Shown: positions 1 to 64,000 of the stretch, one piece after another
Layout of the letters: every line of letters starts with the position of its first letter
How positions within the stretch are numbered: position 1 is the stretch's first letter
Source of the DNA: Ancylobacter koreensis
GTDB taxonomy: Bacteria > Pseudomonadota > Alphaproteobacteria > Rhizobiales > Xanthobacteraceae
Direction of reading: 5' to 3'
Assembly (NCBI RefSeq): GCF_023016525.1
Contig: NZ_JALKCG010000001.1
Coordinates: 186,001-250,000 of the forward strand
DNA: 64,000 nucleotides
Translations under genes and position numbers: made by a program
Notes under the pieces: model-generated
The model's input: the letters and a program-made list of their open reading frames with translations, nothing else
Database searches by the model: none
What the model was told of the DNA's origin: nothing

Positions 1-2250
<2,250 letters not shown>

Positions 2251-2275
2251 GTGCCCGCGTGCTCCGCTCTGCCGT

Positions 2276-4749
<2,474 letters not shown>

Positions 4750-5421
4750 TCAGTCGCGCGTCACCCGCAGCGCGGCGGCGGCGGCGACGGGGCCCAGCAC
4801 CATCGCCGCCAGAGACAGCCCGGCGAGGATGCGGAAGGGCGTGCCGAAGGGCACCGTGCCGCCGAGCGCGGTGGCGGTGGCGGCCACGCCGAAGATCAGC
4901 ACCGGGATGGTCAGCGGCATTACCAGCACCGCGACCAGCAGCCCGCCGCGCCGGAACGCCGCCGCGAAGGCCGCGCCAATCAGCCCGAGAAAGGTGATGG
5001 CCGGCGTGCCGACCAGCAGCGTCAGCGTCAGCGCGCCGATCGAGGCCGGCTGCAGGTTAAGCAGCAGCGAGAGTACGGGTGCGGCGATCACCAGCGGCAG
5101 GCCGGTGGCGATCCAGTGCGCCAGCCCCTTGGCGGCGGCGACCAGCTCCAGCGGCAGGGCCAGCGTGCCGAGCACGTCGAGCGAGCCGTCCTCGGCGTCG
5201 GCGGCGAACAGCCGGTCGAGCCCGATCAGCGAGGCGAGCAGCGCGCCGATCCACAAGATGGCCGGCCCGATGCGCGCCAGCAGCACGAGGTCCGGCCCGA
5301 TGGCGAAGGGTGTCACCACCACCACGGCGAGGAAGAACACCACGCCCAGCCCCGCACCCCCGCCCGCCCGCAGGGCGAGGCGCAGGTCGCGCAGCACGAG
5401 GGCGAGGAAGGCCCGGCTCAT
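4750..5421 (-). CDS. ccmB: haem exporter membrane protein CcmB
   Basis: Membrane subunit of the CcmAB ABC transporter used in cytochrome c maturation (system I), where it helps release holo-CcmE. The 223-residue protein starts MSRAFLALVLRDLRLALRAG and has about six hydrophobic segments, for example VVFFLAVVVVTPFAI and FLGLIGAAFAAAF. The family is about 220 residues. The start is fixed by an ATGA overlap with the ccmA stop, and the longer open frame upstream lies inside ccmA. The usual partners ccmC, ccmD and ccmG do not follow; the ATP synthase operon does. Confidence 0.93.
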   Translation of the reverse strand: MSRAFLALVLRDLRLALRAGGGAGLGVVFFLAVVVVTPFAIGPDLVLLARIGPAILWIGALLASLIGLDRLFAADAEDGSLDVLGTLALPLELVAAAKGLAHWIATGLPLVIAAPVLSLLLNLQPASIGALTLTLLVGTPAITFLGLIGAAFAAAFRRGGLLVAVLVMPLTIPVLIFGVAATATALGGTVPFGTPFRILAGLSLAAMVLGPVAAAAALRVTRD

Positions 5422-6074
5422 GCCGGCACCGGGGCCGGCTCGACGGTCGGCGAAGCCGGGCGCCAGGCGCCGAGGTCGAGCGCGTCGGATGGGCCGAAAT
5501 CGAGCGGGGCGTGGGTGGCGGCAACAATCATCCCGCCTCTTTCGACGTGCGCGCGCGCGAGGGCGGCGAAGCGCGCCTGCGCCGACACGTCGAGCGCCGT
5601 GGTCGGCTCGTCGAGCAGCCAGAGCGGGCGCTCGGCAACGAGGAGGCGGGCGAGCGCGAGGCGCCGCTTCTGCCCGGCGGAGAGCACGGCGACCGGCAGC
5701 CGCTCCAGCCCGCCGAGCCCGACCTCCCCCATGGCCTCGGCGACGCCGAGCGCCGGGCGGCCGAGCAGGTCGCGCCAGAAGGCGAGGTTCTCCGCCGCGC
5801 TGAGCGAGGCCTTGTGGGCGTCGAGATGGCCGAGATAGTGCACCTCCTCGGCGAAATCCTCCGGCTCGGCGGCGCCCTCCAGCCGCAGCGCGCCGGCCGC
5901 CGGCCGCGACAGGCCGGCGAGAATGCGCAGCAGCGAGGATTTTCCCGTTCCATTGGGGCCGGTGACGATGAGCGCCCGCCCTTCCGCAAGGGAGAAGCCG
6001 AGCCCCTCGAACAACAGCCGCGCGCCGCGACGGCACGCAAGCCGTTCGACCACAAGGCGCTTCACGAATTCCAC
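5418..6074 (-). CDS. ccmA: haem exporter ATP-binding protein CcmA
   Basis: ATPase of the CcmAB complex for cytochrome c biogenesis. The 218-residue product has a Walker A motif (GPNGTGKSS near residue 39), an ABC signature in degenerate form (LSAGQKRRLALARLL) and Walker B followed by D-loop (LWLLDEPTTALD). The LSAGQ signature and short length are typical of CcmA. It is divergent from acnA across about 200 bases, an arrangement also seen in rhizobial genomes. ccmB follows with a 4-base overlap. Confidence 0.93.
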   Translation of the reverse strand: MEFVKRLVVERLACRRGARLLFEGLGFSLAEGRALIVTGPNGTGKSSLLRILAGLSRPAAGALRLEGAAEPEDFAEEVHYLGHLDAHKASLSAAENLAFWRDLLGRPALGVAEAMGEVGLGGLERLPVAVLSAGQKRRLALARLLVAERPLWLLDEPTTALDVSAQARFAALARAHVERGGMIVAATHAPLDFGPSDALDLGAWRPASPTVEPAPVPA

Positions 6075-6277
6075 TCCCTTACCGCTGCCCCGCGCCGCAC
6101 AATTTTCCGATGCGGCGCGCCATGCCCTCTAGGATCGGAGTTTGAAATGGCTCTATATAGAATTCTGAACGATGCGCCCCATGCCGCGACCAGGGCCGCG
6201 CGAGCTATAGCCCGCAACGCCTCCCACCTCAAAGGCCCGGCGCGTCCTTGTCACACCAATGCGGGGATCAGTCTGCC
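6075..6277. promoter_or_regulatory. divergent ccmA / acnA control region
   Basis: This region sits between divergent starts. A perfect 9-bp inverted repeat (CGCGCCGCA at 6091-6099 and TGCGGCGCG at 6111-6119, 11-base loop) lies just upstream of ccmA. An AT-rich patch with two nested palindromes, CTATATAG (6153-6160) and AGAATTCT (6159-6166), lies about 115 bases before acnA and is a plausible promoter or operator core. Which regulator binds is unknown. Iron-responsive control of acnA by Irr or RirA is known in related bacteria, but the match here is too loose to call. Confidence 0.4.
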
Positions 6278-8962
<2,685 letters not shown>

Positions 8963-8985
8963 GGCACGGTCCCGGAAATGTGAGG

Positions 8986-9025
8986 CCGGCGCGGGATCGC
9001 TCCCCGCGCCGGCCTTTTCCTTTGG
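8986..9025 (+). terminator. rho-independent terminator of acnA
   Basis: A perfect 12-bp stem (GGCCGGCGCGGG at 8986-8997 pairing with 9005-9016) with a 7-base loop is followed directly by TTTTCCTTT. It starts 23 bases after the acnA stop codon. The remaining bases to 9300 show no recognisable gene and should hold the promoter of the next gene. Confidence 0.9.
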
Positions 9026-9300
9026 CGGTGCACCGCCCGTCCCGTTGCCCTGCGCCATTGCCCTTCCGGCTGCCGCTGCGGCATAGCGGCGACACCTTCC
9101 CGGCCTCGGCGGGGCGACACCCGAATGTGACTGGTCGGACCGCGCGCGCCGTCCTATTGGCTAGGTCGGATCCGGCCGGGACATCCCCCGGCGGGGTCCG
9201 TCCCTGGGCTCAGCGACGAAGCCGCCGCCGCGCGCACGCGGGGCGTCCGGCCGGCCGCTCTCCGTGCCCGCGAGCCCGCGACAAGGACGACACGCCGGAC

Positions 9301-10149
9301 ATGTCCGTTTACGCCGCCTCCGCCCGCCGCCCCGAAAGCCGCTTCGCTGGCCACATCGCTGGCCGTCTGCCCGGCTCCGCGCCGGCGGCTCTGGCGCGCT
9401 GCCTCGGAATGCTGGCGCTGGTGCTGGTGCTGCCGGTGGCGGCGCAGGCGGGCTCCCCCGCCGGGGACGACGCGGCCAAGCCCGTCGCCGCCGTGACCGC
9501 GCCGAAGGCGATGATCGAACTCTTCACCAGCCAGGGCTGCTCCTCCTGCCCGCCGGCGGACAAGCTGATGAGCGAACTGGCCGAGCGGCCGGACGTCATC
9601 GCCCTGACGCTCGCGGTCGACTACTGGGATTATCTCGGCTGGAAGGACACGCTGGCCAAGCACGGCCATTCGCTGCGCCAGAAGGCCTATGCCCGCATGC
9701 GGGGCGACGGCAAGATGTTCACGCCGCAGGCGGTGGTGAACGGGCGCGTCATGGCCATCGGCTCGGACCGCGCGATGCTGGAGCGCACCGTCGCCTCCAT
9801 CTCCCGCCCGGCCGTGCCCGTGAGCGTGATGGCCGAGGGCGACCGCGTGCGCGTGAAGGTCGGCCCGGCGGGCGGCGCGGATTCCGGCGAGGTCTGGCTG
9901 TGCCCGGTCGCCTCGCGCATGAAGGTCGACATCGGCCGCGGCGAGAACGAGGGCACCAGCATGACCTACCACAATGTGGTGCGCGGCTGGGTGAAGCTCG
10001 GGGACTGGACCGGCGACGAGGCGCGCTTCGAGGCGACGCTGCGCCGCCTGCCCGGCGACCCGACCGATTCCGTCGTCGTCTTCGTCCAGTCCGGCTCCTC
10101 TACCGAGCCCGGCCCCATCCTCGGCGCCGCGCTCGAACCGCTGCCCTGA
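9301..10149 (+). CDS. DUF1223 family secreted thioredoxin-fold protein
   Basis: Function not established. The 282-residue product has a positively charged start, then a hydrophobic stretch (LGMLALVLVLPVAAQA) that looks like a signal peptide ending near residue 50. It continues into the DUF1223 signature IELFTSQGCSSCPPAD with a CxxC pair at C80/C83, followed by AVDYWDYLGWKD and FTPQAVVNG. DUF1223 proteins have a thioredoxin-like fold, so a periplasmic redox role is plausible but inferred. The ATG at 9301 is the first in frame that leaves a whole signal peptide. The frame stays open upstream through acnA, which is not coding there. Confidence 0.88.
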   Translation: MSVYAASARRPESRFAGHIAGRLPGSAPAALARCLGMLALVLVLPVAAQAGSPAGDDAAKPVAAVTAPKAMIELFTSQGCSSCPPADKLMSELAERPDVIALTLAVDYWDYLGWKDTLAKHGHSLRQKAYARMRGDGKMFTPQAVVNGRVMAIGSDRAMLERTVASISRPAVPVSVMAEGDRVRVKVGPAGGADSGEVWLCPVASRMKVDIGRGENEGTSMTYHNVVRGWVKLGDWTGDEARFEATLRRLPGDPTDSVVVFVQSGSSTEPGPILGAALEPLP

Positions 10150-10178
10150 GCACACCCGATTCCCGTCGCGCTGGACAG

Positions 10179-10207
10179 AAAAAAGGCCCGGCGGTTAAGC
10201 CGGGCCT
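10179..10207 (-). terminator. terminator acting on a minus-strand transcript
   Basis: A 9-bp perfect stem (AGGCCCGGC at 10184-10192, GCCGGGCCT at 10199-10207) with a 6-base loop is preceded on the plus strand by AAAAAA (10179-10184). Read on the minus strand it therefore ends in a clean run of six T. In the plus direction no T-run follows, so it is a poor terminator for the DUF1223 gene. No protein gene lies on the minus strand for nearly 3 kb upstream of it. Confidence 0.7.
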
Positions 10208-10335
10208 CAAGAGCAATTCGGGGATTGAACCTAGAACGTAACGTCAGGCCGGTCCACGAGCGCCGCGGGGGGCTGGGGGGCTGGGAAACCGATGCGCCAC
10301 GTGCACCGGCCCAACGCTATGGTGAGACATTGGAA
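10179..10335 (-). ncRNA. candidate structured small RNA
   Basis: The gap 10150-10541 has no protein gene. It ends (minus strand) in a good intrinsic terminator, and just upstream two 17-base arms (10242-10258 and 10300-10316) can pair with 16 of 17 positions. Two of those pairs are G-U wobbles in the minus-strand RNA but would be A-C mismatches in a plus-strand RNA, which favours minus-strand transcription. Length would be about 150-160 bases if it starts near 10335; the 5' end is a guess. Size and architecture resemble a 6S-like or other trans-acting RNA, but I could not match a family. Confidence 0.4.
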
Positions 10336-10541
10336 GCCAGCCACGGCATCGCAACGGCCGAATTCGGGCGGCCGTGTGAAATCCGTTAACGAGGCCGTGA
10401 ACGGCGCGTGGCCGGGCACATCGGAGCCCGGTCATGCGAAAGGCGCTTGAAGGCGCCGGCCGCGAGGTGGATCATGACAGGCGAGTGACGCGTTCCGGAC
10501 GGCGGGCCCCGCCGCCGCGCCGGACCAGCCGGAGGAGCCGC

Positions 10542-10883
10542 GTGGCGGAAACCGATCCCATAGCCTTGCCGGTCGGCACCAAGGTCGACCTTGTGACTTT
10601 CGACCGGCGCGAGCTCGACCTCATCCTCGACATTTACGGGCGCATGGTGGCGCTCGGCGAGTGGCGCGACTACGCCATCGACTTCTCCCGCGACAAGGCG
10701 GTGTTCTCCATCTTCCGCCGCGCCGCCGAGGTGCCGATCTACCGTATCGAGAAGGACCCGCGCCTCGCCCGCCGGCAGGGCGCCTACACGGTGGTGTCGC
10801 AGACCGGCCTCATCCTCAAGCGCGGCCACGAGCTTCGCCGCGTCGTCGCGGTGCTCGAAAAGCCGCTGCGCGCGGTCAACTGA
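10542..10883 (+). CDS. DUF2794 domain-containing protein
   Basis: A 113-residue protein of unknown function in a family confined mainly to alphaproteobacteria. The body (VDLVTFDRRELDLILDIYGRMV, then DYAIDFSRDKAVFSIFRRAAEVPIYRIEK) has the family pattern. The start is the GTG at 10542, placed 5 bases behind a strong GGAGGAG site; the frame upstream of it is arginine-rich and not conserved-looking. It precedes aguB by 35 bases and may share its transcript. Confidence 0.85.
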   Translation: MAETDPIALPVGTKVDLVTFDRRELDLILDIYGRMVALGEWRDYAIDFSRDKAVFSIFRRAAEVPIYRIEKDPRLARRQGAYTVVSQTGLILKRGHELRRVVAVLEKPLRAVN

Positions 10884-10918
10884 CGCCGCTGATCCCACCG
10901 AACCGACCGGAGAACATG

Positions 10919-11809
10919 ATGCGCAGCCTGACCGTCGCCGCCACCCAGATGCGCTGCGACTGGGACATAGAGGCCAATATCGCCCGCGCGGAGGCGCTGG
11001 TGCGCGAGGCCGCCGGACGCGGCGCCAGGCTCATCCTGCTGCAGGAGCTGTTCGAGACCCCCTATTTCTGCCAGGACCAGCTCTACGAGTTCCTCGACCT
11101 CGCCGCCCCCTTCGAGGGCAACAGGCTGGTCGCCCATTTCGCGAAACTCGCGAAGGAGCTCGGCGTCGTGCTGCCGGTCTCCTTCTTCGAGCGCGCCGGG
11201 CAGGCGACCTTCAATTCCATCGCGGTGGTGGACGCGGACGGCTCGGTGCTCGGGCTCTACCGCAAGAGCCACATTCCCGACGGGCCGGGCTACACCGAGA
11301 AATTCTATTTCTCGCCCGGCGACACCGGCTTTCGCGTGTGGGATACGGCGGTCGGGCGCATCGGGGTCGGCATCTGCTGGGACCAGTGGTTTCCCGAATG
11401 CGCGCGCGCCATGGCGCTGCTCGGCGCCGAGGTGCTGCTCTATCCCACCGCCATCGGCTCCGAGCCGCACGATTCCGGCCTCGATTCCTCCGGTCACTGG
11501 CAGCGCGTGATGCAGGGCCATGCGGGCGCCAACCTCACCCCGCTGATCGCCTCCAACCGCATCGGCACCGAGCCGGGGCGCAACGGGACGCAGATCACCT
11601 TCTACGGCTCCTCCTTCATCGCCGGCCCCACCGGCGAGAAGGTCGCCGAGGCGGGCCGCACAGATGAGACCGTGCTCACCGCCACCTTCGACCTCGACGG
11701 CATCGCCCGCCAGCGCCAGAGCTGGGGTGTGTTCCGCGACCGGCGGCCGGAGCTCTATGCCCCGCTGCTGTCGCTCGACGGGCGCGCACCCACCCGCCGG
11801 ATCGGATGA
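10919..11809 (+). CDS. aguB: N-carbamoylputrescine amidase
   Basis: Hydrolyses N-carbamoylputrescine to putrescine, CO2 and ammonia, the last step of the agmatine route to polyamines. The 296-residue nitrilase-fold enzyme shows the Glu-Lys-Cys triad as E43 (LLQELFET), K116 (YRKSHIPDGPGY) and C153 (GICWDQWFPE). The long frame upstream overlaps DUF2794 and is not coding. Two ATGs (10916, 10919) are possible; the second is better spaced from GGAG. aguA follows 13 bases downstream, completing the pathway. Confidence 0.95.
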   Translation: MRSLTVAATQMRCDWDIEANIARAEALVREAAGRGARLILLQELFETPYFCQDQLYEFLDLAAPFEGNRLVAHFAKLAKELGVVLPVSFFERAGQATFNSIAVVDADGSVLGLYRKSHIPDGPGYTEKFYFSPGDTGFRVWDTAVGRIGVGICWDQWFPECARAMALLGAEVLLYPTAIGSEPHDSGLDSSGHWQRVMQGHAGANLTPLIASNRIGTEPGRNGTQITFYGSSFIAGPTGEKVAEAGRTDETVLTATFDLDGIARQRQSWGVFRDRRPELYAPLLSLDGRAPTRRIG

Positions 11810-11822
11810 GGCTCGGATATCG

Positions 11823-12914
11823 ATGAGCGAGACACTGACCACCCTGCCCGCCGCCGACGGCTTCCGCATGCCCGCCGAATGGGAGCCGCATGCCGGCACC
11901 TGGATGATCTGGCCCGAGCGACCGGACAATTGGCGCGAGGGCGCCGGCCCGGCGCAGGAGGCCTTTGTCGGCGTCGCCAGCGCCATCGCCCGCTTCGAGC
12001 CCGTCACCATGCTCGCCAGCGCGCGGCAATGGCGCCACGCCCGCGCCGCGCTGCCGCCTTCCATACGCGTGGTGGAAGCGGCCTCCGACGATTCCTGGTG
12101 CCGCGACAGCGGCACGACCTTCCTCACCGACGCGGCCAGCCGGCTGCGCGGCGTCGACTGGGGTTTCAACGCCTGGGGCGGGCTCTACGCGCCCTGCGAC
12201 CAGGACGAGATGATTGCCGCCAAGATGCTGGAGATCGAGCGCGCCCCGCGCTATGCCGCCCCGCTGATTCTCGAAGGCGGCTCGATCCATGTCGACGGCG
12301 AGGGCACGGTGCTGACCACCGAGGAATGCCTGCTCAATCCCAACCGCAACCCGGACCTTTCCCGCGAGGAGATCGAGCAGCACCTGAAGGACTATCTCGG
12401 CGTCTCCCGGGTGCTGTGGCTCGGCGCCGGCCTCGTCAATGACGAGACCTCCGGCCATATCGACAACCTCGCCTGCTTCGTGCGCCCCGGCGTGGTCGCG
12501 CTGACCTGGTGCGAGGACCCGCTGGACCCGCAATACGCCATCTCGCGCGACGCCTATGAGCGCCTGTCGACGATGACCGATGCGCGCGGGCGCACCATCG
12601 AAATCGTCAAGCTGCCGCTGCCCGGCCCGCTCTACCGCGCCGCCGGGGAGGTGATCGACCTCGGCCCGCATGAGGGCTCGATGTCGCGTGGCCTTGGCGA
12701 GCGGCTCGGCGCCTCCTATGCCAATTTCTACATCGGCAACGGGCTCATACTGATGCCGCTGCTCGACCCCGCGCATGACGAGGCGGCGCGCAACATCCTC
12801 GCCGGCCTGTTCCCCGACCGAGAGGTGGTGGGCGTGCCGACGCACGAGATCATCCTCGGCGGCGGCAACATCCACTGCATCACCCAGCAGCAGCCTCTGG
12901 GCACGCCGGGCTGA
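11823..12914 (+). CDS. aguA: agmatine deiminase
   Basis: Converts agmatine to N-carbamoylputrescine plus ammonia. The 363-residue product has the peptidylarginine-deiminase fold motifs: DSWCRDSGTTF near residue 93, LEGGSIHVDGEGTVLTTEECLLN, NDETSGHIDNLACF, and the catalytic cysteine C352 in GGGNIHCITQQQP at the C-terminus. It starts MSETLTTLPAADGFRMPAEWEPHAGTWM, as in the family. Together with aguB it gives arginine-derived putrescine without ornithine decarboxylase. No arginine decarboxylase is in the window. Confidence 0.96.
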   Translation: MSETLTTLPAADGFRMPAEWEPHAGTWMIWPERPDNWREGAGPAQEAFVGVASAIARFEPVTMLASARQWRHARAALPPSIRVVEAASDDSWCRDSGTTFLTDAASRLRGVDWGFNAWGGLYAPCDQDEMIAAKMLEIERAPRYAAPLILEGGSIHVDGEGTVLTTEECLLNPNRNPDLSREEIEQHLKDYLGVSRVLWLGAGLVNDETSGHIDNLACFVRPGVVALTWCEDPLDPQYAISRDAYERLSTMTDARGRTIEIVKLPLPGPLYRAAGEVIDLGPHEGSMSRGLGERLGASYANFYIGNGLILMPLLDPAHDEAARNILAGLFPDREVVGVPTHEIILGGGNIHCITQQQPLGTPG

Positions 12915-12934
12915 GGCGGCGGCTTCCCTCCCAC

Positions 12935-13024
12935 CGTCATCCCGGACGGCCTGCAGGGCCGATCCGGGATCGCGGGCAGGCTGGCGAGCGATCCCGGCTC
13001 TCGCTACGCTCGGCCGGGATGACG
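12935..13024. repeat. REP/BIME-like palindromic element (copy A)
   Basis: The element begins CGTCATCCCGGACGGCC and ends GGCCGGGATGACGG, with two internal GATCCGGGATCG/GATCCCGGC half-palindromes. The same ends and internal blocks recur at 19727-19815 and, shortened, at 26684-26720. It lies between the convergent aguA and the lar operon's last gene and could act as a terminator-like hairpin for both. Confidence 0.8.
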
Positions 13025-13063
13025 GCGAACGGGGTAGCGACGGGAAACGAGGGACCGCGCAAG

Positions 13064-14092
13064 TTACCCCTTTACCAGCTCCAGCCGGATCAGGCTCTCG
13101 CCGGTGGCGGCGATGGCCTCGTCCGCCGGGCGCGGGGTCCAGCCGAGGAGGCGCCGCGCCTTGTCGCTGCTAGCGTTGCGCACGATGCCGAGCTGCGGCA
13201 GCGCCGCCCGCGCCATCGGCACGAAGGGCGCGGCGAGCCGTACCATGAGGTCGGGCATCTCGAAGCGCGGCACGCGCCGCGCCGCCGGGCCGAGACGCGC
13301 CCGCAGCGTGCGCGCCACCTCGATCAGCGGGACGCAGTCCCCTGCCGTGGCGAGAAAGCGCTCGTCGGCCGCCTGCGGCGCGGTCATGGCGCGCAGATGC
13401 AGCTCGGCGACGTCGCGCACGTCCACCACGCCGAAATAGATGCGCGGGCAGGCCGGGATCGCCCCTTCCAGCATCGCCTTGACGAGCCGGGTGGAGGTTG
13501 ACAGGTCCGGCCCCGCCACCGGCCCGAACACGCCGACGGGGTTCACCGCGACCAGCTCCATCCCGCCGCCCTCGCGGGCGACGAACTCCCACGCCGCCCG
13601 CTCGGCCAGCGTCTTGGAGACCATGTAGGGCTGCGCGTCGGCGCCTTCCGGATCGGTCCAGTCGCTCTCGTCGAAGCGCGGCTTGGGCGTCGCGTGGCCA
13701 TAGCCGACGGCGGCGAAGGAGGATGTGACGACGACGCGCTGCACGCCGGCATCGCGCGCCGCCCGCAGCACGCGCACCGTGCCCTCCCGCGCCGGGCGGA
13801 TCAGTTCGTCGGCATCCGCCGGCACGCCGGCGGGAAAGGGCGAGGCGACATGCATCGCATAGTCCACGCCGGCCGCCGCCGCGTCCCAGCCGGCATCGTC
13901 GAGCAGATCGGCGACGGCCACCGTGAGCCTCCCGCCCGCCTGTACACCGAGCGAGCCGAGTGCCGCCCGCAGCTCACCCTCGCGCGCCGGATTGCGCAGG
14001 CTCGCGCGCACCTCGTGCCCCTCGGCGAGCAGCCGGGAGATGAGGTGGGTGGCGATGAAGCCGGTTCCGCCGGTGACGAGCACACGTGCCAT
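13064..14092 (-). CDS. NAD(P)-dependent extended-SDR oxidoreductase, dihydroflavonol-4-reductase-like
   Basis: A 342-residue Rossmann-fold protein with TGGTGFIATHLISRLLAEGHEV at the N-terminus, VVVTSSFAAVGYG around the catalytic Ser, and YMVSKTLAE giving the YxxxK pair. It resembles dihydroflavonol-4-reductase/cinnamoyl-CoA reductase-type enzymes, which reduce carbonyls. The substrate is not predictable. It is the last gene of the lar cluster, about 30 bases after larB, suggesting a linked role with a 2-hydroxy acid or its keto form. A duplicated start region offers a second ATG at 14107, adding five residues. Confidence 0.85.
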   Translation of the reverse strand: MARVLVTGGTGFIATHLISRLLAEGHEVRASLRNPAREGELRAALGSLGVQAGGRLTVAVADLLDDAGWDAAAAGVDYAMHVASPFPAGVPADADELIRPAREGTVRVLRAARDAGVQRVVVTSSFAAVGYGHATPKPRFDESDWTDPEGADAQPYMVSKTLAERAAWEFVAREGGGMELVAVNPVGVFGPVAGPDLSTSTRLVKAMLEGAIPACPRIYFGVVDVRDVAELHLRAMTAPQAADERFLATAGDCVPLIEVARTLRARLGPAARRVPRFEMPDLMVRLAAPFVPMARAALPQLGIVRNASSDKARRLLGWTPRPADEAIAATGESLIRLELVKG

Positions 14093-14118
14093 TGGGCCTC
14101 CTGCCATTGGGCCTCCTG
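14089..14118 (-). repeat. 15-bp tandem duplication of ribosome site plus start codon
   Basis: The unit CCATTGGGCCTCCTG (plus strand) occurs twice in a row. On the minus strand each copy supplies CAGGAGG followed, six bases later, by ATG, so the SDR gene has two identical in-frame initiation sites five codons apart. Confidence 0.9.
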
Positions 14119-14122
14119 CCGT

Positions 14123-14773
14123 TCAGCCGCGCGGGATGCCCAGCATCTTGATCGCGGCGCAGGCGGCGCCGAAACCATTGTCGATGTTCACCGTGACGAC
14201 GCCCGGCGCGCAGCTCGCCAGCGCGGAATGGAGCGCCGCGCGCCCGCCCTCGGCGACGCCGTAGCCGACCGAGCTCGGCACCGCGATCACCGGCGCGCTC
14301 ACCAGCCCACCCAGCACGGAGAACAGCGCGCCCTCCATGCCGGCGACCGCGATCACCACCCGGCAGGCGCAGATTTCCTCGATGCGCGCCATCAGCCGCC
14401 ACAGCCCGGCCACCCCGACATCGGCGATCAGCAGCGCCTCATGGCCGGAAAAGGCGAGCGTGCGCGCCGCCTCGCGCGCCACCGGGAGGTCGGAGGTGCC
14501 GGCCGCCACGATGGCGACGGCGCCCGCTTCGGTCGGCACATCCCCGCCGAGCACGGCGCTGCGCGAGAGCGGGTCGTAGTCAAGGCTGTACCGCGTTTCC
14601 CCGTCCAGGGCGGCGAAGGCCTCCGGCTCCAGCCGGGTCAGCAGCAGGCGCGTGCCGCGCGCGCGCGCCTCACCGACGATGAATCCGATCTGCGCCGCGC
14701 TCTTGGCAGCGCACAGCACCGCCTCGGGCACGCCGGTGCGGGCGGCGCGCTGCCAGTCGAACTCGAACTCCAT
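14123..14773 (-). CDS. larB: LarB, pyridinium-3,5-biscarboxylic acid mononucleotide synthase
   Basis: First enzyme of nickel-pincer nucleotide (NPN) cofactor synthesis: it carboxylates and hydrolyses nicotinic acid adenine dinucleotide. The 216-residue product has the short N-terminal region with the motif DYDPLSRSAVLGGD. It then has a PurE-like domain with VAAGTSDLPVAREAARTLAFSG and AGMEGALFSVLGGL...PVIAVPSSVGYG. This matches the LarB family in length and order. It follows larE by four bases. The cofactor made here is used by LarA encoded in the same operon. Confidence 0.93.
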   Translation of the reverse strand: MEFEFDWQRAARTGVPEAVLCAAKSAAQIGFIVGEARARGTRLLLTRLEPEAFAALDGETRYSLDYDPLSRSAVLGGDVPTEAGAVAIVAAGTSDLPVAREAARTLAFSGHEALLIADVGVAGLWRLMARIEEICACRVVIAVAGMEGALFSVLGGLVSAPVIAVPSSVGYGVAEGGRAALHSALASCAPGVVTVNIDNGFGAACAAIKMLGIPRG

Positions 14774-14777
14774 AGGC

Positions 14778-15587
14778 TCAGCTCCTGACGAACATCGCGC
14801 CGCGCCGATAGGCCCGCGTGCCGGCGAAGCTTCGCGCCTCCCCGGCGCACAGCTCCGTCATCAGCGCAGCGACGCCCGGCGCCTCGCCCATCAGGGCCTC
14901 GTCCAACTCGACGACGACGCCCTCACGGGTGATCCGGCAGCGCAGCGTGCCGCCGCCCAGCAGCGCAGCGAGGCGGCGCTCGGCGGTCTCGACGAAGGCG
15001 AGGTCTGCGGCGTCGATGGCGATGCCGGTCTCGACCCGGCTGGCAAGGCAGGGCTGCGCCGGCAGTTCGGCGATGTCCGGCAGGCCCAGCGCGCGGGCCA
15101 GCGCCCGCACATCGGCCTTGGTCATCCCCGCCTCGATCATCGGATGCACGACGCGGCGCTCGGCGGCGGCGGTGAGGCCGGGCCGGTAGTCGCCGAGATC
15201 GTCGAGATTGGCGCCGGAGGCGATGGGCCGCGCGGTCAGGCCGGCGATGCGGTCATAGAGATTGGTCTTGCAGAAATAGCAGCGGTCCACCGGGTTGTCG
15301 CGGTAGCGAGGATCGTCGAATTCGCCGGTGCCGGTGACGACGAGATCCCAGCCTTCCGCTGCCGCGAGGGCCCGCACCCGTGCGGTCGCCTCGGCCGGCA
15401 CGGCGGGCGAGACGGCATGGATGACGGTGAGCGGAACCCCGTGACGATGTGCGAAGGTGGCCAGCGTGAGCGAATCGACGCCGCCACTCACCGCCACCGC
15501 GAGCGCCTCGAAACGGGCGAGCACCCGCGCCAGCGCCGCGCCCTCGGGCAGCGCATCCGGCAGCCGAGGCAGGACGGCCTCACGCAT
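14778..15587 (-). CDS. larE: LarE, ATP-dependent sulfur transferase for the nickel-pincer cofactor
   Basis: PP-loop ATPase that adenylates the carboxylates of P2CMN and installs two sulfurs, giving the dithio precursor of NPN. The 269-residue product has the PP-loop SGGVDS at residues 34-39. It has a CYFC pair at C103/C106 (NPVDRCYFCKTNLYD) and C180 in PAQPCLASRVETG. C180 corresponds to the sacrificial cysteine of the Lactiplantibacillus enzyme. The extra CxxC suggests the three-cysteine type that carries an iron-sulfur cluster and need not destroy itself (inferred). Its start overlaps the larC stop by eight bases. Confidence 0.92.
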   Translation of the reverse strand: MREAVLPRLPDALPEGAALARVLARFEALAVAVSGGVDSLTLATFAHRHGVPLTVIHAVSPAVPAEATARVRALAAAEGWDLVVTGTGEFDDPRYRDNPVDRCYFCKTNLYDRIAGLTARPIASGANLDDLGDYRPGLTAAAERRVVHPMIEAGMTKADVRALARALGLPDIAELPAQPCLASRVETGIAIDAADLAFVETAERRLAALLGGGTLRCRITREGVVVELDEALMGEAPGVAALMTELCAGEARSFAGTRAYRRGAMFVRS

Positions 15588-16932
15588 CGCGATCCTCCGC
15601 TGCCTGCCCCGACGGTGCTTCGGCGCGAACCTTGGCGGCGCGGCGCGCGGCCAGCGTGGCGCCGGTCAGCGCGTCGCTCTCCGCCTTCGCCGTCGCCCCG
15701 CCGGGCCGCGCCACACGCTTTACGTCGACGCCGGCGATCTCCCCGGCCGCGCGCGCCAGCGTCAGCCGGCGCTCCTCGGTGAGCCTGAGCCCGATGGTCG
15801 ATGTCTGCTCGAAACAGGCGCGGGCCACCGCGTCGGCCGCATCGGGCCGGGCCAGCAGGCGGAAGGCGGTCGCCGGGCGCCCCTTCTTGCCCTGAAGCTG
15901 GCCGAGGCTCACGTCGAGCACCCCCGGCGCGGCGCGCAGCCGCTCAGCGGCGGTGCCGATCTCCTCGCCGGTCATGTCGTCGACCTCGAAGGCGATCACC
16001 GCCACCGTGTCGCGGTCATAGCTATCATCAGGCGACGCCTCTTCGAAGACGAGCGCGCGCAGCACGTTCGGCATGCCGCGCAGGCTTCGTGTGCCCGCCC
16101 CAGTGCCGCTGGCCATGAGCCGCCCGCCGGCGGGACGGCCGGGCCGCGCCAGATGCCGGAGGATCGCCGCGCCGGTCGGGGTCACGCGCTCGCCGGCCAC
16201 GCCGTCGTCGCGCCAGTCGAAGCCCTCCAGCAGGGCGGCGGTGGCCGGCGCCGGCACCGGGAGCATGCCGTGCTGCGTCCTCACCAGCCCGCCGCCGAGC
16301 GGCAGCGGGGAGACGGTCCATTCCGCCCCGTCGAGCGCGGCGGCGAGGCTGCCGGCCGCCACCACGTCGAGCAGCGAATCCCAGTCGGCGATCTCGTGGA
16401 AATGCACGTCCTCGATGGCGACTCGATGGATCGCCGCCTCGGCGCGGGCGAGCAGGGCGAGGATCGCCGCCGCGTGCGCCGCCGTGCCCGGATGCAGCGC
16501 GGCGTTCGCGATGCGCGCGCGCATGTCGGGATAGGTGCCGGCATGGGCCGGCAACTCATTTGCCGGCTTCGCAACGGGCGCGACCGCCGCCTCGCCATGA
16601 TCGTGAAGATGGCCATGGTCGTGGTCGTGAGCGTCCCCACGTGTCGGGGCATGATCCTGCGTGCGGGCATGGCCGCGAGCATGGGTGCGCCCCGCTCCGG
16701 CGCCCGCCTGCAGGCCGAAGCGCAGCGCCCGCACCGCGCCGCTTTCGCCCTCGGTGAGCACGGCGACGCCGACGCCCGCCGGCAGCACCGCGCGGGCATC
16801 GTCCATCACCCGCGCATGCAGCTCGGGAAACGCGTCGAGCAGCGCGGCGACGAACATGTCGCCGGCCACGCCGCCCACGGCGTCGAGATGAATGCGCTTC
16901 ACGCCGACGGGATTCGTACCGCCGGCCGTCAC
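15580..16932 (-). CDS. larC: LarC, nickel insertion protein (pyridinium bisthiocarboxylate cyclometallase)
   Basis: Uses CTP to insert nickel into the pincer precursor, forming the Ni-C bond. The frame reads through as one protein of about 450 residues: LDAVGGVAGDMFVAALLDA at the N-terminus, HFHEIADWDSLLDVVAA, VSPLPLGGGLVRTQHGMLPVPAP, and a C-terminal half with VIAFEVDDMTGEEIG. A histidine-rich insert (HARGHARTQDHAPTRG, then HDHDHGHLHDHG) near residues 82-112 probably holds nickel. In Lactiplantibacillus the protein needs a ribosomal frameshift; here none is needed. The GTG at 16932 overlaps the larA stop (GTGA); a second GTG at 16902 is possible. Confidence 0.92.
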   Translation of the reverse strand: MTAGGTNPVGVKRIHLDAVGGVAGDMFVAALLDAFPELHARVMDDARAVLPAGVGVAVLTEGESGAVRALRFGLQAGAGAGRTHARGHARTQDHAPTRGDAHDHDHGHLHDHGEAAVAPVAKPANELPAHAGTYPDMRARIANAALHPGTAAHAAAILALLARAEAAIHRVAIEDVHFHEIADWDSLLDVVAAGSLAAALDGAEWTVSPLPLGGGLVRTQHGMLPVPAPATAALLEGFDWRDDGVAGERVTPTGAAILRHLARPGRPAGGRLMASGTGAGTRSLRGMPNVLRALVFEEASPDDSYDRDTVAVIAFEVDDMTGEEIGTAAERLRAAPGVLDVSLGQLQGKKGRPATAFRLLARPDAADAVARACFEQTSTIGLRLTEERRLTLARAAGEIAGVDVKRVARPGGATAKAESDALTGATLAARRAAKVRAEAPSGQAAEDRDA

Positions 16933-18236
16933 GCCGCCGCCTGCCGCTCCCGGCAGACCGGGATCACATAGGGCCCCTCCGGCACGATGGCGAGCGAGTC
17001 GTCGCCCGAGCGCGCCAGGCTCTGCGCGATCGCCTCGTTGATGTCGGGCACGATCTCCACCCCCGTGACGCGGCGCTCCTCGTCGGTCAGCCCCGTCGTG
17101 TAGAGCTGGATGCGCCCCACCCGCATGGGCTTGAGCTGCATCTCGGTCTGCCACTCGTCGACATCGGCCAGCGTCTTGGCGGTCAGCGTGGCGAGGAAGC
17201 GCTCCGGCCCGAGCTCGACGAGGCGGGCCTGCGCCGCGCGGAACTCCTCGCTGCCGAAGCCTTCCGAGCATTCGGAGGCGATGATCAGCGTGCCGCCCGG
17301 GGCGAGGATGTCGAGCGGCGTCACCATGCCCTTGACGGTCTGGTAGTAGGTCTTGTCGAGCGGATAGCCGGCCGAGGACGTCACCACCGTGTGGAAGCGG
17401 CGCGGCACCTCGATGACGGTGGCGTCCTCGACATAGTCGACCGCCGCCAGATGGCTGGCGATGATCTCCCCGAACGACACGAAGACGAGGTCGCGCGCCT
17501 CGTCCAGCACGGTGTTGAGCGCATAGATCTCGCCGACCTTGCGCACGATTTCCAGCTGCTCCTCATGCAGCGGGTTGCCGACGAGGTTGCACTGCACCGC
17601 CAGCGGGTCTTCCATGAAGCGGGCGGAATGGAAGGTGCGGATGGTCTGGTGCCCGGCGACGCCCGGCGCCACCACCTTGCGCCCGCCCGACCAGCCGGCC
17701 ATGAAATGCGGCTCCACCAGCCCGGTGGCGATGCGCAGATCCGCCTCGGCGAAGCGGCGGTCGATGAAGACCGGCGTGCCGCGCGTCGGCGTCGGCCCGA
17801 GATCGACATGGGCGGCCTCGTCGCGGGCGAAGTGGTTGACGACGCTCACCCTCTCCAGCACCCACGGATCGCCGATCAGCTCGGCCAGCTCCTCGCCCTC
17901 GTTGGGGCGGTGCAGGCCGGTCGCCACCAGCACGGTGATGGCATCGGCCGGAATGCCGCCGGCCAGCATCGCCTCGATCATCGGGCGCAGGAAAAGCCGG
18001 TTCGGCACCGGGCGAGTGATGTCGCAGACGAGGATGCAGGCGCTCTTTCGCCCCTTCACCAGCTCGGCCAGCGGCGCCGAATTCACGGGATGCGCGAAGG
18101 CGTGGCGGATCGCGGCGGCGTTGTCCGGCAGCTTCGGCAGATCGGCCTTGCGCAGCACGGTGGGGCGCGCCCGCGCCGGCAGGCTGAGCGGCAGCGTGCC
18201 GCGACCGAAGGCGAGTTCAAGAGCCGTGTCGTGCAT
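16929..18236 (-). CDS. larA: LarA-family nickel-dependent 2-hydroxyacid racemase (lactate racemase-like)
   Basis: Racemises a 2-hydroxy acid through the NPN nickel cofactor. The 435-residue product keeps the key residues of Lactiplantibacillus LarA with almost the same numbering: D72 and R75 (CDITRPVP), H109 (ATGLHRP), H177 (EPHFMAGW), K187 (SGGRK, the cofactor-attaching lysine) and H203 (TFHSARF). The true substrate could be lactate or another 2-hydroxy acid, since LarA homologues vary and no lactate dehydrogenase or LarD channel is nearby. It leads the operon larA-larC-larE-larB-SDR. Confidence 0.92.
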   Translation of the reverse strand: MHDTALELAFGRGTLPLSLPARARPTVLRKADLPKLPDNAAAIRHAFAHPVNSAPLAELVKGRKSACILVCDITRPVPNRLFLRPMIEAMLAGGIPADAITVLVATGLHRPNEGEELAELIGDPWVLERVSVVNHFARDEAAHVDLGPTPTRGTPVFIDRRFAEADLRIATGLVEPHFMAGWSGGRKVVAPGVAGHQTIRTFHSARFMEDPLAVQCNLVGNPLHEEQLEIVRKVGEIYALNTVLDEARDLVFVSFGEIIASHLAAVDYVEDATVIEVPRRFHTVVTSSAGYPLDKTYYQTVKGMVTPLDILAPGGTLIIASECSEGFGSEEFRAAQARLVELGPERFLATLTAKTLADVDEWQTEMQLKPMRVGRIQLYTTGLTDEERRVTGVEIVPDINEAIAQSLARSGDDSLAIVPEGPYVIPVCRERQAAA

Positions 18237-18281
18237 GGTCGATCCTTAACGTTCGTCGCGGCGGTAAGCTCGCCTTCCCGT

Positions 18282-18328
18282 CCGGTTCAAAGATTATGAT
18301 ATCCCGCTGGAGGGCGGTCATAAACCGG
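18282..18328. promoter_or_regulatory. palindromic operator candidate upstream of larA
   Basis: CCGGTT (18282-18287) and AACCGG (18323-18328) enclose TTATGA (18294-18299) and TCATAA (18318-18323), spaced by 18 bases, in an otherwise AT-poor region 45-90 bases before the larA start. The inner pair resembles NikR half-sites (GTATGA/TCATAC), but the spacing is 18 rather than 16, so binding by NikR is uncertain. Confidence 0.4.
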
Positions 18329-18359
18329 CAAGGTGGCGAGGAGAAGCCGCGTTTATCGC

Positions 18360-18640
18360 TCGATGGACTTCATCCTGAGAGCCGAGACCCGTAGTCCCGA
18401 GCCGTAGAGCAAAATGCCCAAGAGTCTTGTGCTGGGTCCCGGCTCTGCGTTTCGCCTGCGGCGTCACTTTGTCGGGACACATAGCTGCTTGTTCCCCGGA
18501 CAAGCTGCACGAAGTGCAGCGCTGATCCGGGGTCCAGCGCACGACTCTTCAGCAATTTACTCCCCGACTCGGCCAGTATGGGCCAAACTCTGAGGTGCTC
18601 GGCCAATGGCCGAGCCTCAGGATGAGCACGCATTGCGGAG
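18360..18640. repeat. intergenic composite palindromic repeat between selD and larA
   Basis: The region is bounded by CATCCTGAG and CTCAGGATGAG in inverted orientation and contains further mirrored blocks such as CCCCGGACAAGCTG / CAGCGCTGATCCGGGG. No reading frame here looks conserved. It resembles clustered REP-type elements common in alphaproteobacterial intergenes and forms part of the 409-base gap upstream of the lar operon. Confidence 0.6.
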
Positions 18641-18645
18641 TGGTC

Positions 18646-19707
18646 TCAAACCACCGCCACCGCCGGCTCGCCTTCCGCCGCCCGGCCGATGATCGCCGCG
18701 CGCGGATAGCCCGCCGCCTGCACCTGCTGGAGAACGCGCTCCGCCGCCTCCGGCGCCACCGCCACCAGCAGCCCGCCGGAGGTCTGCGGGTCGGTGAGCA
18801 GGTGGCGGCGCCACTCGGGCAGGCCGTCGGGCAGGCGCACCGCCTCGCCATAGCTCGCCCAGTTGCGGTGCGAGGCGCCGGTGACATGGCCGGACTGCAC
18901 GAGCGCCGCCGCCTCGCCGAGCAGCGGCAGCGCGTCCGCCTCCAGCGTGAGCGCGAGACCGGAGCCCCGCGCCACCTCCAGCGCGTGGCCGAGAATGCCG
19001 AAGCCGGTCACGTCGGTCACCGCATGCACCGCCGCGTCCTTGCCGAGCTCGGCACCGATGCGGTTGAGCGTCGTCATCGAGCCGATCATCTCGGCATAGG
19101 CGGCATCGGCCAGCACGCCCTTCTTGAAGGCGGCGGAATAGACGCCGACGCCGAGCCCCTTGGTGAGGATCAGCACGTCGCCGGCATGGGCCGTGCTGTT
19201 CTTGCGGATCGTCTCCGGCCGCGCCGTGCCGATCACCGCGAGGCCGTAGATCGGCTCGGGCGCGTCGATGGAATGGCCGCCCGCCACCGGGATGCCCGCT
19301 TCCGTGGCGATGGAGACGCCGCCCTTGAGGATCTCGCGCACCATCGCCGGCTCCAGCTTGCCGAGCGGCATGCCGAGAATGGCGAGCGCCAGTAGCGGCT
19401 TGCCGCCCATGGCGTAGACGTCAGAGATGGCGTTGGTGGCGGCGATGCGGCCGAACTCGAAGGGATCGTCCACCATCGGCATGAAGAAGTCGGTGGTGGC
19501 GATCAGGCAGGTCTCGTCGTCGAGCTGCCAGACCGCCGCGTCGTCGCCGGTCTCGGTGCCGACCAGCAGCCGCTCGAAGGGCGAGCCCGGCGGCTGCTCG
19601 GCCAGCAGCTCGCGCAGCACCGAGGGCGCCAGCTTGCAGCCGCAGCCGCCGCCATGGGCGAGGCTGGTGAGGCGGAACGGAGCGGCGGCGTTCGGGGTGT
19701 CGAGCAT
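18646..19707 (-). CDS. selD: selenide, water dikinase (selenophosphate synthetase)
   Basis: Makes selenophosphate from selenide and ATP, the selenium donor for SelA. The 353-residue product has the catalytic segment HGGGCGCK with C22, C24 and K25 (C17, C19, K20 in E. coli). It also has [32 protein letters not shown] and [12 protein letters not shown]-type motifs ([16 protein letters not shown]). The catalytic residue is Cys, not Sec. It is transcribed away from the formate dehydrogenase cluster and follows the transglutaminase-like gene with a repeat element between. Confidence 0.96.
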
Positions 19708-19726
19708 GGTGCGAACCTCTGTCGGA

Positions 19727-19815
19727 CGTCATCCCGGACGGCCGCGAGGCCGATCCGGGATCGCGTAGTGGCAGGAGAACGATCCCGGCTCTCGCAGCGC
19801 GCGGCCGGGATGACG
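19727..19815. repeat. REP/BIME-like palindromic element (copy B)
   Basis: Same family as the element at 12935: starts CGTCATCCCGGACGGCC, contains CCGATCCGGGATCGCG and CGATCCCGGCTCTCGC, and ends CGGCCGGGATGACG. It lies between selD and the upstream transglutaminase-like gene. Confidence 0.8.
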
Positions 19816-19827
19816 ATCAGGGGTGGA

Positions 19828-20973
19828 TCACGCCGAGACTTCGCTCGCCTTGATCACGTAGGTGAACGCGTCGGGGTCGAGACAGTCATGGCGCAGGCTT
19901 GCCACCTCGGCCTGCGGGTACATCAGGAAGCCGAGCTTCGGCCCGTTCGAGCCCGGCAGGGCGATGTCGTGGCCGTCATTATAGGCGAGCCAGTTGCCTT
20001 CCCAGGAGCCGAACAGCGCCTTGCGGGCGGCCAGAACCTTGGCGTCGTCCATGGCGTTCTTGCCCGGCGGCTCCTCCAGCACGACCTTGCGCACGTCGGC
20101 CGGGTCGGTGGCCACCCAGCCGAAGCCGTCGAGCCACACCTCGGCGCGGCAGTGCTGCGCCTTGGAGATGGTCGGCGAATTGGCGCCGAGGCTCTTGTAG
20201 CCGAAGGCCGAGGGCGCGACGCGGATGCCGTAAATGTCGCGCGCGGGAATGCCGGCGGCGCGCACCAGCCCGACATAGAGCGCGTTCAGATCGGCGCATT
20301 TGCCGCCGAGATTGCCGCTCGCCAGCAGCGAGGCGACGTCGCCCGTGCCGCAGCCGCGCGTGGCGGCGTTGCGATAGGTGTTCTCGACCACCCACTCATA
20401 GATCGCGCGGGCCTTCTCGACGTCGCTGGTCTTGCCGGCGGTGATCTTGTCGGACGTTGCCTTCACGATGCCGTCGGTGGGAATGAGGTCGGTCGCCCCG
20501 GTGAACAGCTTGCGCTCGTCGGCCGAGAGCGCGGCGACGTTGCCCGGCTTGGCGAAGTCGGTCGCCCGGTCGCGGGTCGAGAAGCGCGAGGTGATCTCGA
20601 CCGTGGGCTTCTCTTCGCCCTCGGCCCAGGTCAGGTGCAGCATCTGCGCGCCGTAATGCGGGTCCTTCTCGACCCGGGCGCTGGCGGCATTGGTCTTCCA
20701 CGTGCTCTCGCCGGGCTTGAACCAGTCGGCGGCGGTGTAGGAGGGCAGCGGCACCCAGGCTTGGGCGGGGCCGTTCTTGCCGTCCACGGGCGCGACGTTC
20801 AGCGTCGTCACCACCTCGAAGTCGCGCCACTTGCCCGGAATGGGCGCGAACACGGCGGCAGCGGCGGGCGCCGCCGCCTGCGCGAAGGCGGACCCCGAAG
20901 CGAGGGTTGCGGGAACGGCGGTTGCGGCGGCGAGCGCGGCACCGGCCTTGAGGAAGTCGCGGCGGCTGGTCAT
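19828..20973 (-). CDS. Tat-exported transglutaminase-like cysteine protein
   Basis: A 381-residue protein starting MTSRRDFLKAGAALAAATAVP, a twin-arginine (RRDFLK) signal peptide cut near the AQA at residue 32. The mature part has the transglutaminase-like core: nucleophile Cys in GGKCADLNALYVGLVRAAGIPAR, His in QHCRAEVWLDGFGW and Asp in DPADVRK. Such domains act as periplasmic proteases or amidases; the substrate is unknown. It sits 28 bases after the TlpA-like gene and upstream of selD, perhaps one transcript, though no link to selenium metabolism is evident. Confidence 0.88.
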   Translation of the reverse strand: MTSRRDFLKAGAALAAATAVPATLASGSAFAQAAAPAAAAVFAPIPGKWRDFEVVTTLNVAPVDGKNGPAQAWVPLPSYTAADWFKPGESTWKTNAASARVEKDPHYGAQMLHLTWAEGEEKPTVEITSRFSTRDRATDFAKPGNVAALSADERKLFTGATDLIPTDGIVKATSDKITAGKTSDVEKARAIYEWVVENTYRNAATRGCGTGDVASLLASGNLGGKCADLNALYVGLVRAAGIPARDIYGIRVAPSAFGYKSLGANSPTISKAQHCRAEVWLDGFGWVATDPADVRKVVLEEPPGKNAMDDAKVLAARKALFGSWEGNWLAYNDGHDIALPGSNGPKLGFLMYPQAEVASLRHDCLDPDAFTYVIKASEVSA

Positions 20974-21001
20974 GACAGGAGCTCCCGAAGCGTTGACTTG
21001 T

Positions 21002-21640
21002 TCATTCGTTGAGAGGCGGCAGCGTGCCGGCGTCGGCGGGGGCCGCCGGGTCGGAAAGGGCGTCGATCAGGCGGTCGGCGGCCGGGTCGTCCCAGTCGAC
21101 CGGACCGGAGGCGTAAAGGCGCAGCGTGCCGGCCGCGTCGAGCACGAAGCTCGACGGCAGGGCGACGACCTTCCACGCCTTCATGGCGGCGCGGTCCTCG
21201 TCGAGCAGCACGGGGAAGGGCACGGAGTTGGCGTCGAAGAAGCGGCGCACCCGCAATTCGACTTCGCCGACATCGACAGCGAGGAGCGCCAAGGGCCGGT
21301 CCTTGCGGCGCGCCGCGAGCCGCGAGAGCCCGGCCAACTCCTCGCGGCAGGGCTCACACCAGGTCGCAAAGAAGTGAACGAGCACGGGTCGCCCGTGCAG
21401 CGCAGCAAGCGTCTGCCGCTCACCCGCGAGCGTCCGCAGCTCGTGAGGAGGCGGCGCCTGCCCATAGGCCAGTGGTGCGGCGGGCGGCACATCCGCAGCC
21501 GCCATGGGTACGCCGCCCAGCATCACTGACGCAAGGGAAGCCGCGACGAACAGAGAGAATGGCTTGATCTCGCCCCGGCACGCGGGAGCAATGCGAAGGA
21601 TCACGACGCGGATGCTGCGACGAGACCGCGAAATCGTCAA
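21002..21640 (-). CDS. TlpA-like periplasmic thioredoxin-fold protein
   Basis: A 212-residue protein with one N-terminal hydrophobic segment (FSLFVAASLASVMLGGVPMA) that should export or anchor it. It is followed by a thioredoxin domain: VLVHFFATWCEPCREELAGL with C95 and C98, and the cis-Pro loop VALPSSFVLD. The WCEPC active site is typical of TlpA/ResA-type thiol reductases. It may keep envelope thiols reduced, possibly including the transglutaminase-like cysteine protein downstream (inferred). It is divergent from fdhA. Confidence 0.88.
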   Translation of the reverse strand: MTISRSRRSIRVVILRIAPACRGEIKPFSLFVAASLASVMLGGVPMAAADVPPAAPLAYGQAPPPHELRTLAGERQTLAALHGRPVLVHFFATWCEPCREELAGLSRLAARRKDRPLALLAVDVGEVELRVRRFFDANSVPFPVLLDEDRAAMKAWKVVALPSSFVLDAAGTLRLYASGPVDWDDPAADRLIDALSDPAAPADAGTLPPLNE

Positions 21641-21755
21641 TCGGCCGATAGGAGAAGGCGATGCTTATTGCGGCGCAGCATTTCCGGAACGCACGGCCAC
21701 CTCGGAATGCGTTGGTATTCCACGACTTTTCGAGGCTTCTTCAACTTTCGTTCGT

Positions 21756-21784
21756 TTGACATTGGACTAGCTAAAAAATAGCCT
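21756..21784 (+). promoter_or_regulatory. candidate promoter of the formate dehydrogenase operon
   Basis: TTGACA (21756-21761), 17 bases, then TAGCCT (21779-21784) lie about 60 bases before the fdhA ATG in a locally AT-rich stretch (GACTAGCTAAAAAATAG). The -10 is weak. The start codon at 21843 is preceded by a GGGAGGG ribosome site. Confidence 0.4.
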
Positions 21785-21842
21785 TGCGATTGGGAAAGCC
21801 TATCGGTCGACGGGCTTTGTGAGGTAACTCGGGAGGGCCTCG

Positions 21843-24800
21843 ATGAATATGGAGCTCTCGCGCCGTACGTTTCTGAAAACGTCGGGTGCGGGGATCGCGG
21901 GCACGACGCTCGGTGCCTTCGGCTTCAGCGAAGCGGAGGCCGCCGTGGCCTCCGCCGTGAAGCCGTTCCACCTGGCGAACACGGCCGAAACGCGAAACAC
22001 CTGCACCTACTGCTCCGTCGCCTGCGGCATCATCATCTATTCGAAGGGCGACCTCCGGAAGGGCGAGAAGGCCGACATCGTCCATATCGAGGGCGATTCG
22101 GACCATCCGACCAACCGCGGCACGCTCTGCCCCAAGGGCGCGGCGCTGCGCGACATCGTGAAGTCGGAAACGCGCCTCACCCAGCCGATGATCCGCAAGC
22201 CCGGCTCCGACCGCTTCGAGCCGATTTCCTGGGACGCCGCGCTCGACAAGATCGCCCGCGCGATGAAGGACGATCGCGACGCGAACTTCATCGCCACCAA
22301 CAAGGACGGCGTGACGGTCAACCGCTGGCTCACCACCGGCTTCCTGGCGGCCTCGGCCACCACCAACGAGACGGCGTTCGCCACCTACAAGGTGGTGCGC
22401 TCGACCGGCATTCTGGCGTTCGACAACCAGGCACGCGTCTGACACGGCCCGACGGTGGCGAGTCTCGCCCCAACATTTGGCCGTGGCGCTATGACGAACG
22501 CCTGGACGGACATCAAGAACACCGACCTCGTCGTCATCATGGGCGGCAATGCCGCCGAAGCTCATCCGTGCGGATTCAAGTGGGTCACTGAGGCGAAAGC
22601 CAACCGTGGCGCCAAGCTGATCGTCATCGACCCGCGCTACACGCGCTCGGCGTCGGTCGCGGACTATTACGCGCCGATCCGGCAGGGCACCGACATCGCC
22701 TTCCTGATGGGCCTCATCAACTGGTGCATGCAGAACGACAAGGTGCAGTGGGCCTATACCAAGGCCTTCACCAACGCGTCCTATGTCGTGAAGGAAGGCT
22801 TCACCTATCAGGACGGCCTGTTCGCCGGCTATGACGAGGCCAAGCGCGACTATAATCGCGATACGTGGGAATACGAGATCGGCCCCGACGGCTATGCGGT
22901 GGTCGACGACACGCTGACCCATCCGCGCTGCGTGTGGAACCTGCTGAAGGCCCACGTCGCCACCTACACGCCGGAAATGGTCGAGCGCATCTGCGGCACG
23001 CCGAAGGACAAGTTCCTGAAGATCGCGCAGATGATCGGCGAGTGCTCCTCGCCGACCAAGACCATGACGAGCATGTACGCGCTCGGCTGGACCCAGCACT
23101 CCAAGGGCGCGCAGAACATCCGCGGCATGGCGATGCTGCAGCTCATCCTCGGCAATATCGGGGTGCGCGGCGGCGGCATGAACGCGCTGCGCGGCCATTC
23201 CAACATCCAGGGGCTGACCGATCTCGGGCTGATGAGCAACCTCATCCCCGGCTATCTCAACATCCCCACGGAAAAGGAAACCGACCTCACGGCCTACATG
23301 TCGACGCGCGCCTTCAAGCCGCTGCGGCCGAACCAGATGAGCTACTGGCAGAACTACCGGAAGTTCTTCGTCAGCTTCATGAAGTCCATGTACGGACCGG
23401 CAGCCACCGCCGAGAACGACTGGGGCTACCAGTACCTGCCCAAACTCGACGTGCCGAACTACGACATCCTGCGGGCCTTCGAGCTCATGAAGCAGGGCAA
23501 GATGAACCTCTATTTCTGCCAGGGGTTCAATCCGCTGCAGGCCTTCCCCAACAAGGCGAAGCTGGCCGAGGCGCTGGCCAAGCTGAAGCTGCTGGTCGTC
23601 ATGGACCCGCTCCAGACCGAGACGGCGCGGTTCTGGGAAGATCACGGCATCTACAACAAGACCGACCCGGCCAGCATCAAGACCGAGGTGCTCCAGCTCC
23701 CCACCACCTGCTTCGCGGAGGACGAGGGTTCGCTGGTCAATTCCGGCCGCTGGCTGCAATGGCACTGGCCCGGCGGCTCGCCTCCCGGCGAGGCGCGCAC
23801 CGACACCTTCATCATGGCGCAGATCCACCTGCGGCTGAAGGAGCTCTACCGCAAGGAGGGCGGAGCCTTCCCCGACCCGATCCTCAACCTCAACTGGACC
23901 TACAAGAACCCGGAGGAACCGACCCCGGAGGAACTGGCGAAGGAGATGAACGGGTCGGCGCTCGTCGACGTGTTCGATCCTGCCGACCCGACGAAGAAAG
24001 TGCTGGAGGCCGGCAAGCAACTGTCCGGCTTCGGCCAGTACCGCGACGACGGCACCACCGCCGGCGGCTGCTGGATCTTCTCCGGCTGCTGGACCGAGGC
24101 CGGCAACATGATGGCGCGGCGGGACAATTCCGATCCGGGCGATGCGGGCACCTTCCTCAAATGGTCCTTCGCCTGGCCGGCCAACCGCCGCATCCTCTAC
24201 AACCGCGCCTCCTGCGACCTTGAGGGCAAGCCGTGGGATCCCTCGCGCAAGCTCATCGAGTGGGACGGCGCCAAGTGGAGCGGCTACGACGTGCCGGACA
24301 TCGCGCCGACCGCCAAGCCGGCCGATGTGGGCCCCTTCATCATGAACCCGGAGGGCGTCTCGCGCCTCTTCGTGCGCAAGATGATGCGGGACGGGCCGTT
24401 CCCTGTGCATTACGAGCCGTTCGAGAGCCCCGTGGCCAACGTCATCGCCCCCAAGATCGTGGGCAATCCGGTGGCTCGCGTGTTCAAGGACGACTGGGAA
24501 CAGTTCGCCAAGCCCGGCTCGCCCGAATTCCCCTATGCGGCGACCACCTACCGGCTCACCGAGCATTTCCACTACTGGACCAAGAACAACCATGTGAACG
24601 CGGTCCTGCAGCCGGAAGCCTTCGTCGAGATCTCCGAGGAACTGGCGAAGGAGAAGGGCATCGCGCTCGGCGGCTGGGTGCGGGTGTGGTCGAAGCGCGG
24701 CGAAATCCTCGCCAAGGCGGTCGTCACCAAGCGCATCAAGCCGATGACCATCGACGGCAAGACGGTCCACGTGGTCGGCGTGCCGATCCACTGGGGCTTC

Positions 24801-24929
24801 GTCGGCGCGGCCCGCAAGGGCTTCGGCGCCAATAACCTCACCCCCTTCGTGGGCGACGCGAACATCGAGACGCCGGAATTCAAGGCGTTCCAGGTGAACA
24901 TCGAAGCGTCCACCGGGCCGGTGGCATAA
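21843..24929 (+). CDS. fdhA: formate dehydrogenase-N/O type alpha subunit, selenoprotein (Sec200 at UGA 22440-22442)
   Basis: Molybdopterin-containing catalytic subunit oxidising formate in the periplasm. It begins with a Tat signal ([16 protein letters not shown]), then the [4Fe-4S] motif [13 protein letters not shown]...CPKGAAL. The frame meets TGA at codon 200 in the context V-U-H-G-P-T-V-A, exactly the Sec site of FDH-N/O. After it the same frame runs on to 24929, total 1028 residues, the family length. A SECIS hairpin follows at once, and the Sec machinery lies in the same cluster. Gene callers will split this into two ORFs. fdhB starts 14 bases downstream. Confidence 0.96.
22440..22477 (+). 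promoter_or_regulatory. bacterial SECIS element of fdhA
   Basis: Counting the U of UGA as 1, a hairpin GGCG (22457-22460) / CGCC (22466-22469) presents loop AGUCU with the SelB-contacting G and U at positions 23 and 24. This is the same place as in E. coli fdhF and fdnG. Flanking bases (GGUG, CCAAC) can extend the stem. Confidence 0.85.
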
Positions 24930-24943
24930 AGGGAGGCGGAGCG

Positions 24944-25930
24944 ATGTTTCCTGCGATTGCGAACCCGTCCGTCTCTCCCGACGCCGACAAGCCGCGCTTC
25001 GGTGAGAAGGACATCATGAGGCGCTCCGCCTCCGAGGTCACGCCGCCCGCTACGCGGCTGACCGAGGTGGCCAAGCTGATCGACGTCACCAAGTGCATCG
25101 GCTGCAAGGCCTGCCAGGCGGCGTGCCTCGAGTGGAACAACCTCACCGAGGAGATCGGCTTCAACCACGGGGTCTACACCAACCCCATGGACCTGACGCC
25201 CGACACCTTCACGCTGATGCGCTTCACCGAATGGGTGAACCCCGAGACCGAGAATCTCGAATGGCTCATCCGCAAGGACGGCTGCATGCACTGCGAGGAT
25301 CCGGGCTGCCTGAAGGCCTGTCCCTCGCCGGGCGCCATCGTGCAGTACTCGAACGGCATCGTCGATTTCCAGCACGAGAACTGCATCGGCTGCGGCTACT
25401 GCATCAAGGGCTGCCCCTTCAACATCCCGCGCATCTCGAAGGTCGACCACACGGCCTACAAGTGCACGCTCTGCTCGGACCGCGTGGCGGTGGGCCAGGG
25501 CCCGGCCTGCCAGAAGGCCTGCCCGACCCAGGCCATCGTCTTCGGCACCAAGCAGGAGATGAAGGACTGGGCGGAGTTCCGCATCACCGACCTCAAGTCG
25601 CGCGGCTTCGACAAGGCCGGCCTCTATGATCCGCAAGGCGTGGGCGGCACCCATGTGATGTATGTGCTGCACCACGCCGACACGCCGTCCATCTATGCCG
25701 GCCTGCCGGACAATCCCCGCATCTCGCCGATCGTCGAGACCTGGAAGGGCGTGACCAAATATGTCGGCCTCGCCGTGATGGGCTTCGCCGCCGCGGCGGG
25801 CTTCCTCCACTACGTCGTCGCCGGCCCCAACAAGGTGGGCGAGGAGGATGAGGAGAACGCGGAGAAGCTGGTCGAGGGCAAGGCGCCCCCGCCGCCGGCC
25901 GATCCGACCCAGCCGGAAGGGAGGGTGTGA
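24944..25930 (+). CDS. fdhB: formate dehydrogenase beta subunit (four [4Fe-4S] ferredoxin-type)
   Basis: Electron-transfer subunit between FdhA and the cytochrome b subunit. The 328-residue product has four cysteine clusters: [37 protein letters not shown] and [21 protein letters not shown]. It also has a single C-terminal membrane segment ([20 protein letters not shown]) and a proline- and acid-rich tail, like FdnH. It starts at ATG 24944 behind GGGAGGCGGAG and ends overlapping the gamma-subunit start (TGATG). Confidence 0.95.
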
Positions 25931-26673
25931 TGAGCGCCATCGACCCCCACGCGCACGGGCATGCTCACATGCCCGACCATGCTCACCTGCCCGACGATGT
26001 CGAGCCGGGCGATGGCGTGCGCCCCGGCCACCCGGTGCAGGTGTCGCGCTACACGCTCGCCGCCCGCATCAACCACTGGATCACCGCCATCAGCCTCGTG
26101 CTGCTGGCGCTGTCCGGCATGGCGCTGTTCACGCCGAAGCTGTTCTTCCTCACCGGCCTGTTCGGCGGCGGGCAGTGGACGCGCGCCATCCATCCGTGGA
26201 TCGGCGTGGTGCTGTTCTTCTCCTTCTTCATTCTGTTCGTGCGCTTCTGGCGCGCCAACCTGCCCGCCCGCGAGGACGGCACGTGGCTGGCGCGCATCAG
26301 CGACGTGCTGGGCGGGCACGAGGAGAGGCTGCCGGAGATCGGCAAGTACAATGCCGGCCAGAAATTCGTCTTCTGGTCGATGTCGGGCCTGATCATCGTG
26401 CTGATCGGCAGCGGCATCGTGATGTGGGACCAGTATTTCTACCCCTTCACCACCATCGAGCAGAAGCGCATCGCCATCCTCGTCCATGCGGTGGCGGCGG
26501 TGTGCATCATCTGCGTGTGGATCATCCACGTCTACGCGGCGATCTGGGTGAAGGGCACGTTCAGCGCCATGACGCGGGGCGAGGTGACGGGCGGCTGGGC
26601 TTGGCGCCACCACCGCAAATGGCTGCGCGAGCTCGTCGGCAAGCCGAAGGAACCGCGCGCACCGGCCGAGTGA
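25930..26673 (+). CDS. fdhC: formate dehydrogenase cytochrome b556 (gamma) subunit
   Basis: Membrane quinone-reducing subunit with haem b. The 247-residue protein has four hydrophobic helices with haem-ligand histidines in the typical places: RINHWITAISLVLLALSG, IHPWIGVVLFFSFFILFV, FVFWSMSGLIIVLIGSGIV and ILVHAVAAVCIICVWIIHVYAAIW. The N-terminus carries an unusual His-rich repeat (HAHGHAHMPDHAHLPDD). ATG 25930 overlaps the fdhB stop; a GTG one codon earlier is less likely. A repeat element separates it from fdhE. Confidence 0.94.
   Translation: MSAIDPHAHGHAHMPDHAHLPDDVEPGDGVRPGHPVQVSRYTLAARINHWITAISLVLLALSGMALFTPKLFFLTGLFGGGQWTRAIHPWIGVVLFFSFFILFVRFWRANLPAREDGTWLARISDVLGGHEERLPEIGKYNAGQKFVFWSMSGLIIVLIGSGIVMWDQYFYPFTTIEQKRIAILVHAVAAVCIICVWIIHVYAAIWVKGTFSAMTRGEVTGGWAWRHHRKWLRELVGKPKEPRAPAE
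25960..25995 (+). repeat. 18-bp direct repeat coding for a His-rich motif in FdhC
   Basis: Two adjacent 18-bp units (25960-25977, 25978-25995) differ at one base and encode HAHMPD and HAHLPD. Confidence 0.9.
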
Positions 26674-26683
26674 GGCGCGAGCC

Positions 26684-26720
26684 ATCATCCCGGAAAGGCC
26701 GCAGGCCGATCCGGGATGAC
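26684..26720. repeat. REP-like palindrome (copy C, short)
   Basis: TCATCCCGGAAAGGCCGCAG continues to CCGATCCGGGATGAC, sharing the ends and core of the elements at 12935 and 19727 but lacking their second half. A CGGGATGACG remnant follows. It lies between fdhC and fdhE, where it could stabilise the upstream message. Confidence 0.7.
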
Positions 26721-26858
26721 GCGCCTCGGGATGACGATGCGGTGAAGGCGTGCCCCGGCGCGCCGCGCCGCCCCATATGACAGGGGCCTGCCCGGTCGCC
26801 GCGGCCGGGCCGGAAACCCTGCGCAGACCACGTGGCCCGTGCGGTTCGTGAGGAACGA

Positions 26859-27770
26859 ATGTCGGTCGATATCAAACCCGATCCTTCGATGATCGGCGCG
26901 GTCTCCGCCCCGCCCTTCGCGGTCATGCCCGATCCCGCGACGCTGTTCGCCGCGCGCGCGAAGCGGCTGCGGATCTATGCGGCGGTCAGCCCGCTCAAGC
27001 CCTATCTCGATTTCGTCGCCGGCCTCGTCGAGGCGCAGCACGCCATCGTGCCCGCCCTTCCGCCGGTCGAGGCGCCGGATATCGAGGCAATGGAGCGCGC
27101 GAGCGGATTCGAGATGCCCCCGCTCGACCGCGCCCGCACCACGCTCGACGACACGCTGGAGACGACGCTCGACGCGCTGTTCGACGCCGCCTCGCGCATC
27201 GAGATGCCCGAGGAGGCGGCGCAGGCGCTCACCCGCGTGCGCCGGGCCGACGGCGCCGAGCGGGCCCGGATGGTGCGCGACGTGCTCGCCCACGACATGC
27301 CCGTCGAAACGCTGGCCGAGCATGTCTATGTCGCGGCCGCGCTGCAGGTGCACTTCGCCCGCCTCGCCGCCGCGCTCGACGCAAAACGTCTCGTGCCGGT
27401 AGGCGACGGCGTGTGTCCGGCCTGCGGCGGCCCGCCCGTCGCCTCGCTGATCGTCGAATGGCCGAACGCGCACGGCAACCGTTTCTGCGCCTGCTCGCTG
27501 TGCTCCACCCTGTGGAACTATGTGCGCATACGCTGCTGCTCCTGCGGCACCACCAAGGGCATCGGCTATCAGGAGATCGAGGGCAGTCCCGGCACCATCA
27601 AGGCCGAGACCTGCGACGAATGCCGCACCTATGTGAAGGTGATGTACCAGAACAAGGACGTCGCCATCGAGCCGGTGGCCGACGACATCGGCACGCTCGG
27701 CCTCGATCTGATGATGCGCGAGGGCCCCTATCGCCGCGCCGCCTTCAACCCCTTCCTGCTCGGCTATTAG
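26859..27770 (+). CDS. fdhE: formate dehydrogenase accessory protein FdhE
   Basis: Cytoplasmic rubredoxin-like factor needed for assembly of respiratory formate dehydrogenases. The 303-residue product (E. coli 309) has four CxxC motifs: GDGVCPACGGPPV, FCACSLCSTLWNY, RCCSCGTTKG and ETCDECRTYVK. ATG 26859 is chosen because AGGAA precedes it by a good distance; the frame opens nine codons earlier. selA begins nine bases after the stop. Confidence 0.94.
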   Translation: MSVDIKPDPSMIGAVSAPPFAVMPDPATLFAARAKRLRIYAAVSPLKPYLDFVAGLVEAQHAIVPALPPVEAPDIEAMERASGFEMPPLDRARTTLDDTLETTLDALFDAASRIEMPEEAAQALTRVRRADGAERARMVRDVLAHDMPVETLAEHVYVAAALQVHFARLAAALDAKRLVPVGDGVCPACGGPPVASLIVEWPNAHGNRFCACSLCSTLWNYVRIRCCSCGTTKGIGYQEIEGSPGTIKAETCDECRTYVKVMYQNKDVAIEPVADDIGTLGLDLMMREGPYRRAAFNPFLLGY

Positions 27771-27779
27771 GGGACGGCG

Positions 27780-29195
27780 ATGGACGCGGACACCCGCCCC
27801 TCCCCCTCGCTGCGCGGCCTGCCCTCGGTGGACCAGGTGCTGAAGACCCCAGCCGCCGCGCCGGCGCTGGAACGGCACGGGCGCGCGCCTCTCACCCAGG
27901 CCGTGCGGGCGGCGCTCGCGCAGGCGCGCGAGGCCGTGCTTGAGGGCCGCCTTGCTGCTCCGCTCTCGCCTGAAGAGGTCGCGCTGGCGGCCGTCGAGGC
28001 GCTGGAACACCGCGCCCGCCCCAGCCTGCGGCCGGTGTTCAACCTTACCGGCACGGTGCTGCACACCAATCTCGGCCGCGCCCTGCTGGCGGAAGAGGCC
28101 ATCGAGGCCGCCACTGCCGCCATGCGCGCGGCCGTGGCGCTGGAATTCGACCTCGCCGGCGGCGGGCGCGGCGAACGCGACGACCATGTGCGCGAACTGC
28201 TCGTCGAGCTGACCGGTGCGGAAGACGCCACCGTCGTCAACAACAACGCCGCCGCCGTGCTGATCGCACTCAACACGCTCGGGCAGGGCCGCGAGGCGGT
28301 GGTCTCGCGCGGCGAGTTGATCGAGATCGGCGGCGCCTTCCGCATGCCGGACATCATGGCCCGCGCCGGGGTGACGCTCATCGAGGTCGGCACCACCAAC
28401 CGCACCCATGCGAAGGACTATGCCGGCGCACTGGGCGAGGCGACCGGGCTGGTGCTGAAGGTGCACACCTCCAACTACCGCATCGAGGGCTTCACTAAAG
28501 AGGTGCCGGCGCGCGAGCTGGCGGATATCGCCCACGCGAAGGGCGTGCCGCTCGTCAACGATCTCGGCTCCGGCACGCTGTTCGACCTCGCCCGCATCGG
28601 CCTCGCCCACGAGCCGACCGTGCGCGAGGCGGTGGCCGAGGGCGCCGACATCGTCACCTTCTCCGGCGACAAGCTGCTCGGCGGGCCGCAGACCGGCTTC
28701 ATCGTCGGCCGTGCCGACCTCATCGCCCGCATCAATAGGAACCCGATGAAGCGGGCGCTGCGCGTCGACAAGATCCGCCTCGCGGCGCTGGAGGCGACGC
28801 TGCGGCTCTATCGCGATCCCGAGCGCCTGAGGGCACGCCTGCCGACGCTGCGCCTGCTCGCCCGCACGCGCGAGGAACTCGCGGCGCTGGCCGCCACGCT
28901 CATCGGCCCGGTTGGCGCGCGGCTCGGCGCCGGCTTCACGGTCGAGGTAGCGGACTGCGCCAGCCAGATCGGCTCCGGCGCGCTGCCGCTGGAGACCCTG
29001 CCCAGCACCGCGCTCGCCATCCGCCCGTCGAACGGCTCGGGCGGCGCGCTCAACGCGCTGCAGGCGGCGCTGCGCGACCTGCCGGTGCCGATCATCGGGC
29101 GCATCGCCGAGGGCGCGCTCCTGCTCGACCTGCGCTGCCTGGAGGACGAGGCCGGCTTCCTCGACAGCCTGCGCCATGTCGAGGTGCCGGCATGA
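27780..29195 (+). CDS. selA: L-seryl-tRNA(Sec) selenium transferase
   Basis: PLP enzyme converting Ser-tRNA(Sec) to Sec-tRNA(Sec) using selenophosphate; a decameric ring in known members. The 471-residue product has the family pattern [31 protein letters not shown] and the PLP lysine K298 in [13 protein letters not shown]. It sits between fdhE and selB, with an ATGA overlap to selB, so the two are translationally coupled. Confidence 0.96.
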
Positions 29196-31294
29196 TCATC
29201 GGCACCGCCGGCCATATCGACCACGGCAAGACCGCGCTGGTCGGCGCGCTGACCGGCGTCGACACCGACCGGCTGAAGGAGGAGAAGGCGCGCGGCATCT
29301 CCATCGACCTCGGCTTCGCCTATCTGCCCACCGAGGCCGGCACACTCGGATTCATCGACGTGCCCGGCCACGAGAAATTCGTGCACACCATGCTGGCGGG
29401 GGCGAGCGGCATCGACTTCGCGCTGCTGATCGTCGCCGCCGATGACGGGGTGATGCCGCAGACCCGCGAACATCTCGCCCTCATCGACCTGCTCGGCATC
29501 TCGCGCGGGCTGGTCGCGCTCACCAAGGCAGACCTCGCCGACACGCCCCGCCTCGCCGGGGTCGCGACCGACATCGCCGCGCTGCTGGAGGGCACCGCGC
29601 TCGAAGGCGCGGACATACTGCCCGTCTCCGCCGTCACCGGCGCGGGCATCGACGCGCTGCGGACGCGTCTCGTCGACGAGGCCCGCGCCTTCGCCGCCCG
29701 CGGCAGCGAGGGCCGCTTCCGCCTCGCGGTGGACCGGTCCTTCACGCTGTCCGGGGCCGGCACGGTGGTGACGGGAACCGTGCTCTCCGGCCGGGTGCGG
29801 CTCGGCGACACGCTAACGGTGGCGCCGCAGGGCCTTTCCGCCCGTGTGCGCTCCCTCCACGCCCAGAATCGCAAGGCCGAGGAAGGCCGCACGGGGGACC
29901 GCTGCGCGCTCAATCTCGCCGGCGAGGGCGTCACGCACGACGCCATCCATCGCGGCGACATGGTGCTCGACCCCGCCCTCGCCGCGCCAACCTTGCGCAT
30001 CGACGCCACGCTCCGCGTGCTGGCGAGCGAGCCGAAACCGCTCGGGCAATGGTTCCCGGTGCGCTTCCATCACGGCGCGGCGGAAGTCGGCGCCCGCCTC
30101 GTGCCGCTCTCCGCGGAGGCGCTGGCGCCGGGCGGCGAAGGTCTCGTGCAGATCGTGCTGGACCGCCCTGTCGCGGCGGCGTCCGGCGACCGCTTCGTCA
30201 TCCGCGACACCTCCGCTCAGCGCACCGTCGGCGGCGGGCGCCTGCTCGACCTGCGCGCGCCGGCCCGCAAGCGCCGCACGCCCGAACGCCTCGCCCAGCT
30301 CGCCGCGATGGGGCGGGAAGATCCCGACGCGGCGGTGGCCGGCCTGCTGGACGTCGAGCCGTTCCATCTCGATCTCGACGCCTTCGCCCGCGACCGCGCG
30401 CTGGGGGCGGACGCCGCGGGGGACATCGCCCGCCGGCTCGGCCTCGTCGCGCTGCCGGCCGGCGGGGCGCTCACCGTGCTGTCCGCCGCGCGCTGGTCAC
30501 TCTATGGCGAGGCGCTGCTCGCCGAGCTCGCCCGTTTCCACGAGGGGAATCCCGATCTCGCCGGTATCGGCGCCGAGCGGCTGCGCCTCGCGCTGGTGCC
30601 GCGCCTGCCCAAGCCGGCCTTCACAGAAGCCCTGCGCCGCCTTGCCGGCGAGGGCCGTCTGGCGCTGGACGGCGCCTGGGTGCGGCTGCCCGGCCACGAA
30701 GTGCGCCTCACCCGCGCCGACGAGCTGCGCTGGGAGATCGTGGAGCCTCTTCTCGGCGGCGCCGAACGCTTCCGCCCGCCGCGCGTGCGCGACCTCGCCG
30801 CGGCGACCGGGGAGGCCGAGGCCGACATCCGACGCCTGCTCAAGCTGCTCGCCCGCATGGGCCGGGTCGACGAGGTGGCGCACGATCATTTCTTCCTGCG
30901 CCCGACCGTCGCCGCCATGGTGGGGATGGCGCGCGCCCTCGCCGCCGCCGCCGCGGACCGTCAGTTCGCCGCCAGCGCTTTCCGCGACCGCATCGAGCAG
31001 GGCGAGCACGCGGTCGGCCGCAAGGTGGCGATCCAGATCCTCGAATTCTTCGACCGGCACGGCGTCACGCTGCGGCGGGGAGATCTGCGCCGCATCAATC
31101 CGCACCGGCTGGACCTGTTCGGCGCAATCGACGACACTGAAGGCACGGCGCGCCCCGCGCCGGCCGATACGGCTTCTGGAAGAGCGTTATCTCCGGTGAG
31201 GTATCCGGACTTCAAATCCGGAAGGGGCCGCGAGCCGGTCCCTGGTGGGTTCGACTCCCACTCTCTTCCGCCATCTTCCGATCCGGGGCGCTGA
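29192..31294 (+). CDS. selB: selenocysteine-specific elongation factor SelB (C-terminal codons overlap tRNA-Sec)
   Basis: GTPase delivering Sec-tRNA(Sec) to UGA by binding the SECIS hairpin. The GTPase motifs are [26 protein letters not shown] and LTKADL. EF-Tu-like domains follow, then C-terminal winged helices (for example [25 protein letters not shown] and [33 protein letters not shown]). The conserved part ends near residue 645. The frame then continues 55 codons through the whole tRNA-Sec gene to a TGA at 31292, giving 700 residues against about 615-640 usual. The last part is probably dispensable or not made on processed transcripts. Confidence 0.93.
31178..31273 (+). tRNA. selC: tRNA-Sec (anticodon UCA)
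   Basis: A 96-base gene from GGAAGAGC to TCTCTTCCGCCA with CCA encoded. It has the six-pair D stem (TATCTC/GAGGTA), anticodon loop CTTCAAA with UCA at 31212-31214, a long variable arm, and T arm GTGGG-TTCGACT-CCCAC. It is close to E. coli selC throughout. The eighth acceptor pair, a Sec-tRNA hallmark, is C-U here rather than a Watson-Crick pair. It lies wholly inside the selB reading frame on the same strand. Confidence 0.96.
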
Positions 31295-31632
31295 GCGGGC
31301 GCCCGCGATCCACTCGCACGGCCCGCTCGGCCGCACTACGCCTCCCAGCATCGACCTTCTCAGTTGCCGAAAACCCGCCGGGTACGTCGCGCGCGAGGGA
31401 AATTGCGAGAGCGCCCGCCCGCCCCTTCTGTGCGTGCATGCACGAAAGAACCGGCATAGGCGCCATCACATTGTCATCTACGCATAACAAACCACGTGCT
31501 ACACAATTGCATCGAGCGGCGACGAACCGAAGCATACAGCACACCGGCACCGCCGCTTCGCTCTGTTTTCGCATATGACGTGCCGCGAAATCGAACGTAA
31601 TGAAACCACCTTCCACTCAAGGGATCACGATC
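31295..31632. other. intergenic region between selB/tRNA-Sec and the hydrolase
   Basis: 338 bases without a credible gene. A 12-bp perfect palindrome CGTGCATGCACG lies at 31433-31444, and the right half (31440-31600) is AT-richer than its surroundings and probably holds the hydrolase promoter. I see no T-tailed terminator after the tRNA. Confidence 0.5.
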
Positions 31633-32469
31633 ATGGGCTACGTTACCACCAAAGACGGCGTCGAAATCTTCTTCAAGGACTGGGGTCCGAAGGATGCTCA
31701 GCCGATCGTCTTCCATCACGGCTGGCCGCTCTCGTCGGATGACTGGGACGCCCAGATGCTGTTCTTCCTCGGCAAGGGCTTCCGCGTCGTCGCCAGCGAC
31801 CGGCGCGGCCATGGCCGCTCGGCGCAGGTCAGCGAAGGCCATGACATGGATCATTACGCCGCCGACGTGAGCGCCGTGGTCGAGCATCTCGACCTGAAGA
31901 ACGCCGTCCATATCGGCCACTCCACCGGCGGCGGCCAGGTCGCCCGCTACGTCGCCAAATTCGGCGAGCCGCAGGGTCGCGTCGCCAAGGCGGTGCTTGT
32001 TTCGGCGGTTCCCCCGCTGATGGTGAAGACCGAGGCGAACCCCGAGGGCCTGGCGCTCGAAGTGTTCGACGGCTTGCGCGCCGCGCTCGCCGCCAACCGC
32101 GCCCAGTTCTTCCTCGACGTTCCCGCCGGCCCGTTCTACGGCTTCAACCGCGAGGGCGCGCAGGTCTCGCAGGGCGTGATCGAAAATTGGTGGCGGCAGG
32201 GCATGATGGGCAGCGCGAAGGCCCATTACGAAGGCATCAAGGCCTTCTCCGAGACCGACCAGACCGAGGACCTGAAGGCGATCAGCGTCCCCACGCTCGT
32301 CATGCACGGCGATGACGACCAGATTGTCCCGATCGTCGCGTCGGCCCACAAGTCGATCAAGCTGCTGCAGAATGGCACGCTGAAGGTCTATCCCGGCTTC
32401 CCGCACGGCATGCTCACCACCCATGCCGACGTAATCAATCTGGACCTGCTGGCCTTCATCGAGGGCTGA
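31633..32469 (+). CDS. alpha/beta hydrolase, non-haem chloroperoxidase/esterase family
   Basis: A 278-residue alpha/beta hydrolase starting MGYVTTKDGVEIFFKDWG. The catalytic triad is S97 in GHSTGGG, Asp in VMHGDDDQIVP and His in PGFPHGML; the oxyanion strand is HHGWPLSSDDWD. This matches cofactor-free haloperoxidases, which also act as esterases or perhydrolases. An ATG at 31600 would add 11 residues, but the 31633 start fits the family and follows GGGAT. It is convergent with a LysR gene. The substrate is not predictable. Confidence 0.9.
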   Translation: MGYVTTKDGVEIFFKDWGPKDAQPIVFHHGWPLSSDDWDAQMLFFLGKGFRVVASDRRGHGRSAQVSEGHDMDHYAADVSAVVEHLDLKNAVHIGHSTGGGQVARYVAKFGEPQGRVAKAVLVSAVPPLMVKTEANPEGLALEVFDGLRAALAANRAQFFLDVPAGPFYGFNREGAQVSQGVIENWWRQGMMGSAKAHYEGIKAFSETDQTEDLKAISVPTLVMHGDDDQIVPIVASAHKSIKLLQNGTLKVYPGFPHGMLTTHADVINLDLLAFIEG

Positions 32470-32499
32470 ACCTTCCGCCTTATCGCACGCGTCGACGAT

Positions 32500-32535
32500 C
32501 ATGGCCGCTCCCTGCCGGGGCGGCCATGGCTGTTT
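32500..32535. terminator. terminator between convergent hydrolase and LysR genes
   Basis: A perfect 9-bp stem CATGGCCGC (32500-32508) / GCGGCCATG (32520-32528) with an 11-base loop is followed by GCTGTTTCT. It lies between two stop codons and may serve the hydrolase transcript. Confidence 0.65.
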
Positions 32536-33441
32536 CTAGCCATCCGCCGACAGCGGCGGGCCGAGCGTCTTCAACGCCTCCAGCGTCGCGCGCAGGCCGC
32601 GTGGTAGCCGCTTGTCGCGGCGGATCGCCACCGCCAGCCGGCGCCCGAGCGGCGGAGAGAGCGGGCGGATGACGAGCCCGTCCGACCTGTTCTCGTGCGC
32701 CGGGAGCGCCATGGCCGGCAGCACCGAGACGCCGAGCCCGGCCGCCACCATCGCCTTGATCGCCTCGACGCTGCCCAGCGACATGACCGGGCGCACCTCC
32801 GCGCCGCCCTGTGCCAGCCAGCGGTCGACGAGGCGGCGCGTATTGCCGCCCGGCTCGTAGAGCAGCAGCGGTAGCGCCGCGAGATCGGCCGCCCGCACCC
32901 GCGCGGGAAGCGCGGTGCCGGGCGGCGCGAGGGCGAGGAAGGGATCGTCCAGCACCGGCTCGATCTCCAGCGCCCGCCCCGCCGCCGGCAGCGTCACCAG
33001 CCCGATGTCGACCGCATCCGCCTCAATGGCGCGCACGATGTCCGCGGTGTTGCCGGTGGTCACGATGAATTCGAGGCCGGGATGCTCACGCCGCAGCCGG
33101 CCGAGCACCGGCGGCAGCAGGAAGATGCTGGCCGTCGCGCCGGTGCCGAGCCGCACGCGGCCCGAGGTGCCGCCGGCATGGCGCGCCACCGCCGCCGCCA
33201 TCGTCTCCACCGCCGCGTCGAGGGCGGGCAGATGGGCGAGCAGTTCCGCCCCGGCAGGGGTCGGGCGCGCACGCCGCCCGGCGCGCTCCACCAGCGTGGC
33301 GCCGAGGCGTCGCTCAAGCTGGCGCACCTGAAGGCTGACCGCCGGCTGCGTTAGCCCCAGCCGCTCGGCCGCCGCCGAGAAGCTGCCGAGCTCGATCACC
33401 GCCGCGAAGCTCTCGATATGGTCGAGATTGAGGTTTCTCAT
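32536..33441 (-). CDS. LysR-family transcriptional regulator
   Basis: A 301-residue regulator with an N-terminal helix-turn-helix (FAAVIELGSFSAAAERLGLTQPAVSLQVRQLERRLG) and a periplasmic-binding-like effector domain (VRLGTGATASIFLLPPVLGRLRREHPGLEF). It is divergent from the GNAT-MFS pair, whose control is a reasonable guess. The intergenic stretch near 33440-33490 is AT-rich (AAAGAATTTCTCATGC, ATAATTTCTAC) and suits an operator. The effector is unknown. Confidence 0.92.
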   Translation of the reverse strand: MRNLNLDHIESFAAVIELGSFSAAAERLGLTQPAVSLQVRQLERRLGATLVERAGRRARPTPAGAELLAHLPALDAAVETMAAAVARHAGGTSGRVRLGTGATASIFLLPPVLGRLRREHPGLEFIVTTGNTADIVRAIEADAVDIGLVTLPAAGRALEIEPVLDDPFLALAPPGTALPARVRAADLAALPLLLYEPGGNTRRLVDRWLAQGGAEVRPVMSLGSVEAIKAMVAAGLGVSVLPAMALPAHENRSDGLVIRPLSPPLGRRLAVAIRRDKRLPRGLRATLEALKTLGPPLSADG

Positions 33442-33598
33442 GCAAAGAATTTCTCATGCTCTGCATAATTTCTACAATCTTCCCTTATGGCGCGAAACGC
33501 CCGATGGTGCGTCTCGCCGCCCGTTCAGGGCTTTGTCGCGCGCCTGCCATCGGCGCCGCGCCACAAGCCCGCACCGCCAGCCGAGAAGGCCAACCGCC

Positions 33599-34147
33599 GT
33601 GTCCGAACCCGTTCCGCTCCTCATCCGCGACGCCCGCGACGACGACATGGCGCCCGTGCAGGCGATCTACGCCCACCATGTGCGGCACGGCCTCGCCAGC
33701 TTCGAGGAGGTGCCGCCCAGCCTCGCCGAGATGGCGACCCGGCGCGCCCATGTGCGCGCGCTCGGCCTGCCCTATCTCGTCGCCGAGCGCGGCGGCGCGC
33801 TCCTCGGCTTTGCCTACGCCTCCGCCTACCGCCCACGCCCGGCCTATCGTTTCACGGTGGAGGATTCGGTCTATGTGGCGGCGGGGCATGGCGGCGAGGG
33901 GATCGGCTCCGCGCTGCTCGGCGCGCTGATCGCCCGCTGCGAGGAAGGGCCGTGGCGGCAGATGCTGGCGGTGATCGGCGACAGCGGCAACACGGCCTCT
34001 CTCGCCCTGCATAGCCGGCTCGGCTTCCGCACGGCGGGCACCTTCCAGTCCGTCGGCTTCAAGTTCGGCCGCTGGGTCGATTCGGTGCTGATGCAGCGCC
34101 CGCTGGGGCCCGGTGATACGTCGCCGCCCGGGGAGCGCGGCGCGTGA
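33599..34147 (+). CDS. GNAT N-acetyltransferase, phosphinothricin/methionine-sulfoximine type
   Basis: A 182-residue acetyltransferase resembling the Pat/MnaT group that acetylates phosphinothricin or methionine analogues. Motifs are IRDARDDDMAPVQAIYAHHV, FEEVPPSLAEM, VAERGGALLGFAYASAYRPRPAYRFTVEDSVYVA, the acetyl-CoA loop GHGGEGIGSALLGAL and NTASLALHSRLGFRTAG. The GTG at 33599 follows GAGAAGG and gives the family start; the frame upstream is unlikely to be coding. The stop overlaps the MFS gene start (GTGA). Confidence 0.9.
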   Translation: MSEPVPLLIRDARDDDMAPVQAIYAHHVRHGLASFEEVPPSLAEMATRRAHVRALGLPYLVAERGGALLGFAYASAYRPRPAYRFTVEDSVYVAAGHGGEGIGSALLGALIARCEEGPWRQMLAVIGDSGNTASLALHSRLGFRTAGTFQSVGFKFGRWVDSVLMQRPLGPGDTSPPGERGA

Positions 34148-35322
34148 TCTCCCACCGCGCCGTCTTCTGCCTCGCGCTCGCCCAGCTCATCGCCTGGGGC
34201 ACCACCTATTATCTGATCGGCGTCTTCGGCGCGGAAATCGGCGCCGAATTCGGCTGGAGCCGCGACGTCGTCTATGGCGGCTTCGCCGCCGCGCTGGCGG
34301 TCATGGGCCTGACCTCCACCCCCATCGGCCGGCTCATCGACCGCCATGGCGGGCACCGCATTATGGTGGCCGGTGCCTTCGTCACCGCGCTCGGCTGTGT
34401 CCTGCTCGCCGCGTGCTGGAATCTGGCGAGCTACTACACCGCCTGGCTGGCGCTCGGCCTCGCCATGCGGCTGACGCTGTACGACGCCGCCTTCGCCGCG
34501 CTGGCCCGCATCGCCGGCACGAAGGCCGCCCGGCCGATCTCGCAGATCACCCTGCTCGGCGGCCTCGCCTCCACCGTGTTCTGGCCGGTTGGCCATGAAC
34601 TGGCGCAGGCCTTCGGCTGGCGGGGCGCGGTGCTGTGCTATGCCGGCTTCGCGCTGCTCACCGTGCCGCTCTACCTCGCCTTGCCGACAGCGCGCTCACC
34701 CGCCTCGCCGACGCCCGCCGGGAGCCTGGATACGGCCGCTCCCGCTGTCGACCCGCGCCGCCTCGCCTTGCTCGGCGGCCTCTATGCGCTGATCGTCGCC
34801 GTCGCCAATTTCCTCAATGCCGGCCTCTCCTCGCATCTGATCGGCATGCTCGGCGGGCTCGGCGTCGCCGCGGCGACAGCGGTGTGGATCTCCACCCTGC
34901 GCGGCATCGGCCAGTCGCTGGCCCGGCTCGCCGAAGTGCTCTCCGGCGGGCGGATCAGCCCGCTCATGCTCAACCTGATCGCCACCGCGACGCTGCCGCT
35001 CGCCTTTGCCGCCGGCTTAGCCTCTGGCGTGTCGCTCGCGGCGGCCGCCGCCTTCGCCTTCCTCTACGGCGCCGGCAACGGCGTGCTCACCATCACGCGC
35101 GGCACGCTGCCGCTCGTGCTGTTCGATCCGCGCAGCTATGGCGTGGTGGTCGGCCGGCTGATCGCGCCGAGCTTCCTCGTCTCGGCCGCCGCGCCGGTGG
35201 TGTTCGCGCTGGTCGGCGAACGCTCCGGCGCCGCCGGCGAACTGGCGCTTTGCCTCGGCCTCGCCGCGCTCGCCTTCGCCGCCGCGCTGGCGCTGCGGGC
35301 CCTGGCGCGCCGGCCCGGCTGA
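34144..35322 (+). CDS. major facilitator superfamily transporter
   Basis: A 392-residue membrane protein with about 12 hydrophobic segments and the MFS loop motif GRLIDRHGGHRIMVAG between helices 2 and 3. It is translationally coupled to the upstream acetyltransferase (GTGA), so the pair may acetylate and export, or take up, a small amino-acid-like compound (inferred). It converges with the polyamine-type ABC operon ten bases downstream. Confidence 0.88.
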   Translation: MISHRAVFCLALAQLIAWGTTYYLIGVFGAEIGAEFGWSRDVVYGGFAAALAVMGLTSTPIGRLIDRHGGHRIMVAGAFVTALGCVLLAACWNLASYYTAWLALGLAMRLTLYDAAFAALARIAGTKAARPISQITLLGGLASTVFWPVGHELAQAFGWRGAVLCYAGFALLTVPLYLALPTARSPASPTPAGSLDTAAPAVDPRRLALLGGLYALIVAVANFLNAGLSSHLIGMLGGLGVAAATAVWISTLRGIGQSLARLAEVLSGGRISPLMLNLIATATLPLAFAAGLASGVSLAAAAAFAFLYGAGNGVLTITRGTLPLVLFDPRSYGVVVGRLIAPSFLVSAAAPVVFALVGERSGAAGELALCLGLAALAFAAALALRALARRPG

Positions 35323-35331
35323 ACGGTCTCC

Positions 35332-36219
35332 TCAGGCGAGCGCCGCTGCCGGCGTGCCGGAAAGCTCGGCCTCCTCCTCTTCCAGCGCCGCCCGCTGGCG
35401 CCGCGCCGCCGCCGCATCGGCTCGGCGCTTGTAGAGCTCATAGGCCAGCGCGCCGACGATCGTCACCGCCACGATGATGACGGCGAGCGCCGAGATGGCC
35501 GGCGTCGTGCCCTGCCGCACCCGGCCGGCGAGCACGGTGGTCAGCGTCTTGTCGGAGAGGATCGAGAAGGTCGTCGTGTTGTAGTTCTCGAAGGAGGACA
35601 GGAAGGCCAGCACCGCCGCCGAGGCGAGCGCCGGCTTGAGGAACGGCAGGAGGATATGGCGGAACACCTGCGGATAGGACGCGCCGAGATCGAGCGCCGC
35701 CTCCTCCTGCGCGCGGTCGAAGCGCTGCAGCCGGGCGAGGATGATCAGCATGCAATAGGCGGAGATGAAGCTCGCCTGCCCCAGCACGGTGAGCACCACG
35801 CCGTCATAGAGGAAGCGCGTGCCGGTCTGGCCGGTGAACTGGCGCCAGAACACCACGGTGGAGATGCCGATGATGATGCCCGGCGTCAGCACCGGCGAGA
35901 CCACGATGAGGTAATAGGCCGAGCGCACCCGCGCCTGGATCTGCGTCATCACGATGGCGCCGGCGAGCCCGATGGGCACCGAGATCGCCACCACGAGGAA
36001 GCCGATCCAGATGCTCATCCTCAGGCCCGCCATCATGTCCTGATCGGCCAGCAGCAGGCCGAACCAGTCGAGCGTGAAACCCTCGATCGGCCAGACCTGC
36101 GGGTATTGCGGCGTGTTGAAGGCCGAGACTCCCATCACCGCCAGCGGGCCCAGCAGATAGAGGAAGAACACCACCGCGTAGACCGCGAACATCACGCGCT
36201 GCAACGCACCCGCCTTCAT
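35332..36219 (-). CDS. ABC transporter permease, PotC-like (spermidine/putrescine type)
   Basis: Second inner-membrane permease of a polyamine-type importer. The 295-residue protein has six membrane segments and the ABC-coupling EAA loop (EEAALDLGASYPQVFRHILLPFLKPALA). The C-terminal cytoplasmic tail is charged (KRRADAAAARRQRAALEEEEAE). Its start overlaps the PotB-like stop (ATGA). It is the last gene of the operon in order binding protein, ATPase, PotB-like, PotC-like. Confidence 0.92.
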   Translation of the reverse strand: MKAGALQRVMFAVYAVVFFLYLLGPLAVMGVSAFNTPQYPQVWPIEGFTLDWFGLLLADQDMMAGLRMSIWIGFLVVAISVPIGLAGAIVMTQIQARVRSAYYLIVVSPVLTPGIIIGISTVVFWRQFTGQTGTRFLYDGVVLTVLGQASFISAYCMLIILARLQRFDRAQEEAALDLGASYPQVFRHILLPFLKPALASAAVLAFLSSFENYNTTTFSILSDKTLTTVLAGRVRQGTTPAISALAVIIVAVTIVGALAYELYKRRADAAAARRQRAALEEEEAELSGTPAAALA

Positions 36220-37226
36220 CGCGTGATTTCTCCAAGGCTGAGGCGGAACGCCTTGAGCACCACCAGAACGAAGACGATGCAGGTGACCAGCAGGATGAAG
36301 GCGTAAGCCGCGCCCTGCGGCCAGTTGAACGCCTGATAGAAGCGGTCATAGACGATGGGCGTGAACCACAAGGTGCGCGGCCCGCCCAGCACCAGAGGCG
36401 CGGCCAGCGCGCCGGCGGTGAGCATGAAAACCAGCGTGCAGCCTGAGGCGATGCCGGGCTTGGCGTGCGGCATCACGATGAAGGCATGGATGTGCCACCA
36501 GGGCGCGCCGAGGTCCCGCGCCGCCTCGACCTGATTCTTGTCGAGGCTCTCGATGGCGTTGTAGAGCGGGAAGATCATCATCAGGAGATAGGCGTAGCTC
36601 AGGCCCATATAGAGGCCCACATCGGCGCCGAGGAAGTCGATGGGCTCGCTGGTGAGGCCGATGCCCATCAGCATCTGGTTGATGATGCCGCCGGAAGAGA
36701 GCAGCACGCGGAAGGCGAAGGCGCGCAGGATCTCGTTCACCCAATAGGGCAGGATCAGCAGCAGCAGCAGCACGCGCAGCCGCGCCGGCGTGGCCGATTG
36801 CGCCATGTGGAAGGCGAGCGGGTAGGAGATCGCGAAGTTCAGCAGCGTGATGGCGATGCTGACCCCGATGGTGAGGAAGAAGGCCTTGATGTGCAGCCAG
36901 TTCCATTCGGCCGTCGAGGTGGTCGAGCCGAACAGGAAGTAACGGTAATTCTCCAGCGTGTAGAGGTCCTTCGGCCCGCCCATCTGGGCCGGCGGCAGCT
37001 TCGGGCGGAACGACATGTCCACCATGGCGAGCTGCGGCAGCAGGATGATGAAGAAGGCCCAGAAGCCGACCGCGACGACGAGATAGGTGCCCACCCCCAG
37101 CCCGTTGCGCTGGAAGAAGCCCGGCCCGGTGGCGATGCCGGCGCGTCGCTCATAGGCCGCGAGCAGGTAGAAACCGATGGCCACCGCGAGCGGCAGGCCG
37201 AAGACGAAGGCGAGGCCGCCGCTCAT
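36216..37226 (-). CDS. ABC transporter permease, PotB-like
   Basis: First permease of the polyamine-type importer, 336 residues. It is longer than E. coli PotB because of an extra N-terminal membrane segment (LAFVFGLPLAVAIGFYLLAAY) before the usual core. The EAA loop is EAARDLGAPWWHIHAFIVMPHAKPGI. The start ATG 37226 is one base after the ATPase stop (TGAGATG) with GGAAAGG upstream. The longer frame into the ATPase gene is not coding. Confidence 0.92.
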   Translation of the reverse strand: MSGGLAFVFGLPLAVAIGFYLLAAYERRAGIATGPGFFQRNGLGVGTYLVVAVGFWAFFIILLPQLAMVDMSFRPKLPPAQMGGPKDLYTLENYRYFLFGSTTSTAEWNWLHIKAFFLTIGVSIAITLLNFAISYPLAFHMAQSATPARLRVLLLLLILPYWVNEILRAFAFRVLLSSGGIINQMLMGIGLTSEPIDFLGADVGLYMGLSYAYLLMMIFPLYNAIESLDKNQVEAARDLGAPWWHIHAFIVMPHAKPGIASGCTLVFMLTAGALAAPLVLGGPRTLWFTPIVYDRFYQAFNWPQGAAYAFILLVTCIVFVLVVLKAFRLSLGEITR

Positions 37227-37227
37227 C

Positions 37228-38307
37228 TCAATGCCTTTCCGGCCGCGCCAGCAACAGCCCGTCCGCGGGCTGGAAGCCGATGCGCAGGTTCTCTCCCGCG
37301 CTCGGCAGCCCGACGCCGGCATTCGCGCCGATGCTGGCGGTGATCTTCTGGCCGGTCTTCGCGCGCAGCGTCACATGGGTGACGCTGCCCTCATAGGCGA
37401 CATCCAGCGTCTCACCCTCGAAGCCGACGGTGGAGCCGTTGGCGCGAAGCTGCATCGCCTCGGGGCGCACGAAGAGCAGTGCCTCCTCGCCGGCGGCGAG
37501 ACCCACCGGGTTGCGGCCCTTGAGCGTGCCGAGCGGCGTCTCCAGCGTGGCGATGTCGCCCTCCAGCGCCGAGATGCGTCCGCGAATGGCGTTGTTCTCG
37601 CCGACGAAGGAGGCGACGAACGGCGTGCGCGGCTCGGCATAGACGGCGCGCCCGTCGCCCACCTGTTCGATCACCCCCGCGTTCATCACGGCGATGCGGT
37701 CCGACATGGTCAGCGCCTCGCCCTGGTCGTGGGTAATGTAGATGAAGGTGATGCCGACGCGCTTCTGGATGGCGCGCAGCTCGGTGCGCATGTGCTGGCG
37801 CAGCTTGAGGTCGAGCGCCGAGAGCGGCTCGTCCAGCAGCAATACCGACGGCTCCACGGCAAGAGCGCGGGCGATGGCGACGCGCTGCTTCTGGCCGCCG
37901 GAAAGCTCGGAGACCCGCTTGTGGCCGTGCTCGGTGAGCGCCACCTGGATCAGCAGGTTCTTCACCTTCTCGTCGCGCTCATGGCGCGGCACGCCGCGCA
38001 CGCGCAGGCCGTAGCCGATGTTCTCGGCCACCGTCATCATCGGGAACAGCGCGAGGTTCTGGAAGATCAGCGCGGTCGGGCGCTTGTTGGGGCCGATGCC
38101 CTTCATGTCCTGGCCGCCGATGCGCACCGCTCCCCGCGTGGGCTCGATGAAGCCGGAGATGGTGCGCAGCAGCGTGGTCTTGCCGCAGCCGGACGGGCCG
38201 AGGAAGGAGAAGAACTCGCCCGGCTCGATGGTGAGGTTGGCCTCCTTGACGGCGACGAAATCGCCGAAGGTGACGTTGACGCCTTCCAGCTCGACGGCAG
38301 CGGCCAT
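37228..38307 (-). CDS. ABC transporter ATP-binding protein, PotA-like
   Basis: ATPase energising the polyamine-type importer. It has 359 residues with Walker A GPSGCGKTT, signature LSGGQKQRVAIARAL, Walker B LLLDEPLSALD and the H-loop ITHDQGEAL. A C-terminal TOBE domain follows (VGLAAGEEALLFVRPEAMQL). ATG 38307 (GGAG six bases upstream) is favoured over an earlier TTG. A repeat-bearing gap separates it from the binding-protein gene, as is common where the binding protein is made in excess. Confidence 0.94.
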   Translation of the reverse strand: MAAAVELEGVNVTFGDFVAVKEANLTIEPGEFFSFLGPSGCGKTTLLRTISGFIEPTRGAVRIGGQDMKGIGPNKRPTALIFQNLALFPMMTVAENIGYGLRVRGVPRHERDEKVKNLLIQVALTEHGHKRVSELSGGQKQRVAIARALAVEPSVLLLDEPLSALDLKLRQHMRTELRAIQKRVGITFIYITHDQGEALTMSDRIAVMNAGVIEQVGDGRAVYAEPRTPFVASFVGENNAIRGRISALEGDIATLETPLGTLKGRNPVGLAAGEEALLFVRPEAMQLRANGSTVGFEGETLDVAYEGSVTHVTLRAKTGQKITASIGANAGVGLPSAGENLRIGFQPADGLLLARPERH

Positions 38308-38414
38308 GAATTCTCCACTTGCGAACAACCGTACCGGCGGTCAGAAGCCGGCTACGCAGTTTCAGCAGGCACCCGGCCCGCCATATATCCCGGCAGGCCG
38401 AACTGCGCCGAGAA

Positions 38415-38453
38415 GCATCCCGGAGCACGCCGGCGGCGCGTCCGGGATGACGG
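38415..38453. repeat. REP-like palindrome (copy D) in the ABC operon
   Basis: GCATCCCGGAGCACGCCGG mirrored by CGTCCGGGATGACGG. It lies between the binding-protein and ATPase genes, where it may stabilise the upstream message. It shares the CATCCCGG/CCGGGATGACG ends of the other copies. Confidence 0.65.
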
Positions 38454-38476
38454 AAGCCGGCTCACGCCGCCAGAGC

Positions 38477-39652
38477 TCACGCCGCCTTGAACTTCTCGGC
38501 GTACTGGGTGCGCAGCTCGGCGTACCACGACGGCTCCGGCGGACGGCTCCACAGATTGTCGAGCGCGTTGCCGGGATAGGCCTCGGCGAAGTTCTTCTTG
38601 GCGACCTCGGAGAGGAACTTGTCCGAGCCCTTCACGACCGGGTTGTAGCCCGAGCCGTTGGCGACCATGGCCGAGATTTCCGGCGTGTGGATGAAGTTGA
38701 TGAACTCATAGGCCTGCGCGGTGTTCTTCGCCGCCTTGGTCATCGACCAGCCGTCGATCCAGGTGATGGCGCCTTCCTGCGGCGCCATGTAGGTGACCGG
38801 CTTGCCGTCCTTCTTCAGCGACAGCGGCGGGCCGTCCCAGGTCTGGCCGATCACGCAGCCATTCTCCATGAAGCCGGACTTGGTGTTGTCGGCCGAATCC
38901 CAGAACTGCTTGACCTGCGCCTTGTTGGCGATGGCGAATTCGAGGATCGGGTCGTAGATCTTCTTCATCGTCGCCTCGTCCTTGAAGGCGTCGAGCATGC
39001 GGTTGGACGGCAGCTTGCCGGACTTGTCCCACCACAGGCCGATGCCGAGCAGCAGCGAGTGCGGGCGGCCCTGCATCTTGCCCTTGAACTCCGGCGCCCA
39101 CAGCGTGCCGTAGGAGAGCTTGTCGTAGGTCAGGCCGGGGGCGAGGTCGGTGCGCCACGCGATGGCTTCCGAACCCCAGCAATGGGGCACGTGGTAGAGC
39201 CCGCCGTCCCAGGTCCACACGCTGGTGGAGCCCTCCATCATGGCCGGCAGCACCTGGTCGAGCTTCAGCTTGGAGAGGTCGTAGGGCGCGAGCACGTCCA
39301 GTTCCTTGAACTGGGGGGCACGGTCGCGGGTCGGGGCGCACAGGTCGAAGCCGTCGCCTTCCGTCGCCTGCAGCTTGTTGATCTGCTCCTCGTTCTGCGA
39401 GAACGGGGTGGAGTTCACCTTGATGCCGGTCTTCTTGGTGAATTCGGGGATCACCGGCTCGGGCAGTTCGTCCGCCCAGTTGAGGATGTTGAGTTCGCCC
39501 GAGGAGGAGAAGGCATCCTTCACCAGCCACGGGCCGGTCGCGGCGACGGTGCCGGCGGCAAGCGCGCCCTTGAACAGCACGCGGCGCGTGAAGCTGCGCG
39601 CCGCCAGCATGGTTTCGATGGACGAGTTGGGAGCTTCCGGCTTCTTCGTCAC
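38477..39652 (-). CDS. ABC transporter substrate-binding protein, PotD-like
   Basis: Periplasmic receptor for a putrescine/spermidine-type substrate. The 391-residue product has a twin-arginine-like leader (ARSFTRRVLFKGALAAGTVAATG) and the PotD fold start ELNILNWADELPEPVIPEFTKKTGIKV. It also has DLCAPTRDRAPQFKELDVLAPYD, HCWGSEAIAWRTD and WIDGWSMTKAAKNTAQAYEFINF. It leads the operon. Putrescine supply by aguAB elsewhere in the window fits a polyamine role, but ligand identity is inferred. Confidence 0.92.
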   Translation of the reverse strand: MTKKPEAPNSSIETMLAARSFTRRVLFKGALAAGTVAATGPWLVKDAFSSSGELNILNWADELPEPVIPEFTKKTGIKVNSTPFSQNEEQINKLQATEGDGFDLCAPTRDRAPQFKELDVLAPYDLSKLKLDQVLPAMMEGSTSVWTWDGGLYHVPHCWGSEAIAWRTDLAPGLTYDKLSYGTLWAPEFKGKMQGRPHSLLLGIGLWWDKSGKLPSNRMLDAFKDEATMKKIYDPILEFAIANKAQVKQFWDSADNTKSGFMENGCVIGQTWDGPPLSLKKDGKPVTYMAPQEGAITWIDGWSMTKAAKNTAQAYEFINFIHTPEISAMVANGSGYNPVVKGSDKFLSEVAKKNFAEAYPGNALDNLWSRPPEPSWYAELRTQYAEKFKAA

Positions 39653-40010
39653 GACATGTTCCTCGCTCTGGCCGCCCGGCTGACCGTCATGGGCGGAATG
39701 GGCCGGGAGAGAGTGAGCACGAAGCGTGCCAGCAATGCGACATGTTGCACGGGTGCGACGCCCCGGCGGTACGCGCCCGACACGGCGCCCGCCGCGCCTC
39801 TCTCCCCGCCGCGCCGAGGGGGCGGCCGGCCGCCACCCGCATCCGGGACCGCTGGCGCCGAATTAGCCAGAATCGCCCGAATCGGCAGCAGCCGGCCCTC
39901 GCGCCTGCCGCGCGTTTCAGCACCGGGCGAAAGGCTTCGACTTTCGTTCGAGCCAAAAGCGCAAGAAAACGCGGCTCAAGCGCGGCTCGCCCCCCGCCTC
40001 CACCCGCGCG
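39653..40010. other. intergenic region upstream of the PotD-like gene
   Basis: 358 bases between two minus-strand genes. It must contain the importer promoter and the end of the serine hydrolase transcript. I see no conserved frame, clear terminator or recognisable operator. Confidence 0.5.
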
Positions 40011-41021
40011 TCAGCCCAGCGCCGCCAGCAGCTCGCCGGCGAGCGCGTGCAGGTCGTCGCGGTGGCCGGTGCGGCCGGAGGGCACGTCCGTGGCGGAGGT
40101 CATCACGATGGAGACCCCGCGCGCGGGCGCCACATAGAGCATCTGCCCGCCATAGCCCCAGCCGTAATGCACGGGCATGCCCGCCATCTCCCGCGTGAAC
40201 CAGCCATAGCCATAGGCGTCGCCGGTGAAGCGCGAGGCGGTGCGCGGTAGCCAGCACGCGCCGATCCACGCCTCCGGGATCACCGGATCGCCCGCCCGGT
40301 TGCGCCCGTCCTTGCGGCAGCACTCGGCGAAGGCGAGCAGCGAGGTGGGCCGCATCGCCATCTGGTTGCCGCCGAAATAGATGCCCTGCTTGTCGCGCTC
40401 CCAGCTCGCGATCTGGAAACCTTCGATGGGCCCCAGCCAGTCGCGCGCCAGCGCCAGCGTCGAGCGCCCCGAGGCGCGGGTGAGGATGGCGGAGAGGAGA
40501 TGCGTCGAGCCGGTGGAATAGAGCATGGCCCCGCCCGGCGCGTCGACAAAGGGCCGCGCCAGCGCCGCCCGCACCCAATTTCCAGAGGCGATCCACTGCC
40601 CGTAATAGGGCCCGGAGGTGCGCTCCAGCCCCGCCTGCATGGAGAGCAGATTGCCGATGGTGATCTCATTGAGGCGCGGGTCGGGGTCGGCGGGCAGATC
40701 GGCCCTGAGCAGCGGGGCGACCTTCTGGTCCGCCCCTTCCAGCACGCCCTTGTCTATGGCGATGCCGACCAGCATGGCGAGGACGCTTTTCGAGGCCGAC
40801 TTGATGTTGGCCGGCCGGTCGACCCGCCCGCCGGAATAGCCGCGCGCGGCGAGCGTCTCGCCGCCCTTGGAGACGAGCACGGTGCGCAGCGGCTTGAGTT
40901 CGCCGGCGCGGTCGAGCAGAGGCGTCAGCCGCGCGGCGGCGTCGGGGGGCTCACCTTGAGCGCGCGCGAGGCGCGGGGCGAGCAGAAGCAGCGGAGCGGC
41001 AAGCAGGGAACGACGGTGCAT
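40011..41021 (-). CDS. secreted serine hydrolase, class C beta-lactamase/penicillin-binding-like
   Basis: A 336-residue protein with a short signal peptide (RRSLLAAPLLLLAPRLARAQ). Its beta-lactamase-like fold has the SxxK motif SASK (residues 75-78, IKSASKSVLAMLVG) and a YST triad position (MLYSTGSTHLLSAIL). Such proteins are esterases, amidases or peptidases. The family is broad, so no substrate is assigned and true beta-lactam hydrolysis should not be assumed. It appears to be a single-gene unit. Confidence 0.88.
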   Translation of the reverse strand: MHRRSLLAAPLLLLAPRLARAQGEPPDAAARLTPLLDRAGELKPLRTVLVSKGGETLAARGYSGGRVDRPANIKSASKSVLAMLVGIAIDKGVLEGADQKVAPLLRADLPADPDPRLNEITIGNLLSMQAGLERTSGPYYGQWIASGNWVRAALARPFVDAPGGAMLYSTGSTHLLSAILTRASGRSTLALARDWLGPIEGFQIASWERDKQGIYFGGNQMAMRPTSLLAFAECCRKDGRNRAGDPVIPEAWIGACWLPRTASRFTGDAYGYGWFTREMAGMPVHYGWGYGGQMLYVAPARGVSIVMTSATDVPSGRTGHRDDLHALAGELLAALG

Positions 41022-41227
41022 GCCGGGGAAGATAGGGCGGGATCGGGGGATGTGGGGTCACGATGGGGGGAGGATGATCGGTGGACTGCAGCAAAGAGAG
41101 ATGCGCCGGGCCAATCTAGCCAATATCATATCTGCACATCTCCGCCGAATCGGCAGCCGCTTAATACAAGCGTCTCCGTCGGATTCCAAGGTATATATCT
41201 GCAATTCGCTCCCACCCCCCTCTAGAA

Positions 41228-41270
41228 ATATATGAGATACCCTCTTCCTATGAGAAGGCGCCTCATATAT
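41228..41270 (+). promoter_or_regulatory. inverted repeat before the low-GC gene
   Basis: ATATATGAG (41228-41236) and CTCATATAT (41262-41270) are perfect 9-bp mirror images 25 bases apart, ending 9 bases before the ATG at 41280. They could be an operator for the winged-helix product itself or a hairpin hiding the ribosome site. The region 41090-41280 is much AT-richer than the flanks. Confidence 0.55.
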
Positions 41271-41279
41271 GGTGCTCGC

Positions 41280-41771
41280 ATGATACAGATCGTGAACCTT
41301 CAGGACCTTGAGGATCGGAAGCGCGAAATCCGCGCTGAGATCGAGAGGTTGCAGGCTGAATTCGAGGAGATCGAAGGCGCGATCCGTGTTGCAAGTCGGT
41401 TTGCTAGTCCAAAATTAGTGAAGGAATCTCCGGCTGAACCCAAACTTGAATCATCTACTAAGCTGGGACCTCAACGGCCAAGTGGCATCCCAACGAATTT
41501 TGAGATGGCGCAGATAACAATTCGTGACGCAGTAATGCGCGGGAAGCCTGGTTTAACAGCCAGTGAAATTGTTGACGAGATTGCGAAGCGCTGGTGGCCA
41601 GGTCTTCAAGGCCCCCAAATACTTCCAATTATCTATCAACTCGCAAAGCGCGGTCGACTGAATAAAGGGGAGGATGGACACTTTCGTCTCCCCAACATGA
41701 ATGAGGCCCCTGCTTCCGCAGGAGCCCCACACAGTCCCTCTCCACGAGGCGATCAGACTGGCACTGGGTAG
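41280..41771 (+). CDS. hypothetical protein, coiled coil plus winged-helix-like domain, low GC
   Basis: Not recognised. The 163-residue product starts MIQIVNLQDLEDRKREIRAE and has an N-terminal coiled coil to about residue 40, then a polar linker. A C-terminal segment follows that reads like a winged helix (FEMAQITIRDAVMRGKPGLTASEIVDEIAKRWW, then ILPIIYQLAKRGRLNKGEDGHFRLP). Base composition is clearly lower in GC than both neighbours, pointing to acquisition. Upstream ATGs at 41232 and 41250 are possible starts, but they lie in or between the inverted-repeat arms. The product could be a DNA-binding or RNA-binding regulator (inferred). Confidence 0.65.
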   Translation: MIQIVNLQDLEDRKREIRAEIERLQAEFEEIEGAIRVASRFASPKLVKESPAEPKLESSTKLGPQRPSGIPTNFEMAQITIRDAVMRGKPGLTASEIVDEIAKRWWPGLQGPQILPIIYQLAKRGRLNKGEDGHFRLPNMNEAPASAGAPHSPSPRGDQTGTG

Positions 41772-41794
41772 TCGTTGCCAGAGAAAGGAGAAGA

Positions 41795-41878
41795 ATGATG
41801 TTAGAGTACCCGAGCTTCGGCGTTATCCGCACCGGCGATCCCGCGCCGGGAACGGTTCCGAAGCTCTTGCAACCTTAG
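41795..41878 (+). CDS. small ORF (27 codons) with strong ribosome site
   Basis: A short frame, MMLEYPSFGVIRTG then DPAPGTVPKLLQP, begins right after AAAGGAG (5-8 bases spacing, two ATGs) and ends 4 bases before a 12-bp-stem terminator. The tight package of ribosome site, frame and terminator suggests a real small protein or a leader peptide. No known family is recognised. It follows the low-GC gene by 23 bases and may be its operon partner. Confidence 0.5.
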   Translation: MMLEYPSFGVIRTGDPAPGTVPKLLQP

Positions 41879-41882
41879 CATC

Positions 41883-41920
41883 AAGCTGGGGCGGCTCACC
41901 GCCCCAGCTTTGTTCTGTTT
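41883..41920 (+). terminator. rho-independent terminator
   Basis: A perfect 12-bp stem AAGCTGGGGCGG (41883-41894) / CCGCCCCAGCTT (41899-41910) with loop CTCA is followed by TGTTCTGTTT. It ends the low-GC gene and small ORF transcript. Confidence 0.9.
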
Positions 41921-41967
41921 AACCAGAAGCCAGAGGACATTCAAGATTCCTAGGGCCAAATGGTTAC

Positions 41968-43149
41968 TCACCCACCCCCAAGCACCAGATCGTCCCGGTG
42001 CACCATCGCCGCGCGGCCCTCGAACCCCGTGATGGTGGCGATCTCGTCGGATGACTTGCCGCGGATGCGCTCGGCGTAGTCGGCGTCGTAGGCCACCAGG
42101 CCACGGCCGATCTCGGCGCCGTCGGGGCCGCGCAGCACCACCGCCTCGCCGCGCGTGAAATCGCCTTCCACGCGCTTCACCCCCGCCGGCAGCAGCGAGG
42201 AGCCGCGGCGCAGCGCCGCCACCGCGCCGGCATCCAGATGCAGCACGCCGCGCGGCTCCAGCGAGCCGGCGATCCAGCGTTTTCGCGAAGCGACCGGGTT
42301 GGCGGGGGCGAGGAACCAGGTGCAGCGCGCGCCCTCGGCAATGGCGCGCAGCGGGTTCTTCACCTTGCCGGAGGCGATGACCATATGCGCGCCCGCCGTG
42401 GTGGCGATCTTGCCGGCCTCGATCTTGGTCTTCATGCCGCCGCGCGAAAGCTCGGTGCCCGCCCCGCCCGCCATCGCCTCGACCTCGGCGGTGATGCGCG
42501 GCACCAGCGGCAGGAACTGCGCGTTCGGGTCGTCGTTCGGCGGGGCGGTGTAGAGCCCGTCAATGTCGGAAAGCAGCACGAGAAGGTCGGCGCTGGCCAT
42601 GCCGGCGACGCGGGCGGCGAGCCGGTCATTGTCGCCGTAGCGGATTTCCGAGGTCGCCACCGTGTCGTTCTCGTTGATGACGGGCACGACCTTCAGCTCG
42701 ATCAGCTTGGCCAGCGTCGAGCGGGCGTTGAGGTAGCGCCGGCGCTCCTCGGTGTCGCCCAGCGTGATGAGCACCTGCCCGGCGGCGACGCCCTCATGCG
42801 CCAGCGCCTCCGACCACGCCCGCGCCAGCGCGATCTGCCCGACGGCGGCGGCGGCCTGGCTTTCCTCCAGCTTCAGCGGGCGCTTGGGCAGCTTCAGCAC
42901 ATTGCGGCCGAGCGCGATGGCGCCGGAGGAGACGACGAGCACCTCCTTGCCCTCGCGGTGGAGATGGGCGACGTCCTCGGCCAGCGCCGCCAGCCACGCA
43001 TGGCGGAGCGCCCCGCGCGCGGAATCGACCAGCAGCGCCGAGCCGACCTTCACCACGATGCGGCGGAAGGAGGAGAGCTGCGGCACCGGAGTGACGGCGG
43101 TCTCGGGGACGGCAGGAGCGTTGTCGGCGGCGTCGGTCGAAAGGGTCAT
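41968..43149 (-). CDS. proB: glutamate 5-kinase
   Basis: First step of proline synthesis: phosphorylates glutamate to glutamyl-5-phosphate. The 393-residue protein has an N-terminal extension of about 28 residues. The amino-acid kinase domain follows ([72 protein letters not shown]), and a C-terminal PUA domain ([31 protein letters not shown]) closes it. It follows obgE, the standard alphaproteobacterial order. A shorter start inside the extension cannot be excluded. Confidence 0.95.
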
Positions 43150-43241
43150 CGCGGCGGGCTTCGATCAGAGGGAAGACGGCGCGCTACATACGCCGTTTTC
43201 GCCGCCAAGGCGCGGGATTTGTGGCGTACACTCCGCTCCCG

Positions 43242-43331
43242 CCGTCATGCCCGGGCTTGACCCGGGCATCCACGTCCTAGGCCGGGAGACGCGGAGAAGT
43301 CGTGGATGGCCGGGTCAAGCCCGGCCATGAC
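43242..43331. repeat. REP-type palindromic element (copy E, second family)
   Basis: CGTCATGCCCGGGCTTGACCC...GGGCATCCACG at the left is mirrored by CGTGGATGGCCGGGTCAAGC...CCGGCCATGACGG at the right, about 90 bases in all. The ends differ from the CATCCCGG family, so this is a distinct repeat type. It lies between obgE and proB. Confidence 0.8.
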
Positions 43332-43370
43332 GGCCGAGGGAGGAACCTCGCGGCCGAGGGAGAGAGCTCC

Positions 43371-44474
<1,104 letters not shown>

Positions 44475-45167
44475 TCAATGCCGGGTCGAGTCGTGCAGCC
44501 GCGGCGGCTTGGTGGCGCCCCACGCCCGCAGCGAGGTCCACAGCCGGCGTTCTAGCCGGAAGCGGTCGACCGGAACCGAGGCGCCGATGGCCCGGACGCG
44601 GGCGAGCCCGACGCCGGTCCACTGGAAGCCGCACTTCTCGATCACCTGCCGCGAGGCCGGGTTGACGACGCGGGCGGAAGCGATCAGCGCGTCCAGCTTG
44701 CGGTCGCCGAAAGCGTGGTCGATCAGCGCGCGCGCGGCCTCGGTGGCAATGCCGTGGCCCCAATAGGGCTCGCCGAGCCAGTAGCCGATCTCCGGCGCAT
44801 CCTCGTCGCGCCGCACGAAGCCGCACATGCCGACCGGGATGGGCGGGCCGAAGCCGGGCGCGCCGAAGCCGGGCGCGCCGAAGCCGGGCGCGCCTTGCCG
44901 CAGCACCGCCTCGTCCTTGAGGAAGATGGCGAAGGTCGCCGCCTCCGGGCCGCCCGGCAGGTTGGCGATGAAGGCCGCCGCATCCGCCATGCCGTAGGGA
45001 TGGGGGATGTTCGCCGTCATCTCCGCCACCTTGCGGTTGTCGGCGAGCTCGGCGATCCACGTCATGTCCTCGATCCGGGGCACGCGCAGGATCAGGCGGC
45101 CGGTTTCGAGGACGGCGATACTGCTCTCGGCAAGGGTCGACCCGGGGGTCGCTTCGACGATGGTCAT
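44475..45167 (-). CDS. GNAT family acetyltransferase, RimJ/RimL-like
   Basis: A 230-residue acetyltransferase (LETGRLILRVPRIEDMTWIAELADNRKVAEMTANIPHPY...) with YWLGEPYWGHGIATEAARALIDHAF and NPASRQVIEKCGFQWTG, the pattern of RimJ/RimL-type protein or small-molecule acetylases. ATG 45167 follows AGGAG. A GAPGF triplet repeat interrupts the domain between the substrate loop and VGMCGFVRR. A GNAT gene between rpmA and obgE is common in this group; the substrate is unknown. Confidence 0.9.
   Translation of the reverse strand: MTIVEATPGSTLAESSIAVLETGRLILRVPRIEDMTWIAELADNRKVAEMTANIPHPYGMADAAAFIANLPGGPEAATFAIFLKDEAVLRQGAPGFGAPGFGAPGFGPPIPVGMCGFVRRDEDAPEIGYWLGEPYWGHGIATEAARALIDHAFGDRKLDALIASARVVNPASRQVIEKCGFQWTGVGLARVRAIGASVPVDRFRLERRLWTSLRAWGATKPPRLHDSTRH
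44847..44891 (-). repeat. three tandem 15-bp repeats inside the GNAT gene
   Basis: GCCGAAGCCGGGCGC is repeated three times without change, encoding (GAPGF)x3 on the minus strand. Being a multiple of three, the array can vary in number without breaking the frame. Confidence 0.92.
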
Positions 45168-45197
45168 TGAGGGTCTCCTGGGGGCCTGAACGACGAA

Positions 45198-45295
45198 GGG
45201 GAGGCGGTCTTCTCGCCTCCCCTGTCGGGAACCCCGGAAAGTCCTCAAGGACATCAGGGAAATCCTACCGGTCGGGCGAGACCGGCGGGATTTCC
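45198..45295. terminator. two hairpins downstream of rpmA
   Basis: The first is GGGGAGGC/GCCTCCCC (45198-45222), followed by a 15-bp interrupted stem GGAAATCC-ACCGGTC/GACCGG-GGATTTCC (45258-45295). Neither has a T-run on the minus strand, so they may be partial terminators or processing sites between rpmA and the GNAT gene. Confidence 0.5.
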
Positions 45296-45312
45296 AAGAA
45301 CCCTCACCGGCT

Positions 45313-45582
45313 TTATTCGGCGGCCTCGGCGGCCGGAATGACGGATACGTACGTGCGGGAATTCGCTTTGGCTCGGAACTCGACTCGGCCGTCGATAAGC
45401 GCAAAGAGGGTATGATCCTTGCCCATGCCGACATTCGCGCCGGGATGCCAGGTCGTACCGCGCTGACGCACGATGATGTTGCCGGCGATGACCTTCTCGC
45501 TGCCGAACTTCTTCACGCCGAGACGGCGACCGTCGGAGTCGCGACCGTTGCGGGAGGAACCGCCTGCCTTCTTGTGAGCCAT
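45313..45582 (-). CDS. rpmA: 50S ribosomal protein L27
   Basis: Ribosomal protein L27, whose N-terminus reaches the peptidyl transferase centre. The 89-residue product, [31 protein letters not shown]..., is typical, with no N-terminal cleavage extension of the Firmicutes type. It follows rplU by 32 bases on the same transcript. Confidence 0.98.
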
Positions 45583-45614
45583 GATGCTCTCCTGTTCTTA
45601 CCTAGCTGGCGGTC

Positions 45615-45923
45615 TCAGGCGCCGGTGATCGAGGTCACGCGCACGACGGTGAAGTCCTGCCGGTGACCGATCTTGCGACGCGAATTCTGACGACGACGCT
45701 TCTTGAACGCAATGACCTTGTCGCCACGCGTGTGCTTGACGACCTCGATGGTGACGGCGGCGCCGTCCACCAGCGGAGCGCCGACCTTCGGGCTGTCGCC
45801 GCCGAGCATGAGCACCGGCAGGGTCACGGAGGTGCCGGCCTCGGCGTCGATCTTGCCGACGGTGACGACTTCGTCGGGGGCGACCCGGTACTGCTTGCCG
45901 CCCGTCTTGATGACCGCGAACAT
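45615..45923 (-). CDS. rplU: 50S ribosomal protein L21
   Basis: Ribosomal protein L21 of the large subunit, binding 23S rRNA. The 102-residue product starts [25 protein letters not shown] and ends in the basic segment [25 protein letters not shown]. It is the first gene of the rplU-rpmA operon behind a near-consensus sigma70 promoter. Confidence 0.98.
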
Positions 45924-46036
45924 GTTCTGTCCTTTCGTTCGAGCCCGATCTCCGGCGTTTCCGCCTGGACCGGCTTCTTTCGGTCGTGGGTTTCAGTGCG
46001 CGCGAGGACACGGATTGCCCATCACGCAGCGCCGGG

Positions 46037-46065
46037 CTCATAGCCGCCGGGGCGCCTCCTGTCAA
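46037..46065 (-). promoter_or_regulatory. sigma70-type promoter of rplU-rpmA
   Basis: On the minus strand TTGACA (46065-46060), 17 bases, TATGAG (46042-46037). It lies about 115 bases before the rplU start, leaving a leader of roughly 105 bases. Confidence 0.75.
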
Positions 46066-46174
46066 GGAAAGCGCCGCGCCAAAAGCCGCGCGGGCGATGA
46101 ACCTTCCCGCCCGCCCGGCGTTCCTCTCCCACAGGCGCGGCGCCCCCGCCGCGCGACAGAACCGGAGTTCGGCA

Positions 46175-46513
46175 ATGGACACTCAGCGTATCACGGGCAC
46201 TGCCCGTCATGTCGGCGGCAAGCTGCGGCGCGTGGCGGGCGACGCCGGCCGCGACGCCTACGACACCGCCGCCACCCGCGCCGAGGAGGCCTATGAGGAG
46301 GCGTTCGACCTCGGCTCGCGGGCGCTGCGCCGTGCGCGCGGCGGCGCCCTGCGGCTCGCCGACGACGCGCTGGAGAACGGGCAGGCGCTCTATGGGCGGG
46401 GCGTGGGCGCGCTGTCGCGCCAGGCCGGCAATCATCCGCTGCTGCTGGTCGCCGCCGCCGCCTTCACCGGCGCCGCCATCGCGTGGCTGGCGGTCGGCTC
46501 CCAGCGCCGCTGA
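46175..46513 (+). CDS. small membrane-anchored protein, CsbD/YqjD-ElaB-like
   Basis: A 112-residue protein starting MDTQRITGTARHVGGKLRRVAGDAG. Amphipathic helical segments rich in Ala, Arg and Glu (AEEAYEEAFDLGSRALRRARG) come first. One C-terminal membrane helix follows (HPLLLVAAAAFTGAAIAWLAVG) with a short basic end. This resembles YqjD/ElaB-type C-tail-anchored proteins linked to stress and ribosome hibernation; the N-terminus also recalls CsbD stress proteins. Function is inferred only. ATG 46175 follows GGAG; it is divergent from rplU. Confidence 0.75.
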   Translation: MDTQRITGTARHVGGKLRRVAGDAGRDAYDTAATRAEEAYEEAFDLGSRALRRARGGALRLADDALENGQALYGRGVGALSRQAGNHPLLLVAAAAFTGAAIAWLAVGSQRR

Positions 46514-46531
46514 CGCGCGAAGAAGACAGGA

Positions 46532-47005
46532 TCAGAAGCCGCTCTTCACCCGCAGATGGGTGTGCTCATGGGCGGCGCCCTGATTGTGCACGTGCCGGTC
46601 GGCCCCCGCGTCGACCGGCACGAGCGCGAGCGAACCGTGCATGACGCCGCGTTCGAGGAACAGCGCCTCGGCATAGGCGGAGACGTCGCCGACATGCCCG
46701 CGCATCAGCGTCACCTCCAGCGAGGTGGTGTGGTCGAGCGGCACCGAGAGCGCCGCCACCGTCTGGTCGTGGCGCTCCAGCCGGCCCTGCGGCACCCGTG
46801 CCGCCAGATTACGCACCGACTGGTCGATGGTGCAGCTGATCACCCCCAGGCAGTGCGCCGAGGGCGGCCCCTCCGGCCGCGCCGACAGCCCGCGCCGCAC
46901 CAGGTCGCGGATGACCTCCGAGCGGCTCGTCGCCCCGCTCGCCTCCATATGCGCATCGAGCCGCGCGGCGAAATCATCGTCTATGGCGATGGTGATGCGT
47001 TGCAT
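46532..47005 (-). CDS. nikR: NikR-family ribbon-helix-helix regulator with altered metal site
   Basis: Ni-responsive repressor family, controlling nickel uptake. The N-terminal RHH reads MQRITIAIDDDFAARLDAHMEASGATSRSEVIRDLVRRGL and aligns without gaps to E. coli NikR in the ACT domain (LEVTLMRGHVGDV, ERGVMHGSLALVP). All four E. coli nickel ligands are replaced: H76 to L, H87 to S, H89 to P and C95 to S. A His-rich tail (DRHVHNQGAAHEHTH) of about 20 residues extends beyond the usual C-terminus and may bind metal instead. R3 and T5 of the DNA-contacting strand are kept. It is divergent from nikK across a perfect NikR operator. Confidence 0.9.
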   Translation of the reverse strand: MQRITIAIDDDFAARLDAHMEASGATSRSEVIRDLVRRGLSARPEGPPSAHCLGVISCTIDQSVRNLAARVPQGRLERHDQTVAALSVPLDHTTSLEVTLMRGHVGDVSAYAEALFLERGVMHGSLALVPVDAGADRHVHNQGAAHEHTHLRVKSGF

Positions 47006-47132
47006 GGCGCCTCGCGTGGTGGCTGGACCCGACTGTAAGGCGCGAGCCTAGCACCCCACCCGCAGCGGTGAAAATCGCCGGTATTGGCGGCACGGCCTGC
47101 CGCTTTTCTCGCCTTGCGCGAGGTGTCGGCGG

Positions 47133-47168
47133 GTGCGTATGATTTTTATCAGATTATTTCATACGCAC
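47133..47168. promoter_or_regulatory. NikR operator (GTATGA-N16-TCATAC)
   Basis: GTGCGTATGA (47133-47142) and TCATACGCAC (47159-47168) are a perfect 10-bp inverted repeat. The inner GTATGA-N16-TCATAC is identical to the E. coli NikR consensus. It lies 17 bases before the nikK start and 128 bases before the nikR start, so it probably controls nikKMLQO and perhaps nikR. Confidence 0.92.
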
Positions 47169-47185
47169 CGATCGAGGTTTCGCGC

Positions 47186-48004
47186 GTGCTTGCTTTCCGT
47201 TCCCGCTTTTCGCGCACCGATGTCCTGCGCCGCATCCTGCTGAGCCTGCCGTTTGTAACGCTCGCGCTGCCGGCGCCAGCCTCCGCGCATTTCCAGGAGA
47301 TCGTGCCGTCCGCCGACGTGCTGCCCGACGGGGGCACGGTGACGCTCGATCTCGTCTTCACCCATCCGGTGGAAGGCGGCCCGGTCATGGACATGGCCAG
47401 GCCCGCACGCGTGGGCGTGCTGGCCGGCGGCAGGCAGACCGATCTGACCGACGCGCTCGCCGCGCGGCCGGTCGAGGGCAAGGGCGCCTGGACGCTGAGC
47501 CACACGCTTGCCGAGCCCGGCGCCGCCATCTTCTTCGTCGAGCCGCAGCCCTATTGGGAGCCGGCCGAGGGTAAGTTCATCGTTCATTACGCCAAGGTGG
47601 TGGTGGACGGCTTCGCCTCGGGCGAGGGCTGGGACGCGCGGGTCGGCCTGCCGGTCGAGATCCAGCCGCTCACCCGCCCCACCGGCCTGTGGACCGGCAA
47701 CCTGTTCACCGGCGTGGTGTTGAAGGACGGCAAGCCGGTGCCCTTCGCCGAGATCGAGATCGAGTTCATCAACGACGGCACGGTGACGCCGCCGAACGAC
47801 GCCTTCGTCACGCAGGTAATCAAGGCCGATGCAAACGGCACCTTCAGCTACGCCATGCCGCGCGCCGGCTGGTGGGGCTTCGCCGCGCTGGTAGAGGCCG
47901 ACAAGGAGGTCACCTCGCCGGAAGGCAAGCCGGTGCCGGTGGAACTCGGCGGCCTCATCTGGGTCAAGGCCACCGACATGAGCACGGCGACGAGCGGGAA
48001 ATAG
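47186..48004 (+). CDS. nikK: DUF4198-type periplasmic nickel transporter component NikK
   Basis: A 272-residue exported protein of the DUF4198 family, which occurs with ECF nickel importers and probably captures Ni in the periplasm. A signal peptide (LRRILLSLPFVTLALPAPASA) is followed by HFQEIVPSADVLPDGGTVTLDLVFTHP. The mature N-terminus would begin with a histidine. The GTG at 47186 is the start that leaves a complete signal peptide; the frame upstream crosses the operator and is not coding. It leads nikKMLQO. Confidence 0.88.
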   Translation: MLAFRSRFSRTDVLRRILLSLPFVTLALPAPASAHFQEIVPSADVLPDGGTVTLDLVFTHPVEGGPVMDMARPARVGVLAGGRQTDLTDALAARPVEGKGAWTLSHTLAEPGAAIFFVEPQPYWEPAEGKFIVHYAKVVVDGFASGEGWDARVGLPVEIQPLTRPTGLWTGNLFTGVVLKDGKPVPFAEIEIEFINDGTVTPPNDAFVTQVIKADANGTFSYAMPRAGWWGFAALVEADKEVTSPEGKPVPVELGGLIWVKATDMSTATSGK

Positions 48005-48022
48005 GCGGGCAGGTAACCATCC

Positions 48023-48637
48023 ATGGCGCATATCCCCGACGGCATCCTTTCCGCCCCGGTGCTGATCGGCGGCGGGCTTCTCGCGGCGGGCGGCGTGGCG
48101 CTGGCGGTGCGCGGGCTGGACGACCGGGCCATTCCGCGCACGGCGATCCTCTCCGCCGCCTTCTTCGCCGGCTCGCTGATCGCCGTGCCGATGGGGCCGA
48201 CCAGCATCCACCTTCTGCTGTCCGGGCTTATGGGCATCATGCTGGGCGCCGGGGCGTTCGCCGCCGTGCTGGTGGCGCTGGCGCTGCAGGTGCTGCTGTT
48301 CGGCTTCGGCGGCCTCACCACGCTCGGCGTCAACACGGTGAACATCGCGCTGCCGGGCGTGCTGTTCGGCATGGCGCTCGGCCCGGCCATATGCGAAGCG
48401 CGCGCCCCGGCCTTGCGGGCGCTGCTGGCCGGCGCGGTCGGCGCGCTGTCGGTGCTCGGCACGGGCGCGCTGGTGGCGCTGTCGCTGGCGCTCTCCGGTT
48501 CGGAATACACGCCGGTCGCCAGCGTGCTCGTCGCCACCTATCTGCCGCTGGCGCTGGGCGAGGCCTTCGTCACCGCCACCATCGTCGCCTTCCTCGCCCG
48601 CGTGCAGCCGGACGCGCTGCGTCCTGCCCTGCCATGA
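48023..48637 (+). CDS. nikM: ECF nickel transporter substrate-specific subunit NikM (CbiM family)
   Basis: Membrane S-component binding Ni (or Co). The 204-residue product has about six helices and starts MAHIPDGIL. Family members usually read MHIPDG; here an Ala precedes His, and Met removal would leave Ala-His as an N-terminal metal site (inferred). Conserved segments are AAFFAGSLIAVPMGPTSIHLLLSGLMG and GVNTVNIALPGVLFG. Nickel rather than cobalt is favoured by nikK, nikL and the NikR operator. Its stop overlaps nikL (ATGA). Confidence 0.92.
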   Translation: MAHIPDGILSAPVLIGGGLLAAGGVALAVRGLDDRAIPRTAILSAAFFAGSLIAVPMGPTSIHLLLSGLMGIMLGAGAFAAVLVALALQVLLFGFGGLTTLGVNTVNIALPGVLFGMALGPAICEARAPALRALLAGAVGALSVLGTGALVALSLALSGSEYTPVASVLVATYLPLALGEAFVTATIVAFLARVQPDALRPALP

Positions 48638-49185
48638 GGCGGCGGGCGGCGGCACTGCTGTTCCTGATCTTCGGCCTCGCCGTGCCGGCGCAGGCGCACA
48701 AGCTGAAGGTCTTCGCCACGGTCGAGGGTACATCCGTCGCCGGCTACGCCTTCTTCATCGGCGGCGGGCGCCCGCATGGCACGCCCTGGACGGCGAAGGA
48801 CTCCAGCGGTGAAATCGCCGGCGGGACGACCGACGCGGAGGGCCGCTTCGCCTTCACCCTGCCGCCCGCCGGTGCGGCGGGCGACGTCACCGTCACCGTC
48901 GACACCCGCGAGGGCCACATCGCCTCCGCCACCCTGTCCGCCGCCCGGCTTGGGGGAAGCGCGGCGCCGGCCACCGCCATGGCGGTCAGAACCGCCGCGC
49001 CGACTCCGGCGACAACAGACATCACAGCCGCCGTCGAGGCGGCGGTGCAGCGTCAGGTCGAGCCGTTGCTGGAGCGCATCGAGGAGCTCGATGCGCGGTT
49101 GCGCGTCACAGATATCGTCTCGGGAATCTTCCTCATCCTCGGCCTCGGCGGCATGGCGCTGTGGGCGCGCGGACGGCGGCGATGA
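48634..49185 (+). CDS. nikL: ECF nickel transporter small subunit NikL
   Basis: A 183-residue protein replacing the CbiN/NikN role. It has a signal-like N-terminus (AAALLFLIFGLAVPAQAHKLKVF), a periplasmic beta-rich domain (GEIAGGTTDAEGRFAFTLPPAG), a linker, a predicted coiled coil (VEAAVQRQVEPLLERIEELDARL) and one C-terminal membrane helix (VSGIFLILGLGGMALWARG). After cleavage it would begin with His-Lys. ATG 48634 overlaps the nikM stop; the long upstream frame is not coding. Confidence 0.87.
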   Translation: MRRRAAALLFLIFGLAVPAQAHKLKVFATVEGTSVAGYAFFIGGGRPHGTPWTAKDSSGEIAGGTTDAEGRFAFTLPPAGAAGDVTVTVDTREGHIASATLSAARLGGSAAPATAMAVRTAAPTPATTDITAAVEAAVQRQVEPLLERIEELDARLRVTDIVSGIFLILGLGGMALWARGRRR

Positions 49186-49910
49186 GGCGAGTGACGATGA
49201 TTCTCGCCCCCACCGATCTCCGGCTGCGCCTCGCCGCCACCTCCATCGCGGTCGCCTGCCTTTCGCAGTTGCGCAGCCCCGCCATCGCCGCCGCTGCGCT
49301 CGCCGTCGCGCTGGCGCTGTGGCTGGCGAGCCCGGCGCGCCGCCACGGACATCGCCTGCTGCATGTGGAAGGCTTCGTGCTGCTGCTGTTCCTCACCCTG
49401 CCCTTCACCGTGAAGGGCGCGCCGGTCTTCACGATCGGCCCGCTCGCCGCCAGCGCGGAAGGCTTCGCCCGCGCGGCGCTGGTGGCGCTGAAAATGTCCG
49501 CCGCGCTGCTGCTCGTCGCCGCCCTCCTCGGCGATCTCGAACCCGCACGTCTCGGCGGCGCGCTGCGCGGCCTGCGGGTGCCCGAGCCCGTCGTGCGGCT
49601 CTTCGTACTGACCGCCCGCTATGTCGGGCTGATCCGCGATGAGGCGCGCCGCCTGCGCGAGGCGATGCGGGTGCGCGCGTTCCGCCCACGCACCGACCGC
49701 CACACATGGCGCAGCTATGGCAACCTCATCGGCATGCTGCTGGTGCGCGCGCTCGACCGCGCCCGCCGCGTCGAGGAGGCGATGGCGTGCCGTGGCTATG
49801 ACGGACGCTTCCCCTATGCCCCCCTGCCCGCACCGTTGCTCCGCGACTGGGCCGGCTTCGCGCTGCTCGCGGGCGGCGGCATCCTCGCTCTGGCGATGGA
49901 TATCGCGTGA
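49182..49910 (+). CDS. nikQ: ECF transporter T component NikQ (CbiQ family)
   Basis: Energy-coupling membrane subunit linking NikM to the ATPase. The 242-residue product has several hydrophobic helices and two cytoplasmic coupling motifs (REAMRVRAF and EEAMACRGYDG), as in CbiQ. ATG 49182 overlaps the nikL stop; nikO starts 24 bases after its stop. Confidence 0.9.
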   Translation: MRRVTMILAPTDLRLRLAATSIAVACLSQLRSPAIAAAALAVALALWLASPARRHGHRLLHVEGFVLLLFLTLPFTVKGAPVFTIGPLAASAEGFARAALVALKMSAALLLVAALLGDLEPARLGGALRGLRVPEPVVRLFVLTARYVGLIRDEARRLREAMRVRAFRPRTDRHTWRSYGNLIGMLLVRALDRARRVEEAMACRGYDGRFPYAPLPAPLLRDWAGFALLAGGGILALAMDIA

Positions 49911-49934
49911 AGGGCTTCGCATGATGGACGCCGC

Positions 49935-50642
49935 ATGACCGCGTTGCTCTCGCTTCAGGAGGTCGTCGTGTTGCGCGACGGCGCGGCGGTGCTGCGCGGC
50001 GCCAGCCTCTCGCTGGCGGCCGGCGAACGCCTCGCCATCGTCGGCCCGAACGGGGCGGGAAAGACCACGCTGCTGCGCACGCTGGTCGGGCTGGAGCGCG
50101 CCAGCGCCGGCGAGGTTCGGCTGTTCGGTACGCTCTGCCGCAGCGAGCGCGACTTCCGCCCCCAGCGCCCGCGCATCGGCTATCTCTTCCAGGACAGCGA
50201 CGACCAGCTCTTCTGCCCGACCGTGATCGAGGACGTCGCCTTCGGCCCGCTCAACACCGGCTGCACGGCCGAGGAGGCGCAGGCCCGCGCGCAGGCGGCG
50301 CTGGAGGGGCTGGGCATCGGCGCCCTCGCCGGACGTGTGAGCCACCGGCTGTCCGGCGGCGAAAAGCGGCTCGTCTGCCTCGCCGGCCTGCTCGCCATGC
50401 GCCCGGACGTGCTGATGCTCGACGAGCCGACCAATGGCGTCGACGCGGCCAATCGCGAGCGGCTGCGCGACGCCCTGCGGCGCTTCCCCGGCGCCCTGCT
50501 GCTGGTCTCGCACGATGACGGCTTCGTCGCCGAGCTGGCCACGCGGGCGATGCTCATGGACCAAGGCCGGCTGGCGCCCGCCGAGATCCACAACCACCCC
50601 CACCTGCACAGCCATCCGCATGTGCACGCCGCGCACGACTGA
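49935..50642 (+). CDS. nikO: ECF transporter ATPase NikO (CbiO family)
   Basis: ATPase of the nickel ECF importer, 235 residues: Walker A GPNGAGKTT, Q-loop LFQDSDDQLFCPTVIEDVAFGPLN (typical of CbiO), signature LSGGEKRLVCLAGLL and Walker B LMLDEPTNGVD. The C-terminus ends in a His-rich tail (HNHPHLHSHPHVHAAHD) with eight histidines, likely a nickel-holding tag. It is the last gene of nikKMLQO and converges with galM. Confidence 0.94.
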   Translation: MTALLSLQEVVVLRDGAAVLRGASLSLAAGERLAIVGPNGAGKTTLLRTLVGLERASAGEVRLFGTLCRSERDFRPQRPRIGYLFQDSDDQLFCPTVIEDVAFGPLNTGCTAEEAQARAQAALEGLGIGALAGRVSHRLSGGEKRLVCLAGLLAMRPDVLMLDEPTNGVDAANRERLRDALRRFPGALLLVSHDDGFVAELATRAMLMDQGRLAPAEIHNHPHLHSHPHVHAAHD

Positions 50643-50651
50643 CGGACGGCC

Positions 50652-51746
50652 TCAGGCGACCGGGAAGCGGTAGATCGAGACGTGGCGGTAGGTCTCGCCC
50701 GGATCGAGCCGTGCGGGGGGATAGTCCGGCCGGTTCGGCGTGTCGGGCCACGCCTGCGGCTCCAGGCAGAAACCCTCGGACTGGCGATGCAGCCGGCCAT
50801 ATTTGCCCGCCGCGCTCCCGTCGAGAAAATTGCCGGAATAGAATTGCAGGCCCGGCTGGTCGGTCAGCAGTTCCATCACCCGCCCGGAGGCGGGGTGATG
50901 CACCCGCGCGGCAAGGCGCGGCCGGGCGGTGAAGCCGCCGTCGAGACAGTAATTGTGGTCATAGCCACGGCCGCGCCGCAGCTGCTCGTCGGCCTGCCGG
51001 ATACGCGCGCCGATGGGGCGCGGCGTGCAGAAGTCGAAGGGCGTGCCGTCGACGCTCTGCGGCCCGCCGAGCGGGATCGCCTCCTCGTCGATGGGCAGAT
51101 AGTCGTCGGCATGGATAGTGAGCAGGTGGTCGAGCACGTCGCCACCCTCCTCCACCCCGGCGAGGTTGAAATAGCCGTGATGGGTGAGGTTCACCACGGT
51201 GGGACGGTCGGTCGAGGCGGAGAAGGCGATGGTCAGCGCGTCGGCCCCGCTTAGAGTATAGGTGACGCTCACTTCCAGCCGGCCGGGAAAGCCCTGATCG
51301 CCATCGGGGCTGACCAGCGAGAGCCGCACCGACGGCGCCGCGCCCTCGCGCGTCTCCTCGATCGTCCACAGCCGGCGGTCGAAGCCCTCCGGGCCGCCAT
51401 GCAGCGCGTTGGGGCCGTCATTGGCCGGGACGCGGAACGTCTCGCCGTCCAGCGCGAAGCTCCCGTCGGCGATGCGGTTGGCGTAGCGCCCGACCGCGAC
51501 CCCGAAGAAGCGCGGCGTCGCGAGATAAGGCCCCGGCGCGTCATGGCCGAGCACGATGTCGGCGAGCCGCCCGTAGCGGTCCGGCACGTGAAGCGCCTGC
51601 ACCGTAGCGCCGAGCGTGAGGATCGCCACCTCGAAGCCATCGTCGCCGATGAGGCGGAGGCGCTCGACGAGGCGCCCGTCCGGCAGCGTGCCGAAGGGTT
51701 CGCGCAGCAGGCGCGAGGCGGAGGAGGTCGCGACGGTGGACGTCAT
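50652..51746 (-). CDS. galM: aldose 1-epimerase (mutarotase)
   Basis: Interconverts alpha and beta anomers of aldoses. The 364-residue product has NRIADGSFALDGETFRVPANDGPNALHGG, the catalytic His in VVNLTHHGYFNLAG and the catalytic Glu in FCLEPQAWPDTPN. Length and motif order match GalM. No sugar operon is adjacent; it lies between the nickel importer and the carnitine genes. The start at 51746 is the first ATG; alternatives within the first 15 codons are possible. Confidence 0.94.
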   Translation of the reverse strand: MTSTVATSSASRLLREPFGTLPDGRLVERLRLIGDDGFEVAILTLGATVQALHVPDRYGRLADIVLGHDAPGPYLATPRFFGVAVGRYANRIADGSFALDGETFRVPANDGPNALHGGPEGFDRRLWTIEETREGAAPSVRLSLVSPDGDQGFPGRLEVSVTYTLSGADALTIAFSASTDRPTVVNLTHHGYFNLAGVEEGGDVLDHLLTIHADDYLPIDEEAIPLGGPQSVDGTPFDFCTPRPIGARIRQADEQLRRGRGYDHNYCLDGGFTARPRLAARVHHPASGRVMELLTDQPGLQFYSGNFLDGSAAGKYGRLHRQSEGFCLEPQAWPDTPNRPDYPPARLDPGETYRHVSIYRFPVA

Positions 51747-51823
51747 GGCGAAGCCCGGAAATGGCGCGCGGTGGTAGCGGCCCTCCTATAGCCGTTTCCC
51801 GCGCGCCCGTCTCCGCCCCCGCC

Positions 51824-53344
51824 TTACACGGCCTCGGCCAGCTTCTTCGCGCCGACCGAGCGGCCGGCACCCTCGGGCACGGCGAGCCGGGCATGCGCCT
51901 GTGCGATGGGCGACAGCTTGGCAAGCACCGCCTCCGGCGCCGGCACGGCGCGCCCCGCTTTGGTGTCGACATGCAGCAGCATCTGCTCGGCGGTGGCGAT
52001 CTCGCGGCCCTCGCCGGCGAACAGGCGGTGGAACAGGTGTAGCCGCTTGCCGTCGACCGCGAGAAGCTGCGTCGTCACCTTGAGCGCCTCGCCGAGCCGC
52101 GCCTCGTCGAGATGGCGGATATGGGTCTCCACCGTGTAGTAGCTGCGCCCCGCCTCGACATAGGCGAGGTCGACGCCGATCAGGCGCAGCAGCGCGTCGG
52201 TGGCGTCGCCGAACACCTGCAAGTAACGGTGCTCGGTCATGTGGCCGTTATAGTCGATCCAGGCCGGGGAGACGCGCGCCTCGTGCAGCGCGAGCGGCGC
52301 GCCGATCTCGGGGGCACTCTCCCTCTCACCGCCCGCCGCCGCCCAGAGCCGCCGCTCGAAATCGCCCAGCAGCGCGCCCGCACCCCAACCCCGCCCGCCT
52401 TGGCCGGCCTTGAGCGCCTGCACGATGCCGACGAGGTTCTCGTCGCGGATGCGCTCCAGCTCGCGGATCGAAAGCCCCGCGGCCTGCGCGTCCGACTGCG
52501 CGCCGATCTTCTCGACCAGCGCCTCGTCGAGGTCGACGACATCGGTAAGCTTGGTCCACGGCCAGTGCAGGCAGGGGCCGAACTGGGCGAGGAAATGGCG
52601 CATGCCGGCCTCGCCGCCGGCGATGCGGTAGGTCTGGAACAGGCCCATCTGCGCCCAGCGCAGGCCGAAGGAATAGCGGATCACATCGTCGAGCGTCTCG
52701 ACGTCGCAGATGTCGTCCTTGATCAGCCAGAGCGCCTCGCGCCACAGCGCCTCCAGCAGCCGGTCGCCGACAAAGGCCTCGATCTCGCGGGCGATGACGA
52801 CGCCCTTCATGCCGATGGCGTCCAGCACCTCCCTCGCCCGCGCGACAGTGGCGGGCGTCGTCGCCGTGCCGCCGACGATCTCGACGAGCGGCAACAGGTA
52901 GACCGGGTTGTAGGGATGGGCGACGAACAGCCGCTCGGGATGGGACAGCCCTTCCTGCAGCTCGGTCGGCTTCAGGCCGGAGGTCGAGGAGCCGATCAGC
53001 GCGTCCGGCGCCGCCGCCGCGTCGATCTCGGCGAGCACGCGGCGCTTGAGGTCCAGCCGCTCGGGCACGCTTTCCTGCACCCATTGCGCGTCCTTGACCG
53101 CCTCGGCGACGCTGGCGGCGAAGGTGAGCCGACCGCGCTGGGGCAGCGGCGCGCCGGTGAGCAGCCCATAGGCGCGCTCGGCATTGGCGATCACCTCGGC
53201 CACGATGCGCTGTGCCTCGGGGTGCGGGTCGAACACCGCCACGTCGATGCCGGCGAGCAGGAAGCGGGCGATCCAGCCGCCGCCGATGACCCCGCCGCCG
53301 ATGGCCGCCGCGCGGGAAATGGGGGAAAGGGACGTCATCGCCAT
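51824..53344 (-). CDS. L-carnitine dehydrogenase fused to a betainyl-CoA-type thioesterase
   Basis: Oxidises L-carnitine to 3-dehydrocarnitine with NAD and, through its C-terminal half, hydrolyses betainyl-CoA. The 506-residue protein opens with a Rossmann fold (AAIGGGVIGGGWIARFLLAGIDVAVFDPH). The 3-hydroxyacyl-CoA dehydrogenase core follows (GSSTSGLKPTELQEGLSHPERLFVAHPYNPVYLLPLVEIVGG, then FVGDRLLEALWREALWLI). From about residue 345 it has a hotdog thioesterase domain (VSPAWIDYNGHMTEHRYLQVFGDATDALL). This fusion is known in rhizobial carnitine dehydrogenases. The partner cleavage enzyme is upstream, seven bases apart. Confidence 0.9.
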   Translation of the reverse strand: MAMTSLSPISRAAAIGGGVIGGGWIARFLLAGIDVAVFDPHPEAQRIVAEVIANAERAYGLLTGAPLPQRGRLTFAASVAEAVKDAQWVQESVPERLDLKRRVLAEIDAAAAPDALIGSSTSGLKPTELQEGLSHPERLFVAHPYNPVYLLPLVEIVGGTATTPATVARAREVLDAIGMKGVVIAREIEAFVGDRLLEALWREALWLIKDDICDVETLDDVIRYSFGLRWAQMGLFQTYRIAGGEAGMRHFLAQFGPCLHWPWTKLTDVVDLDEALVEKIGAQSDAQAAGLSIRELERIRDENLVGIVQALKAGQGGRGWGAGALLGDFERRLWAAAGGERESAPEIGAPLALHEARVSPAWIDYNGHMTEHRYLQVFGDATDALLRLIGVDLAYVEAGRSYYTVETHIRHLDEARLGEALKVTTQLLAVDGKRLHLFHRLFAGEGREIATAEQMLLHVDTKAGRAVPAPEAVLAKLSPIAQAHARLAVPEGAGRSVGAKKLAEAV

Positions 53345-53350
53345 CGCTCC

Positions 53351-54253
53351 TCAGCGCTTCACCAGCTTCAGCTTCTCGCGCACCTCGGCCGGGCCGATGA
53401 TGCGCGCGCCCATATTCGTCACCACCGTCGCGGCCTTCTCGACCAACTGGGCGTTGGTGGCGAGCTTGCCCTTGCCGGCATAGAGGTTGTCCTCCAGCCC
53501 GACGCGCACATTGCCGCCCGCCAGCACGGCGGCGGCGGGATAGGCGAGCGCGTTGCGCCCGATGGAGAAGGCCGAGAAGGTCCAGCCGGCCGGCACATTG
53601 TTGACCATCGCCAGATACGTATTGAGGTCGTCCGGCGCGCCCCAGGGAATGCCCATGCAAAGCTGGATCAGCACGGGGGCCTCGATCAGCCCCTCCTCGA
53701 CAAGCTGTTTCGCGAACCACAGATGCCCGGTGTCGAAGGCCTCGATCTCCGGCCGTACGCCGAGCGCCGTCATCTGCCGCGCCATCTCGCGCAACGTCGC
53801 CGGCGTGTTGGTCATCACATAGTCGCCGAGGTTGAAATTCATCGTGCCGCAGTCGAGCGTGCAGATCTCCGGCAGGCAGGCGGCGACATGCGCCACGCGC
53901 TCGGTGGCGCCGACGAGGTCGGTGCCCTTCGCGTTGAGGGGAAAAGGCGTCTCCACCCCGCCGAAGACGAGGTCGCCGCCCATGCCGGCGGTCAGGTTCA
54001 GCACCACGTCGACCTCGGCCGCGCGGATGCGGTCCGTCACCTCGCGGTAGAGTTCGAGCCGGCGCGCCGCCGTCCCGGTCTCCGGGTCGCGCACATGGCA
54101 GTGCACCACCGCCGCGCCGGCCCTGGCCGCGTCGATGGCCGATTCCGCGATCTGCTTCGGCGTCACCGGCACATGCGGCGAGCGGCCCGTGGTGTCGCCC
54201 GCGCCGGTGACGGCGCAGGTGATGAAGACGTCGCGGTTCATCGAAAGCGGCAT
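53351..54253 (-). CDS. beta-keto acid cleavage enzyme, 3-dehydrocarnitine cleavage type
   Basis: Condenses 3-dehydrocarnitine with acetyl-CoA to give betainyl-CoA and acetoacetate; a TIM-barrel zinc enzyme of the BKACE/DUF849 family. The 300-residue product has VFITCAVTGAGDTTGRSPHVPVTPKQIAESAIDAARAGAAVVHCHVRDPETG (zinc His-x-His). It also has LNLTAGMGGD, EAFDTGHLWFA and GNVRVGLEDNLYAGKGKLATN. ATG 54253 follows GGAGG by seven bases. It leads the carnitine operon, divergent from the activator gene. Confidence 0.9.
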   Translation of the reverse strand: MPLSMNRDVFITCAVTGAGDTTGRSPHVPVTPKQIAESAIDAARAGAAVVHCHVRDPETGTAARRLELYREVTDRIRAAEVDVVLNLTAGMGGDLVFGGVETPFPLNAKGTDLVGATERVAHVAACLPEICTLDCGTMNFNLGDYVMTNTPATLREMARQMTALGVRPEIEAFDTGHLWFAKQLVEEGLIEAPVLIQLCMGIPWGAPDDLNTYLAMVNNVPAGWTFSAFSIGRNALAYPAAAVLAGGNVRVGLEDNLYAGKGKLATNAQLVEKAATVVTNMGARIIGPAEVREKLKLVKR

Positions 54254-54343
54254 GGAAACCTCCGGTGTGATGCGCCGAGCTTGACGGCAAAGCCGGCGTG
54301 TGACGCAACTTGATCCGCAATCCATTTTTCATTTTGCGAAGCG

Positions 54344-55309
54344 ATGATCTTTGCCCATTCCAACGATCCGCTCGACGTCACGCTGGTGCTGTTCTCCGGC
54401 CTGTCGCTGCTCTCACTCGCCGCCACGCTGGACCCGATGCGCGGCGCCAACCGCGTGCTGGGGCGCACCGCCTATCGCTGGCGGCTGACCTCGATGGACG
54501 GCGCCATGCCGGTGTCGAGCTGCGGCCTGCCGATCCCGGTCGAAGGCGCCTTCGATCCCGCCGCCCGGCAGGACGCGCTGATCGCGGTGGCGGCCTTCGA
54601 CGTCGCCAGCCATGCGACGCCCCCGGTGCTCAAGGCGCTGCGCGCCGGGGCGAAGCGCTCCTCCATCGTCGGCGGCATCGAATCCGGCTCCTGGCTGCTC
54701 GGCTATGCCGGGCTGCTCGACGGGCGCCGCGCCACCACGCACTGGGAGGATCTGGAGGATTTCGCCGCCCGCTTTCCCCACGCCGACGTGCAGCCGGACC
54801 GCTGGGTGGTGGACGAGCCGGTGTTCACGACAGGTGGGGCGACACCGGCGCTCGACTGCATGCTGGCGCTGATCCGCGCCCGGCAGGGCTATTCGGCGGC
54901 GCTCGATGTCGCGAGCCTCTACATCTACGAGGAAGTGCGCACCGGCTCGGACGTGCAGCCCATCGTCTCGCTCGGGCGCATCCGCCAGCACGAGCCGCGC
55001 GTCGCCGAGGCGATCCGCATCATGGAAACCCATATCGACCGCCCGCTCACCATCGCCGCCATCGCGCGCCGGGTGGGCGTGTCGACCCGCAGCCTGGAGA
55101 CGCTGTTCCTGCGCACGGTCGACGTGGCGCCCGGCGCCTATTACGTGGCGCTCCGCCTCAGCGCGGCGCGGCGGCTCGTGCTCGACACCAACCTGCCCAT
55201 CGCCGATATCGCCGAGCGCACCGGCTTTTCGGCCATCGCCTCGCTGTCGCGCGCCTTCCGCCGCCAGTTCGGCCAGCCGCCCTCGGCAGCACGAAGGGCC
55301 CGGCTGTAG
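54344..55309 (+). CDS. GlxA/AraC-family transcriptional regulator, CdhR-like carnitine catabolism activator
   Basis: A 321-residue regulator with an N-terminal DJ-1/PfpI-like amidotransferase-fold sensor (LDVTLVLFSGLSLLSLAATLDPMRGAN, then RSSIVGGIESGSWLLGYAGLLDGRRATTHWEDLEDF). The C-terminal AraC DNA-binding domain reads RPLTIAAIARRVGVSTRSLETLFLRTV and DIAERTGFSAIASLSRAFRRQFG. Its divergent position beside the carnitine dehydrogenase operon matches CdhR of Pseudomonas. The 90-base gap is where it should act. Its TAG stop lies in the loop of the terminator. Confidence 0.9.
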   Translation: MIFAHSNDPLDVTLVLFSGLSLLSLAATLDPMRGANRVLGRTAYRWRLTSMDGAMPVSSCGLPIPVEGAFDPAARQDALIAVAAFDVASHATPPVLKALRAGAKRSSIVGGIESGSWLLGYAGLLDGRRATTHWEDLEDFAARFPHADVQPDRWVVDEPVFTTGGATPALDCMLALIRARQGYSAALDVASLYIYEEVRTGSDVQPIVSLGRIRQHEPRVAEAIRIMETHIDRPLTIAAIARRVGVSTRSLETLFLRTVDVAPGAYYVALRLSAARRLVLDTNLPIADIAERTGFSAIASLSRAFRRQFGQPPSAARRARL

Positions 55310-55330
55310 CCGGGCCCTCGTTCCGTCAGT
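55295..55330. terminator. bidirectional terminator between cdhR-like and binding-protein genes
   Basis: A perfect 10-bp stem AGGGCCCGGC (55295-55304) / GCCGGGCCCT (55309-55318) with loop TGTA is followed by CGTTCCGTC. The stop codon of the regulator is split between loop and stem. The facing binding-protein gene ends 31 bases away. Confidence 0.75.
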
Positions 55331-55348
55331 CGCAAGCCTACCGGAAAC

Positions 55349-56296
55349 TCAGGACTTCACGCCGAGGGCGCCCTTCACGGCCGCCGCGCCGGGCTTGCCG
55401 TCGAACGTGGTCACCCCGTCGAGCCAGCGGTCGATGGCGGCGGGGTTCTCCTTCAGCCAGGCGCGCACGGCGGCGTCCGGCTGCATGCCCTTGTCGAGGA
55501 TGTCGCTCATCAGCCGGTCCTCGGTGGCGACGTCGAAGGTCAGGTTGGTCAGCAGCTTGCCGACATTCGGGCACTGCTTGACGTAACCCGGCCGGGACAG
55601 CGTCACCACGGTGGCGCCGCCGTCATTGGGGCCGAACACGTCATTGCCGTTGGTGAGATAGGTGATCGGCATGTTGATGTTCATCGGGTGCGGCTGCCAG
55701 CCGAAGAACACCACCGGCTCGCCCTGCTTGATGCGGTGGCCGGCCTGCGAGAGCATCGCCTGCTCGCTCGATTCCACCAGCGTGAAGCCGCCGAGCCCGA
55801 AGGTGTTGTCGGCGATCATCTTGGAGATGGTGCTGTTGGCGCTGCTGCCGGCCTCGATGCCGTAGATCTTGCCGTCGAGCTTGTCCCTAAACTTGGCGAT
55901 GTCGGCATAGGTCTTGAGCCCGGCATCATAGGCGGCCTTGGAGGTCGCGAAGCCGACGCGGGCGTCCTTGAGGTTGGTCGCCACGATCTCGATCTTGCCG
56001 TCCTTGACGAGCGGCACCTGCGTCGGCTCCTGCAGGGGCATCCAGTTGCCGAGGAAGACGTCGCGGTCACCGTTCTCCAGCGCCTTGAAGGTGATGGCGA
56101 CGGAGAGGATGGCGACGTCCGGCTTGTAGCCGAGGCCGGTCAGGAGCTGGCGGGCGATCTCGGTGGTGGCGGTGATGTCGGTCCAGCCGACATCGGAGAA
56201 GGTCGGCTTGGCGCAGGACGCCGGATCGCCGGCGAAGGCGGGCGGCGCGACCGAGGCGGACAAGGCGACGCAGGCAACGAGAAGGCGCTTGATCAT
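55349..56296 (-). CDS. glycine betaine/choline/carnitine ABC transporter substrate-binding protein (orphan)
   Basis: Periplasmic receptor of the ProX/ChoX type. The 315-residue product has a signal peptide (KRLLVACVALSASVAPPAFAG) and GWTDITATTEIARQLLTGLGYKPDV. It also has NGDRDVFLGNWMPLQEPT and FFGWQPHPMNINMPITYL, with tryptophans suited to an aromatic cage for quaternary ammonium groups. ATG 56296 follows GAGGGAA. No permease or ATPase is adjacent, so it must work with a transporter elsewhere, as CaiX does in Pseudomonas. The neighbouring carnitine genes suggest carnitine or betaine as ligand (inferred). Confidence 0.9.
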   Translation of the reverse strand: MIKRLLVACVALSASVAPPAFAGDPASCAKPTFSDVGWTDITATTEIARQLLTGLGYKPDVAILSVAITFKALENGDRDVFLGNWMPLQEPTQVPLVKDGKIEIVATNLKDARVGFATSKAAYDAGLKTYADIAKFRDKLDGKIYGIEAGSSANSTISKMIADNTFGLGGFTLVESSEQAMLSQAGHRIKQGEPVVFFGWQPHPMNINMPITYLTNGNDVFGPNDGGATVVTLSRPGYVKQCPNVGKLLTNLTFDVATEDRLMSDILDKGMQPDAAVRAWLKENPAAIDRWLDGVTTFDGKPGAAAVKGALGVKS

Positions 56297-56484
56297 TGCT
56301 GTTCCCTCATATTGGCGATCATGCCGCTGTATCGGCACCGCAGGGAAAGCCTATTGCCTGCACGACAGGCTGCTTGACCGTATTCGAAGCTGAGATGACC
56401 GAATGCGCAGCCCGCCCGGTGCCGCGCACGCAACGTCAGATCGCGGCCGCGCCTTGGGGCGGCGAACGGGCGGGAGCTGGCGCG

Positions 56485-58107
56485 TCAGCTCCGCAGCCCC
56501 GGCGCCTCCTGCCCGGTGCGCGCGACATATTCGGTATAGCCGCCGCCATACTGGTGCACGCCCTCCGGGGTGAGCTCCAGCACCCGGTTCGACAGCGCGG
56601 CGAGGAAGTGCCGGTCGTGGCTGACGAAGACCATGGTGCCCTCGTAATTGGCCAGCGCCGCGATCAGCATCTCCTTGGTGGCGATGTCGAGATGGTTGGT
56701 CGGCTCGTCCAGCACAAGGAAGTTCGGCGGGTCGTAGAGCATGCGGGCCATGGCGAGCCGCGCCTTCTCGCCGCCCGAGAGCACGCGGCAGCGCTTCTCC
56801 ACGTCGTCGCCGGAAAAGCCGAAGCAGCCGGCGAGCGTGCGCAGGCTCCCTTGGCCCGCCTGCGGGAAGGCGTCCTCCAGCGTCTCGAACACGGTGCTCT
56901 CGCCCTCCAGCACCTCCATGGCGTGCTGGGCGAAATAGGCCATCTTCACGCTGCCGCCGCGCGCGACGGTGCCGTCGTCGGGCACGGTCTCGCCGGCCAC
57001 CAGCTTGAGCAGGGTCGACTTGCCGGCGCCGTTCACCCCCATCACCGCCCAGCGCTCGCGCCGGCGCACATGGAAGTCGAGCCCCTCATAGATGATGCGC
57101 GGGCCGTAGCTCTTGTGGACGTTCTTCAGGCTCACGACGTCCTCGCCCGAGCGCGGCGGCGCGGGGAAGTCGAAGGCCACGGTCTGGCGGCGGCGCGGCG
57201 GCTCCACGCGCTCGATCTTGTCGAGCTTCTTCACCCGGCTCTGCACCTGCGCGGCATGGGAGGCGCGCGCCTTGAAGCGCTCGATGAAGGCGATCTCCTT
57301 GGCGAGCATGGCCTGCTGGCGCTCGAACTGCGCCTGCTGCTGCTTCTCGGCCAGCGCGCGCTGCTGGGCGTAGAACTCGTAGTCGCCGGAATAGGTGGTG
57401 AGCGCGCCGGCGTCGATCTCCACCACCTTGGTGACGATGCGGTTCATGAAGGCGCGGTCGTGCGAGGTCATCATCAGCGCGCCGTCGAAATTCTTCAGGA
57501 ACGCCTCCAGCCAGATCAGGCTCTCGATGTCGAGATGGTTGGAGGGCTCGTCGAGCAGCATCACGTCGGGGCGCATGAGCAGGATGCGGGCGAGCGCCAC
57601 GCGCATCTTCCAGCCGCCCGAGAGCTTGCCGACGTCGCCGTCGATCATCTCCTGGCTGAAGCCGAGGCCGGCGAGCACCTCGGACGCGCGCCCCTCCAGC
57701 GAATAGCCGTCCAGTTCCTCGAAGCGGCCCTGCACCTCGCCATAGCGCTCGATGATGGCGTCCATCTCGTCCATGCGCTCGGGATCGACCATGGCGGCCT
57801 CCAGCGCGCGCAGCTCGGCGGCGATGGTGCTCACCGGGCCGGCGCCGTCCATCACGGCGGCCAGCACGGACTGGCCGGCCATCTCGCCGACATCCTGGCT
57901 GAAATAGCCGATGGTGATGCCGCGATCGACCGACACCTGCCCTTCATCCGGGGCTTCCTCGCCGGTGATCAGCCGGAACAGCGTGGTCTTGCCGGCGCCA
58001 TTGGGGCCGACGAGGCCGATCTTCTCGCCCTTGAGCAGCGTCGCCGACGCCTCGATGAAGACGATCTGCTTGCCGTTCTGCTTGCCGATGGAATCGAGGC
58101 GGATCAT
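56485..58107 (-). CDS. ABC-F family ATPase (YbiT/Uup-like)
   Basis: A soluble 540-residue protein with two ABC domains and no membrane segment, acting on ribosomes in known members. Walker A motifs are GPNGAGKTTLF and GVNGAGKSTLL, signatures LSGGWKMRVALARIL and LSGGEKARLAMARML. A charged linker lies between them (QQRALAEKQQQAQFERQQAMLAKEIAFIERF). ATG 58107 gives the typical start MIRLDSIGKQNG; the frame upstream is not coding. It probably aids translation (inferred). It is divergent from the aminotransferase. Confidence 0.93.
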   Translation of the reverse strand: MIRLDSIGKQNGKQIVFIEASATLLKGEKIGLVGPNGAGKTTLFRLITGEEAPDEGQVSVDRGITIGYFSQDVGEMAGQSVLAAVMDGAGPVSTIAAELRALEAAMVDPERMDEMDAIIERYGEVQGRFEELDGYSLEGRASEVLAGLGFSQEMIDGDVGKLSGGWKMRVALARILLMRPDVMLLDEPSNHLDIESLIWLEAFLKNFDGALMMTSHDRAFMNRIVTKVVEIDAGALTTYSGDYEFYAQQRALAEKQQQAQFERQQAMLAKEIAFIERFKARASHAAQVQSRVKKLDKIERVEPPRRRQTVAFDFPAPPRSGEDVVSLKNVHKSYGPRIIYEGLDFHVRRRERWAVMGVNGAGKSTLLKLVAGETVPDDGTVARGGSVKMAYFAQHAMEVLEGESTVFETLEDAFPQAGQGSLRTLAGCFGFSGDDVEKRCRVLSGGEKARLAMARMLYDPPNFLVLDEPTNHLDIATKEMLIAALANYEGTMVFVSHDRHFLAALSNRVLELTPEGVHQYGGGYTEYVARTGQEAPGLRS

Positions 58108-58242
58108 GCGCGCGGGGCCCTGCGGGAAAACTGCACGGCGCTTAGGCCATTTGGCGCGCCGGGGGAAGCCGCGACGGCGCAACGCGGCCCTGCGCCGCGG
58201 CCGGCACGGGGATTGGCGGCGGGGCGGACCGGTCCGCTTGCC

Positions 58243-58255
58243 TGCCAAATTGGCA
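58243..58255. promoter_or_regulatory. palindrome TGCCAA-A-TTGGCA before the aminotransferase
   Basis: A perfect 13-base palindrome lies about 100 bases upstream of the aminotransferase start. Related GGCA/TGCC blocks occur at 58254-58290 (TTGGCACTGTC, AACGGCAC, CTGGCAGG). It is a plausible operator, perhaps for the MocR-type regulator encoded at 63522. Confidence 0.45.
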
Positions 58256-58351
58256 CTGTCACTTTTCAGGCAAACGGCACTTTCTGGCAGGGGCCGCTTG
58301 CGCCAGTCTCCGCTCCGCAATGGCGCAACCCACCTGCCTGGAGTGCATGCG

Positions 58352-59293
58352 ATGAGCGAGGCGAAACCCGATTTTTCGAAAGGCGCCGCCTACATCAACG
58401 GCCAGTATGTCCCGATTTCCGAGGCCAAGATCCCGGTCGGCGACTGGGGCTTCACCCATTCGGACGTGACCTATGACGTCGTCCACGTCACCGATGGCGG
58501 CTTCTTCCGCCTGGAAGACCACCTCACCCGTTTCCACCGCTCGCTGGAGGGCTACCGGCTCGATCCCGGTGTGACCCGCGAGGAGATGCGGCAGATTCTC
58601 GGCAAAGTCGTCGCCCTCTCCGGGCTGAAGGACGCCTTCGTCGCCATGGTCTCCACCCGCGGCGTGCCGCGCGTCTACGGCTCGCGCGATCCGGCCGACT
58701 GCGAGAACACCTTCATTGCCTATGCGGTGCCGTGGGTGGACGTCATCAAGCCGGACGTGCAGGAGCGCGGCGCGCATCTCCTCGTCGCGCAGGTTCCGCG
58801 CATCTCGCAGAACTCCCTCGACCCGACGCTGAAGAACTACATGTGGCGCGACTTCACGCGCGGCATGTTCGAAGCCAAGGACAAGGGCTTCGACACCGCC
58901 ATCCTGCTCGATTCCGAGGGCTATCTGACCGAAGGCGCCGGCTTCAACGTCTTCATCGTCAAGGACAACAAGGTCATCACGCCGGATCGCGGCGCCCTGC
59001 GCGGCATCACCCGCCTCGCCGTGCTCGATATCTGCCCCGAGCTCGGCCTCGAGCCGATCGTCGGCCCCATCACCTTCGAGGAGCTGATGGACGCCGACGA
59101 GGTGTTCACCACCACCACGGCCGGCGGCGTCATGCCCTGCGCCCGCGTGAACGAACGCATCTACGGCAACGACCGGCCCGGCCCGATCAGCGCGAAGATC
59201 AAGGAGACCTATTGGCGCAAGCACAAGGAGGGCTGGCACATGACGCCGGTCAACTATGCCGACGCCGACAACCCGTTCAGCGCCGCCGCCTGA
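58352..59293 (+). CDS. class IV PLP aminotransferase (branched-chain/D-amino acid/(R)-amine transaminase fold)
   Basis: A 313-residue fold-type IV transaminase: INGQYVPISEAKIPVGDWGFTHSDVTYDVVHV at the N-terminus, PLP lysine in LDPTLKNYMWRDFTRGMFEA, then LLDSEGYLTEGAGFNVFIVKDN and TTTTAGGVMPCARVNERIYG. It could be a D-amino acid, branched-chain or (R)-amine:pyruvate transaminase; sequence alone does not decide. ATG 58352 follows GGAG. It precedes a polyamine-type ABC importer, so an imported amine is a likely substrate (inferred). Confidence 0.88.
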   Translation: MSEAKPDFSKGAAYINGQYVPISEAKIPVGDWGFTHSDVTYDVVHVTDGGFFRLEDHLTRFHRSLEGYRLDPGVTREEMRQILGKVVALSGLKDAFVAMVSTRGVPRVYGSRDPADCENTFIAYAVPWVDVIKPDVQERGAHLLVAQVPRISQNSLDPTLKNYMWRDFTRGMFEAKDKGFDTAILLDSEGYLTEGAGFNVFIVKDNKVITPDRGALRGITRLAVLDICPELGLEPIVGPITFEELMDADEVFTTTTAGGVMPCARVNERIYGNDRPGPISAKIKETYWRKHKEGWHMTPVNYADADNPFSAAA

Positions 59294-59318
59294 GCGGCCC
59301 CGCACGACAGACGCCGGA

Positions 59319-59341
59319 CCCCGGGCCGATGCAGCCCGGGG
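59319..59341 (+). other. intercistronic hairpin after the aminotransferase
   Basis: CCCCGGGC / GCCCGGGG (59319-59326, 59334-59341) with a 7-base loop, without a T-run. It may partly terminate or stabilise transcripts before the binding-protein gene. Confidence 0.5.
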
Positions 59342-59416
59342 CCGGTTCGGGAGAGACGACAGGCCGGGCGGTTCCCGCCGATGCACAACGCCACAACTGA
59401 ATCAGGGGACTGGAAG

Positions 59417-60622
59417 ATGAAACCGCACGAGTCGCATTCCGCCGCCGCGCAGGCCGCCGCTCCGGCCTCCTCGTCGGTTGACCGCCGGCAGGCACTGAAG
59501 ACGCTGGCCGCCGGTGCGCTGGCCACCGTGACCGCGCCCTATATCCGGCCGGCCTCCGCCGCCCCCACCCAGCTGCGCGCGCTGATGTGGGAAGGCTACC
59601 TGCTGCCGGACGTGATCGCCGGCTTCGAGGAGAAGTACAAGGTCAAGTTCGCCCCCACCTTCTTCGACGGCAATTCCGAGGCCTACAACAAGCTGCGCGT
59701 CGGCGGCACGAAGGATTTCGACCTCGTGCAGGCGGACGGCTTCTGGCCGAGCCTGTATTTCCGAGAGAAGCTGATCCGCACCGTCGACTACGCCAAGATG
59801 CCGAGCACGCAGCATCTGTTCCCGGTGTTCAAGCCGGACCAGTACAAGCTGCTGACCGACGAGAAGACCGGCGTGCAGTTCGGCGTGCCCTTCTGCTGGG
59901 GCAGCTACGGCACCACCTACAATGCCGACCAGGTGCCCGCCGAGAAGGCCGCCAGCATCGAAGTGCTGTTCGATCCCGAATTCGGCGGCCGCCTGTCGAC
60001 CAGCGCCCGCTTCGAGGAGAACATCGCGCTCACCGGCATCCTCGTCGCCAGCCGCATGGGCACCATCGACAAGCCGCGCCCGGACGGCAAGTCGTTCAAT
60101 CCCTATGTGCTGACCGACGCGGAGCTGGATGGGGTCGAAAAGCTGCTGATCGAGCAGAAGAAGCTCCTCCTCACCCGCTATCAGGACAATGCGACGCTCG
60201 AACAGCTCCTGGCGAGCGGCGCCGTGGTCGCGGCACCGGAATTCGCGCAGGTCTACCGCCTCCTCCTCGCCAAGAAGGCGAAGGGCGAGATCGACACCAC
60301 CTTCGCCCACACGCTGGTGCCGAAGGAAGGCGGCCTCGGCTGGGTCGACACCTGGCTTGTCTCTTCCGGCGTGCCGGACGGGGCGGGGCTCGACGTCTGC
60401 CAGAGCTTCATCGACCTCATGACCGCGCCCGAGACCATGAAGAAGATCGCGCTGGCCAGCGGCTGCTCGACCACCATCGACATTCGCTCCCTGTCGACGC
60501 CGGAGGAGCAGAAGCTCTATCTGATGGACCGCACCGGCGAACTCTCCAAGATGTACATGTTCGACCAGCCCTCCTCGACGGAGAAGTGGGAACGGGTCTG
60601 GTCGCGGATGCAGGCGGCCTGA
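59417..60622 (+). CDS. ABC transporter substrate-binding protein, PotD-like (second system)
   Basis: A 401-residue periplasmic binding protein with a leader containing DRRQALKTLAAGALATVTAPYIRPASA (possible Tat signal with RR). The PotD-type core reads LRALMWEGYLLPDVIAGFEEKYKVKF, DLVQADGFWPSLYFREKLIRTVDYAK, FCWGSYGTTYNADQV and GGLGWVDTWLVSSGVPDGAG. ATG 59417 follows AGGGGAC...GGAAG. It begins a four-gene importer; a 12-bp hairpin follows its stop, as is common when the binding protein is needed in excess. The ligand is probably an amine. Confidence 0.9.
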   Translation: MKPHESHSAAAQAAAPASSSVDRRQALKTLAAGALATVTAPYIRPASAAPTQLRALMWEGYLLPDVIAGFEEKYKVKFAPTFFDGNSEAYNKLRVGGTKDFDLVQADGFWPSLYFREKLIRTVDYAKMPSTQHLFPVFKPDQYKLLTDEKTGVQFGVPFCWGSYGTTYNADQVPAEKAASIEVLFDPEFGGRLSTSARFEENIALTGILVASRMGTIDKPRPDGKSFNPYVLTDAELDGVEKLLIEQKKLLLTRYQDNATLEQLLASGAVVAAPEFAQVYRLLLAKKAKGEIDTTFAHTLVPKEGGLGWVDTWLVSSGVPDGAGLDVCQSFIDLMTAPETMKKIALASGCSTTIDIRSLSTPEEQKLYLMDRTGELSKMYMFDQPSSTEKWERVWSRMQAA

Positions 60623-60625
60623 GCG

Positions 60626-60664
60626 CGCGGCGGCCGGCGCACCCGCGCGCGTCCGGCCGCCGCG
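60626..60664 (+). other. stem-loop between binding-protein and ATPase genes
   Basis: CGCGGCGGCCGG (60626-60637) and CCGGCCGCCGCG (60653-60664) form a perfect 12-bp stem with a 15-base loop and no T-run. Such hairpins protect the upstream message from 3' decay and raise binding-protein levels. Confidence 0.7.
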
Positions 60665-60700
60665 ACGACCTTCGAGACCTGAATCCGGGAGCCTGAGAAC

Positions 60701-61767
<1,067 letters not shown>

Positions 61768-61771
<4 letters not shown>

Positions 61772-62628
61772 AGGGACGCTGGTCCGGCCCCCTCCTTCTC
61801 GGCGTCCCGACGGCGTTCCTGCTGGCGCTGTTCGTGCTGCCGCTGGTCTCGATGGTGGTGCTCAGCTTCTGGCGCACCGAGAACTACCACATCGTCCAGG
61901 ACTGGAACCTCGGCAACTACCTCACGCTGGCGACCGAGGGCGCCTATGTCACCTTCCTCGTCCGCTCGCTGGTGATGGCGAGCCTCGTCTCGGTGATCTG
62001 CGTCGTCATCGCCTGGCCGGTCAGCTACGCCATCATCCTCTATGGCGGGCGCTACCGGCTGCTGTTCACCCTCGCCTTCGCCGTGCCCTTCCTCACCGGC
62101 GAGGTGCTGCGCGTCATCGCCTTGCAGGGCCTGCTCGGCCCGCTCGGGCTGATCAACGGCGTGCTGATGGCGCTCGGCGCGGCGCCGCTGCGCTTCATCA
62201 TGTACACCAACGTCGCCAGCGCCATCGGGCTGGTCTATCTCTACCTGCCGATCGTGGTGACGGTGATCTACCTGTCGCTGCTGAACTTCGATGCCCGGCT
62301 GATCGATGCGGCGAAGATCTTCGGCGCCAGCCCGGCGCGTGCCTTCTTCGAAATCACCTGGCCGCTGAACCTGTTCGGCACGCTGATCGGCTTCGCGCTG
62401 TGCTTCATCCCGTGCCTGTCGGCGACACTGGCACCGCGCTTCCTCGGCGGGCCGAACGGCACGCTCTACGGCATGGCGATGGCGCAGCAGTTCGGCGAGA
62501 GCGGCACCTGGGCGCTCGGCGCCGCCATGGGCGTCGTGCTGTTCCTCACCTCGATCCTCGCCGTGCTGGCGGTCTGCCTCAAGGTCGACCTGCGCCGCAC
62601 CGGCTTCACCGGCTTCGGGAGGGGATGA
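61768..62628 (+). CDS. ABC transporter permease, PotB-like (second system)
   Basis: A 286-residue inner-membrane permease with six helices (for example LLLGVPTAFLLALFVLPLVSMVVLSF) and the EAA-type loop IDAAKIFGASPARAFFEITWPLNLFG. The start overlaps the ATPase stop. The long frame upstream belongs to the ATPase region read in another phase. Its stop overlaps the next permease start. Confidence 0.92.
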
Positions 62629-63458
62629 TGGCCCGCCGCCTGACACGCTTCCTGAGCAAATACGCGCTGCTGGCGACGCTCGCCATCTCCTATCTCTTCC
62701 TCTATCTGCCGATCGTGCATATCGGCCTCGGCGCCTTCGCGAAGAACCACGCCTTCCCCTACCCGCCGCGCTGGACGCTCGACACCTTCGGGCGGCTGTT
62801 CGCCAATTCGCTGTACCAGAACGCCTTCGCGAACAGCCTCATCCTCGGCGTGGGGGCGGGCGCGCTCTCCACTTTGCTGGCGGCCGCCGCCACGCTCGGG
62901 CTGATGCGCCACGCCGGCCGGCGCACGGGGCTCTATCTCGTGCTCTTCGTCGCCCCGCTCTTCGTGGCGGAGGTGCTGCTGGGCATCGCCTCGCTGATCT
63001 TCAACGGGCTGTTCCTCGAACTGCAGGGCAACCTCGTCTCGGCGATCCTCGCCAATGCGGTGCACTGCTTCAGCTACGCGCTGCTGATCATGGCGACGCA
63101 GCTCTACCGTTACGACTGGCGGCTGGACGACGCGGCCATGGTGTTCGGCGCCTCGCCGACCCGCACCTTCTTCGAGGTGACGCTGCCGCTGATCTGGCCC
63201 GGCCTGCTCGGCGCCTTCATCGTCACCTTCATCATGGCGTTCAACAATCTGGAGATTTCCTTCTACCTGCTCGGCGCCACGCCGACCCTGCCCTCGGTGG
63301 CCTGGGGCGCGCTGCGCTACGGCGTGAAGCCGGAGCTCTACGCGCTCGCCACCGCCGTCAATCTCGTCGTCGTGGTCGGGCTGGCGGTGATGTTCGTGCT
63401 GATGCTGACCGGCAAGGTCGCCTTCGGTCACCGGCCCGAGCGCGAGCGGGCGGTCTGA
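62628..63458 (+). CDS. ABC transporter permease, PotC-like (second system)
   Basis: A 276-residue permease, MARRLTRFLSKYALLATLAISYLFLYLPIVHIGLGAF, with the coupling loop [37 protein letters not shown] ribosome site suits ATG 62628, although 62625 (one more Met) overlaps the previous stop. It is the last importer gene; a MocR-type regulator follows on the same strand. Confidence 0.92.
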   Translation: MARRLTRFLSKYALLATLAISYLFLYLPIVHIGLGAFAKNHAFPYPPRWTLDTFGRLFANSLYQNAFANSLILGVGAGALSTLLAAAATLGLMRHAGRRTGLYLVLFVAPLFVAEVLLGIASLIFNGLFLELQGNLVSAILANAVHCFSYALLIMATQLYRYDWRLDDAAMVFGASPTRTFFEVTLPLIWPGLLGAFIVTFIMAFNNLEISFYLLGATPTLPSVAWGALRYGVKPELYALATAVNLVVVVGLAVMFVLMLTGKVAFGHRPERERAV

Positions 63459-63521
63459 GCCACGAGGCGACCGGAGGCGCATGATGTGGCATGGTCATTG
63501 CGTGCCCCGCACAGGGGGGCC

Positions 63522-64000
63522 TTGACCGGAGTGCAGGACGTGTTGCTCGACGCGCTGGGGCTGAATCTCGAACGCCGGCCGGACGCACCCCTCTACCGGC
63601 AGATCTATCACGGGCTGGCGGCGGAGATCGTCGGCGGCTCCATCAAGCCGGGCCAGCGCCTGCCCTCGACGCGCGACCTCGCGCAGGCGCTGGGCGTCTC
63701 GCGCAACACCATCATGCTCGCCTTCGAGCAGCTCGCCGCCGAGGGCTATCTTGAAGGGCTTTCCGGCTCGGGCACCTATGTCTCGCGCGAGCCGCCCGCC
63801 GAGGTGGTGGAGCCCGCCGCGCCGCGCATCAACCCGGCGATCAAGGCGGCCGGCAGTCTCGACCGCAGCCTCGACCTTGCGGTCGAACTCGCCGCCGATC
63901 CGGGCATCGATTCCGGCGTCGAGCTGGGCGTGGCGCTCGCCCACGCGCCGCAGACGCTGCGCCACATGCGCCGGCCTGTGCCGTTCCGCTCCAATTTCCC
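63522..64000 (+). CDS. MocR-type (GntR helix-turn-helix + aminotransferase-like) regulator, partial
   Basis: Only the first 159 or so residues are in the window. The GntR-type winged helix is clear: RPDAPLYRQIYHGLAAEIVGGSIKPGQRLPSTRDLAQALGVSRNTIMLAFEQLAAEGYLEGLSGSGTYVSR. The following segment (RRPVPFRSNF) leads into the PLP-binding aminotransferase-like domain expected of MocR/PdxR proteins (about 470 residues). Start could be TTG 63522 behind GGGGGG or GTG 63531. Its position beside an aminotransferase and an amine importer suggests it controls them (inferred). Confidence 0.85.
   Translation, partial: MTGVQDVLLDALGLNLERRPDAPLYRQIYHGLAAEIVGGSIKPGQRLPSTRDLAQALGVSRNTIMLAFEQLAAEGYLEGLSGSGTYVSREPPAEVVEPAAPRINPAIKAAGSLDRSLDLAVELAADPGIDSGVELGVALAHAPQTLRHMRRPVPFRSNF

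Follow-up and report, generated by a model that had tools for sequence, protein, structure and literature searches.

A clade of NikR homologues without the canonical nickel ligands, with an invariant histidine motif in the C-terminal tail

The window analysed here is a stretch of 64,000 nucleotides from Ancylobacter koreensis (contig NZ_JALKCG010000001.1, positions 186,001 to 250,000 of the forward strand). It holds a gene for a homologue of the regulator NikR and, divergent from it, a nickel importer operon in the order nikK-nikM-nikL-like-nikQ-nikO, with an exact NikR operator in between. The features are as follows, in window positions:

46532..47005, minus strand: nikR homologue without nickel ligands, ORF of 157 aa
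46883..47005, minus strand: ribbon-helix-helix DNA-binding domain, residues 1-41; R3, T5, E30 and D34 retained
46613..46855, minus strand: NikR_C / ACT-like domain without ligands, residues 51-131
46778..46780, minus strand: L76, at the position of E. coli H76 (by alignment to E. coli NikR, as for the next three)
46745..46747, minus strand: S87, at the position of E. coli H87
46739..46741, minus strand: P89, at the position of E. coli H89
46721..46723, minus strand: S95, at the position of E. coli C95
46535..46612, minus strand: C-terminal tail, residues 132-157 (26 aa); predicted to prolong strand 4 (121-138) and to add a strand (148-153)
47137..47164, no strand assigned: perfect NikR operator GTATGA-N16-TCATAC, exact, between nikR and nikK
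47186..48004, plus strand: nikK (DUF4198), PF10670 at 206 bits; GTG start chosen in the analysis
48023..48637, plus strand: nikM (CbiM family), PF01891 at 173 bits
48634..49185, plus strand: nikL-like ORF, named from operon position and conservation in relatives only
49161..49910, plus strand: nikQ (CbiQ family), PF02361 at 110.6 bits
49935..50642, plus strand: nikO (ABC ATPase) with a His-rich C-terminus, PF00005 at 110.2 bits

The palindrome GTATGA-N16-TCATAC is described as the operator of NikR (PMC7055735). A search for it that allows two mismatches is expected to give 0.30 chance matches in the window. No promoter or riboswitch was found in the nikR-nikK intergenic region; a terminator-like hairpin lies between nikR and the operator (47085-47102, plus strand). 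The C-terminus of NikO is likewise His-rich (HNHPHLHSHPHVHAAHD, 50560-50642). The preliminary description of this DNA had placed a NikR-family regulator at 46532-47005 on the minus strand, beside a perfect operator and a nickel importer. Coordinates, strand and neighbours are all correct.

The window protein has the two domains of NikR. It matches PF01402 (RHH_1) over residues 3-39 (36.3 bits, cut-off 20.5) and PF08753 (NikR_C) over residues 54-128 (57.3 bits, cut-off 22). Among NCBIfam models, PRK02967.1 scores above its cut-off (116 bits, cut-off 83), and TIGR02793 (113 bits, cut-off 175.45) and PRK04460.1 (69.9 bits, cut-off 105) score below theirs. Its best match in the PDB is E. coli NikR (1q5v), to which HMMER aligns it without gaps over residues 1-131. 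R3 and T5 at the start of the ribbon-helix-helix are kept, as had been noted, and so are E30 and D34, described as interdomain K+ or second-site residues (PMC7055735). NikR itself has been described as the sole metal-controlled ribbon-helix-helix regulator, with a His3Cys site conserved among homologues (PMC7055735, PMC9860126) and formed by H87, H89 and C95 plus H76 from the neighbouring subunit (PMC7055735). This square-planar site is absent from the window protein, in which L, S, P and S stand at positions 76, 87, 89 and 95. The substitutions, read by eye in the preliminary description, hold in the HMMER alignment, and the register at these positions is backed by structure too, because Foldseek superposes the predicted model on chains A-D of the nickel-bound domain 1q5y with an rmsd of 1.3-1.5 A over 80-82 columns; the TM score of the metal-binding-domain fold, normalised by target, is 0.89-0.91. 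The His-rich tail noticed earlier is present, and at about residues 132-157 exceeds the stretch that had been quoted. It has five histidines, at 138, 140, 146, 148 and 150. In the genome (4.06 Mb, 99.3% complete) this protein is the single match to PF08753, and at E 0.001 there is no full match to the large subunit of NiFe-hydrogenase.

The protein is not a solitary oddity, as the preliminary description had implied, but one member of a widespread clade. A sample of 397 genomes of the order gave NikR_C matches in 114 genomes at 117 places, all of which were extracted, and a scan of genome contigs gave 27 loci with full-length relatives that are 46-79% identical. After identical proteins were dropped the set came to 156, including the E. 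coli and P. horikoshii references, and 87 of these have all four ligands and are taken as canonical NikRs. A clade sharing the substitutions and the His tail, which the preliminary description had proposed to look for, comprises 50 distinct proteins, of which the order sample supplies 26 and further named records 24. The hosts among the named records are Ancylobacter, Kaistia, Methylobacterium/Methylorubrum, Breoghania, Rhodobacterales, Pseudoroseomonas and MAGs. All 50 lack H87, H89 and C95 and carry S or T at position 87, P at position 89 and S, A or T at position 95; the loss of all four ligands reported for the window protein extends to 41 of them, and the other 9 retain H76. Since these substitutions recur in 50 distinct proteins, a lone degenerate gene or a sequencing error is rejected. 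In a class-wide survey 18 of 385 genomes match the clade profile, and among the 15 examined of the 17 besides the window (L115 and L116, a fragment, being left out) none has a tailed ligand-less protein.

Trees were built without the four ligand columns and without the tail, with the clade represented by 29 non-redundant rows. The clade is monophyletic (SH-aLRT 99 in one tree, 100/100 in a careful tree) and nests in a fork with 98/96 support that also contains canonical NikRs. Residue 76 requires a minimum of three changes within the clade, and the ligands on the strand were therefore probably lost first and H76 later. NCBIfam assigns the clade to nickel-responsive NikR. The NikR family is already known; within it, the clade with a tail and no ligands is a variant for which searches of the open literature gave no earlier description that we recognised.

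C52, R75, H79, P89, H92, H123, H138, H140, H148 and H150 are invariant in all 50 proteins of the clade, E30 and D34 are present in all 50, and F157 is found in 48. R75 is present in all 29 non-redundant clade rows and in none of the 53 non-redundant canonical rows. Among the same canonical rows H79 occurs in 46, C52 in 44, H123 in 32 and H92 in 30. H62 runs the other way (53 of 53 canonical rows against 3 of 29 clade rows), as does position 60, which is Y or F in all 53 canonical rows and in none of the 29. Compared with E. coli-type NikR (PF01402 + PF08753; 1q5v, 2hza, 1q5y), the clade thus shares the fold, the ribbon-helix-helix with R3/T5, E30/D34, the operator and the nickel-importer neighbourhood, and differs in the absence of H76 (41/50), H87/H89/C95, Y60 and mostly H62, and in the presence of R75 and an invariant HxH...HxH motif in a tail predicted to form a hairpin.

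Tails rich in histidine are also common among the canonical NikRs of Alphaproteobacteria. Such proteins (for example L010, L011, L100) resemble the clade in a His-rich C-terminus after the ACT domain; unlike the clade, they have the four ligands and tails of 1-45 aa with variable spacing. In the clade the tail is 26 aa long in 21 of 29 rows (range 24-38), and its two HxH pairs, H138/H140 and H148/H150, are fixed. By sequence comparison, then, the special trait of the clade is the fixed motif and not His-richness as such; a loose form of the motif is matched by 4 of 87 canonical proteins. Because canonical NikRs share His-rich tails and a few match the loose motif, the tail may predate the loss of the ligands. 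Two AlphaFold2 monomer models bear on its structure. The model of the window protein, from an alignment with 39 clade rows, has a mean pLDDT of 86.4, with tail blocks of ten at 66, 64 and 83, so that confidence is modest (64-66) in two of the three; that of a divergent member (L062), from 52 rows including canonical ones, has a mean of 89.4 and tail blocks at 77, 82 and 85. In both, strand 4 is prolonged into the tail and a new strand follows (148-153 or 144-151), giving a beta-hairpin on which the two HxH pairs could face one another. Taken whole, the tail changes faster than the core does, with dN/dS at 0.29 and about 0.18 respectively over 387 non-independent pairs. This is the wrong direction for the idea that the tail is under stronger selection than the core, and that idea is rejected.

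The operator is retained with its targets over most of the clade. An exact copy lies at a nickel-importer locus in 36 of the 50 genomes, a copy with one mismatch in 6, and 8 are without a close site. Within the 50 fetched loci the exact operator occurs in 31 and the one-mismatch form in 5; none of the 89 other permutations of the half-site, arranged as the same palindrome, occurs in the same 629,139 bases. Of the 31 exact sites, 24 have nikR on one side and a nikK match on the other, and 7 are at loci with a NikA-like ORF (listed singly in L062, L064, L086 and L089; L063, L090 and L091 counted collectively). The spacer is poorly conserved, with a mean identity of 0.41 among the 31. Where nikR is distant from the importer, an exact operator stands upstream of the remote nikK in five genomes (G225, G130 and those of L036, L037 and L054), and in the genome of L058 a one-mismatch operator does so. 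Genome-wide searches of the 26 clade genomes from the order find the exact operator in 23, and the reversed control gives zero throughout. In G273, G197 and G084 a further exact operator stands in front of a NikA-like ORF; elsewhere additional copies fall within a coding ORF or adjoin a GntR-like gene, the latter at apparently the same place in three related genomes (L166, L167, L168). Of seven NikA-like ORFs compared with NCBIfam, six score best with nickel_nikA but stay far below its cut-off, so that the substrate of these importers is uncertain.

The eight genomes without a close site are those of Afifella (two mismatches), Pseudoroseomonas (three mismatches) and six Methylobacterium/Methylorubrum (L042, L043, L047, L053, L055, L057), in which genome-wide searches gave no exact operator and no nikK match. 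NicO genes were considered as alternative targets in these six and rejected, as the fetched loci have no operator-like site with up to three mismatches. In Afifella pfennigii (L051 / G189) a stop breaks the nikK match, there is no strong urease match and the operator has two mismatches, and its whole nickel module looks to be in decay.

In most hosts the clade protein is the only NikR. No other protein matches PF08753 in any of the 26 genomes from the order or in 24 of the 25 named ones (Afifella being in both), which makes it the sole match in 49 of 50 distinct genomes. A second, canonical NikR that does the work is thus rejected for the window genome and for 49 of the 50; the exception is Pseudoroseomonas wenyumeiae. 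A strong match to urease alpha is present in 49 of 50 distinct genomes (25 of the 26 from the order and 24 of the 25 named, Afifella excepted), although in G085 and G794 it is in pieces or partial. Complete matches to the large subunit of NiFe-hydrogenase occur in 4 of the 26 clade genomes of the order. Two Roseomonas-type organisms bear both kinds of NikR, and in them the operator of the clade type has drifted (two and three mismatches). In Roseomonas marmotae (L173, L174) the tailed ligand-less NikR shares one plasmid with nikKMLQO and urease-linked genes, the canonical NikR is with nikABCDE on a separate plasmid, and the operators of the two kinds differ, the exact one standing at the canonical nikR beside nikABCDE. 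Drift in these two related cases is possibly a form of insulation.

Other NikR-like proteins of the set have altered sites. The f28 group (L061, L068, L073, L077, L084, L085, L087) is like the clade in H89->P and in the absence of H76, H87 and C95, and unlike it in having no His tail and an exact operator in 0 of 7 genomes; degraded versions of the operator are seen upstream of nikK at some of its loci. It forms a separate clade with 100/93 support. An independent origin is not accepted all the same: the tree separates the two groups, but the one-clade test does not reject a single origin (p-AU 0.33 on the careful tree; on a quick tree p-AU was 0.80, the tree held to one clade being even the better one). 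As this group has neither the ligands nor a tail, loss of the ligands does not require compensation by a tail, and with His-rich tails also present in canonical NikRs, the strict rule that the tail was gained as payment for the ligands is rejected. Six NikR-like proteins (L092-L094, L157-L159) have H87 and H89, but their residue 76 is R or A and their residue 95 is T; about 100 bp upstream of two of them (L092, L094) lies a palindrome resembling GTATTACGAT...TCGTAATAC. Five NikRs of 261-267 aa (L059, L095, L160-L162) combine a very long, His-rich tail with ligands that are changed in part (HQHC, HQYC, QRPC). Nur, InrS and RcnR, the folds of which are unrelated to NikR, also control nickel homeostasis. 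Nur has an all-His square-planar site (PMC7055735).

With this context, the clade protein is very probably functional and controls nickel import from the standard operator. It probably functions like NikR, although by the nickel site that defines NikR it falls outside that family. For the window protein the preliminary description had left three options, namely nickel sensing through the tail, another signal, or constitutive repression. Sequences and models together favour the tail, because four tail histidines are invariant in 50 of 50 proteins and two models form the hairpin; constitutive repression is less likely, because exact operators are persistently paired with nickel importers. We put sensing of a metal through the tail at about an even chance.

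The mechanism may be pictured as follows. The internal His3Cys site would have been taken apart at the base of the clade, H87, H89, C95 and mostly H62 going first, with H76 lost later and repeatedly. Metal sensing would have shifted to the C-terminal beta-hairpin and its HxH pairs, possibly joined by H79, H92 and H123, which the clade made invariant. Nickel, or another imported metal, on the hairpin would order the tetramer so that it binds the operator, and the bound tetramer would shut off nikKMLQO or a NikA-type importer. Beyond what the sequences establish (ligand loss, a tail conserved across the clade, the operator at importers, a sole NikR copy), we infer that the tail binds metal, that this metal is nickel, that its binding drives DNA binding and that the effect is repression.

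The clearest challenge comes from R75, found in every clade row and in no canonical one, and from the loss of Y60 and H62 along with the ligands. Together with a pocket of S87, P89 and S95, R75 might replace nickel as the link within the tetramer, making the protein a metal-independent repressor or attenuator that binds its operator without metal and sets only a basal level, the tail being a side trait. We consider this unlikely: a permanently closed promoter gives little reason for exact half-sites around so variable a spacer, when NikR operators are described as diverging between lineages (PMC545781), and little reason for four invariant tail histidines. The fixed residues of the core could point to something else, that it has rebuilt a subunit-interface site from H79, H92 and H123 (and C52) and that the tail only buffers or delivers metal. 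H92 and H123 are variable in canonical NikRs and invariant here, but each of the four residues is also present in many canonical NikRs, and the spacing of the tail with V153 and F157 looks structural, unlike a loose His buffer, so this reading seems somewhat less probable still.

The signal, too, could have changed while the nickel importer stayed under control, to cobalt, another metal or a non-metal, given that the square-planar site said to confer nickel selectivity (PMC7055735) is gone. Targets that are nickel importers of two unrelated kinds, in hosts that nearly always encode urease, make such a change improbable. Decay into a non-functional regulator would fit Afifella, with its broken nikK, lack of a strong urease match and drifted operator, yet this is one genome of 50, and a core dN/dS of about 0.18, full-length proteins and the exact operators elsewhere leave very little room for it. 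The reading we prefer, at roughly even probability, is a NikR-derived import regulator with its canonical site dismantled and its sensing moved, most likely, to the His hairpin.

Stated for the family as a whole, and more tentatively, a metalloregulator would have lost its buried nickel site at the tetramer interface and relocated sensing to an appended His-bearing beta-hairpin, while retaining operator, targets and fold. If true, the clade would be a natural second solution for metal control of a ribbon-helix-helix protein, and a clean test of how a sensor may switch its sensing site while retaining its regulon. It also counsels caution, in that annotation as NikR does not imply the known nickel site.
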